Below, piece by piece: positions 1-64,000 of a stretch of DNA of 64,000 bases. Source of the DNA: Paludisphaera borealis (GTDB lineage: Bacteria; Planctomycetota; Planctomycetia; Isosphaerales; Isosphaeraceae); NCBI RefSeq assembly GCF_001956985.1, contig NZ_CP019082.1, forward strand, positions 7,192,001-7,256,000. Direction: 5' to 3'. Each line of letters opens with the position of its first letter. The stretch's first letter is position 1. Made by a program: the position numbers and the translations under genes. The notes beneath the pieces are model-generated. The model made no database searches and was not told the origin of the DNA. It saw only the letters and a list, made by a program, of their open reading frames with translations.

Positions 1-494
1 GTGCCGAGGTAAACGCTGGTCTGGTGGATGCTGAGCGCGCGCGACCGCGTGCGGGGGCCATGGTAGTCGGCCAGCAGCGACATCGAGGCCGGGAAGTAGA
101 AGCTTTCGCCCAGACCTTCCGCCGCCCGCACGGCGATGAGCTGCCAGTAGGTGCCGCAATAGCCGGTCGCCGCGCAGACCAAGCTCCAGAAGGCCAGGCC
201 GACGGGGACCAGCACGCGCCGGGAGACGCGGTCGACGACGAAGCCCGCCAGCGGAGCCGTCGACGCATAGACGATCATGAACGCCGAGCCGATCCAGCCG
301 AGCTGGTCGTCGTCGAGCTGAAACTGCTCCTTGAGCGGCTGGAAGACCGAGTACAGCGCCTGGCGGTCGGCGTAGTTGAAGAAGCCGCAGAACCAGAGCA
401 GCCCGAGCACGACCCAGGGATAGGACGCGCCGGCGGGCGGCCGGCGGGCCTTGGGGGGCGCGGGGACGGATTCGAAGTCGCTGTCCATGGTCAT
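1..494 (-). CDS. MFS transporter, N-terminal part (cut by window edge)
   Basis: The reverse-strand frame from the ATG at 494 stays open to the window edge and gives the first ~164 residues of a major facilitator superfamily permease. Visible are a short polar N-terminus, a first membrane segment near residues 25-42 containing FNYADRQAL, a second near 65-85, the loop VDRVSRRV that matches the MFS loop 2-3 signature (DRxGRR-like), and further hydrophobic helices with RAAEGLGE (helix 4 region). A second in-frame ATG lies six bases downstream at 488. The substrate cannot be read from this fragment; planctomycete relatives are often annotated as sugar-acid or hexuronate transporters, which would suit the neighbouring sialidase, but that is inference. 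It lies 84 bases downstream of the sialidase gene on the same strand. Confidence 0.85.
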   Translation of the reverse strand, partial: MTMDSDFESVPAPPKARRPPAGASYPWVVLGLLWFCGFFNYADRQALYSVFQPLKEQFQLDDDQLGWIGSAFMIVYASTAPLAGFVVDRVSRRVLVPVGLAFWSLVCAATGYCGTYWQLIAVRAAEGLGESFYFPASMSLLADYHGPRTRSRALSIHQTSVYLG

Positions 495-578
495 GCGGTC
501 ACCGCGAGGCAGAGTATTTCGGAAGGAGCCTGCGTCGAGTTCGACGCGATGCGCGACGTCGCGCCGGGGCCGTATCAA

Positions 579-1781
579 TCAGTCGCCCGCGAGAACCCAG
601 TCTTCGGTGAGCACGGCGTGCATGATCGTGCTCTCGCCGCCGACCGAGTGGGTGTACGTCAGGTGGATCGCGCCGTCGCGGGACTGGATCATCGAGGGAT
701 AATGGAACGAGCCCTTGCCGGCCTCGGCTCGCTCGACGTGCCGGGTCTTCGACCAGGTCGCTCCCTCGTCGTCCGAGAGCGAGACGGCAAGCGAGTGCCG
801 GCCTCGATCGAGGTCGTTGTAGACGAGCGCCCAGCGGCCGCTCGCCAGCCGGATCGCCTCGATCCCCGCGCCGGGGTTCGGCAGGGCCGTGTCGACGACC
901 GGCGTCCAGCTCTTGCCCTCGTCGGGCGACGTGCTGAGGCGGATCTTGTGGTGCGGTCCGTTGTCGCGCATGTAGGCCGCGAGCGTCCCGTCGTTCTTGC
1001 GCACCAGGCTCGGCTGGATGTTGCCGAAGCCGACCATCAGGTCGCCGGCCTTCCAGGTCTGCCCCTTGTCGTCGCTGATCGCCATGATCGACGACGAGAA
1101 CGTGTCGCAGTACAACGGCAAGATCCAACGCCCGGAAGGAAGGACGACCGCATGGACGCGGGGCATCCAGCCGAGTCGTTGATAGAGCAAGTCGTCGGCC
1201 CGGCGCTCGACCGGCTCCAACTCGGCTTTGTACTTCTCCTTCTCAGCGGGCGTGAGCGAGGCGACCGCTTTGTGAATCGCCTCGGCGAACGGGGCGCTCT
1301 CGGGCGTCAGGTGAAGCACTCCCGAACGTGACCACGCAATCGGGCTTGAAGCGGTCTGCGGCGCGTCGGCCACGGCGTACTTGAGCAGGGCGCCTTCCCA
1401 GCGATGGTCGAGGATCGTCGGCCAGAACAGCCAGATCTTGCCGTCGGGGTCGGCGAAGACGGCCGGGTTGCAATCCGGATAGCCGGGGGTGTCGGCCGTC
1501 ACGAACCGGGGGTTCCACTCCTTGGCGCCCTTGGCGAGCCACGCGGCCTGGATCAGCACGTCGTCCGACTTCCGCTCGCCGGTGCCCGAGTACCAGACGG
1601 CCAGCAGGTCGCCGTTCGCCGTCTCGACCACGCACGACGAATGGTTGTGTTTCTTCTCGGGCTTGAAGATCGGCTGACGGACGAGCTGCGGAGGTTCGGC
1701 CGAAGCGGCCCGCCGGCTGTCGCCGACGGCGCCGAGACAGATCAGCCCACACAGCACCGCGAGGATCGTCGGTCGCGCCAT
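579..1781 (-). CDS. Secreted sialidase/BNR-repeat family protein
   Basis: This 400-residue protein starts with a signal peptide (hydrophobic stretch about residues 5-20, small residues before the cleavage at ~28). The body is a sialidase-type six-bladed propeller: Asp-box-like motifs SDDKGQTW, SPDEGKSW and SDDEGATW are seen at regular spacing, and an early arginine-containing blade is followed by NHSSCVVETANGDLL, typical of the planctomycete exo-alpha-sialidase/neuraminidase-like group. Predicted role: hydrolysis of terminal sugars from glycans outside the cytoplasm; true sialic acid specificity is not shown, as many BNR proteins of this group act on other sugars. It sits between a beta-helix protein upstream and an MFS transporter downstream, all on the minus strand with gaps of 114 and 84 bases, so co-expression for glycan use is plausible. 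Confidence 0.85.
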   Translation of the reverse strand: MARPTILAVLCGLICLGAVGDSRRAASAEPPQLVRQPIFKPEKKHNHSSCVVETANGDLLAVWYSGTGERKSDDVLIQAAWLAKGAKEWNPRFVTADTPGYPDCNPAVFADPDGKIWLFWPTILDHRWEGALLKYAVADAPQTASSPIAWSRSGVLHLTPESAPFAEAIHKAVASLTPAEKEKYKAELEPVERRADDLLYQRLGWMPRVHAVVLPSGRWILPLYCDTFSSSIMAISDDKGQTWKAGDLMVGFGNIQPSLVRKNDGTLAAYMRDNGPHHKIRLSTSPDEGKSWTPVVDTALPNPGAGIEAIRLASGRWALVYNDLDRGRHSLAVSLSDDEGATWSKTRHVERAEAGKGSFHYPSMIQSRDGAIHLTYTHSVGGESTIMHAVLTEDWVLAGD

Positions 1782-1895
1782 TCCGGTCTCGTTCCTGGTC
1801 TTGGTTTCACGGATGGATGACTCGTAGGCTCAAGAGTTTAGTGCGACGGAGGGGCGCGAACAAGGGCCGACCCGACGGCTCGATCGCCCCGGAGG

Positions 1896-4778
1896 TCAGC
1901 GCCGCAGGCCGGGAGGGCCGCCGCCGGCCGAGGGAGCCTTGTCGCGATCGGCTTCACCCTGGCGAGGGAGGCTGAAGTTCTTGTTGAGCAGCGGCTGCTT
2001 GTTCAACTCGGCCGAGTGGACGATCAGGCTGGGGCCGAGCTTGCGGCCGGCCGGCGCGTCGAGCGTGTTCCGCGCGGCCGTGACGAGGAACTCCCCCGCG
2101 TGGGCCGCGTGCGGAAAGCCGAACGTGACGCCGCGCAGGGGCTTCTTGTCGGCCGAGCCGGCGTGGCGGGTCAGGAACGGATTGGTCCAGCGGACCTGGT
2201 TGTCCTCGACCACGGCCGACATATAAACCCGCCCGGTGTTCACCTTGACGAACTTAGGGTCGTGGCTGACGCCTAGAGTCGCCCCGGTCTCGGAGTCTTC
2301 GAAGACGTTGCCGCGCACCACGGCGCCCAGCACCGGCGCGTGCGACCATCCCCAGGCGACGGGGCTTTCCGTGGCGCAGGCCGAGCACCCGAGCGATGCG
2401 GCCCCGCCGAGCAAGTGGTTCTTCTCGACGAGCAGACCGAAGTGGTTCCCGGGAAGCACCATGCAGGTCGAGGTCCGGCTGCCTCGGATGTCGATGCGAT
2501 TGCCTACGAACCGCTCGTTGACGAACCCGCGCGAGATCGAGACGTACTCGGTCCCTTTCGGAATCGGGGCGTCGACGAGCAGGGTCGTCGGGTCGAGCGG
2601 CTGCGCCACGCGCCGCCACTGGCCGGCGGCCGGGCCGGTGAGCAGCGACACGACGTCGCCGGGCCGGACGTCCACCCCTTGCATCCGTCCGGTGCGCAGC
2701 AAAAGGCCGTCGTCCGAAAGCGCCCGCAACTTCCCTTCGTAGCTCACGCGGTACGACTCGGTGAGGATGATCTCAGGCGCGTTGATGCGAGGCACGCCGT
2801 CGCCGTCGATCTCGCCGATGCCCTCGACCTCGTTTTGCTCGACCAGGTCGTTCGCGCCGTTCTGGGTGAGGACCAGGAACCGCCAGACCTTGCCGCTGGG
2901 CTCGACCGGCTTGACGCGGTTGCCGCGAGCCACCACGTCGTTCGTGCCGTGGCCGGTGAACACCCCTTGCGAAAACGTGCCGGGCTGGGTTCCCGTGCAC
3001 ACGTTGTTCAGGCAAACCCAGGGGCCTTTGAAGAACTCGATCGGCCCGCCTTTGAGAGTGTTGCCCTCGATCCTCCCGCTCATCGCGTTCGTGAACCGCA
3101 TCAGCCGCATGGCTTCGACCCACTTCGAGGGATCGGTCGCGGCGGGGCCTTCAAGGTCGAGGTTCGTCACGGCGACGCCGACCTTCAGCTCGTGGCGCTG
3201 GGGATCGCGGTCGTCGGTCGTGCCGATCACGGCGGAGCCGTAGCTGACCTCGGTGTTCCAGCGGATCGGCCCTTCAAACCGGACCGCGAAGCCGTTGAGC
3301 GTCGTGTTGCCGCAGTGGATCTTGATCGCCGTCGTCCACGGAGTCGCGCCGGCGGGCTGCGAGAAGAGGAGCGTCGCTCCTTTTTGCTCGGCGGTCAGGG
3401 TCGTCGGCTTGTTGAGGATCAACGGCTGCGTCAGTCGGTACGTCCCGGGCGCGAGGCTCACCACGCCTCCCCGGTCGACGGCCGCCTGGAGGTCGTCGCC
3501 GGGTTTCGCTTCGGTGCGGTTCGCGGTGGGCGTCGGGGCTCGACGGGTCGGGTCGCACGCGCCGCCGGGGAACTGGGCGATCAGGGACTGGCCCGTCTTC
3601 GAGACCAGCCGGAGCACGAGGTTCGCCCCGGTTTCATCGCGAGACGGCGGGAAGAACAGGTCGAGCGACCCCGAGGCCGACCCCGGGCGGATCGTCAGCG
3701 CGCCGTTGCTCTCCCATTCCTCGGTCGCCTTCAGCTTCTCGTCGCCGGCCGCCCGGTAGACCCACGCGCCGCGGACTGAGTCGGTGAGGACCGCCCCGGC
3801 CAGGTCCGGCAGTTTCCCCAGGCCCGACACCGTGACGTGCACGTCGCCGGGGCCGTTGACGTCCTGGCCGTCCTGGCCCAGCCAGCGGGCCGTGGCCGTC
3901 GCCAGGTGGACCTTCGGAGTGGTCAATTCGGGCATCTGGAGCTTGGGGTCGCAACGCCCCGCCTGCACGGTCGCCGAGTCCATGGTGTCGTTCTGGTACA
4001 GAATCCTGACCTTGAGGGTCTGCCCGTTCAGGTCGCGCGAGGGATGAAAGAACAGGTCCCCCTCGCTCGGGGTCTTGGGATCGGCCCAGAATTCGGTGCC
4101 CGGCAGCAACTGGGGATTGATTCCCGATTCCCACTTGGCGCCGCCGGGACCGTCGATCCGCACCGCCTTGATCTGGGCCTTCTTCGAGATCCCGGCGACC
4201 TGGATTCGAGCGTCTTGCAAGCCGTCGGGACCGACTTCCGGGCCGGTCCCCACGCGGTCGAAGCCGTCTTGTCCCACCCATTTCAGCCCCAAGGTGGACT
4301 GAGCGGTCCGCAGGCTGGAATTCACCTTCCGGCCGCGAAGGATCAGTTGATGTTCCGGGCCGTTGTCGTAACGGACCAGCATCTTGTAATCGCGCGCGCC
4401 TTCCCAGCCGCTGGGCTCGATGTAGAGGTCGGCCTGGGTCGATCCCTTTTGACGCTTGACTTCGATCTTCCAGGCGAACGACTCGACGTTGTACTGCCAT
4501 TGCGCGGGGTCGCCGCTCAGGTGCAGGATGTCGATGAACGAGATCTCGCGGTCGGGGTCGAGGTTACTCAGGACGATGTGGACGTCCTGGACGTCGTTGG
4601 GCTCGCGCCGGTTGTTGTTGGCGACGAAGTCCTGGCCGTCCTGCCCGATCCACCGCGCGACGGGTCGTCCGCCGGCCGCCTGGTAGCTCGCGGCCCGGAC
4701 CGACTTCGGCTCGTCGAGCACGAAAGCCAGAAGAAACAGGAAGCCGACGGCCGTCGTTCTCATCGTCGCTGGATTCAT
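1896..4778 (-). CDS. Exported right-handed beta-helix protein with three tandem GQDG-type N-terminal domains
   Basis: The ATG at 4778 is chosen over an upstream in-frame start at 4859 because GGAGGT lies five bases before it and it is followed at once by a signal peptide (residues ~6-29). The 960-residue product has three similar segments beginning ARWIGQDGQD (about residue 41), LKWVGQDGFD (about 164) and ARWLGQDGQD (about 293), each ~120-130 residues and rich in beta-strand patterns. From ~430 onward the sequence has a pectate-lyase-like parallel beta-helix: DDLQAAVDRGG followed by APGTYRL, then many short N-G/V-V rungs. Such proteins are usually carbohydrate-active or surface-binding; no catalytic residues could be assigned. 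I do not recognise the repeated N-terminal domain. It heads a same-strand group with the sialidase and MFS genes. Confidence 0.85.
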   Translation of the reverse strand: MNPATMRTTAVGFLFLLAFVLDEPKSVRAASYQAAGGRPVARWIGQDGQDFVANNNRREPNDVQDVHIVLSNLDPDREISFIDILHLSGDPAQWQYNVESFAWKIEVKRQKGSTQADLYIEPSGWEGARDYKMLVRYDNGPEHQLILRGRKVNSSLRTAQSTLGLKWVGQDGFDRVGTGPEVGPDGLQDARIQVAGISKKAQIKAVRIDGPGGAKWESGINPQLLPGTEFWADPKTPSEGDLFFHPSRDLNGQTLKVRILYQNDTMDSATVQAGRCDPKLQMPELTTPKVHLATATARWLGQDGQDVNGPGDVHVTVSGLGKLPDLAGAVLTDSVRGAWVYRAAGDEKLKATEEWESNGALTIRPGSASGSLDLFFPPSRDETGANLVLRLVSKTGQSLIAQFPGGACDPTRRAPTPTANRTEAKPGDDLQAAVDRGGVVSLAPGTYRLTQPLILNKPTTLTAEQKGATLLFSQPAGATPWTTAIKIHCGNTTLNGFAVRFEGPIRWNTEVSYGSAVIGTTDDRDPQRHELKVGVAVTNLDLEGPAATDPSKWVEAMRLMRFTNAMSGRIEGNTLKGGPIEFFKGPWVCLNNVCTGTQPGTFSQGVFTGHGTNDVVARGNRVKPVEPSGKVWRFLVLTQNGANDLVEQNEVEGIGEIDGDGVPRINAPEIILTESYRVSYEGKLRALSDDGLLLRTGRMQGVDVRPGDVVSLLTGPAAGQWRRVAQPLDPTTLLVDAPIPKGTEYVSISRGFVNERFVGNRIDIRGSRTSTCMVLPGNHFGLLVEKNHLLGGAASLGCSACATESPVAWGWSHAPVLGAVVRGNVFEDSETGATLGVSHDPKFVKVNTGRVYMSAVVEDNQVRWTNPFLTRHAGSADKKPLRGVTFGFPHAAHAGEFLVTAARNTLDAPAGRKLGPSLIVHSAELNKQPLLNKNFSLPRQGEADRDKAPSAGGGPPGLRR

Positions 4779-4996
4779 GCCGACCTCCGTGGAGACGCGT
4801 CCTGAGATCCGCCTTCGTCCCGTTCCATCGGACGGCGAAAGCCTCATTTTCCATCGCACTTTCCGGCCGAAAGCCTACCAGATCCAGATGATCGTCTGAA
4901 GCCCGACGAGCCGCCCCTACTTCACCGGGGCCGTCGTGCCGGCCGATTCGTGATAAGATGGCCGCCTGAGATTTCCTGGGATCAGGGACCGACGCA

Positions 4997-6304
4997 ATGG
5001 CTCGTGAATCGATGGGTTCTCTGTTTGACGAACCGGACCAGCCGGAGGATATCGAACCGGCCGCCGACGCTCCCTTGGCCGAGCGGATGCGGCCCCGGAC
5101 GTTCGAGGAGTACGTCGGCCAGTCGAACCTGATCGGCGAGGGGACGCTGTTGACGCGGGCCGTCGGCCGCGGCGGCAAGCTGCCGTCGTTGATCCTCTGG
5201 GGGCCGCCGGGCACGGGGAAGACCACGCTCGGCCGCCTGATCGCCCGGGCCTCGGGTGTGAAGTTCATCGCCCTTTCCGCCGTGTTCGCGGGCGTTCGCG
5301 AGGTCCGCGCCGCGATCGACGAGGCTGTCAAGATTCGCCGTCGAGGCGGCCGCGTGATCCTGTTCATCGACGAGATCCATCGCTTCAACAAGGCCCAGCA
5401 AGACGCGCTTTTGCCGGCCGTCGAGGACGGCACCGTCACCCTGATCGGGGCGACGACCGAGAACCCCTCGTTCGAGGTCAACGCCGCGTTGCTCTCACGC
5501 GCCCGCGTCCTCACGTTGAATCCGCTCACCGAGAACGACGTCGCCGCGATCCTCCGCCGCGCCCTGGCCGACGCCGACCGAGGCCTCGCGTCACTGCGTC
5601 CTCACCTCGCCGACGAAGACCTCGAACACCTGGCCCGCTCGGCAGGCGGTGACGCCCGCGTGGCCCTGACAGCCCTCGAATCGGCCGTCCAGGGGGCCGA
5701 GCCGGGTCCCGACGGCGCTCGAAGGGTCGACCGTGAGATCCTGATCGAGGCCCTCGGCCGCGCCCGGTTCGCCTACGACAAGGGGGGCGAGGAGCACTAC
5801 AACCTGGCCTCGGCGCTGATCAAGTCGCTCCGTAATTCGGACGCGAACGCCGCGCTCTACTGGCTGGCCCGGCTGATCGAGGGCGGGGCCGACCCGATCT
5901 TCATCGCCCGACGGCTCTGCATCCTGGCCTCGGAAGACGTCGGCCTCGCCGACCCCCAGGCGATCGTCCAGGCCGCCGCCGCCGCCCAGATCGTCCAGCT
6001 CATCGGCCTTCCCGAAGGGCTCTATCCGCTCACTCAGGCGACGATCTACCTCGCCCGCGCCCCCAAGTCGGCCGCCGTGAAAAACGCCTACTTCGCCGCC
6101 GCCGCCGACGCCGCCGCCACCGCCCGCGAACCCGTCCCCCTCCACCTCCGCAACGCCGTCACCCGCCTCATGAAATCGGTCGGCTACGGCGAAGGCTACC
6201 GCTACGTCCACAACGACCCCAAAGCCAAGGACGAGATGACCTGCCTCCCCGACGGTCTTGTGGGCAAGGTGTACGTTGAGCCGGAGGGGCCGAGCTATGA
6301 CTAG
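4997..6304 (+). CDS. rarA: Replication-associated recombination protein A (RarA/MgsA), AAA+ ATPase
   Basis: A 435-residue clamp-loader-like AAA+ protein. Walker A GPPGTGKT is at residues 69-76, Walker B FIDEIHRF at ~123-130 (D125, E126), sensor 1 GATTENPSFEVN follows, and the C-terminal tetramerisation half carries ALYWLARLIEGGADP and RRLCILASEDVG and ends in the typical HNDP region. Length matches the family (~430-450). RarA acts at stalled replication forks and at single-stranded DNA gaps with SSB. The N-terminus (SLFDEPD) resembles the SSB-contacting start of bacterial RarA. The gene is monocistronic here: the upstream neighbour diverges from it and its last four bases overlap the end of the convergent comM-like gene. 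Confidence 0.96.
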   Translation: MARESMGSLFDEPDQPEDIEPAADAPLAERMRPRTFEEYVGQSNLIGEGTLLTRAVGRGGKLPSLILWGPPGTGKTTLGRLIARASGVKFIALSAVFAGVREVRAAIDEAVKIRRRGGRVILFIDEIHRFNKAQQDALLPAVEDGTVTLIGATTENPSFEVNAALLSRARVLTLNPLTENDVAAILRRALADADRGLASLRPHLADEDLEHLARSAGGDARVALTALESAVQGAEPGPDGARRVDREILIEALGRARFAYDKGGEEHYNLASALIKSLRNSDANAALYWLARLIEGGADPIFIARRLCILASEDVGLADPQAIVQAAAAAQIVQLIGLPEGLYPLTQATIYLARAPKSAAVKNAYFAAAADAAATAREPVPLHLRNAVTRLMKSVGYGEGYRYVHNDPKAKDEMTCLPDGLVGKVYVEPEGPSYD

Positions 6305-7926
6305 GTTTGATTGCGAAGCATGCCTCCCACGACGAATTTCTCGGCGCGAAGGACATGGCTGTCACTGACGCGGTCTTTTCCATCAAGATCAGCGATGGTT
6401 CGAGATACTTTTGCGAGTCTATCCATGGACCGAGTCGAGAGGGTGTTGGTATGGACTGTATTCTTGAAATAAGAGAGTCCACCGTCGTCGAATGAGCAAT
6501 ATTCCATGACCTTCCCGCCCGGGATCGCGGCGTTGAAGGGAATCCCTTGGCCGGAAAACCGTCTCTCCTGTCGCTCACGAGCCAGTTCGACTTTGGCCCG
6601 TAATCGCGGCGAGACGCCTTTCTCCGGCTCGGCGAATCGCTCCTCCGTCGACAGTCGCCGAAGCTCGACCTGGAGATCGATCCGGTCTACGATCGGGCCG
6701 CTGAGTTTCTTTTGGTATTTTCGAACCTCGGTCACGGCGCAGGTGCAACCATCCGTCCCGTAATATCCGCATGGGCATGGATTCATCGCGGCGACAAGCG
6801 TGAAACGACTTGGATACGAAAGGGTCGCTCCAACGCGAGAGATGACGATCTCGCCGGTTTCGATCGGCTGACGTAGCGACTCAAGCGTGGCGGTACTGAA
6901 TTCGGCGATCTCATCGAGAAAGAGCACGCCGAGGTGCGCGAGTGTGATCTCCCCGGGGCGGGGGATTTTACTTCCGCCGCCGACCAAAGCCTGTCTCGAC
7001 GCTGTGTGATGGACGCTCCGCATCGGGCGTCGCGTGATTGCGAGCCCATCACGGTCCAACGCTCCATAAGCGGAGTAAATCCGCGTCAGCTGGACTTTCT
7101 CCTCATCCGAAAGCCTCGGGAGGATCCCTGGGATCGCGCTCGCCAGGAGTGACTTACCCTCGCCCGGGGGGCCAATGAGCAGCAGATTATGACCACCGGC
7201 AGCCGCAATGCAGGCTCCTTCCTTCGCTTCGTTCTGTCCCTTGATGGCTCCAAAGTCGACGGCTCGCTCGATGAGGCTTTCGAACTGGATTCCATTCTTG
7301 AGGGCGTTCTCCAGCTTGCCGGTGCCTCGGAAATATTGAATGACCTCGTCCAACGTCGAAGCTGGAAAAACTCCACATCCGGCGTGCCCCGGCTTCGCGA
7401 GGATGAGGGCTGCTTCCTTCTCGTTGCCCGCCGGGACGATCAGCTTCTGACCGGGCTTGGCGCAAAAGGCGATCGAAAGCGCCCCGGGAACCCTGCGGAT
7501 TTCGCCGTGTAAGCCGAGCTCTCCAAGGAGGATGTAATCCCCTTCGAGGTGCTCCGCGAGATCTGGTAGGATGCCGGCTGCTTGAAGGAGGATAATCGCC
7601 AGTGGGAGATCGAGCCAGGTCCCATCTTTCGGCAGATCCGGCGGAGCCAGATTAACAAGTATGGAAACCTGTGGGTTGGGAATCTTCAGCTTCGAAAAGG
7701 CCCCGGAGATTCGATCAAGCGACTCGTAGACCGAGCCTCTCGCCATCCCGGAAATCGTCGTCGCCCCTCTCCAGGTCGTGGGAAGGCGCAGGATCTCCAT
7801 CGCTCGCGCCTGAATCTCGATGATGTAACCGTCCAACCCAAAGAGAATGCCGCCATTGAGCGTGTGGTCGCGAGTTAGCAAAGACTTGAGCTTCTGCGTA
7901 CTCTGAACTTGATCGCGGTTGGCCAT
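6301..7926 (-). CDS. ComM/YifB-type Mg-chelatase-like AAA+ ATPase
   Basis: The ATG at 7926 follows a GGAGG eight bases upstream; the open frame continues to 8058 but that extension has no family character. The 541-residue product has an N-terminal Lon-protease-like domain (LFGLDGYIIEIQ; LPKDGTWLDLPLAI), a AAA+ module with Walker A GPPGEGKS at 252-259 and Walker B VLFLDEIAEF, the ComM-type cysteine cluster CPCGYYG...CTC, and a C-terminal Mg_chelatase_C helix bundle (STRSMDRLAKVSRTIADL). In naturally competent bacteria ComM is a hexameric helicase that drives branch migration of incoming DNA; the role in a planctomycete is inferred. It ends inside rarA by a 4-base tail-to-tail overlap. Its base composition is clearly lower in GC than rarA (34/60 in one line counted, against 46/60 in a rarA line), which may point to transfer or relaxed codon use. 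Confidence 0.93.
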   Translation of the reverse strand: MANRDQVQSTQKLKSLLTRDHTLNGGILFGLDGYIIEIQARAMEILRLPTTWRGATTISGMARGSVYESLDRISGAFSKLKIPNPQVSILVNLAPPDLPKDGTWLDLPLAIILLQAAGILPDLAEHLEGDYILLGELGLHGEIRRVPGALSIAFCAKPGQKLIVPAGNEKEAALILAKPGHAGCGVFPASTLDEVIQYFRGTGKLENALKNGIQFESLIERAVDFGAIKGQNEAKEGACIAAAGGHNLLLIGPPGEGKSLLASAIPGILPRLSDEEKVQLTRIYSAYGALDRDGLAITRRPMRSVHHTASRQALVGGGSKIPRPGEITLAHLGVLFLDEIAEFSTATLESLRQPIETGEIVISRVGATLSYPSRFTLVAAMNPCPCGYYGTDGCTCAVTEVRKYQKKLSGPIVDRIDLQVELRRLSTEERFAEPEKGVSPRLRAKVELARERQERRFSGQGIPFNAAIPGGKVMEYCSFDDGGLSYFKNTVHTNTLSTRSMDRLAKVSRTIADLDGKDRVSDSHVLRAEKFVVGGMLRNQT

Positions 7927-8283
7927 GATAGGGCCTCCGGCTCTGTTGGGAAGCGAGTTGACGGGCGATTCTTCGCGGCTGTGTTGTTTTGGACAATCGC
8001 TGTCGGACGGCCGCGCCCGCTGGGAAGCATCCATGATCCATGGTACAGCATAGATCACGCCTTTGAAGAGTCGGCTGGCAATTCGTGGCCGATATTCTGG
8101 CTATCTCTGCCTGTTGCCGGGCGCGAATTTGGCGATTTTCATCATGACCTCGCACTCGGCTTGAAACCCATTGGTCGATGCCGCCAAAGGGTGGCGCCGG
8201 ATCTGCGAGAAGACTCTTGATCTCCCCGACGGCGGGATGAACCAACGCTTTGATGCGTGTCCTTGGAATGGAGTTGAACCGCT
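7927..8283. other. Intergenic region between divergent comM-like and treS-mak genes
   Basis: These 357 bases hold the ribosome binding site of the comM-like gene (GGAGG near 7935-7939) and must carry the start signals for two divergent genes. I see no RNA gene, repeat or convincing promoter pair; the stretch 8030-8110 is less GC-rich than its surroundings and is the likeliest promoter area. Confidence 0.5.
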
Positions 8284-11200
8284 GTGCGAGACGACGACGG
8301 TCTTTGGTACAAGGATGCGATCATCTATGAGGCCCACGTGCGGGCCTTCTTCGACAGCAACGACGACGGCGTCGGCGATTTTCGCGGGCTGACGTTGAAG
8401 CTCGACTATCTGCGCGACCTGGGGGTCACGGCGATCTGGCTCTTGCCGTTCTATCCGTCGCCGTTGCGCGACGACGGGTACGACATCGCCGACTACACGA
8501 AGGTCAACAAGCAGTACGGGCGGCTGTCGGACTTCCGCGAGTTTCTGGAGACCGCTCATCGTCTCGGGATGAGGGTCATCACCGAGCTGGTGCTCAACCA
8601 CACGTCGGACCAGCACGAGTGGTTCCAGCGCGCGCGGACGGCGCCGGCGGGGAGCCCCGAGCGCGACTTCTACGTCTGGAGCGACACGCCGGACCTCTAT
8701 CCCGAGGCCCGGATCATCTTCAAGGACTTCGAGGTCTCGAACTGGACGTGGGACCCGGTGGCGAACGCCTACTTCTGGCACCGGTTCTATTCCCATCAGC
8801 CCGATCTCAACTACGACAACCCCGCCGTCTGGGAAGCGGTGTTCCCGCTCGTCGATTTCTGGTTCGGCATGGGGGTCGACGGTCTCCGGCTCGACGCCGT
8901 TCCGTACCTCTACGAACGCCCCGGGACCAACTGCGAGAACCTCCCCGAGACGCACGAGTTCTTGAAAGCCTTGCGCAAGCACGTCGACGAGAAGTTTCCG
9001 ACGCCCCCGCGGATGTTCCTCGCCGAGGCCAACCAGTGGCCCGAGGACGCCGTGGCGTATTTCGGCGACGACGACGAATGCCACATGGCGTTCCACTTCC
9101 CGGTCATGCCTCGGCTGTTCATGGCGCTGCATCAGGAAGACCGGTTTCCGATCCTCGACATCCTTGCCCAGACGCCGGCCATTCCCGAAAACAGCCAGTG
9201 GTGCATGTTCCTCCGCAACCACGACGAGCTGACGCTTGAAATGGTGACGGACGAGGAACGCGATTCGATGTATCGGGCCTACGCCCAGGACCCCGAGGCG
9301 CGGATCAACCTGGGCATCCGCCATCGCCTCGCGCCGCTGTTGTACAACGACCGGAGGCGGATCGAGCTGATGACCGCGCTGTTGTTCTCGCTGCCCGGCA
9401 CGCCGGTGCTTTATTACGGCGACGAGATCGGCATGGGCGACAACATCTACCTCGGCGATCGCAACGGCGTGCGGACGCCGATGCAGTGGTCGCCCGACCG
9501 CAACGCGGGGTTCTCGAACTGCAACCCGCAGAAGCTCTACTTCCCGGTGATCACCGATTCGGAGTACCACTACGAGGCGGTCAACGTCGAGAGCCAGCAG
9601 CAGAACACCAGCTCGCTGCTCTGGTGGACGAAGCGGATGATCGCGCTGCGCAAACAGCATCGGGCGTTCGGCCGGGGGACGTTGGATTTCCTCCGCCCCG
9701 AGAACGCCAAGATCCTCGTGTTCGTCCGGAGCTATGAGGACGAGCGCATCCTGGTCGTGGCCAACCTTTCGCGATTCATGCAATACGTCGAGCTCGACCT
9801 CCGCGAGTTCCAGGGATGCGTCCCCGAGGAGCTTTCCGGGCGCAGCCTGCTGCCGCCGATCGACGAGCGGCCGTATCGATTGACGCTTTCGCCTTACGCC
9901 TTCTACTGGTTCTTGCTGAAGCCGGCCGACGCCGCTAAGCCGGCCCTGGACGGCGAGCCGCTGCGCGTGGGCGATCTGCCCGCGCTGACGGTCGCCGACG
10001 ACTGGCGGACCGAACTGTGCGGCAAGGATCACGCGCGGTTGGGGGTGATCTTGCCGAGCTTTCTGGAGCGTCGGCGGCCGCCGGGCGTGCCCCGGATCGT
10101 CGCCGCCCACATCACGCGATCGTTCGCCGACCCCATGGGATCGGGCGACATCCAGTGGCTCGTCGTCCGCGTCGAGCTCGACACGGGCGATACCGAATCA
10201 AGCATCCTGCCGCTGACGGTGATCGGCGAGGACGACTCGTCGCGGCTTCTCGAATCGGCGTCGACCGCCGTGCTGGCGCGGTTGACGGGGAATCGAACGG
10301 GCTTGCTCTGCGACGCGGTCGCCGCCCCCGCCTGCGGCCAGGAACTCGTGCAGGCGATCCAGGCCGGCATGACCGCGCCCCTGGCCGACGGCGAGCTGGC
10401 GGCCGTGGCTTTGAAGGGGTTGGCCGAGGCCGTGGGCGACGCCCACACGCTGGTTCCCTCCCACCTCATCCGCGGCGAACGCTTCAACGCCACGCTCGTC
10501 TTCGACGAGCGGCTGACCCTCAAGACGTTCCGGAGCGTCGAGACCGAAATCAATCCCGACTTCGAGATCCGCACCTTCCTCTCGGCCCGGCAGGAGGCCC
10601 CGATCGTTGCGCCGGTGCTTGGTTATATCGAGTATCGCCGGGTCCACGGCCCGCCGGTGACGGTCGCCGTGCTGAACCAGTACATCCCCAATCATGGGAC
10701 GGCCTGGCATCTGACGATCAACCAGCTCAGCCAGTTCTACGAACGGGTCGCGGCGCATTCGCACCGGCGGATCTCCGAGACGCCGAGCGACCCCAACCCC
10801 GCGGTTCCCGACCCTGGCGCCGAGGCGTCGCTTGAGGAGATCATCGGCGGCTTCGAGAGCATCGCGCGGAAGATCGGGGTTCAGACGGCCCTGCTCCACC
10901 GCACGCTCGCGTCGGATTCGCGGGCCGCCGATTTCCGCCCCGAGCCGTTCGGTCGGCTCTATCAGCGGTCGCTCTACCAGGCGATGCGGAACCTGACTCA
11001 TCAGGTTTTCACCCGGCTGACGTTCGAACTTCCCAGACTGACGGAACCGGTCAAGGCCGACGCCGCGCGCTTGCTCAGCCTTCGCGAGCCGCTGCTCGAA
11101 CGCTTTCGAGAGGTCGCTGACACGCCGCTGGGCGGGTCGCGAATCCGGATTCACGGCGACTATGAACTCGACCAGCTCGTTTATACCGGGACCGACTTCG

Positions 11201-11655
11201 TCGTGATCGACTTCGAGGCCGATCTCGAAGACTCGACGGGCGAGCGCCGGGTCAAACGGTCGCCGCTCCGCGACGTGGCCGCGATGATCCGGTCGTTCGA
11301 TTACGCGGCCCACAGCGTGCTTTTCGACCTCGAACACAAGGAAGGCCGGCCCCCCGGCCTGGTCCGGCATGAGGACCGCTCGGCCCTGGAGCCGTGGGCC
11401 CGGCGCTGGCAGTCGCGGATCTCCCGCCAGTTCGTCGACGCCTACTTCGAATCGCTCGACCGCCCCGGCCTCCTCCCCGCGACCCGGAGCCAGTGCGAGT
11501 TTTTGCTCGACGTCATGCTGCTCGAACGGGCGCTCGACGAGGTCGGCCGCGACATGGCCCGCCGCCCCGACTGGATGGTCGTCCCGCTCCGCGCTCTGCT
11601 GCGGATGCTCGAACCCGAAGCGCCGCCGCCGTCGAATGAAGTGCTCGGGGTTTGA
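8284..11655 (+). CDS. treS: Fused maltose alpha-D-glucosyltransferase (trehalose synthase) / maltokinase
   Basis: A 1123-residue two-enzyme fusion read from a GTG at 8284 (MRDDDGLWYKDAIIYE matches the usual TreS start). Residues ~8-560 are a GH13 TreS: catalytic nucleophile D204 in GLRLDAVPY, acid/base E248 in LAEANQWPED, and transition-state stabiliser D314 in RNHDELT. Residues ~590-1110 are a maltokinase: an N-terminal cap, then a phosphotransferase fold with HGDYELDQ (957-964, D959 the likely catalytic base) and IDFEAD (975-980, Mg site). TreS interconverts maltose and trehalose; Mak makes maltose 1-phosphate, the donor for GlgE alpha-glucan synthesis. Fusions of this kind are common in bacteria. 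No glgE or glgB is in the window. The gene is followed after 10 bases by the convergent DUF1501 gene, so transcription of the two must end almost at the same point. Confidence 0.95.
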   Translation: MRDDDGLWYKDAIIYEAHVRAFFDSNDDGVGDFRGLTLKLDYLRDLGVTAIWLLPFYPSPLRDDGYDIADYTKVNKQYGRLSDFREFLETAHRLGMRVITELVLNHTSDQHEWFQRARTAPAGSPERDFYVWSDTPDLYPEARIIFKDFEVSNWTWDPVANAYFWHRFYSHQPDLNYDNPAVWEAVFPLVDFWFGMGVDGLRLDAVPYLYERPGTNCENLPETHEFLKALRKHVDEKFPTPPRMFLAEANQWPEDAVAYFGDDDECHMAFHFPVMPRLFMALHQEDRFPILDILAQTPAIPENSQWCMFLRNHDELTLEMVTDEERDSMYRAYAQDPEARINLGIRHRLAPLLYNDRRRIELMTALLFSLPGTPVLYYGDEIGMGDNIYLGDRNGVRTPMQWSPDRNAGFSNCNPQKLYFPVITDSEYHYEAVNVESQQQNTSSLLWWTKRMIALRKQHRAFGRGTLDFLRPENAKILVFVRSYEDERILVVANLSRFMQYVELDLREFQGCVPEELSGRSLLPPIDERPYRLTLSPYAFYWFLLKPADAAKPALDGEPLRVGDLPALTVADDWRTELCGKDHARLGVILPSFLERRRPPGVPRIVAAHITRSFADPMGSGDIQWLVVRVELDTGDTESSILPLTVIGEDDSSRLLESASTAVLARLTGNRTGLLCDAVAAPACGQELVQAIQAGMTAPLADGELAAVALKGLAEAVGDAHTLVPSHLIRGERFNATLVFDERLTLKTFRSVETEINPDFEIRTFLSARQEAPIVAPVLGYIEYRRVHGPPVTVAVLNQYIPNHGTAWHLTINQLSQFYERVAAHSHRRISETPSDPNPAVPDPGAEASLEEIIGGFESIARKIGVQTALLHRTLASDSRAADFRPEPFGRLYQRSLYQAMRNLTHQVFTRLTFELPRLTEPVKADAARLLSLREPLLERFREVADTPLGGSRIRIHGDYELDQLVYTGTDFVVIDFEADLEDSTGERRVKRSPLRDVAAMIRSFDYAAHSVLFDLEHKEGRPPGLVRHEDRSALEPWARRWQSRISRQFVDAYFESLDRPGLLPATRSQCEFLLDVMLLERALDEVGRDMARRPDWMVVPLRALLRMLEPEAPPPSNEVLGV

Positions 11656-11665
11656 GGTCTCGGCT

Positions 11666-13129
11666 TCAGGCGATCAGTTCCTTGACCACGCGCGCGGGCT
11701 CGACGCCGGTGAGGTGGACGTCGAGGCCCTGGAACTTGAACGAGAGCCGCGCGTGGTCGATGCCGCAGAGGGCGAGGATCGTCGCGTGCAGGTCGCGGAC
11801 GTGGACGACGTTCTCGACGGCCTTGTAACCCAGCTCGTCGGTCGCGCCGTAGGTGACGCCCCCCTTCGACCCGCCGCCGGCCATCCAGAGCGAGAAGCCC
11901 AGAATGTGGTGGTCGCGGCCGGTCCCCTGCCCCATCGGCGTTCGGCCGAACTCGCCTCCCCAGACGACCAGGGTGTCGTCGAGCATCCCCCGCTGGTCAA
12001 GGTCCTGGACGAGCGCGGCGCACGCCTGGTCGACCTCGCGAGCGGCGACCGGCATGGCGTGGTCGATGCCGCCGTGGTGGTCCCACGCGCGATGGTAGAG
12101 CTGGATCATCCGGACCCCGCGCTCGGCCAGCCGCCGGGCCATCAGGCAGTTGGAGGCGAAGCTGCCGTCGCCGGGGTTCTTGACGCCGTAGAGGTCGAGC
12201 ACCGACTTCGGCTCGCTCGCAAAATCGGTCAACTCGGGGACCGACGCCTGCATCCGGAACGCCAGCTCGTACTGGGCGATCCGGGTCTGGATCTCGGGAT
12301 CGAGCCGGTCGTCGATCAGCATGCCGTTGAGTCGGTTGATCTCCTCGACGCTCTGCCGCTGGGCGTCTGGGCTCACGCCCGGCGGCGTGCTGATGTAGTG
12401 GACGGCGTCGCCGCGCGACTGGAACATGATCCCCTGGAACTTGCTGGGAAGGAAGCCGGCCGACCACTGCCGGGCCGAGACCGGCTGCTGGCCCGACGCG
12501 CCGGCGGACGTCAACACGACGAACCCGGGCAGCTCGTCGGTCTCGGCGCCGAGGCCGTAGAGAAGCCACGAGCCCATGCTCGGGCGGCCCTTGATGATCG
12601 AGCCGCTGTTCATGAAGGCGTGCGCCGGGTCGTGGTTGATCTGCTCGGTGATCATCGACCGGACGATGCACATCTTGTCAGCGTGCGTTGATATGTGCGG
12701 AAAGAGATCCGAGATCTCCTGCCCCGACTGGCCGTGCTTGTGGAATTCGCACGACGGCCCGCGCGCGATGAGGGTCTTGTTCTGAAGCTGGGCGAGCTGC
12801 TGCCCCTTGGTGAACGACTCGGGGAACGGCTTGCCGTGCAGCTCCTTCAGCTTCGGCTTGTAGTCGAGGCTCTCGAACTGCGACGGCCCGCCGGCCATGC
12901 AAAGGTGGATCACTCGCTTGGCCTTCACCGGCAAGTGCGGCGGCTGGACCACGCCCCGCCAGCGCGAGTCGGGCTTGACGGCGTCGGCCGCGCGGGCCGA
13001 CTGCTGAAACAGGCTCGGGTTGAGCAGACCCGACAGCGCGAGCGACCCCAGTCCGTAGGCCGAGTTCCGCAGGAACACCCGCCGCTGAACCGCCGTCCGC
13101 CACGCCTGAGGATCGATCGGGTGATTCAT
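11666..13129 (-). CDS. DUF1501 family protein with Tat-like signal
   Basis: A 487-residue member of the planctomycete DUF1501 family (alkaline-phosphatase/sulfatase-like fold). The N-terminus carries RRVFLRNSAYGLGSLALS, a twin-arginine-type export signal. The family hallmarks LCMAGGPSQFESLDYKP, RMIQLYHRAWDHHGG and FGRTPMGQGTGRDHH are present; the Asp/His/Asn residues in them form the presumed metal site. The biochemical activity of DUF1501 proteins is not established. It lies 3 bases after the stop of the PSD1/cytochrome gene and is almost certainly in one operon with it; this pairing is one of the most common gene arrangements in Planctomycetota. Confidence 0.95.
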   Translation of the reverse strand: MNHPIDPQAWRTAVQRRVFLRNSAYGLGSLALSGLLNPSLFQQSARAADAVKPDSRWRGVVQPPHLPVKAKRVIHLCMAGGPSQFESLDYKPKLKELHGKPFPESFTKGQQLAQLQNKTLIARGPSCEFHKHGQSGQEISDLFPHISTHADKMCIVRSMITEQINHDPAHAFMNSGSIIKGRPSMGSWLLYGLGAETDELPGFVVLTSAGASGQQPVSARQWSAGFLPSKFQGIMFQSRGDAVHYISTPPGVSPDAQRQSVEEINRLNGMLIDDRLDPEIQTRIAQYELAFRMQASVPELTDFASEPKSVLDLYGVKNPGDGSFASNCLMARRLAERGVRMIQLYHRAWDHHGGIDHAMPVAAREVDQACAALVQDLDQRGMLDDTLVVWGGEFGRTPMGQGTGRDHHILGFSLWMAGGGSKGGVTYGATDELGYKAVENVVHVRDLHATILALCGIDHARLSFKFQGLDVHLTGVEPARVVKELIA

Positions 13130-13132
13130 GAT

Positions 13133-16100
13133 TCAATACCTGGTGATGGTCTCATGCAGGTTGAGCACGACGCGGCAGACGGTCGTCCAGGCCGCGACCT
13201 CGGACGGATCGAGCCCCTTCGCCGAGGGCGACTGGCCGACGTGGAGCAGGCGATCGGCTTCCGGCGGATGATCACGGAACACAAGCCTCTGCCGCGCCAG
13301 GAAGCCGGCCAGCGACGCCCGCTCGGCGGGCTTCGGCGCTCGCGACAGGGCGCGCTCATAGAGCCGCTCGATCCGCGCGTCGTCGTCCTTGAGATCGCCG
13401 TGCGACAGCAGATTCTCGGCCAGGACGCGGGCGGCCTCGACGAACGTCGGGTCGTTGAGCAGCGTCAGCGCCTGCTGGGGCGTGTTGGCGACGTTCCGGG
13501 TCGGCGTGCATTCCTCGCGCGGAGGAGCGTCGAAATTGGCGAGCATCGGATGCAGGAACGTCCGCTGCCAGTGCATGTACAGGCCCCGGCGATACTGGAG
13601 GTCGCCCGCGCTGGCGTCGTAGTCGCGGTCGGGGAACTGGAGGTTGGAATAATAGCCGGCCGGCTGGTACGGAAAGGCGCTCGGCCCGCCGATGAGGTCG
13701 AGCTTGAGCAGGCCCGCCACAGCCAGCGCGTTGTCGCGGACGAACTCGGCCTCCAGCCTGCGGGGCGACTGCGAGGCGATCCAGCGATTCGCGGGGTCGG
13801 CGTCGCGCAGCTCGGGCCGCTGCCGCGAGTCCTGTCGATAGGCCGACGAGGTCACGAGTGTCTTGACCATCCGCTTGACGTCCCAGCCGCCTTCTCGGAA
13901 GTCGACGGCCAGCCAGTCGAGCAGTTCGGGGTGGACCGGCCATTCGCCCTGGGCGCCGACGTCTTCGATCACGCCGCTGAGGCCGGCGCCGAAGCACTGT
14001 TTCCAGAGCCGGTTCATGAACACCCGCGCCGTCAGCGGATTCTCGGGAGCCACGATCCAGCGCGCCAGGTCGAGCCGGGTCTGCCGGCCCGAGGACTTCG
14101 AAGCCTCCTGGGGGAGGAAATGCGGCACCGCCGGCTCCACCACCGCGCCGGTCTTGTCTTGCCAGTCGCCCCGGGGCAAGACCCGGGTTTCCAGCGGCGG
14201 GGCGGGCTGGGTGATCATCGTGAACGCCCGGCCGTCGCGGCACTCGGCGATCTGCCGGCAGAGCCCGCGCATGTCGTTCCAGAAGGCGGTGTCGGTGGCC
14301 GAGCCGAGCCGGTAAAGCGTCTTCAACAGAGCCGTCTGCTCAGGCGTCCGATCGCCGGCTTTCGCTTCAAGGGCGGGCTTCACGTCCGGGTCGAGGCCGC
14401 CGTCGAGATTTCCCCGTGGGTCGAAGCCGAACGGCGAGAAGCCGACGCGGACGCAGCCCGCCTGGGCCCCGTTGACGTCGACTACCAGAGCGTCGCCGTC
14501 CTTCAGCTCGATCGGCGGATCGAGATGCCAGACGGCTGTCTGCTTCTCCTTCGCGTGATCCGTTGAGGTCGTCCAGCCGTTCAAGACGCCGGGGACTTCA
14601 TAGCCGTTGAAATAGCGCGGCTGTTTCTGGTCGGCTTCGGCCAGGTGGAACCGGACGGGCTTGCCGTCCTTCGATCCGGCCGGATGGATCGAGGCCGTCA
14701 GGGCGACCGTTGCGTTCTCGGCGCCGTTGCGGGTGATCTTGCCGCCGTTCGCGGGGTGCGGAAGCAGCTCGACGCGGACGCGCGAAACCCAGGCCGCGCC
14801 CGGCTCGACGCGGAACGTCCAGGTCTCCTTGGGCTTAGCTTTGGACTTCGTCTTCTCATCAGCGATCTTCGGAAGATCAGCCAAGAGCGCGCCGCCGTCG
14901 GGCTGCGGCTTCGCGTCCGGCTCGTTCGAGACCGGGACGGTCCGCCAGCCGGTTTCCGACGTCTTCAAGAACTCCCGCGCCTGGTCGAGCCATCGGGCGA
15001 AGGCGTCGTCGTCGGGCGCGGTCGAGCAGGCTTGTCGGATGCGGTCGGCGAGCTGCTTGCGACGGTTCAGCAGGTACGCGCTTTCGACTTCGATCTCGGG
15101 GGGGAAGGGATGGTCGTTGCTCCATCCTCTCAGCTCGGGGTTGGGCGTGTAGTCGTAATCCTGGTAGACGCCCCACTGCTTGACGTCGGCGAAGAACGCG
15201 GCCAGCGAGTAGAAATCGCGCTGGCTGAACGGGTCGTATTTGTGGTCGTGGCATTCGCAGCAGCCCATCGTCGAGCCCAGCCAGGTGAGCGAGACGGTCC
15301 GCACGCGGTCGGACGCGTACTTGGCCAGGTATTCGCCGGGCTGCGCGCCCCCTTCGCGGGTCATCATGTTCAGGCGGTTGAAGCCGGTGGCGACGAGTTG
15401 TTCGGTGGTGGGCTTGGGCAAGAGGTCGCCGGCCAGTTGCTCGATGGTGAAGGCGTCGAACGGCTTGTTGCGGTTGAAGGCGTCGATGACGTAGTCGCGA
15501 TAGGGGAAGACGCGCTGGCCTTGGTCGCCGTGGTAACCGACGGTGTCGCTGAACCGCGCGAGGTCGAGCCACGAGACGGCCATGCGCTCGCCGTAGTGGG
15601 GCGAGTCAAGCAAGCGGTCGACCAGATGTTCATAAGCTTTGGTGTCAGCGTCTTGCTCGAACGCGCGGACCTCGTCAGGTGTGGGGGGGACGCCGATCAG
15701 ATCGAGTGAGAGCCGGCGGATCAGCGTGCGCCGGGGGGCTTCGGGCGACGGCTCGATCCCCTTCGATTCGAGCGAGGCGAGGATGAAGGCGTCGACCGGA
15801 TTGCGGACCCAGTCGCTCCGCTTGACGTGCGGCGGCTTCCGCTTGGCCGGGGCGACGTAGGCCCAGTGCGCCTGGTATTCGGCTCCCTGGGCGATCCAGG
15901 CCTTGAGCAGGTCTTTCTGATGCGCGGTCAGCGTCTTGTGCGACTCGCGGGGCGGCATCATCTCGTCTTCGTCGTCGCTCAAGATCCGCGCGACGAGTTC
16001 GCTGTCATCGGGCTTGCCGGGGACGATCGCCTGTTTTTCGAGGGCCGAGGCCCGCTCGTCGAGCCGCAGCTTCGCCTTGCGACGGTTCTTGTCCGGGCCG

Positions 16101-16273
16101 TGGCAACTGTAGCAGTTGTCCGACAGGATCGGCCGGACGTCGCGATTGAACTCGACCCTCGCCGCCGCGCGGGCGTCGGGCTCCGACGCGGGAGATCTTG
16201 GGCAAATGGTCGCCAGCAGTCCGATAACGAACATCGCCCGCTGGGGGACGTTCCAAGCTGGGAATTCGCGCAC
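13133..16273 (-). CDS. PSD1 / planctomycete cytochrome c protein (PSCyt1-DUF1549-DUF1553)
   Basis: The GTG at 16273 is supported by GGAGGT eight bases upstream; a 1046-residue exported protein results, with a short hydrophobic stretch at ~14-22. Domains in order: planctomycete cytochrome c (heme site CYSCH at 54-58, distal Met probably in MMPPRESHK), DUF1549 (~160-370, with [23 protein letters not shown] and [17 protein letters not shown]), an insertion with a beta-sandwich carbohydrate-binding-like segment (~440-640), and DUF1553 (~720-1030, with [15 protein letters not shown] and [12 protein letters not shown]). These proteins are thought to act in the periplasm, possibly in redox-linked breakdown of complex polysaccharides, but no activity is proven. 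Upstream lies 235 bases to an IS element; downstream the DUF1501 partner follows directly. Confidence 0.95.
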
Positions 16274-16508
16274 GAGTCGGGACCTCCGCGATTGATCGTC
16301 CCCGCCGTCGGTTGGTCCGTCCGGCGCGGCGTTCCGAGGTTGCCGAGCAATTGTTGAATATCCACGACTATAACCGACGCCGCCTCGTGAAACATACCCC
16401 GTCGACCATCAGTGAGGCCGGTCCGATGCCGATGTGGAGTGCGGCTTGCCGCGCCGCGCGTGGCCCATGCGGGAGCAAGCTCCCAATGGCACTTACTTTT
16501 TTGGTTTA

Positions 16509-17388
16509 GGTCGTGTGGACAGCAGATAGGCGTTGTGGGCTAATGACGGGCGACGCTTCACCATCACGGAGGGCCTGTCATGCGCCGCCGCCACGAGATC
16601 TCCGACGCCGATTGGGACCGGATCAAGGACCTCCTGCCGGGGCTTCCCGGGGGCACGGCGGGGTCGCCCAGGACAACCGCCGGTTCGTCGACGCCGTGCT
16701 CTGGATCGCCAAGACCGGCGCGCCGTGGCGCGACCTCCCCGAGCGGTTCGGCAACTGGAACAGCACCTGGCGGCGGTTCGACCGCTGGTGTTCCAAGGGG
16801 GTCTGGGCCCGGGTCATGACCGCGTTGCAGGACGAGGACCTCGAATGGCTGATCCTCGACTCCACGGTGATCCGCGCGCATCCGGCGGCGGCCGGCTCGA
16901 AAAAAAGTGGGACGGCTCCGGCGGACACGCCGAGCAGGCCCTCGGCCGCAGCCGAGGCGGATTCGGGACCAAGATCCACGTGGCGGTCAGCGGGCTCGGA
17001 CTCCCCACGCGACTGATCCTGACGCCGGGCCAGGCCGCCGACTCGCCCCAGGCCGAGGCGCTGATCGACGGCCTGGCGACGGAAGTGGTCGTCGCCGACA
17101 AGGGGTACGACAGCCGTGCCGTGGTCGAGGCGATCGAATCGCGCGGGGCCAAGGCGGTGATCCCCTCGCTTCGCAACCGCAAGATCCAGCGGCCTTACGA
17201 TCGGGATCGCTACCGCGACCGAAACCTGGTCGAGCGGTTCTGGCACAAGGCCAAGCAGTACCGCCGCGTGGCGACGCGGTACGACAAGACGGCCAAGAAC
17301 TTCCTCGGATTCGTTCATGTGGCTTCGATCATGATCCTCTTGCGATAGCCCAGAACGCCGCGGTTCACCAGCTGCTGTCCACACGACC
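16509..17388 (+). mobile_element. IS5-family insertion sequence, 880 bp, with TA target duplication
   Basis: Terminal inverted repeats are perfect over 17 bases (left 16509-16525, beginning GGTCGTGTGGACAGCAG; its reverse complement at 17372-17388), and TA flanks both ends (16507-16508 and 17389-17390), a duplication size seen in part of the IS5 family. Inside is one transposase gene in three reading frames. Size and transposase type fit the IS427-like group. The left flank is the non-coding leader side of the PSD1 gene; the right flank reads as the end of another gene. Confidence 0.9.
16580..17348 (+). pseudogene. IS5-family DDE transposase with two frame changes
   Basis: The ATG at 16580 has GGAGGGCC just upstream and begins [21 protein letters not shown], the normal start of this transposase. 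The frame must move back one base at the G run 16649-16653 (L-P-G-G then [17 protein letters not shown]) and again at the seven-A run 16900-16906 (LDSTVIRAHPAAAGSKK then KWDGSGGHAEQALGRSRGG). The DDE motifs are intact when the frames are joined: D in LDSTV, D in VADKGYDSR and E in RNLVERFWHK. The A-run shift sits where IS427-like elements normally join orfA to orfB, so it may be programmed. The G-run shift has no such precedent that I know and more likely marks a lost base, making the copy inactive. Confidence 0.85.
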
Positions 17389-17541
17389 TACACCGACCTG
17401 GAGATGGACGAACTTCGAGCCGCCGTCGGTCGGCTGGACGCCTTCGTCAAGGCCGATGGAGAGCCCAAGAAGGCCGAGTCGGATTCTCAACCCCCTCCGG
17501 CTGGGACGGATCAAGACGAGGACGAAGCCAAGACATGTTGA
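17389..17541 (+). pseudogene. Possible 3' remnant of an integrase gene interrupted at the IS edge
   Basis: Immediately right of the IS, an open frame reads YTDLEMDELRAAVGRLDAF and then a charged, proline-rich tail ending in a stop at 17539-17541. The YT-D-x-x-x-x-L-R-A-A-V pattern resembles the last helix of tyrosine recombinases after the catalytic tyrosine region, and a good terminator follows 52 bases later. No catalytic box is left, and the sequence left of the IS does not supply the missing body, so a deletion next to the IS would have to be assumed. It could also be the tail of an unrelated gene. Confidence 0.35.
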
Positions 17542-17593
17542 AGGTTCGGCATCTCGGCGAGATGACGAGAGGCATCCATCCCCCTGAAGGGCC

Positions 17594-17637
17594 GTCGCGG
17601 TGGTCCAAACAACCACCCCGGCAGTCCTTCTTTTTTT
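17594..17637 (+). terminator. Rho-independent terminator
   Basis: A GC-rich stem (GTCGCGGTGGT against ACCACCCCGGC, one internal C-C mismatch, seven-base loop) ends at 17622 and is followed by a run rich in T (17627-17637). It would end transcripts coming from the truncated gene or the IS and insulates the paralogue gene at 17735. Confidence 0.6.
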
Positions 17638-17734
17638 GGCGACAATGAATCGACTCATCCAACAAGACGGGCGTCGTCGATACTGATCCAAGTGGATGAA
17701 GGCGAATCTCTGGATCTCATGAAGGCGACCGAGG

Positions 17735-18892
17735 ATGCGGATCGATCGACGCGAGTTCTACAACACGATCTGGACGACCCCCACAAGCCAACTAGCCAAA
17801 GAGTTCGGCGTCAGCGACGTCTGGCTCGGAAAGCTCTGCAAGAAACACGACGTTCCGAGACCTCCTCGCGGCTACTGGGCTAAACAGCAGAGCGGCAAGC
17901 CGACCTCCCAGATTCCGCTGCCGCCCATCACGGACACGAAGCTTGAAACGATCGAGATCACGCCTCAGCCCGTCCCTCCAAAGCAGGTGATCCCTCCCAT
18001 GGCCGCCGAACGCATCGTCGCGGAACGATCCCCGAAAGCCCGCATCAAGGTGGTTGAGACCCTCGAAGCCATTCACCCCCTGGTGCGACGCACCTGGACG
18101 AGCTTGAAATCGACCACCCAGTACCACTACGCCGGACTCCTCCAAACGGGAGGCGAGGGCTGCCTGGACGTGAAGGTCGGCCCCGACAGCATCGAACGGG
18201 CCATGAGGATCATGGACGCCCTGATCAAGGCCCTGGAGGAGCGGGACTACCAGGTGGTCGTCAAGAAGGACGGCTCCAAGACCGCCACCTTCGCCGAGGT
18301 CGACGGCCAGCTCATCCCGTTCCGGATCTACGAGCATTTCTCGGAGCACCGAGAGCCCGCATATCACAAGAGCCTCAACGGCCGGAATCCCCACTGGTCT
18401 CGAGATCAGAAGTACATCCCAAACGGGGCCCTGGAACTGCTGATCGAATCGTCATCCTTTTCCAGAGGCCCTCTTTCCTTCAAGGACGGTTCCGGAAAGC
18501 GGGTCGAGGACCAGCTCAACGAGTTCGCCGTCGGCCTGATAGAAGCCTCGGTGGCGATGAAGGAAAACAAGGCCCGGTGGGAAGTGAGCCGTCGTGCGGA
18601 TGAGGAACGCCGAAAACAGGTTGAGACGGCGGAACGGCTTCAGGAAGAGGAAGCCGAACGAATCGTCTGGGTCGATGGAACCCTGAACGCCTGGAACCGA
18701 TGCAGGAACCTCCGGGAGATGATCCAGGAAGCCCGAACTCGGGCTTCGGAACTTGGGCTCCCGATTTCACCGGGAAGCCACTTGGGCCGGTGGATCGAGG
18801 CCGCCGAACATAGGTTGAGCACGCTCGATCCCCTGGGCCTCATGCTGGCCGAGCTTCGGCAGACGAGACAGGCTGACGGACGATCAAGTTGA
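17735..18892 (+). CDS. Unrecognised HTH/coiled-coil protein, paralogue 1
   Basis: A 385-residue protein whose function I do not know. Residues ~5-48 form a probable helix-turn-helix: REFYNTIWTTPTSQLAKEFG, then SDVWLGKLCKKHDVPRP, ending PRGYWAK. A linker rich in proline follows. The middle (~140-260) contains GGEGCLDVKVGPDSIERA, RIMDALIKALEERDYQV and FAEVDGQLIPFRIYE, an alpha/beta domain. From ~275 the chain becomes a charged coiled coil (RRADEERRKQVETAERL) ending in a tryptophan-containing helical tail with GRWIEAAEHRLSTLDPLG. No signal peptide or membrane segment is present. Its neighbour at 19099 is a clear paralogue of the same layout. I recall similar hypothetical proteins scattered in bacterial genomic islands. 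The start codon overlaps a GAGG, so its ribosome binding site is poor. Confidence 0.8.
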   Translation: MRIDRREFYNTIWTTPTSQLAKEFGVSDVWLGKLCKKHDVPRPPRGYWAKQQSGKPTSQIPLPPITDTKLETIEITPQPVPPKQVIPPMAAERIVAERSPKARIKVVETLEAIHPLVRRTWTSLKSTTQYHYAGLLQTGGEGCLDVKVGPDSIERAMRIMDALIKALEERDYQVVVKKDGSKTATFAEVDGQLIPFRIYEHFSEHREPAYHKSLNGRNPHWSRDQKYIPNGALELLIESSSFSRGPLSFKDGSGKRVEDQLNEFAVGLIEASVAMKENKARWEVSRRADEERRKQVETAERLQEEEAERIVWVDGTLNAWNRCRNLREMIQEARTRASELGLPISPGSHLGRWIEAAEHRLSTLDPLGLMLAELRQTRQADGRSS

Positions 18893-19098
18893 GGTCTGCT
18901 ACGGCTCCTGGGAGGCTTGCGTCATCATCGCTGAACCAACTTCTCCGGGCCTGGAAACGACGATCGGCGTAGACGCCGAGCCTCAATCCAGGCCTCGTCG
19001 AGCCTCACGCATTTCGCTGTGATGGGCGAGAAGCATCGACCATACTGGACACCAGCCGCACGAAGGAGCCCAGCCGACCCGAGTCAAATTGTTCAAAT

Positions 19099-20322
19099 AT
19101 GATTATCGACAGAAAAGATCTGTACGACCAGATCTGGGCGACGCCCGCATCCCAGTTGTGTAAGAGGTTCGGATTCTCGGACGTCTGGCTGGCCAAGCTT
19201 TGCAAGAGACACGGCATCCCACGCCCTCCGCGTGGCTACTGGGCCAAGAAGAGAAACGGCATACCCACACGACGCATCCCGCTGCCACGCATCTCCGACG
19301 AAACGCTTGAGAAGATCGACCTCACCCCTCGGCCGGCTCCCGAGAAGCAAACCATCTCCCCCGTTCTCAAGAAGAGCCCTCCCAAGAGGGAGCCCGCCGA
19401 AGCCGCCATCACGGTGAACAGCCGGCTCACGGCGCCACACCCCCTGGTCGATCGCACGAGGAAGAGCCTGAATGCCTCACTCAACCTGGATTCCTCCATG
19501 AGGGACCGATGGGGACTGATCTCCACGAGAGAGGAGGGCTGTCTCGACGTGGCGGTGGGTCCCGAAAGCATCGACCGAGCCATGAGGATCTTGGACGCCC
19601 TGATCAAAGCCCTGGAGGCGAGAAAGTGCCGCGTCCAAGTTCCTGGAGAGGAGTTCGACCGGAGGACCTTGGCCGAGGTCGATGGCAAACTCATTCGCTT
19701 CCGGCTCACCGAAAAGGTCCAAATGAAACTCCGGCCCCCTTCTCCGGACCGGGTCCGGTCCTGGCTCGACACGATGCACATATACATCCCATCAGGAGAG
19801 TTTAGGCTCCAGATCCTGAGCGACCACGGCTCTTACACGCTCCGAACCTGGAAGGACGGGAAGCGGAAACGAATTGAGGATCAGTTGAACGACTTCATCG
19901 TCGGCCTCGTGGAAGCCTCCGAGCAGATGAAGGCGAGTCGAGAGTATGCCCGGTTGGCCAGGATCGAGGAAGAACGCAAGCGGAGAATCCGCGAAGAGGC
20001 GGACCGCCTTCGTCGAGAGGAGGAAGAACGGGTTCGATGGGTTGAAGCCACCCTGGATTCGTGGGAGCGATGGCGGTCCCTGGGGAGGATGATCCGGGAC
20101 GCTCGGAACCGAGCTTCAAGGCTTGGACGAAGGATCACCCCCGAGAGCCGGATGGGCCGTTGGATCGAAACCGCCGAACGGAGGCTGGCCAAGCTCGATC
20201 CCCTGGCCCCCATGGTGAACGAACTTCCCCCTTCGACGCCGGTTGAAGGCCGACTCATTGAGGAGAAGGCAGGGACGTCGGTGGACGACCTGGAGGGCGA
20301 AGAAGGTCCGCCGAAGGGGTGA
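19099..20322 (+). CDS. Unrecognised HTH/coiled-coil protein, paralogue 2
   Basis: A 407-residue paralogue of the preceding gene, most alike in the N-terminal DNA-binding-like segment (RKDLYDQIWATPASQLCKRFG; SDVWLAKLCKRHGIPRP; PRGYWAKK) and in the central EGCLDVAVGPESIDRA / RILDALIKALEARK / LAEVDGKLIRFRL blocks. The C-terminal third is a coiled coil (EERKRRIREEADRLRREEEER) followed by GRWIETAERRLAKLDPL. No Shine-Dalgarno sequence is visible before the ATG and the 206 bases upstream show no gene. It is the last gene before the tRNA-Ser 3' end. The pairing of two diverged copies suggests either a functional pair or a duplication within an island; the biochemical role is unknown. Confidence 0.8.
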   Translation: MIIDRKDLYDQIWATPASQLCKRFGFSDVWLAKLCKRHGIPRPPRGYWAKKRNGIPTRRIPLPRISDETLEKIDLTPRPAPEKQTISPVLKKSPPKREPAEAAITVNSRLTAPHPLVDRTRKSLNASLNLDSSMRDRWGLISTREEGCLDVAVGPESIDRAMRILDALIKALEARKCRVQVPGEEFDRRTLAEVDGKLIRFRLTEKVQMKLRPPSPDRVRSWLDTMHIYIPSGEFRLQILSDHGSYTLRTWKDGKRKRIEDQLNDFIVGLVEASEQMKASREYARLARIEEERKRRIREEADRLRREEEERVRWVEATLDSWERWRSLGRMIRDARNRASRLGRRITPESRMGRWIETAERRLAKLDPLAPMVNELPPSTPVEGRLIEEKAGTSVDDLEGEEGPPKG

Positions 20323-20436
20323 ATGGTTTGCACCCGAGTTTGCACCTCGAGGCGTCCAACGAGGTCCAAAGGCGTCCATGGTTGTCCGCAGGCATGAGAA
20401 GCGGACTTGGGGGTGACGAGTCGCCCGTAAACGACG

Positions 20437-20461
20437 CAACCCCCTGTTTTGCAGGGGGTTG
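20437..20461. terminator. Bidirectional hairpin between paralogue 2 and tRNA-Ser
   Basis: A perfect 10-base-pair stem CAACCCCCTG/CAGGGGGTTG with a five-base loop. It could serve the paralogue gene (plus strand; followed by TCTTCGTCT) and the tRNA-Ser transcript (minus strand). The T tracts are weak on both sides. Confidence 0.65.
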
Positions 20462-20495
20462 TCTTCGTCTGGCCGGACCTGTCCCGGCATGTCAG

Positions 20496-20583
20496 CGGAG
20501 GAGGTGGGATTCGAACCCACGGTACCGCGGAGCGGTACACCGGTTTTCGAGACCGGCCCTTTCAACCACTCAGGCACCCCTCC
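20496..20583 (-). tRNA. tRNA-Ser (CGA)
   Basis: An 88-base class II tRNA on the minus strand: acceptor GGAGGGG against CTCCTCC (one G-T pair), D arm, anticodon stem CCGGT/ACCGG with loop CTCGAAA and anticodon CGA, a long variable arm (GTACCGC...GCGGTACC) and a TTCGAAT T loop closed by GTGGG/CCCAC. CCA is not encoded. Its 5' end is 16 bases after the end of tadA, so it may be co-transcribed with it. The 3' end faces the accessory region 16.5-20.4 kb, the usual polarity for integration at a tRNA. Confidence 0.96.
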
Positions 20584-20599
20584 GGTGTTTGCAGCGGCT

Positions 20600-21097
20600 T
20601 CATCGTAGTTTAGGAAAACCTCGGCGATCATGGAAGAACAGACTGAGGATTTCGCCGCATTCTTCGGCTAAAATCCCCGAGGCCAGTTCAACGCGATGGT
20701 TCATCCGACGGTCGTCGACCAGCCGGTAGAGGCTCTGGCAGGCCCCCGCCTTGCGATCAACGGCCCCGTAAACCAGCCGCTGGACGCGACTCTGGACGAT
20801 CGCCCCGGCGCACATGGCGCACGGTTCGAGCGTCACATAGAGCGTGCAACCCTCCAGACGCCACGATCCGAGGCCGCGTCCGGCCAGCGTGAGGGCGAGT
20901 CGCTCGGCGTGGGCCGTGGGGTCGTGCAGGGTCTCGCGGAGGTTGAACGCCTGGGAAACGATCTTCCCCTCCCGGACGATCAGGGCGCCGACCGGAACTT
21001 CGCCCAACGCCGCCGCCTGACGGGCGAGCCCGAGGGCGTGCTCCATCATCCGACGGTCGAACGCGTCGCCGGCCGTTTCGGGAACTTCGTGGGACAT
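20600..21097 (-). CDS. tadA: tRNA-specific adenosine deaminase TadA
   Basis: A 165-residue cytidine-deaminase-fold enzyme. The zinc site is complete: HAE in PTAHAERLAL (His ligand and catalytic Glu) and PCAMC in TLEPCAMCAGAI (two Cys ligands). TadA converts A34 to inosine in tRNA-Arg(ACG), acting in the cytoplasm as a dimer. Length and the C-terminal GILAEECGEILSLFF helix match TadA rather than a guanine or nucleoside deaminase. It reads directly into a tRNA-Ser gene downstream. The gene at 21199 diverges from it. Confidence 0.95.
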   Translation of the reverse strand: MSHEVPETAGDAFDRRMMEHALGLARQAAALGEVPVGALIVREGKIVSQAFNLRETLHDPTAHAERLALTLAGRGLGSWRLEGCTLYVTLEPCAMCAGAIVQSRVQRLVYGAVDRKAGACQSLYRLVDDRRMNHRVELASGILAEECGEILSLFFHDRRGFPKLR

Positions 21098-21198
21098 CGA
21101 GAATCATCCCGTCATGGCGTCGAAATCGCGGGGCGATAGGGATGCGCGGTTTCTTGATTCGCTGGTCAGGCCGGACGAACAAATCGAGGAGGGGAACG

Positions 21199-21711
21199 AT
21201 GTCGCAACTCGTCCAATTCCATCGAGGGAAGGCGAACGACTCGGAAAGCCGTTCGCTAGCGGATTTCTGGTCGTTCTCGGACAGCCAGATGGAGAGCCGC
21301 CACGACTTCATCCAGTGGATGTTTCCTTTGGAGGAGCCGAGTTCGTTCAACCCGAACGCCCCGATCCTGACCCGGGCCGACCTGGAGGCGTTTCGAGACG
21401 ACCCGGCGCTCCGCGACAACTTGCTCCGGTCGTTCGATCGTTTCCTCGCCTTCCTCGGGCTCGCGCGCGAGGGCGACCGGGTCGTCCCGGCGGCGGATTT
21501 CGAGAAGAAGCAGTGGCGGCTCACCGAGCCCAACCACAACTGGCTGCGGATCACCCGCGTCCTGACCAGCCTTCGCCTTCTCGGTTTGGGGAATCAGTCC
21601 GAGGCGTTTTATCAAGGACTCGAACGACTGGTCGAGCAAGGCAAAGCCCGGATCTCGGCCGACACCCGAGCGTACTGGAAAAACGCGACGTTCCCCGATC
21701 AGCCCCAGTGA
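21199..21711 (+). CDS. Opioid growth factor receptor (OGFr) conserved-domain protein
   Basis: The ATG at 21199 is chosen because GAGGAGGGG lies four bases upstream; the frame opens further at 21142 without family character. The 170-residue product carries the OGFr_N signature: FWSFSDSQMESRHDFIQWMFPLEE is split here as SRHDFIQWMFPL and SSFNPNAPILT, then DNLLRSFDRFLAFLGL and NHNWLRITRVLTSLRLLGL. Bacterial proteins with this domain are usually ~150-230 residues and cytoplasmic; their function is unknown and is unrelated to opioid signalling as far as is known. No operon partner is evident: tadA diverges upstream and the aquaporin converges downstream, 54 bases away. Confidence 0.85.
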   Translation: MSQLVQFHRGKANDSESRSLADFWSFSDSQMESRHDFIQWMFPLEEPSSFNPNAPILTRADLEAFRDDPALRDNLLRSFDRFLAFLGLAREGDRVVPAADFEKKQWRLTEPNHNWLRITRVLTSLRLLGLGNQSEAFYQGLERLVEQGKARISADTRAYWKNATFPDQPQ

Positions 21712-21765
21712 GGGCCGAAAGGGGAACGTCGCCGAGAAAGAAGGGTGCGGCGGTCGGTCGCGGGA

Positions 21766-22822
<1,057 letters not shown>

Positions 22823-24208
22823 TCAAAGGATGTAGCGGCTCAGGTCTTCGTCCTTGGCGACGTCTTCGAGACGTTGACGGACGATCTTGGCGTCGATGAC
22901 GATCCGTTCGCCGGCCCGTTCCGGGGCCTCGAAGCTGATGTCTTCGAGCACGCGCTCGAGGATCGTGTGCAGCCGCCGCGCGCCGATGTTCTGGGTCGAA
23001 CGGTTGACCTGGAAGGCGAGGTCGGCCATGGCCTCGATCGCGTCGTCGGTGAACGCGAGTTCGACCCCCTCGGCGGCCAGGAGCGCCTCGTATTGGCGGA
23101 GCAGCGAGGCGCGGGGCTCGCGAAGGATGCGCGCGAAGTCGTCGCGGGCGAGGTCGTGCATCTCGACGCGGATCGGGAACCGGCCTTGCAGCTCGGGCAT
23201 CAGATCCGACGGCTTGCTGCGGTGGAACGCGCCGGCCGCCACGAACAGCACGTGGTCGGTCTTGACCGGGCCATACTTGGTGTTGACCGTCGTCCCCTCG
23301 ACGATCGGCAGCAGGTCGCGTTGGACCCCCTGGCGCGAGACGTCGGGGCTGCGCGAGCCCTCCTCGCCGCCGGCGATCTTGTCGATCTCGTCGATGAAGA
23401 CGATGCCCGAATCCTCGGTCAAGGCGATGGCCGCCTGGTTGATCTTCTCGGGTTCGAGGAGGGCTTCGATCTCCTGCTGAAGGAGGATCGGGCGGGCCTC
23501 GCGAACGGTCATCCGGCGCGACTGGGACTGCTTGGGCATGATCTTCTCGAACATGCCCTGAAGATCCATCTCCATCTGTTCCATGTTGCCCGCGCCGAGG
23601 ATGGAGACGGGGGCCATCGGGCGGCCGGGGATGCTCAGCTCGACTTCACGGTCTTCGAGCTGGCCGTCGACGAGCTGGGCCTTGAGCTTGTCGCGGGTGC
23701 GCTGGCGGCGCTCGGCGGCCTCGTCGCTCTTGGGCTCGTCCGGTGCGCCCCAGGGCGTCTGTGGCGAGGACGAGAGCGACGGCGCCGGCCCCGGCAGGAG
23801 GAGGTCGAGAAGCCGCTGCTCGACCCGGACCTTGGCCTGCCCCTCGACCTTCTCGCGTTCGGCGTTCCGAACCAGGAGGATAGCGGCTTCAAGGAGGTCG
23901 CGGATCAGGCTCTCGACGTCGCGGCCGTAATAACCGACCTCGGTGTACTTGGAAGCCTCGGTCTTGACGAACGGAGCGCCGACGAGGATGGCCAGCCGCC
24001 GCGCGATCTCGGTCTTGCCAACGCCGGTCGGGCCGATCAGCATGATGTTCTTGGGCGTGACCTGCGGGCGAAGCTCGTCGGACAATTGCCGTCGCCGCCA
24101 TCGGTTCCGCAACGCGATCGCCACGGCGCGCTTGGCGTCGGCCTGGCCGACGATGTCGCGGTCCAGCTCGGCGACGATTTGCCGGGGCGTCAGCTCGTGC
24201 TCTGGCAC
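22823..24208 (-). CDS. hslU: HslU, ATPase subunit of the HslVU protease
   Basis: Read from the GTG at 24208 (GGAGGAACTCCC before it), giving 461 residues, the normal HslU length. It begins [18 protein letters not shown], has Walker A GPTGVGKT at 59-66, the [19 protein letters not shown] pore region with the GYYG-type pore loop, an I-domain, Walker [10 protein letters not shown] and the C-terminal helix ending in RYIL, whose last residues insert into HslV and activate it. A longer reading back to 24733 is only the shadow of hslV. The hslV stop lies inside hslU by 19 bases, so the two are translationally coupled. Role: unfolding of substrates for the HslV peptidase in the cytoplasm. Confidence 0.96.
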
Positions 24209-24738
24209 GGGAGTTCCTCCACCGTCAGATGGGTGTTCGTGTAGATGTCGATGCCGCCGGCGATAGTCAGCGACTCGCGCACGATCTCCGACGCCGAGAG
24301 GTTCGAGTGAGCCAGGAGCGCCCGGGCGGCGGCCAGGGCGTAGCCGCCCCCCGAGCCGGTCGCCAGCACGCCGTCGGTCGGCTGGATCACGTCGCCCGCC
24401 CCGCTCAACATCAGGCTGAAACGCGAGTCGACGACCAGCAGGACGGCCTCCAGCCGCCGAAGCACGCGGTCGGTCCGCCAGAGCTTGGCCAGCTCGGTCG
24501 CCGCCCTCGGGACGTTGTTCGGGTAGTCCTTCAGCTTCGTCTCGAACCGCTCCATGAGCGCGAAGCCGTCGGCCGCCGAGCCCGCGAAGCCGACGATCAC
24601 CTGACCGTCGAGCAGCTTGCGGATCTTGACGGCGTCGGCCTTCATCACCTGGGTCCCCAGGGTCACCTGACCGTCGCCGCCAATGGCGACCTTCCCCCCC
24701 CGGCGCACCGAGAGGATCGTCGTTGCATGCCACTTCAA
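24190..24738 (-). CDS. hslV: HslV, peptidase subunit of the HslVU protease
   Basis: A proteasome-beta-like threonine peptidase. The catalytic threonine is the first T of [11 protein letters not shown]; the [21 protein letters not shown] and [15 protein letters not shown] blocks are standard HslV. The start is uncertain: a TTG at 24738 preceded by GGGGGA eight bases upstream gives MKWHA before the threonine, the short propeptide expected for the family, and I prefer it. An ATG at 24774 would add 12 residues of no family character and has no well-spaced ribosome binding site. It heads the hslVU operon and overlaps hslU by 19 bases. Confidence 0.93.
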
Positions 24739-25151
24739 AGCACTTTCCCCCTGGTTGCCGGCGTTCGACCTCATCCCCTCGCCCTCGTCTTCAACCAGAC
24801 GACTTGAAGCCCGAGGATCGCTTTTTTCCAACCCGCGGGATCATCCTGCGAGCATACTGCTCCGCCCCAGCCGTGCCAAGCGAGGCGGAACGGCTCGGGA
24901 GTCGCTCTCCAAATCGAGACGGCCCCCCCGCCCCGGAAACGAACTGGGGCAACTCGTAGTAGATTCAAGATGGGACGTACTCCCTTCTCCTGGGGTCGCT
25001 CCGCGCTCGTTGGAAATTCGGTTGCAGTAGCAGGCGTGGGCGCGCCTCGGTCGATCTTGAAAACCCGCGCGGACGAATCGTCATGATGCCTGGGGAACAC
25101 CCGACCTCATGAAAATGGGAGTGCCGAGGAGTCGCGCGGGCGGCCTCCGAA

Positions 25152-25244
25152 TACGAGCCCGAAGCGCCAGCGAGTGCATTGTTTTGCGTTTGCTGACTCG
25201 GCCCCCCGGTCGAGGAATTTACTCGCTTGCGCTTCGGGCTTGTA
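25152..25244. repeat. Paired hairpin repeat, copy A
   Basis: Two 24-base arms face each other: 25152-25175 (TACGAGCCCGAAGCGCCAGC plus GAGT) and 25221-25244, the reverse complement with two mismatches, around a 45-base centre. Copies of the same arm pair occur at 31596-31670 and 47275-47370. Confidence 0.9.
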
Positions 25245-25361
25245 TTTCACTCCTCGATCGTCCCGCAGCCGGTCCCACAAGCTATTTTCAGAGCAATCAG
25301 TCATGCCCTCAAGGGCGCACCCATCCTGATGAAAATGGGGGCTTGCGGTCGACCGGGTCCG

Positions 25362-25447
25362 GTAGGGGCACCCCTTGTGGGTGCCCGGTTCGTTTCACGC
25401 CGACCGCTCACGCTCGGCGATCGGGCACCCACAAGGGGCGCCCCTAC
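25362..25447. repeat. Long inverted repeat with GTAGGGGCACCCCTTGTGGG arms
   Basis: Arms of 26 bases at 25362-25387 and 25422-25447 are reverse complements with one mismatch, around a 34-base centre. This arm sequence, reading roughly 'GTAGGGGC-CCCCTTGTGGGTGCCCG', is a type of dispersed palindrome I have seen in several bacterial phyla; no gene is associated. Confidence 0.85.
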
Positions 25448-25484
25448 GGCAAACCACAGACCGGAATTTTCATGGCAAACCCGC

Positions 25485-25827
25485 GCGAACGAACCCAATC
25501 ACCCAGGACCAGCCGGGGACCACGGCTGGGCGAGCGACGACCGACGGCCGGGGTCCGAAACCGAGCTTTCGGCGCGAACGAAGCCAATCCGCCCTCATTC
25601 CCTAACATTCTATTTAACAATGAGTTACAACTCACAATAATGGATTCGCCGAGGCGCGAACGAACCCAATCGCGAGCCCGCGCCAACGCCCCGGAGACAG
25701 GCGTGGAGCGTCCAGCGGGAGGATCGTTCCAGGTCGAACGAAGCCAATCGCGCCCGGGTCTTGGGGGCTGCCTCGGGGCGCGGTTCGACGCCGCGCGGGG
25801 GTGGAATCGGCGCGAACGAACCCAATC
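25485..25827. repeat. Five-unit spaced array of GCGAACGAA(C/G)CCAATC
   Basis: The 16-base unit occurs at 25485-25500, 25574-25589, 25656-25671, 25734-25749 (first two bases TC instead of GC) and 25812-25827. Start-to-start distances are 89, 82, 78 and 78 bases. Units 1, 3 and 5 read GAACCCAATC; units 2 and 4 read GAAGCCAATC, so the variant alternates. The spacers are unrelated to each other by eye, unlike spacers bounded by long CRISPR repeats, and one (25600-25645) is strikingly AT-rich. Confidence 0.8.
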
Positions 25828-25853
25828 ACGCGGGTGCCACGGCTCGGGTCGAC

Positions 25854-27473
25854 TCAACGCGCGACGCGGTCGCGCGGCCCGGAATCGATCGCGGCGCGCG
25901 GGGCGGGCGCGGGCTCGGAGGGCTGTGAACGCAACGCCGCCCGCTCGGCGGCCTGGGAGGGGGTGAACTGGTAGGGCAGCGCCGCGAGCTGGTTCGTGAA
26001 CCGGAGAATCCGGACGCGCCGCACGGGCTTGCCCGATCGTTCGACCCAGAAGTCGCCGAGGGGCTTGCAGCTCTCGAACCACTGGTCGTAGAAGCTGAGC
26101 GGCGTGTAGTCGTCGTTGATCATCACCAGGACGCCGTCGCGCCCGACCCACTGCTCGGGCTCGCTCCAGAAGGCGAACCCTCTGGGGTCGTCGAGGTTGT
26201 AGCAGACCACGGGCCGCTTCATCGCCGTGGCGTGCGCGATCTGAGCGCTCATGTACCAGTTCCGCGTGAAGATAAACGCGCGCGGGTCGTCGAGAATCCC
26301 GAGCCGGTCGAGCCGGTCGGCGATCTGGTCCCAGCCGTACGAGTCGATGGTGGGGTCGGTCCGCCTCGTGAGCACGCCGAAACCGCCGGCTTCTCCGCGC
26401 TGGAGCCAGCCGAAGCGATACTCGGAGACCGCGACCGCCAGCAGAACCAGCGAGAAGCACGCCGCGGCGTTCAGCTTGCGACAGGTCCGTGAAGGCAGTG
26501 CGAGGCTCTGATTCGCCAGGTTGCGGCCGAGGATCGGGAACAGCGAGACGAGCCCCACAAGCCCCCAGTGCGGCAAGACCGGCCGGAAGCAGGCAACCGC
26601 CGTGAACACGCCCAGCGGCAGGGCGCAAAGGCAAAGGGCCAGCCGCTCATGTTCCGTCTTCAGCTCGTTCCAGCGCCGGGCCAGTCGCCAGCCGATCGCG
26701 ATCAGGGGAAGCCAGATCCAGGGGAAGAAATAGGCCGCCTGGGCTCCCAGGGCGCCCAGGAGGTAGTCGAGGCGAAAGGCCGGGCCGACGACCGCCCTCT
26801 TCCCCTGAAACGCGAACGAAGCCCAGCCGTTGGATGCGTTCCAGACGATCACCGGACTGAAGATCGCCAGCCCAATCGCGATCGCCAGGTACGGCCCGGG
26901 CTCGATCAGCCGTCGCCGTTGCGTCGGGCGGAGGAGCAGGAAGAGAACCGTCCCGGCAGGCAGGAAGACCGCGTGGTACTTGCTAAGCATCGCGCCGCCC
27001 CACGCCAGGCCGACGCAGGCCCAGAGGCCCAGCCGCCTCGGCTCGTCGATCGCCAGGCTCAGCCGGTCGATCGTCAACAGCCAGAAGAACAGCAGCGGAC
27101 CGTCCGGCAAGGCGAACGTCGAGGCGGCCAGGCCGTAATAGCCGGTCAGGTTCAAGGCGAGAGCCGCGTAGAATCCCGCCCAGGCCCCGAACCACCGCCC
27201 GGCGATCCGTCCCATCAGCCAGGTCGACCCCGCGAACAGCAGCACGAACCCCAGGCGCAACGCCAGCTTCGAGGAGACGTCGCCCATTCCAAACAATCCA
27301 AACATCTCGACCCATGCGACCATCGGCGGGTGGTCGTAATAGCTGGGCGCGGGATGCAGGGCGTAGAGGAAGTGGTAAGCTTCGTCGTTCCCCAGTCCCA
27401 GGAACGCCGCGGCGGCGAGCCGGATCATGGTCGAGACGACGATCAGGAGGGCCAGGGCACGCTTGGGGGTCAT
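25854..27473 (-). CDS. GT39-family membrane glycosyltransferase
   Basis: The ATG at 27473 (AAGGA seven bases upstream) is preferred to a TTG at 27596. The 539-residue product is a multi-pass membrane protein of the ArnT/PMT type: first helix at ~4-22, then the catalytic extracytoplasmic loop GNDEAYHFLYALHPAPSYYD followed by HPPMVAWVE, with the acidic pair typical of the GT-C fold, and ten or more hydrophobic segments up to ~370, then a soluble C-terminal domain. Such enzymes transfer a sugar from a polyprenyl-phosphate donor to lipid or protein outside the cytoplasmic membrane; donor and acceptor are unknown. It is a single gene with repeats directly downstream. Confidence 0.9.
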   Translation of the reverse strand: MTPKRALALLIVVSTMIRLAAAAFLGLGNDEAYHFLYALHPAPSYYDHPPMVAWVEMFGLFGMGDVSSKLALRLGFVLLFAGSTWLMGRIAGRWFGAWAGFYAALALNLTGYYGLAASTFALPDGPLLFFWLLTIDRLSLAIDEPRRLGLWACVGLAWGGAMLSKYHAVFLPAGTVLFLLLRPTQRRRLIEPGPYLAIAIGLAIFSPVIVWNASNGWASFAFQGKRAVVGPAFRLDYLLGALGAQAAYFFPWIWLPLIAIGWRLARRWNELKTEHERLALCLCALPLGVFTAVACFRPVLPHWGLVGLVSLFPILGRNLANQSLALPSRTCRKLNAAACFSLVLLAVAVSEYRFGWLQRGEAGGFGVLTRRTDPTIDSYGWDQIADRLDRLGILDDPRAFIFTRNWYMSAQIAHATAMKRPVVCYNLDDPRGFAFWSEPEQWVGRDGVLVMINDDYTPLSFYDQWFESCKPLGDFWVERSGKPVRRVRILRFTNQLAALPYQFTPSQAAERAALRSQPSEPAPAPRAAIDSGPRDRVAR

Positions 27474-28299
27474 GGAGCTTCCTTGCTCGACGATGGCGAC
27501 GACGCTGCCAGAAGAGGCGCAAGCTTTCTTGTAACCCGAACCCCGACGTAGAGCGAGGTCAATCGCCTCGCCAGACTCCGCAGCCTGTTGAATCAAGATT
27601 CAACAGGCGACACGAAAATCTTCAACCCCGTACAGATTCTGGGCAAAGATTGCCTGTTCTTCTTGCAAGGTCGTCGGTTCCATCGCGGTGGTCCGTCGAG
27701 AAGGACGGCGGGATGAAGCCGCAAGCCGTCGTTGGGGTCGACGGAATCGGCCTCTCGACCGCGAGCCACCTCGCGGGGGCGAGTCGGTTCTCGTAAGATC
27801 GTGATAATCTTCAAGTAAGATGCGACGACCGGCGACGACGCCGCGCGGCGGGGAGAGGACGGAAACCGGTCCGAGGTTCGTTCCTGACGGGCGCTCCGAG
27901 GAGGCGGCCGATCAACTTCTTGAGTCTCCATGGAAACGGTCCTGATTTTGCTCTGGTCAAAGTTCAGACTTCGGGAGATTCTGAGGAAACGAGCCTGGGG
28001 GACTTTGCTTGGGCCGTAATTGGGCTACATTTATCTAGCAGAGTGATGAAGGTGCTCAGCCTGGTTCAGAGAAAAACCGCGAACTCATCGGGCGCGACAT
28101 TCGTCTACCAGATAGAGATGGTTGAGAGACGAAGTCGAAGGAAGTGGTGGAATCACGGGTCCGCCGATCTCCGCACGGAAGCCGTCGAGGAATCATCGAA
28201 GCGAGGAGCCGGCGAAGACGAAGAGAAAGACTGAGGAACTGTGGACGTCTGGTGGTGGTGTCGTGACAGGGGCTTATCTATACGAATCGAGGACTCGCC
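27474..28299. other. Gene-poor stretch with a 12-bp palindrome
   Basis: Roughly 826 bases without a convincing gene. A perfect inverted repeat GCCTGTTGAATC/GATTCAACAGGC with a two-base centre lies at 27583-27608; with no T run it is more likely a repeat or protein site than a terminator. A 104-codon open frame at 27920-28234 starts without a ribosome binding site, has no recognisable domain and lies in a lower-GC patch; I regard it as non-coding or decayed. Confidence 0.5.
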
Positions 28300-28542
28300 A
28301 TGACTGCGAAACTGGCTGAAACCCAACTCTGGCAACACAATTTGGTGTCGCTGATCCGGTCCGGTCTCTTTTTGAGAGCCGAGACGGGCGAGTGTTACGG
28401 CCTCTTTACAGTCGTCGGCGTCTACACCGACCAGAGCAAATCGGCGCCACTGGCGAAATACTCCGACGCCCGCCGCGCCCGCGACGCGGCCGACATCGTG
28501 AACCGCCTGGCCCTCGTACCGCCGACCGCCGAATCCAACTGA
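28300..28542 (+). CDS. Small protein of unknown function (80 residues)
   Basis: The ATG at 28300 has GAGGA seven bases upstream, and a strong terminator begins 33 bases after the stop, together arguing for a real transcription unit. The product has no signal peptide or membrane segment. It contains ETGECYGLFTVVGVYTDQSK and a basic helix YSDARRARDAADIVNRL. I do not recognise the family. It could be a regulator or an uncharacterised domain-only protein. Confidence 0.55.
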   Translation: MTAKLAETQLWQHNLVSLIRSGLFLRAETGECYGLFTVVGVYTDQSKSAPLAKYSDARRARDAADIVNRLALVPPTAESN

Positions 28543-28574
28543 TTCCCACGCCGTGTTCGACTCCGATCAAGCCG

Positions 28575-28602
28575 TCGCCCCCGCTCGAATCCGCGGGGGC
28601 GA
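28575..28602 (+). terminator. Rho-independent terminator
   Basis: A perfect 10-base-pair stem TCGCCCCCGC/GCGGGGGCGA with an eight-base loop is followed by TGGCTTTCTT. It lies between the small gene ending at 28542 and the phosphatase starting at 28642. Confidence 0.75.
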
Positions 28603-28641
28603 TGGCTTTCTTCGTTCCTCGACACTCCCGGAAAGTCGAGT

Positions 28642-29079
28642 ATGAGACGGGTGCCGCCCCACTCGGTCTGGATCGGTCACGATGGCGACGGGCGGAACTT
28701 CCCCGAGCTTCATGAGTCCGACGTTCAGGCTGTGGTTCAGCTCGCGATCGAAGAGCCGGCGATCCAGCCTCCCCGCGACCTCGTCTTCCTCCGCATTCCG
28801 CTCTCCGACGGAGCCGGCAACCCGAGCGAGTCTCTGATCCTGGCCGTTCGCACCGTCGCGCAATTGATCGGACTCGGAATTCCGACGCTGGTCTGCTGCG
28901 GAGCCGGAATGAGCCGATCGCCTTGCATCGTGGCGGCGGCCCTGTCGCTGGCCCTTCAACTGACTCCCGAGGAAGCCCTCGACCAGGTCAAGAACTCAGG
29001 CCCCTGCGACGTCGCGCCGAGCCTCTGGGCCGAGACGCGCGATCTGCTGGCCGCCTGGCGTTCCGACGTCGGGCTGTGA
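28642..29079 (+). CDS. Dual-specificity/tyrosine phosphatase-like protein
   Basis: A 145-residue protein with the compact protein-tyrosine-phosphatase fold. The P-loop reads VCCGAGMSRSP: nucleophile C86, binding residue R92 and a following Ser, matching C-x5-R-S. The general-acid aspartate is probably in RIPLSDGAGN (residues 51-60). The residue before the nucleophile is Cys rather than the usual His. Expected role: removal of phosphate from Tyr/Ser/Thr residues or from another phosphoester in the cytoplasm; no substrate is indicated. The convergent toxin gene ends 17 bases downstream. Confidence 0.85.
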   Translation: MRRVPPHSVWIGHDGDGRNFPELHESDVQAVVQLAIEEPAIQPPRDLVFLRIPLSDGAGNPSESLILAVRTVAQLIGLGIPTLVCCGAGMSRSPCIVAAALSLALQLTPEEALDQVKNSGPCDVAPSLWAETRDLLAAWRSDVGL

Positions 29080-29096
29080 CGACTCGCCTTGCTTTC

Positions 29097-29450
29097 TCAA
29101 ATTCCCAGGAGGGTCTTCACCCAGTTTTCGACCTTCGCGAGGGTTTCGGTCGAAGCCGTCCCCAGTCGGCGGTCCAATCGATCGATGGAGATGGAGCGGA
29201 TCGCCTCGCAGATGACGAAGCTCGGAAGCGACAGGCCCCCCTCGCCTACCGACAGAGCGATGCGCGAGCGGATCTTTTTCTCCACCGAGGTGATCGGGAG
29301 CACCCAGACCAAGCCGCTCCGACCTTGATGAAAAGAGTCAACCGAGACGATCAGCACGGGCCGGGCGCCGCCTTGCTCATGCCCTCGCACCGGATTCAGA
29401 TCCGCATACCAGAGGTCGCCGCGAAAGATCTCACCAGGGGACGCCGCCAT
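29097..29450 (-). CDS. MazF/PemK-type toxin (endoribonuclease)
   Basis: A 117-residue PemK/MazF-fold protein. Family marks: IFRGDLWYADLNPVRGHEQ (first strand and the conserved loop Gly/Glu), GARPVLIVSVDSFH (the R-P-x-L-I-V box), WVLPITSVEK (conserved Thr/Ser strand) and PSFVICEAIRSIS (the x-x-x-D/E-Q-like strand near the active site). MazF toxins cut mRNA at short specific sequences when not bound by antitoxin. The gene lies 41 bases after its antitoxin and should be translated from the same message. Confidence 0.92.
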   Translation of the reverse strand: MAASPGEIFRGDLWYADLNPVRGHEQGGARPVLIVSVDSFHQGRSGLVWVLPITSVEKKIRSRIALSVGEGGLSLPSFVICEAIRSISIDRLDRRLGTASTETLAKVENWVKTLLGI

Positions 29451-29491
29451 CGCGTTGGGCCTCCAAGGTCAAGGGTCGCGCGAGGCACGAG

Positions 29492-29737
29492 TCAGTCGTT
29501 CAAACCATCACCCACCGTGCCGTCCCAGGATTCGCGTTCCCGAAGCTCCTCCGCCCAGGCCGCGGGATCGTCTCGAAGCGCCCGATAATCTGCGTCGAGG
29601 CCGGCCAGGAGGGTCGCGTTCCTGTAAGCCCGCACCGCCTTGTCGAGCACCTCGACCATCGTCTCATCCGTTTCACCAGCGAGTTCGCGCAGCAAGGAGT
29701 GGCTCAATCGCGAAATCCGAACGGTAAGAGTTTCCAT
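29492..29737 (-). CDS. Antitoxin of the MazF-type system
   Basis: An 81-residue protein read from the ATG at 29737; upstream codons to 29872 are open but fall in the promoter region. The N-terminus METLTVRISRLSHSLLRELA has the ribbon-helix-helix pattern (strand with alternating polar residues, then two helices through ETMVEVLDKAVRAYRN). The C-terminal part is acidic and Trp-rich (DDPAAWAEELRERESWD), as expected for the toxin-binding tail. It should neutralise the downstream toxin and repress the shared promoter. Confidence 0.85.
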   Translation of the reverse strand: METLTVRISRLSHSLLRELAGETDETMVEVLDKAVRAYRNATLLAGLDADYRALRDDPAAWAEELRERESWDGTVGDGLND

Positions 29738-29840
29738 GACCACCACCACCACGAAAGGCGGCGACTCCAGGTTGTGATCGCCCCCCCGCGAGGGAAGCGT
29801 CGCGATTCGGAAGAACGGGCGCAAGATGGCCTCACAGCCA

Positions 29841-29879
29841 GTATACTCAACAGTATACACGCCCGTCCGCAAGTCGCAA
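29841..29879 (-). promoter_or_regulatory. Promoter/operator of the toxin-antitoxin operon
   Basis: On the minus strand, TTGCGA (29874-29879) and TATACT (29852-29857) are 16 bases apart, a good -35/-10 pair. GTATAC occurs twice, at 29841-29846 and 29853-29858, six bases apart, and overlaps the -10; spaced six-base palindromes of this kind are typical operators for ribbon-helix-helix antitoxins. The antitoxin start lies ~100 bases downstream. Confidence 0.65.
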
Positions 29880-29916
29880 AATCATGTAGTTCGATTCTGG
29901 AGTAGGTTCCCGGAGG

Positions 29917-30888
29917 TCATCCGACCGCGTCGCGGGCGAGTTCGAGGGCGCCGTGGACGACGACTTCCTCGCCGAGAGCGGCGGGGACGATGTCGAAAGC
30001 CCCTCGGAACGGGGGGAAGACCTGGGCGTCGACCAGCCGGCGGAGGGGGTCGAACCAGAGGCGTTCGCCGATCAGCGAGACGCCGCCGCCGAGGATGATC
30101 CGCTGGGGGGCGACCAGGGTGACGGCCTGACATAGCGCGAAGGCCAGGGCGCGACGGGCCTGATCAAGCAGGGCCAGACTTCGCGCGTCGCCCCGCTCGG
30201 CGGCCTGGGCGACCATGACGGTCGTGATCCGATCAACGTCGCCGTCGGCGGCATCGAGGACGTCCCAGCCGCCGCCCGTGGCGACGACTTCGCCCGCCTT
30301 GGCCCTCGCGGCGCGGGCGATCCCCCAGCCGGAGGCGACTTGCTCCAGTTCGGGAAAGGCGCCGTCCGGGCCGGGCACGTTGAGATGGCCGATTTCCGCC
30401 GCGCCGAGCCCTGCGCCGCGGTAGATGCGGCCGTCGATGATCAAGGCCCCGCCGACGCCGCTGCCGAGCGTCAGGTAGAGAATCGGCGAGCGTCCGACGC
30501 CCGCGCCGAGGCGGGCTTCGGCGAGCCCGGCCGTGTCGGCGTCGTTGTGAACCGAGACGGCGTCGACCCCGAGGTTCCGTCGAACCCAGTCGGCGAGCGG
30601 ATAATCGGTCCAGCCGTCGATCTGAAACGAGGCCTGGGTGCGTCCTCGCTCCGCATCGACCGGCCCGCCGAAGCCGACCCCGACGCCCCGGACGTCGGCC
30701 GGGGTGAGCGAATAAGCGGCGAACAGGGCCTCGGAGGCGTCGCGGATCTGTTCGCGGACGCCTTCGGCCCCGCGCGCGGGGTCGACGACCCGTCGTTCCA
30801 GAGCTTCGATCGCGCCCTGTCGGCGGCCGAGCCCGACTTGAAGCTTGGTGCCGCCGATCTCGATACCTAAGAGCCAGGGGCCGTTCAT
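29917..30888 (-). CDS. ROK-family sugar kinase-like protein
   Basis: A 323-residue protein of the ROK (repressor, ORF, kinase) family. The N-terminal phosphate loop GIEIGGTKLQVGL, the catalytic VHNDADTAGL (Asp base) and the second phosphate loop TLGSGVGGALI are all present, and AEIGHLNV occupies the place of the sugar-binding Glu/His. The zinc motif CxCGxxGCxE that normally follows is absent (the chain reads GPDGAFPELEQVASG instead). No DNA-binding domain is attached, so this is a kinase-type rather than repressor-type member. It starts 5 bases after the end of the SIS isomerase, hence one operon; the pair probably handles a phosphorylated sugar. Confidence 0.9.
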   Translation of the reverse strand: MNGPWLLGIEIGGTKLQVGLGRRQGAIEALERRVVDPARGAEGVREQIRDASEALFAAYSLTPADVRGVGVGFGGPVDAERGRTQASFQIDGWTDYPLADWVRRNLGVDAVSVHNDADTAGLAEARLGAGVGRSPILYLTLGSGVGGALIIDGRIYRGAGLGAAEIGHLNVPGPDGAFPELEQVASGWGIARAARAKAGEVVATGGGWDVLDAADGDVDRITTVMVAQAAERGDARSLALLDQARRALAFALCQAVTLVAPQRIILGGGVSLIGERLWFDPLRRLVDAQVFPPFRGAFDIVPAALGEEVVVHGALELARDAVG

Positions 30889-30893
30889 GATCG

Positions 30894-31505
30894 TCAGCTC
30901 GCGTTCGGGCCTTTGCGGGAGACGGCCTTGGCCGCGAACCGTCGGTTGAGGTCGTCGATCAGCCAGTGGAAGACCACCTGGTGCAACGATTCGACGATGC
31001 CCATGTCGTCGATGCCGACGTGAAGGTTGTGCCGGGCCAGCTTCTGGAGCTTGCCGCCGGAGAACCCGGTGAAGCCGACGGTCTCAAGGCCCTCGGCCTC
31101 GGCCCACTCGACGGCCTTGAGGATGTTCGGGCTGTTGCCCGAGCCGGAGATCGCCAGCAGGACGTCGCCGGGCGAGGCCAGATTCTTCAGTTGCTCGACG
31201 AAAATGCGGTCGTAGCCTTCGTCATTGGCCCAGGCCATGATGCCCGCCGTGTTGTCGGTCAGGCTGAGGACCTTGAGCCGCTTCTGGTTCTCGAAGTCGC
31301 GGAGCGTGCACTTGGCGAGGTCTTCGCAGAGGTGGGACGCGTTGGCGCCCGACCCGCCGTTGCCGATGATGAAGACGAACTTGCCAGCGTCGTAAGCGCG
31401 CTCGATCACGTCGCTGACGTTGACCACCGAGCCGACGTCGAGCCGCCCGATCTCCTGACAAACCCGCGACAGGTAGTCCCCCGCCGACAGCGTCGTTCCC
31501 AGCAT
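30894..31505 (-). CDS. SIS-domain sugar isomerase, GmhA-like
   Basis: A 203-residue SIS protein with GGAGT eight bases before the ATG. It follows the GmhA (sedoheptulose 7-phosphate isomerase) pattern: [16 protein letters not shown] (phosphate loop plus His/Glu metal ligands), [17 protein letters not shown], and the C-terminal [14 protein letters not shown] helix where GmhA has its Gln/His ligands (Glu replaces Gln here). GmhA makes the first heptose intermediate of LPS inner core or S-layer glycans. The kinase next door is ROK-type rather than HldE or HddA, so another sugar phosphate is possible. First gene of a two-gene operon. Confidence 0.88.
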
Positions 31506-31595
31506 TCTCGCGACTCCTTCCGTGCGCGCGTCGAGTTGGGCTCGACACGCCTTGGTCCCCTCGCGCCGGGATCATAGCAGCAACCCCATCCCGGT

Positions 31596-31670
31596 ACGAG
31601 CCCGAAGCGCCAGCGAGTGCATGGATTGAACGGCCGACTGGGAATGCACTCGCTAGCGCTTCGGGCTCGT
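31596..31670. repeat. Paired hairpin repeat, copy B
   Basis: Arms of 27 bases at 31596-31622 and 31644-31670 are reverse complements with one mismatch, around a 21-base centre. The arm core GCCCGAAGCGCCAGCGAGTG is the same as in copies A and C. It lies between the divergent gmhA-like gene and a glycosyltransferase gene. Confidence 0.92.
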
Positions 31671-31802
31671 TTTAGGAGCCGCCGCCGAGATGGTCCGGGC
31701 CGCCGCGAGTTGGTATCGTGGGGCAAGGCTCAGCCCGCGTCCACGGGGCCGAGTACGAACCGGTGCCACCCTGGAATTAACCTCACGAACGATCGAGACG
31801 CG

Positions 31803-34046
31803 ATGACCGGGTGGCCTTGCTTGCTTCTCAATGGACTGCTGGCGCCGGCCGCCTGGTGGGTCGCCGTGTACGGATTGCGGCAGCAAGGCCGGCTGACGCA
31901 GGTCGTCGCCGCGAGCGTCGTCGCCTGGGTCTGGTCGACGCTCGGGATGCAATTCCTGGGAACTCTCGGCCTGATCCAGGTCGGCTGGCTGCTGACGTGG
32001 ACGGTCCTCGGCCTCGCTGCCGGCCTGGCGTGCCGGCGGTCTCGCGGCCCGTCTCCCGCGATCGAGCCCGACGAGGAACCGACCGGCTGGGGCTGGGAAG
32101 GGGTGCTCGCCGTCGCGGCGGCCGTCTGGGCGTCGCTGGCGCTCGGCTTGAGTTCGTTGATTTTCCCGGTCAAGGTCATCAGCGACGGGCCGATCTATCA
32201 CCTGTACTTCGCCGCGCGGTGGTGGAAGGCGGGGCGGCTGTTTCTAGTGGCCTCGCCGTTTGGCGAGAGCGCCGCGACGTATTTTCCGGCCAACGGCGAA
32301 CTCTGGTTCACGTGGCTGATGACGGGCTGGGGCGGCGACCGTCTGGCGCGGATCGGTCAGGCGCCTTTTCTGCTCCTCGCGGCTCTCGCGGCGTACGGCT
32401 GCGCTCGCGAGCTGGGTGCCGGCCGGAAGGCGTCGATCGTGGCGTCGGCCCTGTTCGCGACGTGCTCGCCACTGATCCTCTTCACGTTCGAAGCCAACGT
32501 CGACACGATCTTCATCGCCGGCTACCTGACGGCCGCGTACTTCTTTCTGCGGTTCGGCCTGGGGCGGGATGGGACGACGGCGTTGGCGCTCGGGGGGCTG
32601 GCGGCCGGCGAAGCGTTCGGGACCAAGTCGATCGGCGTGGTGTTCGTCCCCCCTCTGCTGGTCGCGGCCGTCTGGATCGTCGCGCGGCGGACCCGGTCGT
32701 TGCGGTCGACGATCCTCCTGTCCGCCCTGATCCTCGCGTCGGCCCTGACGACTTCGGGCTTCTGGTACGGTCGGAACTGGCTGTTGACCGGCAATCCGCT
32801 CTATCCGCTCCATCTTCAGATCGGCGACGTCGTGTTGCTGAGCGGCTGGTACGGGCCGGACGCCATGCGAAACAGCGTTTACTACATCCCGATGGGCGAC
32901 TGGCGGGCGATGATCGACAACATCGTCGCCGTGCTCGATCCCCGTTTGGTTCCGCTCTGGCTGGCGTCGATCGTGGGCTTCTGGGCGATCGGCGGCCGTT
33001 CCAAGGGCCGTATCGGCTGGGTCTGGGCCTTCAGCGCCGCGGCCGTGTTGAACGTCGCGCTCTACTGGCTGTGCATCCCCTACCGCACGCAACAGCGGTT
33101 CATGCTGCCGGGATTGGGGATGGCGGTCGTTCCGCTCGCCCGGCTGCTGGACGGTCGCCGCTGGCTGACGCGAGCCACGGTCGTGCTCCTCCTGGTCCAC
33201 CTGCTCACGCCGCAAACCTGGCCGCTCGCCAGCGGCGAGTCGGACATCCCCTGGGACCTGAGCCCCAAGATTCCCAACGGGATGGGCGCGATGATCCAAC
33301 TCGGCCCTCGCCTGCAACGGCTTGCGGCGTCTCGCTTCGCGCTCTCGGAAATCGTGGCTCCGGCGGAACTGATCGTCTCGGCGGCGGCGGCTCTCGTGAT
33401 CGCCCTGGCGTGCTCGAAGCCGTGGCGAGACGGCCGGGCCTCGGCCTGGGCCGGGGCGTCGATCGTGGGTTCGCTGGCCGTGGTCGGAGCGGTCGGTTAC
33501 GCGGAAATCGCGATGGTGGGCTCCGATTCTCGCAGGCTGTTCTTCCCGGCCTTTCTCGACTTCTACGCCGGCTGGATGCAGCTCGACGCGCGATCGGGGC
33601 CCGACGGCTCGCGGGTCGCCTACGCGGGCACCAACATCCCGTACTACCTGATGGGCTCCGGCTTGCGCAACGACGTCCGATACGTGAACATCGACGGACA
33701 CCCCGACTGGCAGATGCACGACTACCATCGTCAGAGTCGTCAGCAAGGCCAGGGCCTGTGGCCCTCGTCTCGGCCCGGCTGGGACCGGATCGGCGGCGAC
33801 TATGAGGCGTGGCTGGCGAACCTGGAAGCCGACCGGATTCAGCTTCTGGTGGTCACCCGAGCCAATCCCGGCGAGGGGCCGCACAACGTCGCCGACACCG
33901 AGAATTTCCCCATCGAGCGGCATTGGGCCGACGCCCACCCGGAGGTCTTCGAACCGCTCTACGGGATCGCCGAACACGACCCCTGGTTCCGCCTCTATCG
34001 CATCCACGCCCGCGCGAATCGTGGTACAGCGAACGTCGCGTTGTGA
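31803..34046 (+). CDS. Large multi-pass membrane protein, GT39/GT-C glycosyltransferase-like
   Basis: The ATG at 31803 begins a first membrane helix (LLLNGLLAPAAWWVAVYGL); upstream codons back to 31617 run through the hairpin repeat and are rejected. The 747-residue product has about a dozen hydrophobic segments up to ~residue 570, with an extracytoplasmic loop KVISDGPIYHLYFAARWWKAG, where the Asp could be the GT-C catalytic residue, then FANVDTIFIAGY-like motifs. The C-terminal ~200 residues are soluble and end near a conserved WFRLYRIH. No Shine-Dalgarno is obvious. Substrates are unknown; a role in surface polysaccharide or protein glycosylation is inferred. Confidence 0.85.
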   Translation: MTGWPCLLLNGLLAPAAWWVAVYGLRQQGRLTQVVAASVVAWVWSTLGMQFLGTLGLIQVGWLLTWTVLGLAAGLACRRSRGPSPAIEPDEEPTGWGWEGVLAVAAAVWASLALGLSSLIFPVKVISDGPIYHLYFAARWWKAGRLFLVASPFGESAATYFPANGELWFTWLMTGWGGDRLARIGQAPFLLLAALAAYGCARELGAGRKASIVASALFATCSPLILFTFEANVDTIFIAGYLTAAYFFLRFGLGRDGTTALALGGLAAGEAFGTKSIGVVFVPPLLVAAVWIVARRTRSLRSTILLSALILASALTTSGFWYGRNWLLTGNPLYPLHLQIGDVVLLSGWYGPDAMRNSVYYIPMGDWRAMIDNIVAVLDPRLVPLWLASIVGFWAIGGRSKGRIGWVWAFSAAAVLNVALYWLCIPYRTQQRFMLPGLGMAVVPLARLLDGRRWLTRATVVLLLVHLLTPQTWPLASGESDIPWDLSPKIPNGMGAMIQLGPRLQRLAASRFALSEIVAPAELIVSAAAALVIALACSKPWRDGRASAWAGASIVGSLAVVGAVGYAEIAMVGSDSRRLFFPAFLDFYAGWMQLDARSGPDGSRVAYAGTNIPYYLMGSGLRNDVRYVNIDGHPDWQMHDYHRQSRQQGQGLWPSSRPGWDRIGGDYEAWLANLEADRIQLLVVTRANPGEGPHNVADTENFPIERHWADAHPEVFEPLYGIAEHDPWFRLYRIHARANRGTANVAL

Positions 34047-34200
34047 CGTCAGCGAGGCCGGCCGTCGCCGAAATCTCGAAAATCTCGCACGGATTCGCCC
34101 GCCGGCCCCCACACATAGAATAAACGCGGAGCGCGGCTTCAAAAGTCCCGGCTGATCCGGCGGGCACCGCATCCTCGGCCTCGGGGGAGACGACAAGGCG

Positions 34201-36183
34201 ATGCGACTGACACTGAGAACGCTTCTGGCGTGGCTCGACGACACGCTGCCGCCGGTCCAGGTGCGCGAGATCGGCAAGCAGGTCGCCGACAGCCCGCTGG
34301 CCCAGGAACTCGTGCAGCGGATTCATCGGGTGACGCGACAACGTCGGTTGACGGTCCCGAGCAAGAACGGCGCGGACGCCACCGACCCCAACCTGGTGGC
34401 GAGCTACCTCGACAACGACCTTGAGCCCGAGAAGGTCGCCGAGTACGAGAAGAAATGCCTGACCTCGGACGTCAACCTCGCGGAAGCGGCGAGCGTCCAC
34501 CAGATCCTCAGCCTGCTGGGCCAGAAGGTCCAGGTGCCCGCCGAAGCCAAGGCGCGGATGTACCAGCTCGTCAAGGGAAGGGAGGCGCAGCCGGCGCCTC
34601 CTTCCAACGGCGCGCCGGTCGAGCCGGAATCGGTCACCAAACCCATCCCTCCCTGGGTCGTCGCGCCTCCCCCGCGGCGGCGCTCGCTGGAGCGGTTCGG
34701 CCCCCTGGCGGCCTGCCTGGGGCTGATCAGCCTGCTGTGCTGGTCGGCGTACGAGAGCCTGCAACCGGAGGCCGCCGTGACCCAAGACCCGGGAGAGCTT
34801 CAACTGAGAATGAGGCCCACCCACGCCGCGCCGGCACTGGCCAAGGCCGACGCGACGCCAGAGACCGAGCCCGAGACCGCGTCGGCCGAAAACGCCCATC
34901 CCGCCGATGCCGTCGCCGACGTCGAGAACGTCGCCGAGAAGCCGGAAGCTCCCAAAACCGACGCCGCGACGACGCCCGGCGACGCGACCGCCGACGCCGC
35001 GAAACCCGCGGTCCCCAGCGTCGTCGCCCCGAAAGGCGAGCCCCTTGAGACTCGCAAGATCCCCGAAGGCGCGGTCGGCGTCGCCTCGAAGATCGAGGGG
35101 ATACTGCTGCGTTACAACATCGACAAGCGCGAATGGGAACGGCTCGCCGAGGGCGCGGCGATTCATACGTCGGACCGCCTGCTGGTCCTCGCCCCGTTCC
35201 GGGCGGTCGTGGCGACGGGCAAGTCGGCGCTCGACGTCCAGGGAGACACGGAGTTCCAGCTCTTGCAGAAGGACCCAACCGAGGAGCCGGTGGTCGGGAT
35301 CGTCCACGGCCGCGTGGCGGTCGAGCCCTCCTCGTCGCCGGCCGCCTTGCACTGCATGTTCGCCGGTCGGACGGTCAATCTGGAACAACCCGCCAACGCC
35401 GCGATCGGGTTCGAGCTCATGAACCGCTGGACCTACGGCCAACCGACGGCGGGGGCCGCCGTTCTGGGCGTCCATGCGGCGAATGGAGAGATTTCCCTGA
35501 GCATGGACAAGGCCAAGGAGAAGCTGTCGGGCCCGGGGACGATCCTCGCCACCGCCAGCGGCCATTTCAATCGCCCCGCCGCCGCCAAGCCGCCCGGATG
35601 GGCGATCGAACCCGAACGCTCGCCGGAAGCGACCGAGCTGCGGACCCGCTTCCGCAAGGAGTTCTCGATCGACCGGCCGGTGCTGGCCGACCTCGTCTCG
35701 GCGACCGAGAACGAGAACGCCGAGATCAAGACGCTGGCGATCGCGGCCCTCCGGGCGCTCGGCGACCTCTCGCTCTTGACCCCGATCCTCGACCGACCCG
35801 GCGATCCCATCGCGCGCCGCGCCGCGATCGCCGCGATCCGTGAGCAAGCTTCCCTCGGCGGGCCGTCGGCCCAGCGGGCCTGGGATCAGCTCGAAGCCGA
35901 CTTCGGACCGGCCGACGGAGCCAAGCTCGAAAGACTGCTCGTCGGGTTCGGCGACGAGGAGGCCGCCAAGACCTCGACGCTCCGCGCGCTGGTCGACGAC
36001 CTCTCTCCTCGCAACGAGGCGCTCGGCGTTCGCGAGCTGGCGTTCGACAACCTCAGGACGCTGACCGGCCGCACCACGATTCCGTACGACGCCGACCACC
36101 CCGAGCCCGGCTTCGCCGCCTGGAACCATCTCGTCGAAGCAGGAACCCTCAAACTGGACCCCAAGCGCAAACCGCCGATGTAA
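34201..36183 (+). CDS. Membrane-anchored protein with anti-sigma-factor-like N-terminus
   Basis: A 660-residue protein starting MRLTLRTLLAWLDDTLPP, a beginning I know from a widespread planctomycete family of unknown function. Residues ~60-120 (NLVASYLDNDLEPEKVAEYEKKCL) resemble the zf-HC2/anti-sigma helical module without its zinc Cys/His set. One membrane helix lies at ~165-185. A long Ala/Pro/Glu-rich linker (~200-290) leads to an outer FecR-like beta domain (~295-450, GAVGVASKIEG and TSDRLLVLAPFRAVV), then alpha-helical repeats resembling HEAT (~480-600). Likely a cytoplasm-to-periplasm signal or assembly protein. It is the first of three co-directional large genes and is followed by a strong hairpin. 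Confidence 0.8.
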   Translation: MRLTLRTLLAWLDDTLPPVQVREIGKQVADSPLAQELVQRIHRVTRQRRLTVPSKNGADATDPNLVASYLDNDLEPEKVAEYEKKCLTSDVNLAEAASVHQILSLLGQKVQVPAEAKARMYQLVKGREAQPAPPSNGAPVEPESVTKPIPPWVVAPPPRRRSLERFGPLAACLGLISLLCWSAYESLQPEAAVTQDPGELQLRMRPTHAAPALAKADATPETEPETASAENAHPADAVADVENVAEKPEAPKTDAATTPGDATADAAKPAVPSVVAPKGEPLETRKIPEGAVGVASKIEGILLRYNIDKREWERLAEGAAIHTSDRLLVLAPFRAVVATGKSALDVQGDTEFQLLQKDPTEEPVVGIVHGRVAVEPSSSPAALHCMFAGRTVNLEQPANAAIGFELMNRWTYGQPTAGAAVLGVHAANGEISLSMDKAKEKLSGPGTILATASGHFNRPAAAKPPGWAIEPERSPEATELRTRFRKEFSIDRPVLADLVSATENENAEIKTLAIAALRALGDLSLLTPILDRPGDPIARRAAIAAIREQASLGGPSAQRAWDQLEADFGPADGAKLERLLVGFGDEEAAKTSTLRALVDDLSPRNEALGVRELAFDNLRTLTGRTTIPYDADHPEPGFAAWNHLVEAGTLKLDPKRKPPM

Positions 36184-36215
36184 ACGAACCCTCGGCCGAA
36201 TTCGACGCAATCCTC

Positions 36216-36265
36216 TACAAACCATCATGACGCCGTCGGGACACTCGGTCTCATGATGGTTTGTA
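36216..36265. terminator. 15-bp perfect hairpin after the anti-sigma-like gene
   Basis: Arms TACAAACCATCATGA (36216-36230) and its exact reverse complement (36251-36265) enclose a 20-base loop. No T run follows. It may end or attenuate the transcript before the 1221-residue gene, or be a dispersed palindrome. Confidence 0.5.
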
Positions 36266-36367
36266 GGGACAGGCGTCGGCGAACAGCCTCCGCCCCGGGG
36301 TCCGCTGAGGTCTGCCGCCCGACTCGATTCCTGGAAACTTCGAGAGCGGCGTGGTATATTTCAGAGA

Positions 36368-39300
36368 ATGAGTCAAATGGGCGACCGGCGAAAATTCTTC
36401 CCGTTGTTCCGTTCCGGGAATGCGGGTCTCGGCCCTTTCGCCAGGGCTGTTCGACTGACGAGTGCTGGTGCGTTGAGCATTTCGAGATGGTCCGGCAACT
36501 TGAATGGGCGCGTCTGGCTTCTCACCGCGTTCTGGGCGTTGCTCGGAGCGATCGGAGAAGCTCGGTCCGATCCGTTTCAAGGGCCTCCCGATCCGGCCGC
36601 GCCTCCGGCCTCCGCGCCGTCGCCCTCTCCTGCCCCGGCCGTCGTCGACGACGCACGGCCTGACGACGGGCGAACGCCCCGGCTCTGGCCCGAGCAAATC
36701 ATCATCCTCGACGACGTCGCGGACATCGGCGAGTTCTGGAAGAAGCTCGCCGGGCCTTACATCCTGATCAAGAAGGCCGCCCCAGGATCGGCGAAGCCGG
36801 GTCCGTCCGACGCCCCGCCGCCAACCCGCGACCGCGAGTATGTGGTCAACTCGGTCAAGCTGGAGGGGACCGTCGAGGGCGCTCGCGCGCATGTCGTGAT
36901 CTCGATCCATTTCACGGTGCTCATCGCCGGACCGATCTGGGTGCCGATCCGCCTCGACGACCAGGTGGTGCTATCCGCCACGGAGGGCAAGAAAGAACTC
37001 GAACTCCGCCCGTGGCCCCAGAACCAGAAGCAGTGGGAGGCGCGGCTTGAGGGCGAAGGCGAGCACCAGATCCGGATCGAGCTGCTGAAGCCCGTCCGAA
37101 TCGACGCCGAGCGGAGAAGCCTGGTGCTGGCGATCCCCGAAGCCCCATCCACCTCGTTCTCGCTGACCCTGCCGCAAGCCGTGTTCGACGCCGACCTCGG
37201 CACAGGCGAGACCATCGGTCAGAAGCCGTTGCCCGGCGGCAAAGGCGTGAGCCTGTTCGCCCGCACCAAGCCGCGGTCGCTCCTGACGATCGGCTGGAGC
37301 GAGGAGGGCGGGGCGAGTTCGCGGGTCGCGCCGTTGCTCTCGGCGCGCGTGGAGATGGCCGTCGACGTCGACTCGGAGGCGGTCACCACGCGCTCGAAAT
37401 GGGTGATCCGCTGCGTCCGAGGAATCTGCCACAACCTCCAGATCCGGCTCGAAGACGAGGAAGTCGTCTCCCGGCTCCAGCTCAACGACCAGTTCCCCGC
37501 CTCCGGCATCGAGCAATCGAAGGGGGGCAACCTCCTGTCGATCCATCTGAGCGAGCCGATGCGGCCGGGCGACTCGCGACCGCTCGTGCTGGAGACCCGT
37601 CGCCCACTCTCGACGGGGACCGGCAAGACGCTGATCTTCTCGGGATACCCCCTGACCAACGCCAGCGAACAGTCGGGCATGATCGGGATCGCCCAGAGCC
37701 CGAACCTGTGGGTCAACCTGGTGAACTCCCAGGGCCTGCGGCGGATCGACCCGCGGGACCTTCCCACGGCCCTCCTGGCCCAGCCCGGGACGAGCATCGC
37801 GTTGCACTTTCTCGATCAGCCGTTCCGCCTGGAGCTAGGGGTCGAGGACGCGCCGCCGCTGTTCCGCGCCGATTCCACCACGAAGTTGACCCTCGACGCC
37901 GATCAGGTTCGCAACGAGACGACGATCGACGTCCAGCGGGTGCGAGGGAAGCTGTTCGAGATCGAGATCGGCCTCGCCCCCGAACTCAAGGACGTCGTCA
38001 CGAGCCCCGTCGAGCTGATCGAATCGACCACGCCGCTGGCCCAGGAGCACGGCGCCGGCGCCTCCCCGGCGCAGGCCGAGCGCATCTTGAAGCTACGGCT
38101 CACGGCGCTCGGCCGGGACCAGAAATCGCTGAGCCTCAAGCTGGTCGGCCGCCAGGAAGCCCCCAATTCCGGCGAAGCCCGGCTGGGCCTCTTCACCCCG
38201 CGCGGGGCGGTCTCGACTTCCGCCACGTTCTCGCTCTACACGGGCCGCGACCTGACGATCGAAACGCTCGACGAGACGCTCTTCAACGACGTCCTGCGCG
38301 ACCCTTCGACGCCGGACGGAAAGCTTGAAGCGCGTATCTCCAACGTCTTCGGCGGCGGCTCGCCTCCCTCGAGCCTGCGACTCCGGAGCAATCGCAATCC
38401 CAGCGTTTTGAAGGTGCGGCTTCAGCGCCATCCGCTGGCGATCACGCACGAGAACCGGGTGTCGGCGAGCGTCGCCCGCCGCGAAGTCGTCGTCAGCCAG
38501 GAATCGGCCGTCCAGGTCCGCTACGGCGTGATTCGATCGCTGACCGTGCGAGTCCCCGCAAACGTATCAAGTCGCTGGGAGGCCTCCATCAAGAAGGAGG
38601 CGGTCCCGCGCCAGGATCTGGGCGCGACCAAGGACGGCGCGCGGCGGTTTCGACTGACCTTCGACCGGCCGATCGTGGACGCCTCGACCCTGGTTTTTCT
38701 CTACCGCCTCCCCCTGGGCCGAAGCCTCGATCCCGCCGCCCCGACCCCGATCCAGATCCCCTGGATCCAGATCGAGGAAGGAACCGCCGGCGGCTGCGCG
38801 TTCAATCTGACGTCCGACCCGAACGTCAAGCTGGCGATGAACGACCCCTCCTGGACGCGAGCGGAAGACGACGATCCCGATCGCCCTGAGACGGCCGGCA
38901 ATCTTCGGTGCCGACTGATCCCCGGCGCGGCCGCCCCCACCGGGCTGAAGATTTCGGCCGAGCTGGTCGAATCGGTCTCGCTGCCCCGCCTGATCGTTTC
39001 GCGCGCGCTGGTCGCCGCCACCCTGGGCTTCGACGACGACCTGCGAATTCACGCCTGGTACGCCCTCGACGCGCATCCCACATCGCTCGCCCTGGCGCTT
39101 CCCGAGGGCGCGCGGTGGATTCGGGCGCGGGTGGACGGCCGGACCGTCGAGGAGATCGAGGCCGACGACGACGGCTTGAGCTACCGGTTCAGCCTCCCGC
39201 CCGAATCCGCTGGCCGGCCGGTCGTCGTCGAGGTCGAGTATCAGTACGCCGCGAAGGCGGTCCGTAAGCCCTGGGAACCTCCGAAGCTGCTCGACGGCGC

Positions 39301-40033
39301 CGACGTCCTGCAATCCTACTGGCTCGTGCAGATCCCCTGGAACACCGCCCTGGTCGGCCTTCCCGGCGGCTGGGCGGATGAGAATCGATGGTACTGGGAC
39401 CTCTACGTCTGGAAGCGCCGGCCGATTGCGACGATCGACAAGCTGATCGCCTGGGTTTCGGAGTCGACGGCGGCGGTGAACGCCAATGCGATCGACGAGA
39501 TCTTCGCCGACCGCGACGACTCCCACGGCTACTTGTTCGGCCGCGCCGGACCTCCCTCGGCCCTGAACGCCTGGGTCGTCGCGCGGGCCTGGATCATCGT
39601 CGTGTGCTCGGGCCTGGTCCTGGCTCTGGGCTTCGCGACGACCTTCCCGCGAGTGGGCGAGCGCTGGGTCTGGGGGTTCGCGACGGTCGCCGGCCTGCTG
39701 TCGGCGATGTTCCTCCACCCCAGCACGATCGCGCTGTTTCTCCAGTCGGCGTGCTGCGGCTTCCTGCTGACCTTCTTCGGGTATGTGATCCATCGGATGC
39801 TCCGACGCGACGGCGACGTTCCTCCCGCGGTTCGGCCCGGGATTTCGTCCGGCAGCGGCGTGGGCTACGACTCGTCGCAACGGTCGGCGATGGGGGTCGG
39901 GTCTGACGATTCGACGGCCGTCCGCGTCCGCGTGTCGTCGACCATGGACTACCTGTCGTTGCCGCCGACCCCCGAGCCGGAGCTGGAAACGTCCCGGTCG
40001 TCCCCATTGAGCGGAAATCCCGCAAACCCGTAG
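36368..40033 (+). CDS. Giant exported/membrane protein of unknown function (1221 residues)
   Basis: An unrecognised protein. A hydrophobic export segment lies at about residues 48-65 (RVWLLTAFWALLGAIGEARS), so the true start may be downstream of the ATG at 36368, which has no clear ribosome binding site. After a Pro/Ala linker the chain is a long series of beta-rich segments (VEGARAHVVISIHFTVLI, RHPLAITHENRVSASVARREVV). Near the C-terminus are two to three membrane helices (~1068-1150: WVVARAWIIVVCSGLVLALG, then VWGFATVAGLLSAMFL and STIALFLQSACCGFLL) and a Ser/Pro-rich cytoplasmic tail. It lies 63 bases before a still larger gene of similar style and probably shares its transcript. Confidence 0.8.
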   Translation: MSQMGDRRKFFPLFRSGNAGLGPFARAVRLTSAGALSISRWSGNLNGRVWLLTAFWALLGAIGEARSDPFQGPPDPAAPPASAPSPSPAPAVVDDARPDDGRTPRLWPEQIIILDDVADIGEFWKKLAGPYILIKKAAPGSAKPGPSDAPPPTRDREYVVNSVKLEGTVEGARAHVVISIHFTVLIAGPIWVPIRLDDQVVLSATEGKKELELRPWPQNQKQWEARLEGEGEHQIRIELLKPVRIDAERRSLVLAIPEAPSTSFSLTLPQAVFDADLGTGETIGQKPLPGGKGVSLFARTKPRSLLTIGWSEEGGASSRVAPLLSARVEMAVDVDSEAVTTRSKWVIRCVRGICHNLQIRLEDEEVVSRLQLNDQFPASGIEQSKGGNLLSIHLSEPMRPGDSRPLVLETRRPLSTGTGKTLIFSGYPLTNASEQSGMIGIAQSPNLWVNLVNSQGLRRIDPRDLPTALLAQPGTSIALHFLDQPFRLELGVEDAPPLFRADSTTKLTLDADQVRNETTIDVQRVRGKLFEIEIGLAPELKDVVTSPVELIESTTPLAQEHGAGASPAQAERILKLRLTALGRDQKSLSLKLVGRQEAPNSGEARLGLFTPRGAVSTSATFSLYTGRDLTIETLDETLFNDVLRDPSTPDGKLEARISNVFGGGSPPSSLRLRSNRNPSVLKVRLQRHPLAITHENRVSASVARREVVVSQESAVQVRYGVIRSLTVRVPANVSSRWEASIKKEAVPRQDLGATKDGARRFRLTFDRPIVDASTLVFLYRLPLGRSLDPAAPTPIQIPWIQIEEGTAGGCAFNLTSDPNVKLAMNDPSWTRAEDDDPDRPETAGNLRCRLIPGAAAPTGLKISAELVESVSLPRLIVSRALVAATLGFDDDLRIHAWYALDAHPTSLALALPEGARWIRARVDGRTVEEIEADDDGLSYRFSLPPESAGRPVVVEVEYQYAAKAVRKPWEPPKLLDGADVLQSYWLVQIPWNTALVGLPGGWADENRWYWDLYVWKRRPIATIDKLIAWVSESTAAVNANAIDEIFADRDDSHGYLFGRAGPPSALNAWVVARAWIIVVCSGLVLALGFATTFPRVGERWVWGFATVAGLLSAMFLHPSTIALFLQSACCGFLLTFFGYVIHRMLRRDGDVPPAVRPGISSGSGVGYDSSQRSAMGVGSDDSTAVRVRVSSTMDYLSLPPTPEPELETSRSSPLSGNPANP

Positions 40034-40096
40034 CGCGACCCGACGGATCGGGATCGGCCGCCGACGTTCGCTCAACCCCTGGCTCAAGGCCCGCTC

Positions 40097-43000
40097 ATGG
40101 CCCCTGCTCGATTCATCGCGGTTTCTCGGCTGCTGCTCGTCGGCCTGGGGACGATCGTCCTGACCGCCGCGGCGCGTTCCGCGGACGCCCTCCCCGAGGT
40201 CGTCCGCGTGCCGATCCCATCGAAGCGGGTCGCCAATTTCTTCCCCGCCGACACGCCGCTCCGGCTGATGACCCCGCGCGAGTTCGATGCGCTGGTGAAG
40301 ACGGCCGAGGAGCGAGTGCGTCGAAGCGATTCGGGCCAGCCTCGACTGGTCCGCGCCCGGCACTCGGCGCGGTTCAGCGCGGGCCTGCTCAACGGTCGGT
40401 CGGAGCTTGTGATTGCGAACGCCTCGCAAGGTTCGGCGATGCTGCCGCTTGAACCGTGGTCGCCGGCGCTCCTCGCCGACGTCAAGTCCGGGGCGACCAT
40501 CGGGGCGTTGAGTTCGGGGAAGACGGCCCTCTGGCTCGAACCGCCGAAGTCGACCGATGCGACGAGTGAAACCACGATCACGCTCGAATGGGAGCTGCGC
40601 GCGCGACCGGATTCGCGCGGCCGACTCTTCGCGCTGGCGTTGCCGGGCGACGAGACCTCCTCGCTGACGCTCGATGCGCCCAAGGGCTGGGCGCCGTCGG
40701 GCCCCTCGGGTCGTCGCGAGGGACCGGTCGCCGGACCGGGGACCGACCGCGAACTCTGGCGATTCCACGGCCGTCCGGCGGAGTGCGAGCTGCGCCTGGT
40801 CGATCTGGAAGAGAAGAAAGACGAGTCGAACCAGCCCCACGTCTGGGTCGGGGGCCCGACTCGCATCGACCTGGGCGCGGGGGGCGGGAAAGAGGCCCGA
40901 ACCGTCAATTTCACCACCGCCTGGTCGGTTCAGACCGACTCCAGCGAGACCCGCGAGTTCTCGGCCGAACTGGCGCCAGAGCTCGAACTGCTCGGCGTGG
41001 TCGGCCCGAACGTGCGCGAGTTCCATCTCGATCCGCGAACCGAACAGGGCGCGTCGCGCGTGACAGTGACGCTAGCGGGAAACTCTCAGACGGTCTCGAC
41101 GGTCGAGTTTCAGGCCCACGTACGAGCACCCGTCGAAGGCACGTGGACCGTCCCCTCGATCCGGCCGCTGCCCCCGGCGGTCTGGACCGGCGGCGCGACG
41201 AGCATCACGCTCGATGAATTCCACACGGTCCGCGCGTGCCGCGAGCGCGACGGCCGGCGCATCCCGCCGTCGTCGGCCGACCCCCAATCGGCCGCCCAGC
41301 TCGTGTTCGAGTCGTTCGCCCCCGGTCCCGTCGCCGATCTGACGTTTCGCGGCGCCGGGACGGAGACCCCGTACGTCGTTCGCGGACGGCTGTTCGTGCG
41401 CCAGTCGTCGACGCGGCTCGAATGCGAGTTCGACGGCCTGGGCTCGGGCGGATCGGCCTCGGAGTACGACGTCGAACTCCCCCCCAACTGGATTCTCGAC
41501 CGCGTCCAGGTGAGCGGGGTCGACGACGCCGTCTCCTGGCACCAGACCGTCCGTCCCGACGGGAGCATCCTGCTCCGCGTCCTCGCGCCCCCCGCCGACG
41601 CGTCGGCCGAGGGGAGATCGCTGACCCTGAGCGCGGGGGCGACCGTGGCGCCGGGACGGGGACCCCTGGCGCTGCCGCGCGTCCGCCTGGTCAAGGGGAC
41701 GATCGCCGACGAAGCCTGGGTCGCGCTCGTGGACGAGCCGACGCTCCTGACGCCGATCTCGACGAGCGGTCTAGCCTGGATCGACCCCGCGCAGGTCAAG
41801 GGGCTGCTTCCCCCGTCGATGACTCCGCCGTCGGACCTCAGGCCGGCGCTCGGATGGCGGTGGACGGCCGACGCGGCGGAGGCGATGATCGACCGGCAAC
41901 GGGTCGAGCAGGAGCGGCAGGGCTGGATCCATGTGAAGGCCCGGATCGAGGATCAAGGCCGACGCCTCGCCGTCAGCGGCCGGATCACCGTGACCGGCGG
42001 TCGCGAGGGCCTGGAGAGCCTGCCGATCTGGATCGATCTGTCGCCGAACGCCGCCTTGTCGTGGACCTTCTCCGACCCGGCGACCGGGCGGAAGATCGCG
42101 ACGACGCCGCTTTCCGAATCCGCGCGTCGAAAGCTCGGCCTGCCCCGTTCGGGCGTCGCCCTGGAGCTGGCCGCGACCCGCCCGACGTCGGGCCGGACCG
42201 CCGTCGACTTCCGGGCCGAGACGCCGTGGACCGGCCAGGGCCGGGTCCCGCTGCCGTGCCTGCCGAACGCGTTCGCCCCGCGCGGGGTCGTCGTGGTCGA
42301 GATCCCGCACCGGATGCGGTCGAAGGTCGTGACCAAAGAACTGAGCCGGATCGAAGCGTCGCTGGCGGGCCGACTCGCGCCGGGCCCCGGCCCATCGACT
42401 ACGGCCGTCGCGTCCCCTTCGACGTCGTCGCCGTCGAGCCCGTACTGGACGGCCCACGCCCTCACATACTGGAAACCGGGCTGCACGCTCGATCTCGCAA
42501 CCGAAGAACTCACGCCGGCGATGATCCGCGGCGTCGTCCACGACGCCCGTTTGACGACGCTCGTATACCCCCAGGGACGCTGGCTGAACCGGCTCCGGCT
42601 GGTCGTCGGCGCCGATCAGCTCGACGCGATCCCGCTGAAGCTCCCAGCCGACGCCGAGCTGGCGCGCGTCCGCCTCGACGGTCTCGACGTCGCCCCCACC
42701 CTCGATCAGGGGAACCTCTCGATCCCGCCGCCGCGCGCCCGCAACGAGAAGACGCGAACGATCGAGCTGGATTATTACGTGAACGTCGGACGATCCTTCG
42801 ATCGTCGAGCCATTCGCCCCGCCGTTCCCGACTTCGGGCTCCCCTGCCTCTCCTTCGGCTGGGAGTTGGTCCTGCCCGCCGACTGGGAAATCGATCGAGC
42901 GGGCCAAGGCTTCGTCATGAACACGATGGACGAGGCGGTCGGTTGGCCATTCGGATCGCTGGGGTTCCCCAGGCCGCGATGGCCCGGCAGACGGCCGACG

Positions 43001-46000
43001 CCCGTCCTCGGCGAGGAGGGCCTCCGCGCGCTCGACGAGCAGCTCACGAATGCGGCCTCGCGGGAGCTGACCTTCTCGGAATGGTTCACCCGGTGGGACT
43101 CCGGCTCCTTCCCGGTGGTGATCGACCGGCTGTCGCTCGTTGCGGAAGGGTACGGCCCGCGCACGCCCTGTCAGCCGGCCCAGCGCGATCCCTCGGGTTC
43201 GTCGGTCTCGCTGCGAACCCTGCGGCAGAACGGCCTGGCCTTGGTGCTCGTCGACGACACGCTGGTGGTCACGTCGCGGCGCGAGGCCGGGCTGGCCGAC
43301 GCGGCGACGACGTGGCGGGACGCGGTCGCCGAGGCCCTGTTCTGGGGAGCCGACCGGACCGACCGATTCCAATCGGCGGCGCGCTGGAGGGGCGAGGCGT
43401 CTTCGAGCGATCCGACCGCGGCCCGCCGCGAACGGCAGCTTCCGGGGTGGTCGACCTGGCGGTTGTCGTCGTCCGGCTGGCCAGGTCAAGACTCTCACGT
43501 CCAGACGATCGACAGGACGTCGCGGATCGTGCCGGGCTGGCTGACCGCCGTCCTGATCGTGCTCGTCGGCCTGAAGGGAGGGCGATCGCCTCGCCGCGGC
43601 CTGATCGTGCCGATGTTGCTGATGACGGCGGCGGTGGTCGTGCACGACCGGACCCGCGTCGCGCCGGCGCCGCTGAGCGCCGGGCTGTTCCTCGGGGCGC
43701 TCGGCCTGCTGCTGATCCGGCTCGGCCGGCTCTTGCGGACGACGCTCGGCGGCGCGAGAGCCGGATTGCGATCGAACCACGGTCGCACGCCGTTTCTGAA
43801 AAGAACCGGCGCGCGGGTCGCGACCCTCCTGGCGGCGACGGCGGCGTGCCTGGCGATCCCGCCGGCCCTCGCCGTGCTCGACGTCGAAAAGCCGATCATC
43901 GCCCTGATCCCCTACGACGGCGTCTACGATCGCTCGATCCCGCCGGGGCGGATCGTGGTCCGGCAGGAAGACTACCAGCGGCTGGCGCGGATCGCCGAGC
44001 CGCCGCCCGCCGCAGCGGGCTCGGAACTCGCGATCCTGTCGGCCGAACATCACGCCAAACGATCGAAGGATCGTGAGGTCGCGGTCGTCAGCGATTACAC
44101 CCTGAAGCTCGGCCCCGGGTCCGTCGCCTTTGATTTCCCCGTCTCCGGCGCGCGCGACATCGAGGCGACCGTCGACGACCAGAGCGCCCCGGTGCTCATC
44201 GCGCCCGGGGGCGAGCGCGGCGTGGTGACGGTCGCCGGCAGCCGCACCGTCCGGCTGCAACTGCGGCGCACCACCGTCCCGGCCCTCGACGGCGCGATGG
44301 AAGTGCTCGACCTCAAGATCAACCCGTCGCCCCTGGCCCGATTGATCCTCGACCAGCCCCCCGGCTTCCGCCCCGTCCAGCACCTGGGCGCCCGGGGCAA
44401 AGTGGTGGCGAAGGGCGATCAGACGATCCACGCGAACCTCGGCCCCGTCGATCGCATCGAGATCTCCTGGACCTCGGCAGAACCGGTCCTCGACCAGCCC
44501 AGCGCGAGCGTCGAGAGCATCGTCCTCTGGGATCTCGATCCCGCCGGCGAGAGGGTTCGCGCGCGGTTGACCTACCGGCCGCGACGGCGGACGTCCACGA
44601 TCCGGATCGCCATGGAGCCGGGCCTGATCCCTCGCGAGATCCAGGTCCCGGGACTCGTCGATTCCTCATGGGGGGGGACGCCGCAAAATCCCGAGTGGAT
44701 CGCGCGGGTCGATCCGCCGATCCAGGATCGGACCACGGTGGTCCTCGACTTCTGGCGTCCGTTGCAAGCGACGACGGCGAGCCGACCGGGGGAACCGGTC
44801 GACCCTTCCGGGGCGATCACGCGGCGCTTCCCGAAGATGGAGCCGCTGGGCGTCGATCGGGACTCCGGCTTGCTGGCGGTCCGCAGGCCGGGGCACTGGA
44901 CGGGACGGCTCGAACCGATCAAGGGCGCCGAGCCGCTCAGCGACGAGAGCTTCGTGCGGGCCTGGGGAACCCTCCCCGACGACGCGCTCACTTTCGCCGG
45001 GACCGTGCGGTTCAACGCGCGCGACGCCGTCGAATTTCGGACCGGACCGACGCCGCTGCGACTCAAGATGAAGCCGTCGGTCCAGCTTCGGCTCGACTCG
45101 GGCCGGATCGACTGCCAGATCGAGGCCGAGCTGACCGAGATCTCGGGCTTGCTCGATCATCTGGCGTTTCAGATTCCCGAGCCCCTGATCGTGCTCGGCG
45201 TCGAGTCCGAGGGCATGACCGACTGGAGCCGGCCGGCCGGCCGGCCGTTGCAGGTTCGCTTCGACCACGTCGAGCTGATGTCTCGGCGCGCGATCAAGAT
45301 CAAGATCAAGGGCTGGATTCCCGTCACGGAGCTGGACGCGAAGGCCAAGCCTCAGCAGTTCCGGACTCCGCTGCCCTGGATCGTCCTGCCCGGCGCTTCA
45401 ACCGCGCCCGGCTCGCTGATCGTGGTCTCGAAGGCACCCGCCGAGCTGCCGGCCACCCCCGGTGGGGTGGTCCTGCTGTCGTCGGGGCCGGCGGAGGCGG
45501 GCGGACCAGGGTCGCGCCAGGTTTACCGGATCGACGACCCGACGAAGGCCGCCGAGTTGCGATGGTCGCCCCCGCCCCCGCGCGTCAACGTCTCGGTGCT
45601 GAGCCAGATGACGATCCATCCCGATTCCGCCGAGTGGATCGCGATCCTCCGCTACGACGTCGCCGGCGGCTCGCTCGACGCAATTCATCTCGAAATCCCG
45701 GCGATCTGGGCGGCCAAGGCGCAGCTTCAACTCGCGGGTCAGGATCATCAGCTCACCACCGTATTGCGCGACCAGTCGACGTTCTGGCTCATCACGCCGG
45801 AACGCCCCATCTGGGGGTCGCAGCGACTGGTCTTGCGATCGAGCGTGCCGATCGCCTCGGAGCAAGAGGTCAAATTCCCCGAGGTCACGCCGCGGGGCCA
45901 GGGAGCCGCCGACGCCTGGCTCGGCCTCGTCTTCGCGACGGCGTCGCCGCTGACGATCGCGGGATCGGCCGGCCTTCAGTCGATCGCCTACACGAGCCGC

Positions 46001-47272
46001 TTTCAGGCCGAGGAGTTCGGCGCCGCCGCGGGGATTACGACGCGCGGCTTCCACGTCGAGCGCGCGAACTGGTGGCTCAAGGTGCAGGCGCCGCGCCGCG
46101 CCGAGGCGTCCCGCGTCGCGGACGACGACTCCGCCCGCGTGAAGACGGCGGAAGTCATCTACGTCCTGTCGCCGGACGGGTCGCTCCTCGGCCGGGCCTC
46201 GTACCAGACCGAGCCGCGCACCGGCCAGTTCCTCACCGTCGACCTCCCCGCCGAGGGCGTCCCGACCTGGGCGACCGTCGAGGGGACGGCCGTGGAGCCG
46301 TTGCTCGCCGAAGGCGGAAGATGGATGATCCCGCTCGAGGAACAGACCACCCAGTGCGTGACCGTCGTTTGGAACGAAGGCCCCGCCGCTGATCCTGCTC
46401 GATCACGGTCGCTTGGCCTGCCGCGCGCCGGGACGGGACGGGCGTCGACTCTGGTCGGCGTCCATCTGCCTCCCGAACGCGTCCTCAAACCCGCGCTCAG
46501 CGGCCTGGAGATCGTGGGGTCGGAACGCGTGGAGCAGGAGCGATCCGATCAAATCGCCCAGCGGATCACCGAATTCCTGGCCGAGATGGATCGCGGCTCG
46601 GGCCGCGACCGGGAACGTCTGACCTCGCTCCTGATCAACCATGAACTGGCGATTCGAACCGTCGAGCACGCGTTGCAAGCCGTGTCGAGGCGAGGCGCGG
46701 ACCGCGCGCGGCGCGACCGGGCCGCGCGCGAGCTTGAGGTCGTCAAGTCGTCGCGAGCCGCTGTGGTCGAGGCCGTCCGCTCGGCGGGGCTGGACGAGCA
46801 GATCGAGTCGGCCCGGGTCTACCTGGGACTCTCCGACAAGGGGGCGGGGGCGCAAACCCTCGGCGTCCCCGAACCGACCGGCGTCGACCGGATCCGGAAG
46901 CTCGGCAAGCCGACGTTCCTGATCGGCTCAATGCCGGGACTCCAAGAGCCGCCGGTCCAGGTCGAGGTCGTCGTCGACGGGCCGACGTGGTACGCGGGAT
47001 CGAGCGCCGACCGAGCGCGGTCGATGCTGCTTCTGGTCCTGCTGCTCGGGTTGGGCGTGACCGGACTGACGACGGCTCGCCTGGCGGGCGCCCAAAGCCT
47101 GATGATCGCCGCCTGCCTGGCGCTCGCGGCCCTGGCCGGCGGCCCTCCAGGACTGGCCCTGGCCGCGGCGGCCGTCGCGGTGGGCTGGTCGTCCGCCGCT
47201 CCCTGGAGAACGCGAGTACCGGCCGACCGCGTCGAGAGCACCCTGGGCTCAAGCCTCGTCAGCTCGCGTTGA
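40097..47272 (+). CDS. Very large exported membrane protein of unknown function (2391 residues)
   Basis: An unrecognised protein. A signal peptide (residues ~8-30) is followed by VVRVPIPSKRVANFF and a long beta-rich outer region. Three to four membrane helices occur at ~1144-1195 (WLTAVLIVLVGL; GLIVPMLLMTAAVVV; AGLFLGALGLLLIRL). At ~1237-1260 a second signal-peptide-like segment appears (RVATLLAATAACLAIPPALA) and is followed by IIALIPYDGVYDRSIPPGR, an opening like that of the first half, then another ~1000 residues of beta-rich sequence and a coiled coil (~2150-2240). The C-terminus has two or more membrane helices (~2307-2370). The layout suggests fusion of two once-separate exported proteins. 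No catalytic motif was found. The paired hairpin repeat begins 3 bases after the stop. Confidence 0.82.
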   Translation: MAPARFIAVSRLLLVGLGTIVLTAAARSADALPEVVRVPIPSKRVANFFPADTPLRLMTPREFDALVKTAEERVRRSDSGQPRLVRARHSARFSAGLLNGRSELVIANASQGSAMLPLEPWSPALLADVKSGATIGALSSGKTALWLEPPKSTDATSETTITLEWELRARPDSRGRLFALALPGDETSSLTLDAPKGWAPSGPSGRREGPVAGPGTDRELWRFHGRPAECELRLVDLEEKKDESNQPHVWVGGPTRIDLGAGGGKEARTVNFTTAWSVQTDSSETREFSAELAPELELLGVVGPNVREFHLDPRTEQGASRVTVTLAGNSQTVSTVEFQAHVRAPVEGTWTVPSIRPLPPAVWTGGATSITLDEFHTVRACRERDGRRIPPSSADPQSAAQLVFESFAPGPVADLTFRGAGTETPYVVRGRLFVRQSSTRLECEFDGLGSGGSASEYDVELPPNWILDRVQVSGVDDAVSWHQTVRPDGSILLRVLAPPADASAEGRSLTLSAGATVAPGRGPLALPRVRLVKGTIADEAWVALVDEPTLLTPISTSGLAWIDPAQVKGLLPPSMTPPSDLRPALGWRWTADAAEAMIDRQRVEQERQGWIHVKARIEDQGRRLAVSGRITVTGGREGLESLPIWIDLSPNAALSWTFSDPATGRKIATTPLSESARRKLGLPRSGVALELAATRPTSGRTAVDFRAETPWTGQGRVPLPCLPNAFAPRGVVVVEIPHRMRSKVVTKELSRIEASLAGRLAPGPGPSTTAVASPSTSSPSSPYWTAHALTYWKPGCTLDLATEELTPAMIRGVVHDARLTTLVYPQGRWLNRLRLVVGADQLDAIPLKLPADAELARVRLDGLDVAPTLDQGNLSIPPPRARNEKTRTIELDYYVNVGRSFDRRAIRPAVPDFGLPCLSFGWELVLPADWEIDRAGQGFVMNTMDEAVGWPFGSLGFPRPRWPGRRPTPVLGEEGLRALDEQLTNAASRELTFSEWFTRWDSGSFPVVIDRLSLVAEGYGPRTPCQPAQRDPSGSSVSLRTLRQNGLALVLVDDTLVVTSRREAGLADAATTWRDAVAEALFWGADRTDRFQSAARWRGEASSSDPTAARRERQLPGWSTWRLSSSGWPGQDSHVQTIDRTSRIVPGWLTAVLIVLVGLKGGRSPRRGLIVPMLLMTAAVVVHDRTRVAPAPLSAGLFLGALGLLLIRLGRLLRTTLGGARAGLRSNHGRTPFLKRTGARVATLLAATAACLAIPPALAVLDVEKPIIALIPYDGVYDRSIPPGRIVVRQEDYQRLARIAEPPPAAAGSELAILSAEHHAKRSKDREVAVVSDYTLKLGPGSVAFDFPVSGARDIEATVDDQSAPVLIAPGGERGVVTVAGSRTVRLQLRRTTVPALDGAMEVLDLKINPSPLARLILDQPPGFRPVQHLGARGKVVAKGDQTIHANLGPVDRIEISWTSAEPVLDQPSASVESIVLWDLDPAGERVRARLTYRPRRRTSTIRIAMEPGLIPREIQVPGLVDSSWGGTPQNPEWIARVDPPIQDRTTVVLDFWRPLQATTASRPGEPVDPSGAITRRFPKMEPLGVDRDSGLLAVRRPGHWTGRLEPIKGAEPLSDESFVRAWGTLPDDALTFAGTVRFNARDAVEFRTGPTPLRLKMKPSVQLRLDSGRIDCQIEAELTEISGLLDHLAFQIPEPLIVLGVESEGMTDWSRPAGRPLQVRFDHVELMSRRAIKIKIKGWIPVTELDAKAKPQQFRTPLPWIVLPGASTAPGSLIVVSKAPAELPATPGGVVLLSSGPAEAGGPGSRQVYRIDDPTKAAELRWSPPPPRVNVSVLSQMTIHPDSAEWIAILRYDVAGGSLDAIHLEIPAIWAAKAQLQLAGQDHQLTTVLRDQSTFWLITPERPIWGSQRLVLRSSVPIASEQEVKFPEVTPRGQGAADAWLGLVFATASPLTIAGSAGLQSIAYTSRFQAEEFGAAAGITTRGFHVERANWWLKVQAPRRAEASRVADDDSARVKTAEVIYVLSPDGSLLGRASYQTEPRTGQFLTVDLPAEGVPTWATVEGTAVEPLLAEGGRWMIPLEEQTTQCVTVVWNEGPAADPARSRSLGLPRAGTGRASTLVGVHLPPERVLKPALSGLEIVGSERVEQERSDQIAQRITEFLAEMDRGSGRDRERLTSLLINHELAIRTVEHALQAVSRRGADRARRDRAARELEVVKSSRAAVVEAVRSAGLDEQIESARVYLGLSDKGAGAQTLGVPEPTGVDRIRKLGKPTFLIGSMPGLQEPPVQVEVVVDGPTWYAGSSADRARSMLLLVLLLGLGVTGLTTARLAGAQSLMIAACLALAALAGGPPGLALAAAAVAVGWSSAAPWRTRVPADRVESTLGSSLVSSR

Positions 47273-47274
47273 GA

Positions 47275-47370
47275 TACAAGCTCGAAGCGCCAGCGAGTGG
47301 ATCGTCCCGACGGCCGACGCCGGATGCGACGTGGTCCGGGAGATCCACTCGCTGGCGCTTCGAGCTTGTA
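47275..47370. repeat. Paired hairpin repeat, copy C (perfect)
   Basis: Arms of 29 bases at 47275-47303 and 47342-47370 are exact reverse complements, around a 38-base centre. It shares the arm core GAAGCGCCAGCGAGTG with copies A and B. It sits between two convergent stops (47272 and 47383) and could serve as a two-way terminator. Confidence 0.95.
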
Positions 47371-47382
47371 AACCCGAGGCGT

Positions 47383-48669
47383 TCAGCCGATCAGTTCGGG
47401 AAGCGGCTTGCCGCCGTCGACGATCTTCATCGGGCGGCCGCGGGGGGTAGTGTACTGGGTGTCGATGCCGATGCCCATGGTCTTGGTCATCGTCGCAATC
47501 AGGTCCATCACGCCGATGGGTCGATCGGAGACGTCGACGCCGTCTTTGTCGGTCGAGCCGACGACTTGCCCCGACTTCATGCCGCCGCCGCCGACGACGA
47601 CCGACCAGCTCCGCGGCCAATGGTCTCGGCCGGCGTTCTGATTGATCCGAGGAGTGCGGCCGAACTCGCCCATCCAGACGATCATCGTCGTGTCGAGCAG
47701 CCCGCGCGCCGCGAGGTCGGCCACGAGCGCCGACATCCCGAGATCCAGCTCGGGGAGCAGACGTTTGGAAAGGGCGTCGAAATTATTGGTGTGGGTGTCC
47801 CAGCCGCCGAGCGAGACCTCGACGTAGCTGACCCCCTGCTCGACCAGCCGCCGGGCCATCAGGCAGCCCGAACCGAACGACCCCTTGCCGTAGGCCTCGC
47901 GAATCGGCGCGGGCTCGGAATCGAGGCTGAAGATGTTCTTCAACTTCGAATTCATCATCCGGATCGTCTTGCCGTAGACGGCCTTGTGGTCGACGGCCAT
48001 CTGATTGCGACGCTGGCCGATGAACTGGTTCTCGACCTGGCTGAGCATCTGGAGCCTGCGCTCCAGGCGCAGCTCGTCGACGTCGCCGGGGGGTTTGAGG
48101 TTGGCGATCGGCGCGTTCGGGTTCTGCACCATGAAGGGGGTGTACGACATGCCCAGGAACCCGGCCCCCGCCCCCGGCGAGTTGATCGCCACGCAGTGCG
48201 GCAGGTCGAAGTCGCTCATCTGCGAGCCTAACTCAAGCGCGCAGGACGAGCCCCAGCCGGGATGGACCACCGTCGGGTTGGGCACGTAGCCGGTGTGCAT
48301 CAGGTACGTGCCGCGCTCGTGGTTGCCCTCCTTCGAGTCGAGCGACCGAAGGATGTTCAGATGGTGCATCTGCTTGGCCGTCTTGGGCATGTGCTCGCTG
48401 ATCTGGACGCCCGGCGCCGACGTCGCGATCGGTCGAAACGGCCCGCCGTTCTTCTCGCTGTCGGGCTTGAGGTCCCAGATGTCGAGATGGCTGGGGCCTC
48501 CCGACATCCAGAGCACGATGCAGCTCCGGTGTTTCTTGCGGACGTCCGCGGCGTTGGCCCGAAGGTCCGTGAAGAACTGCGCCGCCGGAACGCTCAGGGC
48601 CGTGGCGGCCATGTGGCCCAGGAAGTGGCGTCGGCTGAGTCCGCCGGGCGAAGCCATGATCGACGACAT
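47383..48669 (-). CDS. DUF1501 family protein, second copy
   Basis: A 428-residue DUF1501 protein with an RRHFLGHMAATALSVPAAQF twin-arginine-type export signal. Family marks: VLWMSGGPSHLDIWDLKP, VEVSLGGWDTHTNNF and MGEFGRTPRINQNAGRDHW, which hold the presumed metal-binding Asp/His/Asn residues. It is shorter than the copy at 11.7 kb and of a different subgroup (GGWDTHTNNF rather than RAWDHHGG). It lies 81 bases downstream of the DUF1549/DUF1553 gene on the same strand, so the two form the usual pair. A second ATG at residue 5 could also be used. Confidence 0.95.
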   Translation of the reverse strand: MSSIMASPGGLSRRHFLGHMAATALSVPAAQFFTDLRANAADVRKKHRSCIVLWMSGGPSHLDIWDLKPDSEKNGGPFRPIATSAPGVQISEHMPKTAKQMHHLNILRSLDSKEGNHERGTYLMHTGYVPNPTVVHPGWGSSCALELGSQMSDFDLPHCVAINSPGAGAGFLGMSYTPFMVQNPNAPIANLKPPGDVDELRLERRLQMLSQVENQFIGQRRNQMAVDHKAVYGKTIRMMNSKLKNIFSLDSEPAPIREAYGKGSFGSGCLMARRLVEQGVSYVEVSLGGWDTHTNNFDALSKRLLPELDLGMSALVADLAARGLLDTTMIVWMGEFGRTPRINQNAGRDHWPRSWSVVVGGGGMKSGQVVGSTDKDGVDVSDRPIGVMDLIATMTKTMGIGIDTQYTTPRGRPMKIVDGGKPLPELIG

Positions 48670-48750
48670 GAAAGGTCGGCTCCTAGAAGGTCCCGGACCG
48701 CCCCGCGCGGCGGGCGGACGAGGGAGAGGCGGCGGCGTTGGAATGCTACG

Positions 48751-50445
48751 TCAATGGATCAGGATGAACTCGTTGGAGTTGAGCAGCGCCCAGAAGAGGT
48801 CCTGCAAGACATGAAGCGAGTCGGGGAACGCATCCAGGTACTGCATGGCCGCGTGTCGCTCCTTGGCCGTCGGGAACCGGCTGAGGGCCGCCAGGTAGAT
48901 CTGATCGATCATGTAAGGCGCCGGCGCGCGTCCTTGCTTTTGGGCCTGCTCAAGGACGTCGGCGAGGAAGCTGCCGGACTTGCCGGAAAGGGCGTCCTTC
49001 ATCAGCTCGCCGTTCATCATCATCAGCGACTGGGGGATCGTCCCTTGAAAGCTGGTCGCCTCGTCCCCCTCGTCGTTGCCGAAGGCGAAGAGGAATTGCT
49101 TCATCCAGGCCTCGCGTTTGGCGTCGTCGCGACCGCCGGCGGTCTTGTGGGCCGAGGTCGCCGTGAGCAGCGAGTCGAAAAGCTGTTCGGGCGACATCGG
49201 CCGAAGCTGCATGACGTTAAAGACGCTGTCGTCCCGGTCGCCTCCCTTGGAAACCTCGCCCTTGCCGGCCCGGAGGCTCGTCGCCTGGTAGGCCCGCGAC
49301 GTCATGATCCAGCGGATCATCTGCTTGACGTCGTATTTGGAGTCGCGGAACGCGTCGGCCAGCTTGTCGAGGATCTCCGGGTTCACAGGGACGTTGTGGG
49401 GGCCGATGTCGTCGATCGGGTTGACGAACCCCCGCCCCAGGAACTGAGCCCACATCCGGTTGGCCATGGCCCGGGGAAGCAGGTCGCTCTTGGGGTCGGT
49501 GATCATCTTGCCGAGCTCGACGCGACGGATCACGCCGTCGCCGTGGCCGGCCTTCACGCCGTTGAGGAACGTGGGGAAGGCGACGCCCATCATGCCGTTG
49601 CGCTTCTCGAACCGGGCCGTGGCGTTGGACGGCTCGTCATGCAGCTCGGTGTGGTCGTAGGCTTCCAGGCCGGCGGCGTTGGGCGCGTTCTTGTCCTCGG
49701 TCTTGACCCCTCGGAAGAACGCGTTGATCCCCCAGAAATCGCTCTGCTTCCAGTCGTTGTTCGGGTGGTCGTGGCACTGCACGCATTGGATCTGCTGGCC
49801 GAGGAACAGCCGGGTGGTCCGCGCGGTGAGCGGCACCGCCTCGGATTCGAGATGCGCCAGCGTGAAGTTGACCGCCCCGTTCTCGCGGTTCGAGCCGCTG
49901 GCCGTAACCAGGTCGTAGACGACCTCGTTCCAAGGGCGGTCGGCCGCGAACTGCTTGCGCAGCCAGGCGGTCAGGGCCGCTCGATCGACCATCCGCCCCT
50001 GGGGGCTGCGGCCGACCAGGAGGGTGGTCCACTGGGTCGCGAAGTTCTTGGGGAAGTCGACGTGGTTGAGCAGATATTCGACCAGCTTGCCTCGCTTGTC
50101 GGCTTCACGCGTGGACAGGAACGCGCGAGCTTCCTGGACGCTGGGGATGCGGCCCAGGACGTCGAGATAGGCGCGACGGAGGAATTCCTCGTCGCTCGCC
50201 GGCTTGCCCGGCTTGACTCCGGCCTCTTTCCAGGCCGCTTCCAGCAGCGGGTCGAGGAAGTTCCCGGCGGCGGAGACCGAAGCCTGGGAGGCCGTCGACG
50301 ACTTCGACGCCGGCCGATCGCCGGCCGTCGCTAGGATCGGAATCGCGAAAATCGCCCAGGCGAGGGCCGCGCCGCTCGCCGTCGCGAACGCGACCGCCGA
50401 AACACGAAGTCCCCGGCCGACCCGCCGTCCCTGTCGCGAATTCAT
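48751..50445 (-). CDS. DUF1549/DUF1553 protein without cytochrome domain
   Basis: The ATG at 50445 is chosen because it opens a positively charged start and export helix (VSAVAFATASGAALAWAIFA, ~14-33); upstream codons to 50523 lack family character. The 564-residue protein has DUF1549 (~75-290, with AYLDVLGRIPSVQEARAFL and CVQCHDHPNNDWKQSDF) and DUF1553 (~310-550, with PRAMANRMWAQFLGRG and FDSLLTATSAH). Unlike the gene at 13.1 kb it has no N-terminal CxxCH cytochrome module and no carbohydrate-binding insertion. The CVQCH within DUF1549 is part of that family's own signature. It is the first gene of the pair with DUF1501. Confidence 0.94.
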   Translation of the reverse strand: MNSRQGRRVGRGLRVSAVAFATASGAALAWAIFAIPILATAGDRPASKSSTASQASVSAAGNFLDPLLEAAWKEAGVKPGKPASDEEFLRRAYLDVLGRIPSVQEARAFLSTREADKRGKLVEYLLNHVDFPKNFATQWTTLLVGRSPQGRMVDRAALTAWLRKQFAADRPWNEVVYDLVTASGSNRENGAVNFTLAHLESEAVPLTARTTRLFLGQQIQCVQCHDHPNNDWKQSDFWGINAFFRGVKTEDKNAPNAAGLEAYDHTELHDEPSNATARFEKRNGMMGVAFPTFLNGVKAGHGDGVIRRVELGKMITDPKSDLLPRAMANRMWAQFLGRGFVNPIDDIGPHNVPVNPEILDKLADAFRDSKYDVKQMIRWIMTSRAYQATSLRAGKGEVSKGGDRDDSVFNVMQLRPMSPEQLFDSLLTATSAHKTAGGRDDAKREAWMKQFLFAFGNDEGDEATSFQGTIPQSLMMMNGELMKDALSGKSGSFLADVLEQAQKQGRAPAPYMIDQIYLAALSRFPTAKERHAAMQYLDAFPDSLHVLQDLFWALLNSNEFILIH

Positions 50446-50978
50446 GGGAAACCACCCCCAAGAGGCCAACCCCGGGCGATCTCGGGTCGTGCCGACGCGG
50501 GACCGGTCGTTTCGATTTCTCAAGATGCGGCGCGTGGAAATTTCGAAAGCGACAGGCGTCGACCGGACCAGGACGCGGAGGATGTTCCTCGAACGACTAC
50601 ACCCTTCTACGATCTATTACCAGACTAGTTCACCGATGTGACCGCCACAAGTTTATTCAAGCCTCGACTCACCCGTCAATCCACGCATTGCGCCGAATTC
50701 TTCGTAAGCGTCGGCCTTGGGGAGGTTTCCGATGCAGGGTCGACGCCGGCCGTCCGAACGGTTGCGTCGGGTCTTTCGGCTGCGCATAATGAACCTCTTC
50801 GTCGGAGCTTCGTAAAGGGATGGTAAGGACGGCGAAGGCTCCGCGCATCGCATTCAACGACCGAGTCGTATCCGGCTGACGGGCGGTTCCCACTTGACCG
50901 TCCGGTCTCCGGTCAGGCCAACTCGGCCCTCTTTTACAGGGTCGATCCGATTTCAAAGTCTGGGAGGAACGTATCGGC
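50446..50978. other. Intergenic region between divergent DUF1549 and ABC-transporter genes
   Basis: These 533 bases contain no credible gene. The part 50590-50700 is visibly less GC-rich (TCTATTACCAGACTAGTTCA and neighbours) and probably holds the divergent promoters; I could not assign -35/-10 boxes. GGGAGG lies about ten bases before the ABC gene start. Confidence 0.5.
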
Positions 50979-51707
50979 ATGTCCACGCCGGTCATGATCG
51001 AAGCCGACGGGCTTTGCAAGCAATTTGGTTCGTTTCTGGCGGTCCGCGACGTGTCCTTCTCGATCCCCAAGGGGCAGGTAGTCGCGTTCCTCGGCCCCAA
51101 CGGGGCGGGCAAGACCACGACGATGCGGCTGCTCACGGGGTTCGTGGCGCCCACGCACGGCTCGGCCCGGATCGCCGGGATCAACGTCCAGGAAAACCGG
51201 ATCGAGGCCGCCGAGCGGCTCGGCTACCTGCCGGAAAACGGTCCGCTCTACACCGATATGACGCCGATCGGCCTGCTTCGGTTCTTCGGCGCGGCCCGCG
51301 GCCTGTCGGGATCGCGGCTGGCCGACCGCATCGCCGCCGTCGTCGATCAGTGCTCGTTGAGCACCGTCGCCCACAAGGCGATCGGCAAGCTCTCCAAGGG
51401 CTACCGCCAGCGGGTGTCGATGGCCCAGGCGATTCTCCACGATCCCGACGTGCTGATCATGGACGAGCCGACCAGCGGCCTCGACCCGAACCAGATCCGG
51501 GGCGTTCGCGCGCTGATCCGCGACCTCGGTAAGACGAAGACCGTGCTGGTCTCGACGCACATCCTCCAGGAGGTCGAGCCGATCGCCGGCCGCGTGCTGT
51601 TCATCCACGACGGCAAGATCGTCTTCGACGGCGCCCCGGCCGACCTCGCCCGCAAGAGCGGCACCCTGGAAGAAGCCTTCTATTCGTTGACGTCGCAACC
51701 GGTGTAA
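50979..51707 (+). CDS. ABC transporter ATP-binding protein (GldA/NatA-like)
   Basis: A 242-residue ABC ATPase. Walker A GPNGAGKTT, Q-loop region LGYLPENGPLYTDM, signature LSKGYRQRVSMAQ, Walker B VLIMDEPTSGLD and switch His in VSTHILQE are all present, in the order and spacing of the exporter-type ABC subfamily used by GldA, NosF and CcmA-like systems. It energises the membrane subunit encoded 150 bases downstream. Together with the following two genes it resembles the Gld ABC system linked to gliding motility in Bacteroidota, though in other phyla the same set is found in non-gliding bacteria. Confidence 0.94.
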   Translation: MSTPVMIEADGLCKQFGSFLAVRDVSFSIPKGQVVAFLGPNGAGKTTTMRLLTGFVAPTHGSARIAGINVQENRIEAAERLGYLPENGPLYTDMTPIGLLRFFGAARGLSGSRLADRIAAVVDQCSLSTVAHKAIGKLSKGYRQRVSMAQAILHDPDVLIMDEPTSGLDPNQIRGVRALIRDLGKTKTVLVSTHILQEVEPIAGRVLFIHDGKIVFDGAPADLARKSGTLEEAFYSLTSQPV

Positions 51708-51856
51708 CCCTCCGAGAGCGCGGCCGTCGGCCCGGCCCGGGCGTCGTGAGCGTCGGATTGCTTCCTTAAATTAAAGAAGCGACGAGCCGCGCGGCTTCGC
51801 CTCATCGTCAGCAGACCAGACCCTCGACCACTGCCCAATTTAGAGGAATCCCCGCG

Positions 51857-54631
51857 GTGACTACGCTCGAATCCGAACCCAGCAGCAAAAAGCCGGCTCC
51901 TTCCGGAGCTCGATCGCGGCAAGGCGGAATCCGACCGTTCCGGGCCCACGTGATCTGGGCCGTCTTCAAGCGCAATCTTCAGAGCTATTTCAGCAACCCG
52001 GCCGGATACGTGTTCATCACGTTGTTCGTCTTCATCAGCTCGGCGGTCGCGTTCTGGCAGGACGAGTTCTTCACCAACAACCTGGCGAACCTCGACCAGC
52101 TCAACCGGTACATGCCGTACTTGCTTCTGTTCTTCATCCCGGCGATCACGATGAACTCGTGGGCCGACGAGCGGAGGCAAGGGACCGACGAACTGCTGCT
52201 GACCCTCCCCGCCCACGACCTCGACGTGGTGCTCGGCAAGTACTTCGCGGCCCTCGGCATTTTCACGGTGGCCTTGCTGTTCTCGTCGAGCCACCTGCTG
52301 GTGCTCTCGTATCTCGGCTCTCCCGACCTCGGCGTGATGGCGTCGACGTACCTCGGCTACTGGCTGATGGGCGCGCTGTTGATCGCCGTGGGGATGGTGG
52401 CGTCGCTCTTGTCGTCGAACGTCACGGTCGCGTTCATCCTGGGCGCCCTGTTCTGCGCCATACCGATCTTTCTGGGAGGGATCGGGTCGCCGACCGGCGG
52501 TCCGCTCCGTCGCCGGCTTGAAGGGTGGTCGGTGCCGGCCCAGTTCCACGATTTCGGCGTCGGGGTGGTCACGCTGTCGGGCCTCTTCTACTTCGTCGCG
52601 CTGGCCGCGGCCATGCTCTACCTGAACATGGTGCTGCTGGGCCGCCGGCACTGGGCGGGAGGCGAGGCCAGCAAGGGCCTCTGGTTCCACGCGGCGGTTC
52701 GGTTCGCGGCGGTGATCCTGGCCCTGTTCAGCCTCAATATGATGATCGAGCACCTGGGCGCCCGCGCCGACGCCAGCTCCGAAAAGCTGCACACGCTGTC
52801 GGCCGAATCGATCGAATTGATCGATCAGATCAAGGACGACCGGCCGGTCATGATCCAGGCGTTCTACAGCCCGGAGGTTCCCCGCGAGTACGTCGAAACC
52901 AAGACCGACCTGCTGGACCTGTTGCAGAGCTACGCGGCCCGCAGCCGGGGGAAGATCCAGCTCAACCTGACGCCGACCGAAACGTACTCGACCGCCGCCC
53001 GTGAGGCCGAGAAGCGGTTCGGGATCGAGCCCAGGCGGGTCGTCACGACCGACCAGGCCAAGCAGTCGTCCACCGAGATCTTCCTCGGCGTCGCCTTCAC
53101 CTCGGGTCTTGAAGAGGTGGTGATCCCGTTCTTCGACCGCGGCCTGCCCGTGGAATACGAGCTGACGCGATCGATCCAGGTGGTCTCGCGGAGCAAGCGG
53201 AAGAAGGTCGGCATCCTCTCGACCGACGCCAAGATGATGGGGGGCTTCAATCAGCAGAGCTTCGGCCAGACGCCCGAATGGTCGATCGTCACCGAGCTGA
53301 AGAAGCAGTACGAGGTGACTTCGGTCTCGCCCGACACCCCGATCGCCGACGATTTCGACGCCCTGCTCGTCGCCCAGCCGTCGTCGCTGACCCAGAAGCA
53401 GATCGACAACCTGACCGCCTACGTCAAGAACGGGGGCCCCGCGCTCCTGTTCCTCGACCCGTTCCCGGTCGACAACCCGCAGATTTCCCCCGAAGTCCCC
53501 CGGGCGCCTGCCGGTGGGCCGTTCGGCGGCAGTCCTCCGCCCGAGCAGAAGGGGAACCTCAGGCCGCTGCTCGACCTGGTGGGCATCGACTGGCCGACCA
53601 CCGAGATCGTCTGGAACTCGTACAACCCCCATCCCCAGCTCGCCGACCTCCCCCCCGAGGTCGTGTTCATCGGCCGAGGGAGTGGTGAGAAAGACGCGTT
53701 CAACCCGGACCAGAGCGCGACGTCGGGCCTTCAGGAGATCGTCACCCTGTTCCCCGGCATGCTGCGAAGCAAGGGGGGGGGAGCCGGTCCCGAGTTCACG
53801 CCGCTGTTGCGAACCAGCGACGCCGGCGGCTTGATCTCCTGGTCCGAGACGGCGCAGCAGGGCTTCATGGGGATCTCCGGGATCAACCCCCGGCGTCGCC
53901 ACCTGCCCAGCGACGTCGGCTACACGCTGGCCGCCCGGGTCAAGGGAGCGGCGGCCGGCGAGCCCAAGCCCGCCAGCGATCCCGCCAAGAAGGACGAGAA
54001 GAAGCCCGAGGAGAAGCCCGCGACCATCAACGTGATCGCCATCGCCGACCTCGACATCATCTCCGAGCAGTTCTTCGAGCTGCGGCGGCGGAAGATCGAG
54101 AACCTCGACTTCGACAACGTGACCTTCGTGCTCAACTGCGTCGACGTCCTGGCCGGCGACGAGTCGTTCGTCACGCTCCGCAAGAAGCGGCCCAAGCACC
54201 GGACGCTCGTGGCGATCGAGGAGCAGACCAAGGACTTCCTCGAAGCGTTGCAGAACCAGACCAAGTCGGCCGAGGACGCCGCCAAGAACAAGCTCGACGA
54301 CGCCCAGAAGGCGTTCGACAAGCAAGTCGACCAGGTCAAGACCCGAACCGACCTCGACGAGCGGACCAAGGAGATCATGCTGGCCAACCTCCAGGAGGTC
54401 GCCCAGCGCCGGCTCGACGTCGAAAAGCAGAAGATCGAGGACGAGAAGCTCAACCAGATCCGCGAGGGCAAGGCCGACTCGGAGCAGAAGACCCGGGCCA
54501 TCGAGAACCGGGTCCGCTACCTGGCCGCGGCGATCCCGCCGCTTCCCCCGCTGATCCTGGGGATCATCGTCTTCATCACCCGGCTCCGTCGCGAGAACCT
54601 GGGCGCCAGCCCCAAGCGGCTGGCGGCCTGA
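51857..54631 (+). CDS. Fused ABC permease and GldG-like auxiliary protein
   Basis: The GTG at 51857 has AGAGGAA upstream. In 924 residues it joins two parts. Residues ~35-300 are an ABC-2 permease of the GldF type: VIWAVFKRNLQSYFSNPAGY, six hydrophobic helices, and the WADERRQGTDELLLTLP segment. Residues ~310-700 are a GldG-like soluble domain (RADASSEKLHTLSAESI, KIQLNLTPTETYSTA, then FLDPFPVDNP). A coiled coil (~790-870) and one C-terminal helix (YLAAAIPPLPPLILGIIVFI) finish the chain. In Flavobacteria these are separate proteins. It should pair with the ATPase upstream and the DUF4340 protein downstream to form one envelope complex with unknown substrate. Confidence 0.92.
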   Translation: MTTLESEPSSKKPAPSGARSRQGGIRPFRAHVIWAVFKRNLQSYFSNPAGYVFITLFVFISSAVAFWQDEFFTNNLANLDQLNRYMPYLLLFFIPAITMNSWADERRQGTDELLLTLPAHDLDVVLGKYFAALGIFTVALLFSSSHLLVLSYLGSPDLGVMASTYLGYWLMGALLIAVGMVASLLSSNVTVAFILGALFCAIPIFLGGIGSPTGGPLRRRLEGWSVPAQFHDFGVGVVTLSGLFYFVALAAAMLYLNMVLLGRRHWAGGEASKGLWFHAAVRFAAVILALFSLNMMIEHLGARADASSEKLHTLSAESIELIDQIKDDRPVMIQAFYSPEVPREYVETKTDLLDLLQSYAARSRGKIQLNLTPTETYSTAAREAEKRFGIEPRRVVTTDQAKQSSTEIFLGVAFTSGLEEVVIPFFDRGLPVEYELTRSIQVVSRSKRKKVGILSTDAKMMGGFNQQSFGQTPEWSIVTELKKQYEVTSVSPDTPIADDFDALLVAQPSSLTQKQIDNLTAYVKNGGPALLFLDPFPVDNPQISPEVPRAPAGGPFGGSPPPEQKGNLRPLLDLVGIDWPTTEIVWNSYNPHPQLADLPPEVVFIGRGSGEKDAFNPDQSATSGLQEIVTLFPGMLRSKGGGAGPEFTPLLRTSDAGGLISWSETAQQGFMGISGINPRRRHLPSDVGYTLAARVKGAAAGEPKPASDPAKKDEKKPEEKPATINVIAIADLDIISEQFFELRRRKIENLDFDNVTFVLNCVDVLAGDESFVTLRKKRPKHRTLVAIEEQTKDFLEALQNQTKSAEDAAKNKLDDAQKAFDKQVDQVKTRTDLDERTKEIMLANLQEVAQRRLDVEKQKIEDEKLNQIREGKADSEQKTRAIENRVRYLAAAIPPLPPLILGIIVFITRLRRENLGASPKRLAA

Positions 54632-54686
54632 GCCCGTCGCAACGTCATCCGCATCCAGAGAACACGCAGGAATCGCAAGAGGAACG

Positions 54687-56228
54687 ATGATGACCGAGCT
54701 TTGGAAAACGGGGGTCTTCGTCGCGGTGGCCCTGGCGCTCACCGGGGCCGCCGTGATCACGACCCGAGACCGCGTCACGCGGAACGAAGCGTTCAACGAC
54801 CAGGGGCAGCCCTTCTTCCCCGAGTTCAAGGACCCCCTGCTCTGCACCGACCTGGAAGTCGTCGACTTCGACCCGTCGACGGCCACCGCCTCGCGGTTCC
54901 GGGTCATGTTCAAGGACAACACGTGGGTCATCCCGTCGCACTACGACTACCCGGCCGACGCCCGCGATCGGCTCTCCAAGACGGCCGCCGCCGTCATGGA
55001 CCTGACCAAGGACTCGATCCGGTCGGACAACGGCGACGACCAGGAAGCCATGGGGGTCATCGACCCGCTTGACGCCAAGGTCAGCGCCCTCAAGGGGCGC
55101 GGCAAGCGGATCACGCTCCGCGACGCCTCCGAGAAGGTCCTCGCCGAGTTCGTGATCGGCGACGAGGTCAAGGACCGGTCCGGCCAGCGCTACGTCCGCG
55201 TGCCGGGGCAAAAGCGGATCTACGGCGTCGCGGTCAAGGCCGAGCCCTCGACCCGGTTCGCCGACTGGATCGAGACGAACCTCCTCAAGGTCGACGCCGC
55301 CAAGCTGCGTAAAATCGAGTTCGACAACTACAAGGTCAACCTCGAACAGGGCTATCAAAAGGGCGAAGTCCTCGACGTCGACCGCAAGGATTCCGCCGCC
55401 CCCTGGACGATGCCCGGCCTCGCAGCCGGCCAGGAGGTCAACCCCGACAAGATGAAAGCCGTCACCGACGCCCTGGCCGATCTCAAGATCGTCGGCGTGC
55501 GGCTCAAGCCCGCCGGCCTGACGCGCGACCTCAAGAAAAGCGACCAGAAGGGGATCACCCTCACGGCGCCCACCGTCGCCTCGCTCCAAGGCAAGGGCTT
55601 CTACATGACCAAGGACGGCCAGCTTCTCTCGAACCAGGGAGACGTCCGGGTCTACACCGACGAGGGGGTCGTCTACACCCTTCGGTTCGGCGAAGTCACG
55701 TTCGGCGCCGGCGACGAACTCGAAGTCGGCGAGCGCGACGACGCCGAGAAGAAGAAGGACGAGCCCAAGAAGAAGGACGGCGCGACGGCCGAAAACCGTT
55801 ACGTGATGGTCACCGTTTCGTTCGACCCCACGCTCATCCCCGAGCCCAGGGTCGAGGAGGCCAAGCCGTCAGTCCCCGTCGGCCAGCTCCCCGCCGACGT
55901 GCTCGCCCCCGATCCCAAAGATCCCAAGACGATCGCCGCAGAGGAAGTCGCCAAGAAGAAGGCCGAGATGGAGAAGGCCGAGTACGAGAAGAAGATCGCC
56001 GACGGCAAGAAGCGGGCCAAGGAGCTGACCGACCGGTTCGCGTCGTGGTACTACGTCACGCCCGGCGCCAGCTTCCGATCGATCAACCTCGACCGCGCCG
56101 CCCTCGTCCGCCCCAAGCAGGTGCCCGCCCCGCCCGGAGGCGCCGCCGGATTCCCAGGATTCCCCGGCGGCGGCGAAATGCCGACGTTCCCCGACGGCGC
56201 CGGCGGACTGCCTCAGGTCCACCCCTGA
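54687..56228 (+). CDS. DUF4340 domain protein
   Basis: A 513-residue protein with one N-terminal membrane anchor (TGVFVAVALALTGAAVITT) and a long outer domain of the DUF4340 type: VDFDPSTATASRFRV, FVIGDEVKDRSGQRYVR and ADWIETNLLKVDAAKLRKIEF are the recognisable strands. A charged Lys/Glu helix (~430-470) and a Gly/Pro-rich end (PGGAAGFPGFPGGGEMP) follow. GAGGAA lies just before two tandem ATGs. DUF4340 proteins regularly follow GldG-like genes and are thought to be part of the same complex. Good operon candidate: 55 bases after the fused permease. Confidence 0.9.
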   Translation: MMTELWKTGVFVAVALALTGAAVITTRDRVTRNEAFNDQGQPFFPEFKDPLLCTDLEVVDFDPSTATASRFRVMFKDNTWVIPSHYDYPADARDRLSKTAAAVMDLTKDSIRSDNGDDQEAMGVIDPLDAKVSALKGRGKRITLRDASEKVLAEFVIGDEVKDRSGQRYVRVPGQKRIYGVAVKAEPSTRFADWIETNLLKVDAAKLRKIEFDNYKVNLEQGYQKGEVLDVDRKDSAAPWTMPGLAAGQEVNPDKMKAVTDALADLKIVGVRLKPAGLTRDLKKSDQKGITLTAPTVASLQGKGFYMTKDGQLLSNQGDVRVYTDEGVVYTLRFGEVTFGAGDELEVGERDDAEKKKDEPKKKDGATAENRYVMVTVSFDPTLIPEPRVEEAKPSVPVGQLPADVLAPDPKDPKTIAAEEVAKKKAEMEKAEYEKKIADGKKRAKELTDRFASWYYVTPGASFRSINLDRAALVRPKQVPAPPGGAAGFPGFPGGGEMPTFPDGAGGLPQVHP

Positions 56229-56265
56229 CGCCTCGCCGACGACCTTCCAGCGGACCCGCCCCCGG

Positions 56266-56292
56266 GGCCGTCGAGTCCGAACCTCGACGGCC
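56266..56292 (+). terminator. Hairpin terminator of the ABC/DUF4340 operon
   Basis: A perfect 10-base-pair stem GGCCGTCGAG/CTCGACGGCC with a seven-base loop, 38 bases after the DUF4340 stop. There is no T run, so it may need other factors. Confidence 0.5.
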
Positions 56293-56500
56293 GCCGGGGC
56301 GTCTGTGCTTCCGGCGCATGGGAGTCTCGGCCCGACTATGGTAGAATGGCGGCACGCCAGACCGGCGCGTGCGGCCGAACGGGTCTTGCAACGATCCCGT
56401 GGTCAGACGTAAAGTCTTGAATGTTCTGTTCTTGAAGAGGCAGCCAGGGGACCGGCCGAATTTCGGTCCGCGCCCTGGCCGCCGAACTGGGGAAGCGGCG

Positions 56501-57124
56501 ATGGCTAGCAGCACGGGCATCGATACCTCGAATCCTTCGACCAGGGAAGCCTCGCAGACCAGGGGGATGCGCCACGTCCTTTCCGCCCTGGTTCAGAACC
56601 GGCCCGGGGTACTCGCCCACGTATCGGGGATGTTCGCCTCGCGGGGCTACAACATCGACAGCCTGGCCGTCGGCGAGACCGAGAACCCCTTGCTCTCGCG
56701 GATCACCGTGGTGGTGATGGGCGACGACCGGTATCTCGAGCAGGTGCGCAAGCAGCTCGAGAAGATCGTCACCGTGGTGAAGGTCCATGACATCTCGAAG
56801 GAAGACTACGTCGAACGCGACTTGATGCTGATCAAGATCAAGGCGACGCCGGCCAACCGGATGGAAATCCAGTCTCTGGTGCAGATCTTCCGGGGACGGA
56901 TCGTCGACGTCAGTCTTGAAGAAGTCATGATCGAGATCTCGGGGCAGGAGAAGAAGGTCGAGGCCTTCATCGAAGCCGTCCGCGGCTACGGGATTCTCGA
57001 GATGGCCCGGACGGGCCGGATCGCGCTGGTCCGCGGCTGCCGGAGCATCGAGGAAAACGCCCCGGACGCGTCGTCGCCCGTCGAGGACGCAGAGCCGATG
57101 GTTCATGGGCATTCCGAGCTTTGA
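56501..57124 (+). CDS. ilvN: Acetolactate synthase regulatory (small) subunit
   Basis: Read from the ATG at 56501 (GGGGAAG upstream), 207 residues. After a short leader, an ACT domain begins [23 protein letters not shown] and continues [13 protein letters not shown], the valine-binding region; a second ACT-like domain covers [22 protein letters not shown] to [11 protein letters not shown]. The subunit gives the catalytic IlvB its valine feedback control. ilvB, the usual partner upstream, is absent from this window. The ~270 bases before the start include a possible -10 TAGAAT near 56342. ilvC follows after 175 bases. Confidence 0.95.
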
Positions 57125-57299
57125 GCTGTTTCGGCCCACGCCGTCGTCGCCCCGCGACGCGAGCCCGTCGCCTTGCGTCGCTTTCCCGCCCGGCCTTCAA
57201 GCGACGCCCGCCGAACCAACCCGCCCGGGACTGAGCCGATCAGGCCCCGGGTCTTCTATTCCTACTCTTACGACAAGACGAGCCACCGAGGAGAACGCG

Positions 57300-58304
57300 A
57301 TGCCCGCCCAGATGTACTACGATCAGGACGCCGACCTTTCGCTGCTCAAGGGCAAGACGGTGGCGATCATCGGCTACGGCAGCCAGGGTCACGCCCACGC
57401 CCAGAACCTCCGCGATTCGGGATGCAACGTGGTGGTCGGCCAGCGGCCGGGCTCCGCCAACTACGACATCGCCGTCAACGACGGGTTCAAGCCGGTCTCG
57501 GCGGCCGAGGCGGCCGAAGCGGGCGACCTGGTCAACCTTCTGCTCCCCGACGAAGTCCAGGGCGACATCTACGCCAACGACGTCAAGCCGCACCTTCGCC
57601 CCGGCAACCTGCTGCTCTGCTCCCACGGTTTCAACATCCACTTCGGACAGGTCGTGCCGCCGAAGGGCGTCGACAGCGCCCTCGTGGCCCCCAAGGGCCC
57701 CGGGCACCTCGTCCGCAGCGAGTACGTTCGTGGCGGCGGCGTCCCCTGCTTGATCGCCACCGCCGACGACTGCTCCCCCGCCGGCAAGGCCCTGGCCCTC
57801 GCCTACGCCAAGGGCATCGGCGGCGCCCGCGCCGGCGTCTTGCAGACCACCTTCGCCGAAGAGACCGAGACCGACCTGTTCGGCGAGCAAGTCGTGCTCT
57901 GCGGCGGCCTCAGCGCCCTGGTCAAGATGGGCTATGAGACGCTGGTCGAAGCCGGCTACCAGCCGGAGAGCGCGTACTTCGAGTGCGTCCACGAGCTGAA
58001 GCTGATCGTCGACCTGATCTATCAGGGCGGCCTCGACTACATGCGGTACAGCATCTCGAACACGGCCGAATACGGCGATTACAGCCGGGGCCCGCGGATC
58101 ATCAACGAGCAGACCCGCGAGGAGATGCGGAAGATCCTCCGCGAGATCCAGTCGGGCCAGTTCGCCCGCGAGTGGATTCTCGAAAACAAGGCCAACAACC
58201 CCGTGTTCAACGCCACCAAGAAGCTCGAACGCAAGCACCCGGTCGAGACCGTCGGCAAGCGGCTCCGCGCTCTCATGCCGTGGATCAAAGCCAAGACGGT
58301 CTGA
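57300..58304 (+). CDS. ilvC: Ketol-acid reductoisomerase
   Basis: Read from the ATG at 57300 with GAGGAGA upstream; upstream codons back to 57105 are not part of the family. The 334-residue length is that of class I KARI. NADPH fold [11 protein letters not shown] at 25-35, [13 protein letters not shown], metal/substrate residues in [11 protein letters not shown] and [13 protein letters not shown], and C-terminal NTAEYGD are all present. The enzyme turns acetolactate or acetohydroxybutyrate into the dihydroxy acids of the valine/isoleucine pathway. Likely co-expressed with ilvN. Confidence 0.97.
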
Positions 58305-58324
58305 CCCATCCGAGGTCGTTTTTC

Positions 58325-59233
58325 ATGCCGCTCTACCGGGAGTGTCCTTCCTGCCGAGCCCTGCTCACGGAGGACCAGCTTACGACCTCCGAGGGGCTGT
58401 GCCCCTATTGCGACGCCCGGGTCGGAGCCCATGGCGAGTTTGCGAGCCCCGACGCCGCCCCGGACACCCGGCGGCGGCGTCCGCTCGTCCCGCTCTCGGC
58501 CCCCGCGACCCTGAGCGGCAAGCTCGCGACGGCTCTGTTCCTGCTCTTCGAGCAATTCGCGCTGATCGCCGGCCTGATGCTCCTCATCAAATTGCCGTCG
58601 AACATCGGAATCGAGCTGATCGCCGACCAGAACCCCAACCGCGTCGACCCGGTCGAGATCCTTCGCCTCAAGATCCTGGTCGATCTCTTCTTCGGCCCGA
58701 TCTACATGGCCGGAATCGTCACCCTGCTGGCGAACCGCATGTCGGGCCTGCCGACGACGTTCCGCGAGGCGGCCCAGGCGGGCCTCCACAACTGGGCCTC
58801 GCTGTTCGCCGCTCGGATCGTCTCGGGGTTTTTCATCCTCTGCGGCGTGATCCTCTTCATCATCCCGGGGATCATCCTCGCCATCCGCTACAGCCTGATC
58901 GACGAAGCGGTGGTGCTCGAAGGCGCAACCGTCGCCGACTCACGCGCCCGCAGTTCCGCCCTGACGGCGGGGAAGGAACTCAAGATCTTTCTGGCCGGCC
59001 TCGTCTCATTCTTCCTCATCGCCGCCTTCTTCGAGCTGACCCGCGATCTCGCCGGCCAGGCGGGACTGTTCGACGACCCCTTGACCCGCGCGGCCTTCGA
59101 CAGCCTGGTCGATGTCTTCGCCATCTTCTACTCGATCGTGCTGTTCCTCTATTACTGGGAAGCACGCACCGAACGGGAATCCGCCGGCCTCCTGCTGACG
59201 GCCTCCAAGGAAGTCCAGAACTACGAGCTTTAG
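58325..59233 (+). CDS. Zinc-ribbon membrane protein (YciC/glycerophosphodiesterase-membrane-domain-like)
   Basis: The ATG at 58325 opens a 302-residue protein with a zinc ribbon made by CPSC (7-10) and CPYC (26-29). Five to six membrane helices follow (~65-85, ~120-140, ~165-195, ~225-250, ~275-290), with the loop RIVSGFFILCGVILFIIPGI and AIRYSLIDEAVVLEG, a pattern of the YciC/GDPD membrane-domain group. The function is unknown; such proteins are often linked to membrane stress or lipid turnover. It follows ilvC after 20 bases, so it is probably on the same transcript, although no metabolic link is apparent. Confidence 0.85.
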   Translation: MPLYRECPSCRALLTEDQLTTSEGLCPYCDARVGAHGEFASPDAAPDTRRRRPLVPLSAPATLSGKLATALFLLFEQFALIAGLMLLIKLPSNIGIELIADQNPNRVDPVEILRLKILVDLFFGPIYMAGIVTLLANRMSGLPTTFREAAQAGLHNWASLFAARIVSGFFILCGVILFIIPGIILAIRYSLIDEAVVLEGATVADSRARSSALTAGKELKIFLAGLVSFFLIAAFFELTRDLAGQAGLFDDPLTRAAFDSLVDVFAIFYSIVLFLYYWEARTERESAGLLLTASKEVQNYEL

Positions 59234-59284
59234 CTTTCGCGGTCGATCCGCCAGCCCGTTCCCATCAAGGTTGTTTTCAAAGCC

Positions 59285-59515
59285 ATGGCCGACCCCATTC
59301 AGAAAGCGCCGGAGAACGTCTCGGGCCGATACTACGTCGATCTGACGTGCATCGACTGCGACCTCTGCCGCGAGACCGCGCCCGCGCACTTCGTCCGCAA
59401 CAACGACGACGGCCATACCTTCGTCGTCAAGCAACCAAAGTCGCCCGACGAGGAAGCCGCCTGCCACCTGGCGATGCTGGAATGCCCCGTCGAAGCCATC
59501 GGCGACGACGGCTGA
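59285..59515 (+). CDS. Single-cluster [4Fe-4S] ferredoxin
   Basis: A 76-residue ferredoxin. The cluster ligands are C22, C25 and C28 (CIDCDLC) with C67 (ECPVEAI). C60 could add a disulfide with no second cluster. The chain is of the short Fer4_13/Fer4_15 type that carries electrons to P450s or reductases. It comes 51 bases after the zinc-ribbon gene, with no other redox gene beside it; the partner enzyme cannot be named. Confidence 0.9.
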   Translation: MADPIQKAPENVSGRYYVDLTCIDCDLCRETAPAHFVRNNDDGHTFVVKQPKSPDEEAACHLAMLECPVEAIGDDG

Positions 59516-59741
59516 GAGGCTTCCCGGGACGTCCGTCGCCTTCGAGCCCGCGCGCCCGGGTCGAACACCGCGGTGGCAGACTCTCCGGAGACCTCGGCGC
59601 CGGGCTCGATCTTCCGCGGGACAAACGGGGACGTTCGGGTTATCATGCGAACCAGCATGCCCCCATTCCCCCGGCCGCCGCGACTCTCGGGCGGTCGGGC
59701 CGGACGTTCCCGGCGATCCTGAACCTCGGAAGGAGCCTCGG

Positions 59742-60296
59742 ATGAGAATGCGACACCTCGCGGCGTGGTTTTCTGGAGCGGCCCTCCTCGGGACGGGGGC
59801 GACGCTCCTGTGGGCCCAACCGCCCCAACCCCAGCGAGCAGCTCCGGCGCAGGCGGAACGGGACAAGCTCCGCGCCGAGGTCATCAAGCTCCGAACCGAA
59901 TCCGAGATGCTCCGGTTCGATTACGAACTCGCCCGCGACGGCGTCCTGGAAGAGCTGAAGATGGGCAGATCGATGAAGATGGCCGGACAGCTCATGGGAG
60001 CCTTCGGCGGCCTCCAGGCCGCGATCAACGAACCGCAAGCGGAGCCGCCCGGCCTGGCTCCGGGGCAGGTGCCGGAGCCGGACCAGGGAAAGGCGGCCGA
60101 GGCGGCGAAAGCCGCGAAACAAGAGGAAAAGAAGGCGGCGCTGGAAAACAGCAAAGCCGCGGAGGAGATGGCGAAGCAGGAAGCGGCGTTCATCGCCGAG
60201 CAAAAGAAGGACCTCGGCCGCCGGTTCACGTTGCTGACGGAAAAGCGGCTGGAGCTTGAGGACGCCGAGCGGAACTACCACGAGAGCCTCCGCTGA
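59742..60296 (+). CDS. Exported coiled-coil protein of unknown function
   Basis: GGAAGGAG precedes the ATG. The 184-residue protein has a signal peptide (residues ~5-26, cleavage near ALLGTGATLLWAQ) and two charged helical stretches: AERDKLRAEVIKLRTESEML (~38-60) and a Lys/Ala/Glu-rich coiled coil (~115-180). A glutamine/proline-rich hinge joins them. Probably a periplasmic or surface protein; no family recognised. It is the only gene between the ferredoxin and the convergent glycosidase-like gene, whose end is 4 bases beyond its stop. Confidence 0.75.
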   Translation: MRMRHLAAWFSGAALLGTGATLLWAQPPQPQRAAPAQAERDKLRAEVIKLRTESEMLRFDYELARDGVLEELKMGRSMKMAGQLMGAFGGLQAAINEPQAEPPGLAPGQVPEPDQGKAAEAAKAAKQEEKKAALENSKAAEEMAKQEAAFIAEQKKDLGRRFTLLTEKRLELEDAERNYHESLR

Positions 60297-60300
60297 GTCG

Positions 60301-62715
60301 TCAGCGAGAGCCGTTGCGCAGCAGCCAGACCTCGGCGATCTGATTCCCCCGACCGTTGGCCCCCTTTCCGGGCTCTTGCCGCCACGACAGCGTCAGCGAG
60401 CCGTCGGCCGTCGCCTTGGCCGGGACGGCGAACTCCAGCGGGGCGGGATTGACGGGCTTCTGCAGCCAGTCGTGAACCACCTCGCCGTCGGCGTCCAGGC
60501 GGAGCTTGTTGCGGAAGCTGTCCCCCGCGTACACGACCTTGACCCGGTAAGCCGCCTTGGGGTCGAGGCCGTCGTAATGGACCTGAACCGGGGCGTCGTA
60601 GACGATTTGGGCGTTCTGACTCCAGGCTACAGGCCAGCCGGCGCGCGTACCGAAGCCGACCACCGGCGAGCGTCGGAAATCCGGGTCGTCGGCGTAGTCG
60701 ACCGGGCGCACCAGATGCGGCTGCCGGGCGAGATCGCCGAGGTCGTCGTAGAACCCGCCCGGGCCGGGGTCGGTCCGCTCGACGATCGCCCGGACGCCAT
60801 CGGCCTGCTCGGCCTCGTTCGGGTTTCGCTTCAGCTCGGCCAGCCGGGCCCGCAGCCAGAGCCGGTCGTTGAGCGGGACGTCGATCGTGTCGAGGTTCGC
60901 CCCGCGATCGACGCCGATCGCGTCGTAGAGCGGCACGCTGAGCTGCATGCCGATGCTCAGGAACAGGTCCTCGGCGAGCGCGCGCAGGCGGGCCTTGAGC
61001 GGCCCGGCGAACGGTTCGGCCGCGGCCTTCGCCAGGATCGCGTCGGCCTGCTCGACGGCGGCGCCGGCGCCGAGGCTTGAATACTTCCGCAAGACGTCGT
61101 ACGCCTGCTTCTCTTGATCCTGCTCGACGGCCCGGCGATCGCGGACGTAGGCGTCGTAATAGGCGCGGTAGACGGCCTGCTGGAACCGCCAGTTGGCCCG
61201 CGTCGCGAGGCCGGCCTCGTTTTCAAGATCGCGGAACAGATTGAGCGTCTTGTCGATCGAGGGGTTCGTCGCGATCGGTCCGCGCCAGTTGCGTTCGAGC
61301 CCCAGCAATCCCTCGGCGAAGCGGTCGGCCTGCGCGTCGTCGATGTACGCTCGCGCGTACTGCCGGAGGATTTCGGCCACGTCGGCGTCGGGGTCCCAGC
61401 CCAGGGCGCTCCAGACGCACTTGTTGACGTCGTCGTTGCAGCCTTCGGAGTAGGTGAGAGAGCCGATCGTCCCCGGCTGGTAATACTTGAAGATCGCCGC
61501 CTGCTGGGTGGGACGCGGGTTGATCGACTCGCGGCCCTCGCAGTTCGAAAACGCCAGGTCCCAGTCGGGCGCGGGGAACTGGCACTGCTGGTTGTGGGTG
61601 ATGTCGGGATAGGCTCGGATCGGATAGCGGGCGGGAACCGCCTTGCGGAGGTCGCTCATGCTCAGCCGGACCTGCGGCCCGTGGACCACGCCGGCCAGCC
61701 AGGCGGGCTCTTGCTTGAGGATCGCGACGAACTCGTCGGTCCACTCCTGGTTGAAACCCTGCGGAGAAACCCAGAGCGCGGCCTTGGGATGCGACCGATG
61801 AAGAACTCCGGCCACCCGTTCGAGGAACGGCATTAAGACCTTCGGCGGCGTGTGCCCGGGATCGCCGCCGGGAACGAAGACCGCGTCGACGCGCGGGAGC
61901 TTGCTCAAAACTTCATCCCATTGCTTGAGTTCCGCCTCCACCGCCTCGGGCTTGGAATAATCGGGGTCCATCGCCGGATACCAGACCCAGACGTCCAGGC
62001 CGTAGTCGTCGAGCAGCTTCGACATCCCGACCATCATCTCCATGGGGGGGAGCGGAAAGTGCGGGCTGTACGCGTCGTCGTCGGTGCGCGGCGGGAGCAG
62101 TTCGACGGCGTTGGCGCCGAAGATGGCGAGGTCGCGAATGTAGCGTTCCCAGCGCGGCAGGTCCCAGGCGTCGTATGAGTTCGTCTTGGGGCGATAGCCG
62201 AGCTGATGGCCTCGGAGCGGATACTTCGGGCTGGTCGCGATCTGAAAACTCGCCGGGAGCGCGATCCGTCCTTTCGACGTCCTCAGCTCGCGAAGCAACC
62301 GCCCGGCCCCGAAGAGGACGCCTCGCGAGTCGACGCCGGCGACCAGCACGGCGGGCTTGCCCTGGCCGGGCTCGGTGTGAATGCGATAGCCTTCCGGGCC
62401 GATCGAGCGCGGCAGGTTGGCGAACGCGCCGCCGCGAGGGCCCGCGAGATCGGCGACCGCCGCGTACGCGCCCACCGCGACGACCGCCGGCGCGTCGTCC
62501 GGCCAGGTCTGGACCACGGGCCAGGTCACGCCCGACCGCCGGGCCACGTCGTCGACGAGCAGTCGCACCGCGCGCTTCTCGGCGGCCGTCGCCGTCGCGG
62601 GCTCGACGACCACCGCGCGCGCGAGATCGATCGTCGCGTCGTCCGCGCGTAAGAGCCCGCCGCAAACCAGAACCAAGCCGAGCCCAAGAGCGCCTCGGAA
62701 GTGCATCGTCGCCAT
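60301..62715 (-). CDS. Secreted glycoside-hydrolase-like protein (GH67/GH20-type N-terminal domain)
   Basis: The ATG at 62715 has AAGGGG six bases upstream; a long open extension to 62994 is rejected. The 804-residue protein has a signal peptide (~5-22) and then an N-terminal domain of the GH67/GH20 accessory type (EKRAVRLLVDDVARRSG; GPEGYRIHTEPG; VLFGAGRLLREL). The TIM-barrel part starts at ~145 (SPKYPLRGHQLGYRP; IRDLAIFGANAVELLPP; VFVPGGDPGHTPPKVL). The GGDPGHT block could hold catalytic acids. A helical domain and a beta-sandwich end (RVKVVYAGDSFRNKL) follow. Likely acts on a glucuronate- or hexosamine-containing polymer outside the cytoplasm; the exact substrate cannot be told. Confidence 0.78.
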   Translation of the reverse strand: MATMHFRGALGLGLVLVCGGLLRADDATIDLARAVVVEPATATAAEKRAVRLLVDDVARRSGVTWPVVQTWPDDAPAVVAVGAYAAVADLAGPRGGAFANLPRSIGPEGYRIHTEPGQGKPAVLVAGVDSRGVLFGAGRLLRELRTSKGRIALPASFQIATSPKYPLRGHQLGYRPKTNSYDAWDLPRWERYIRDLAIFGANAVELLPPRTDDDAYSPHFPLPPMEMMVGMSKLLDDYGLDVWVWYPAMDPDYSKPEAVEAELKQWDEVLSKLPRVDAVFVPGGDPGHTPPKVLMPFLERVAGVLHRSHPKAALWVSPQGFNQEWTDEFVAILKQEPAWLAGVVHGPQVRLSMSDLRKAVPARYPIRAYPDITHNQQCQFPAPDWDLAFSNCEGRESINPRPTQQAAIFKYYQPGTIGSLTYSEGCNDDVNKCVWSALGWDPDADVAEILRQYARAYIDDAQADRFAEGLLGLERNWRGPIATNPSIDKTLNLFRDLENEAGLATRANWRFQQAVYRAYYDAYVRDRRAVEQDQEKQAYDVLRKYSSLGAGAAVEQADAILAKAAAEPFAGPLKARLRALAEDLFLSIGMQLSVPLYDAIGVDRGANLDTIDVPLNDRLWLRARLAELKRNPNEAEQADGVRAIVERTDPGPGGFYDDLGDLARQPHLVRPVDYADDPDFRRSPVVGFGTRAGWPVAWSQNAQIVYDAPVQVHYDGLDPKAAYRVKVVYAGDSFRNKLRLDADGEVVHDWLQKPVNPAPLEFAVPAKATADGSLTLSWRQEPGKGANGRGNQIAEVWLLRNGSR

Positions 62716-62903
62716 GTCGCCCCTTCGCATCGTAGTAGATCGCCCCGCGCTCGGATTCTTCCCGACCCGTTTCGGGCTGGGTATCATGGTATTCCGTCGA
62801 TCGACGTCGTCCAAGTCGGTCGATCGACGCTCTACCCGAAACGCGCGCTTCGCCCGTGTTTCATCATGTCGCCGCCCTGTTTCGTTTGGGAATCGAGGAA
62901 GCC

Positions 62904-63332
62904 ATGACAGCACGTACCAGGCGCCGGATCGCACTCGTCCCGATCGTCTTCGCGATGATCGCGCTGGCCGTCCTCGCCGCAAGGACCTCCGCACCGGCGG
63001 CGCAGGATCAAAAGCGGACGCGCAGCGAGTTCATGCGTCAGAAGCTCGAATTCTCCAAGAACCTCCTCGAAGGACTCGCAATGGAGAACTACGAGACCAT
63101 CGGAAAGAACGCCAAAGCGCTCAAGATTCTGAGCCAGGCCGCCGAGTGGGAAGTCCCCACCATCCCCAATGCAACCGACTACGTCGCGTTCACGACCGAC
63201 TTCCAGCGGATCGCCGACGACCTATCGAAGCAAGCCAAGGATAAGAACATCGACGGGGCGACGCTCGCCTACGTCAAGTTGACGATGAACTGCGTGCAGT
63301 GCCACAAGTTCGTCCGATTCGCCAGCCATTGA
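62904..63332 (+). CDS. Small exported cytochrome c-like protein
   Basis: The ATG at 62904 (GAGGAA upstream) opens a 142-residue protein with an export helix (ALVPIVFAMIALAVLAART). The body is all-helical, and the heme-binding CVQCH is close to the C-terminus (NCVQCHKFVRF), the layout of class II cytochromes of the c' type. A role in periplasmic electron transfer or gas binding is inferred. It is divergent from the glycosidase-like gene and stands alone. Confidence 0.85.
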   Translation: MTARTRRRIALVPIVFAMIALAVLAARTSAPAAQDQKRTRSEFMRQKLEFSKNLLEGLAMENYETIGKNAKALKILSQAAEWEVPTIPNATDYVAFTTDFQRIADDLSKQAKDKNIDGATLAYVKLTMNCVQCHKFVRFASH

Positions 63333-63462
63333 CCCGGCGCGTGGATTGTCGCCGACCACCGTTGCATCGCCCCGACTTGCGCCGTCCCGACGACCGCCAA
63401 TCACCGGCGTCGCCTTGCAAGATTGAGCGCCGCCGACGCTCTTTCCGATAGAAGAAGAGTGT

Positions 63463-63488
63463 GAAAACCTTCCTGATGGGAAGTTTTC
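63463..63488 (+). other. Imperfect hairpin before the DUF1573 gene
   Basis: GAAAACCTTCC and GGGAAGTTTTC pair over 11 positions with one mismatch and a four-base loop, 32 bases before the DUF1573 start. It may be a 5' leader structure or the terminator of the cytochrome gene. Confidence 0.35.
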
Positions 63489-63520
63489 TCGATGCCAGGT
63501 ATTGATCGCAGGAGGCGATA

Positions 63521-64000
63521 ATGGCTCGGCGCATGATTTGGGCGGCCCTTGCGGGCTGCGTTCTGGCGGGGCTTTCGACGCCGAAGGCCCAGGCCGCGAA
63601 CTGGGCGGATTCGCTGTTCGCGGAACGATCGCACAATTTCGGTCCGGTGCCGCGCGGGGCCAAGGTCAAGCACGAGTTCGTGCTGAACAACCGGCTCGCG
63701 GAACCGGTGACAATCCTCAACCTCCGCCCCTCGTGCGGCTGCACGAGCGGCAAGGCCAGCACGTCGAACGTCGGCCCCGGCGAGTCGGCGGTCGTCGAAG
63801 CTCAGATGGACACCCGCAACTTTCTGGGCCACAAGGCGACGATCCTGTTCGTCACGCTCGTCACCGCGAGCGGCCGGGAGGCCGAGGTCCGACTCAACGT
63901 CGTCTCGAACATCCTGGCCGACATCGTCCTCAACCCCGGCTCAATCGATTTCGGCGCGGTCCTCAAGGGCCAGGGGGCCAGCCAGACGTTGACCATCGAC
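63521..64000 (+). CDS. DUF1573 family exported protein, N-terminal part (cut by window edge)
   Basis: The ATG at 63521 (AGGAGGCG upstream) opens a frame that runs to the window end; 160 residues are visible. A signal peptide (~4-26) is followed by one DUF1573 domain: SHNFGPVPRGAKVKHEFVL and LRPSCGCTSGKAST with its conserved CGC motif. A second domain begins at SIDFGAVLKGQGASQTL. DUF1573 proteins are immunoglobulin-like, periplasmic and of unknown function; planctomycete genomes carry many. Confidence 0.9.
   Translation, partial: MARRMIWAALAGCVLAGLSTPKAQAANWADSLFAERSHNFGPVPRGAKVKHEFVLNNRLAEPVTILNLRPSCGCTSGKASTSNVGPGESAVVEAQMDTRNFLGHKATILFVTLVTASGREAEVRLNVVSNILADIVLNPGSIDFGAVLKGQGASQTLTID

Follow-up and report, generated by a model that had tools for sequence, protein, structure and literature searches.

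Evenly spread, helically phased repeat arrays in Paludisphaera borealis: candidate sites for an architectural DNA-binding protein

Background

Several families of short sites organise bacterial chromosomes, among them matS, parS, KOPS and the SlmA sites. Phased direct repeats beside an AT-rich or palindromic core are known from plasmid iteron arrays and from lambda attP, and the Planctomycetota, the phylum of the organism studied here, are noted for unusual nucleoids. The dispersed REP elements bind gyrase and IHF, and insertion of IS110-family elements into them has been reported (PMC1525189). Within the IS110 family the target is picked by a guide RNA (PMC11208160, PMC11187229). For lac loops, fits gave 11.08 and 11.60 bp per turn in vivo versus about 10.5 bp for DNA free in solution (PMC1762422). 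A study on Nus factors stated that its own survey left non-coding RNAs out of consideration (PMC5725501).

Here we describe a repeat family for which no description was seen among the titles and abstract openings examined in the open-access PMC literature. The starting point was a five-unit array in a stretch of 64,000 nucleotides from Paludisphaera borealis (assembly G000, C1:7192001-7256000; hereafter the window), which a sequence-only reading had suspected to be part of a dispersed family.

Results

The array in the window

Five units are located on the minus strand between positions 25485 and 25827 (Table 1), just as first described, with start-to-start distances of 89, 82, 78 and 78 bp and an AT-rich spacer containing TGAGTT-AC-AACTCA at 25621-25634. 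All five read GATTGG[G/C]TTCGTTCG on the minus strand; the exact 16-mer is present in four of them and unit 2 deviates by one mismatch, a final A. With the family matrix the units score 25.8–28.4 bits, whereas the next best site within the 64 kb reaches 16.0. Genes for PMT_2, a proteasome subunit, an AAA protein and a ROK protein form the neighbourhood. The boxA-like site is the sole one at ≤3 mismatches in the 64-kb window, and the stretch around the -10-like box, GTAGTAGATTCAAGATGGG, is comparable to GTAGTAGATTCATAGTGGG of the array at C1:6316605. Inserted hairpin repeats now part the array from its predicted boxA and -10-like box.

Table 1. Coordinates of the array and its surroundings in the window
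Feature	Position	Strand	Remarks
Repeat unit 1 (array orientation), S=G	25812..25827	-	28.4 bits; 27-42 nt beyond the PMT_2 gene stop
Repeat unit 2, S=C	25734..25749	-	25.8 bits; 78 bp = 7 turns from unit 1
Repeat unit 3, S=G, left unit of the core pair	25656..25671	-	78 bp from unit 2
AT-rich palindromic core TAACTCATTGTTAAATAGAATGTTA	25603..25627	-	within the 82-bp spacer; core-logo centre +56 from left unit
Repeat unit 4, S=C, right unit of the core pair	25574..25589	-	by family matrix
Repeat unit 5, S=G	25485..25500	-	89 bp = 8 turns from unit 4
Two hairpin repeats	25078..25476 (approximate)	.	arms 25150-25180/25216-25246 and 25343-25387/25422-25466; limits inferred from the duplicated half-unit on the flanks
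Half-unit AAACCCGCGCGGACGAA	25061..25077	.	94% like 25477-25493 across the hairpins
boxA-like GCTCGTTGGAAATTCGG	25005..25021	+	3 mismatches to the family boxA
-10-like TAGATT inside GTAGTAGATTCAAGATGGG	24960..24965	+	45 bp ahead of boxA
PMT_2 glycosyltransferase-type gene	25854..27473	-	flanking context
Proteasome-subunit gene (PF00227)	24190..24708	-	flanking context; presumably hslV
AAA gene	22823-24208		context, after the proteasome-subunit gene; presumably hslU

A dispersed family of intergenic arrays

The genome of P. borealis (contigs of 7,497,544 and 111,833 bases, three 16S genes) contains 59 exact copies of the 15-mer GATTGGSTTCGTTCG and none of its reversal; at ≤2 mismatches there are 528 sites versus 11 for the reversed pattern. 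The repeated motif is 16 bases long; the family unit reads RATTGG[S]TTCG[W]TCG, and the matrix trained on P. borealis stretches has the consensus RATTGG[S]TTCG[W]TCGCGC, followed by AAA or TTT 20–22 bases in. At ≥10 bits this matrix finds 324 sites in 439 kb and 3 in the reversed sequence. The final set of 575 kb holds 423 unit sites and 80 arrays of 2–9 same-strand units; since these 575 kb take in 361 of the 528 sites with ≤2 mismatches, the list of arrays is incomplete, and 11 further ones were found later beside IS110 copies or boxA matches. One exact 15-mer lies on the plasmid contig, at C2:50202. Two- or three-unit sites near C1 positions 48672, 1676008 and 2807673 overlap one family of called ORFs (84–86% alike over about 1.3 kb, units 159–171 apart), and at C1:7162629 units with a period of 57 lie within a called gene.

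According to the gene calls, 72 out of 74 arrays with at least three units are intergenic, and within these 72 no gene, hence no transposase, is called. The DWVRSR translations to which the sequence-only reading had pointed fall in a listed ORF (25444-26634) spanning the window array; in view of the intergenic position of nearly all arrays we take them as incidental. The many intergenic copies are as in REP/BIME elements, but the unit matrix is not palindromic and gives no hairpin unit. The unit allows G or C at position 6 and A or T at position 11, neither position having a covarying partner, as would suit minor-groove contacts. Arrays resemble each other as diverged copies, their 3' module included (for instance 73% over 588 and 78% over 518 bases), with 87% identity in units versus 67% in spacers, a contrast which is partly circular because units were picked by the matrix. 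The window array and the one at C1:3686658 are such diverged copies (72% over 408 bases). These two are also among the three strictly alternating arrays: the G/C alternation noticed in the window (C,G,C,G,C) is real there, but as a family trait it fails, occurring in 3 of 52 arrays with at least five units versus 2.1 by shuffling (P 0.35).

Flanking gene orientations are mixed (24, 17, 17 and 13 in the four classes), and the most prominent neighbour families are IS110 (6 of 143) and DUF1559 (5 of 143). With mixed orientations and no dominant family beyond these two, regulation of host genes was rejected as the function. A replication-strand signal was rejected as well (r -0.01 between array strand and GC skew; z -1.5 for strand runs).

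Units are spaced by whole helical turns

From 324 neighbour spacings, 70 of 81–83 bp, i.e. the spacer holding the core, were set aside, and the 254 others of up to 180 bp were fitted. The best period is 11.20 bp (bootstrap 95% 11.06–11.34, R 0.65, n=254), and 0 out of 2000 jittered controls came as high; the spacing follows 11.19n + 0.3, that is, whole turns. This comes near the helical repeat that supercoiled DNA has in vivo and agrees with the in-vivo values fitted for lac loops (PMC1762422). Over the whole family spacings range from 20 to 172 with peaks every 11 bp, quite different from the near-constant spacers of a CRISPR; together with the lack of an Rfam match in the window this upholds the earlier view that the array is not CRISPR-like.

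Non-adjacent units on one side of the core keep the phase (R 0.53, offset 0.00), and unit pairs across the core are coherent too (R 0.56), with an offset of 0.23 turn; the spacer holding the core adds 0.3 turn. Homology among arrays is not the cause, since one array per homology cluster still gives R 0.61 and the 23 arrays without a homologue keep the phase (n=64, p 4e-11). In 11 held-out arrays (R 0.64, n=40, p 8e-8) 30 of 40 spacings deviate from whole turns by no more than 0.2 turn, versus 16 expected. Homologous spacers differ in length mostly by 0, about 11 or about 22 (579 intervals from 253 array pairs, which are not independent of each other), and among changes of at least 4 bases 132 of 201 are within 1.7 of a multiple of 11.2.

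The core of the 81–83-bp spacer, TAANNCNTT...AANGNNTT(A/G), has its centre of symmetry at position 56 counted from the left unit (based on 70 cores), with TAANNCNTT and AANGNNTTA as inverted halves. Among 54 single-core arrays, 50 have a C at position 6 of the unit that follows the core. Base-pair covariation was sought in 31 cores and none was seen.

A boxA and a -10-like box beside the arrays

At a cut of ≤4 mismatches to GCTCTTTGACAATTCGG, a boxA is found opposite to the GATTGG strand and 3' of the last unit in 53 of the 74 arrays with at least three units, while five control readings of the same flanks gave a single hit in total. It resembles the boxA of the organism's own rRNA operons (GCTCTTTGACAATCCGA ahead of and GCTTTTTGACAATTCGG after 16S). 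About 30–45 bp ahead of it stands a -10-like box, GTCG-TANA(T/C)T, whose invariant A and T follow in part from the seed of the alignment, [TC]A..[CTG]T, while the flanking letters do not. The 53 arrays have boxA downstream of a predicted promoter on the presumably transcribed strand. Within one mismatch boxA occurs 56 times in the genome (control: 2): 41 matches have an opposite-strand unit ≤900 bases downstream, 6 are at rRNA operons, 2 are near units in another layout and 7 are without a unit.

From these signals we infer that the arrays are transcribed in P. borealis. The sequence-only reading had likewise supposed transcription of the window array, but on the opposite strand: as boxA and -10-like box are on the plus strand, the RNA would carry the reverse complement of GATTGG. 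For 49 predicted transcripts no excess folding was found (z -0.27, antisense -0.16, 12 shuffles each). Rfam gave no match in window positions 24800-26000 at E≤1 and none at gathering score in 14 loci. A conserved RNA fold was rejected as a feature of the family, given these 49 transcripts and the 31 cores without covariation.

Occurrence in related genomes

With a sequence-only unit-core-unit model built from 45 sequences, matches at E≤0.001 were obtained in 9 of 59 relatives. They comprise every genome of the genus (six, with 24–65 matches each and 65 candidates scored per genome), two sister-genus genomes (13 and 3) and one other genome (1). The exact 15-mer is likewise present in 9 of 59. 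So the suspicion of a dispersed family holds, both within P. borealis and beyond. Two units 78–92 bp apart were looked for in 84,980 species genomes, which yielded 38 stretches: 32 in P. soli, 3 in Planctomycetales MAGs, 2 in one Isosphaeraceae MAG and 1 in Massilia, which was discarded as a false hit (an 18-bp tandem repeat).

Loci of strain SH-PL62 have a period of 11.20 (R 0.71), dominated by 90-bp spacings. P. soli does not show it (best period 9.25, spacings mostly 82 and 90), since most of its loci consist of one unit-core-unit element measuring 82 or 90 bp. At the same cut boxA is rare in relatives: 3/30 in SH-PL62, 4/41 in P. soli, 5/12 in another species, 1/4 and 0/5 in two further genomes (G004, G001) and 0/3 in the sister genus; a variant boxA is found in 9 of 40 SH-PL62 flanks. 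Twenty-four protein clusters flank elements in at least two genomes, and a shared regulator gene beside conserved loci was not found, as none of the 24 recurs in more than three genomes. Element loci turn over between species. Yet for 8 of 22 loci in SH-PL62 a flanking gene family recurs beside an element locus of P. soli, and orientation is kept in 5 of 6 adjacent syntenic cases. The exception is the locus of the window, between the PMT_2 and proteasome-subunit genes, where the element is inverted in P. soli.

Several variants were seen besides. In elements of the 90-bp type from P. soli and SH-PL62 (for example L051, L043, L118) an inverted unit, recognised by eye, often lies about 8 bp after the left unit and before the core, and in some P. 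soli elements two units overlap at 10 bp. SH-PL62 has elements on a plasmid contig (G002:C2:24220 and 85882). At G025:C1:3705939-3706073 six exact units repeat in tandem every 24 bases, an arrangement that the arrays do not have. Two Planctomycetales MAGs (L187, L223) have a unit pair 84 bp apart and a boxA-like GTTCCTTGACAATTCGG about 230 bases on. A 6744-base IMG/VR contig filed as viral (L224), possibly bacterial DNA, carries one unit-core-unit element of 79 bp.

Even spread along the chromosome

When all array evidence is pooled, the chromosome has 97 loci, one per about 65 kb (median interval 67 kb). Their intervals have a CV of 0.60 versus 0.985 for random placing, and 3 are shorter than 20 kb versus 21.9 expected. 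Restricted to three complete exact-pattern lists, the count is 82 loci with a CV of 0.70 (P 0.0003); the single 15-mer list with 40 loci is not significant (CV 0.79, P 0.08; 0 intervals <20 kb versus 4 expected). In SH-PL62 the core-model matches, with one hand-entered position per locus and two plasmid matches excluded, make 78 loci with a CV of 0.66 and 2 intervals <20 kb versus 16.4 expected. A non-random distribution of this kind is shared with chromosome-organising site families. Recombinational loss of close repeats could in principle yield it too, but is disfavoured because a control repeat, an intergenic hairpin sampled by the first 100 of its 112 matches (66 loci, 0–6.10 Mb), is not evenly spread (CV 1.21; 11 intervals <20 kb versus 12.6 expected); over the same stretch the arrays have a CV of 0.64 and 3 such intervals versus 17.8.

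An IS110 element and a second repeat

An IS110-family element is present in 17 near-identical copies (G000:C1 146354 to 6508703) which sit within units: 13 of 16 visible right junctions read (C/G)CCAAT and the other three have one mismatch, the 17th lying beyond the sequence covered. In its 5' non-coding region stand ATTGGCTT and CGCGAAGGAAC, possible target-guide stretches. The hairpins of the window (25040-25480) belong to a second dispersed repeat family, with CCCGAAGCGCCAGCGAGTGAA occurring in 112 exact copies genome-wide; 13 of 66 of its loci are ≤1.5 kb from an array locus versus 2.6 expected.

Discussion

Units, core, the quantisation of spacings in steps of 11.2 bp, the association with boxA and the even spread are features of the DNA itself. 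The family suggests a chromosome-organising system. Our preferred explanation, to which we give somewhat less than an even chance, is that the elements are evenly spread, helically phased sites for a putative architectural DNA-binding protein, transcribed in P. borealis. A sequence-specific protein would bind the direct-repeat units on double-stranded DNA; because the units are a whole number of turns apart, bound copies would come to lie on one face of the helix, where they may bridge, loop or wrap the DNA around the AT-rich core, itself probably held by a dimer. Since about 100 elements are spread evenly, one per about 65 kb, the likely job would be in chromosome architecture, as domain anchors or boundaries, or in segregation. 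Most elements of P. borealis would be situated in a non-coding transcription unit with the order -10-like promoter, boxA, array, and boxA may shield RNA polymerase from Rho termination across untranslated, protein-covered DNA. Against this explanation count the rarity of boxA in relatives, the P. soli spacings without the 11.2 period, the P value of 0.08 for the 40-locus list, an array strand unrelated to GC skew, and the inversion at the window locus in P. soli.

It is unlikely, if worth serious thought, that these are selfish or neutral MITE- or REP-like repeats, spread by copying and without host function, whose phasing stems from a past transposase complex. The arrays are indeed diverged copies of each other, 3' module included, loci turn over between species with the window locus inverted in P. 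soli, and other repeats and an IS110 lie in or beside arrays. However, units are better conserved than spacers (in part a circular argument), diverged arrays keep the phase, the spread is even, flanking families are shared and orientation mostly kept between species, and no transposase is linked save that of IS110, which targets units rather than carrying them. Clearly improbable to us are non-coding RNA genes whose product, for instance a sponge or guide, has several copies of GCGCGAWCGAASCCAAUY. A promoter-like box and a boxA on one strand, shared with the rRNA operons of the same genome, favour them; but the predicted transcripts are no more structured than shuffles, the cores lack covariation, restricting one position to G or C makes more sense for duplex DNA than for single-stranded RNA, the 11.2-base step has no obvious RNA rationale and boxA is mostly absent in relatives.

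Replication or partition sites, iteron-like phased repeats by an AT-rich stretch and parS- or incompatibility-like in action, deserve little credence: in their favour are the helically phased direct repeats around an AT-rich core and the copies on plasmid contigs in P. borealis (C2:50202) and SH-PL62 (two matches on C2), but there are about 100 copies across the chromosome, and no replication or partition gene family is in the top 25 of 171 neighbour families. We see a very small chance for attachment sites of a lambda-type tyrosine recombinase, with palindromic core and arm-type direct repeats. While the inverted core halves flanked by direct repeats at a fixed phase offset and the P. soli inversion resemble such sites, a recombinase family is not among the 25 most frequent neighbour families, and so many sites would shuffle the chromosome, whereas 5 of 6 syntenic cases keep their orientation. 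Practically no chance is left for a guide array of the CRISPR or TIGR kind. The repeats, the dissimilar spacers between them and the boxA as a leader recall one, but spacings of 20–172 go in 11-bp steps, Rfam is without a match in the window and, at gathering score, in 14 loci, nearly a hundred copies exist and the spacers are divergent paralogs.

A bolder form of the architectural explanation, about which we are rather doubtful, would be a chromosome-wide lattice of about 100 evenly spaced transcribed nucleoprotein anchors, every one of them a helically phased array for the same architectural protein, kept open by rRNA-style antitermination, with the genome recording an in-vivo helical repeat of 11.2 bp for the stretches between bound sites. 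If true, one genus would possess an abundant chromosome-organising site system detected from sequence alone, regular placing of architectural sites by a bacterium would become testable, the in-vivo helical repeat of DNA would have an evolutionary read-out, and boxA would extend from rRNA to a non-coding locus family. The arrays would also provide an RNA-guided element of the IS110 type with a natural set of targets.

Comparison with known systems

With the REP/BIME elements of E. coli and Pseudomonas the arrays share many intergenic copies and insertion by the IS110 family (PMC1525189); they differ in being phased direct repeats around an AT core, with boxA and even spread, instead of palindromic hairpin units. 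Whole-turn spacing, at about 11.1–11.6 bp in vivo, is shared with the Lac and Ara repression loops (PMC1762422), but the arrays have 2–9 sites at about 100 loci, without a linked regulator. Like plasmid iterons and lambda attP they combine phased direct repeats with a core, and are set apart by copy number and dispersal, a Rep or Int gene not being seen alongside. The letters of the array boxA match those of the P. borealis rRNA operons, as for boxA-antiterminated rRNA transcripts; here, however, neither rRNA nor CRISPR follows downstream, and the boxA copies form a family linked to the elements. As in the chromosome-organising site families, a short dispersed motif is presumably bound by a protein, whereas the arrays are multi-site, phased, provided with a palindromic core, distributed chromosome-wide and associated with a predicted transcription unit.
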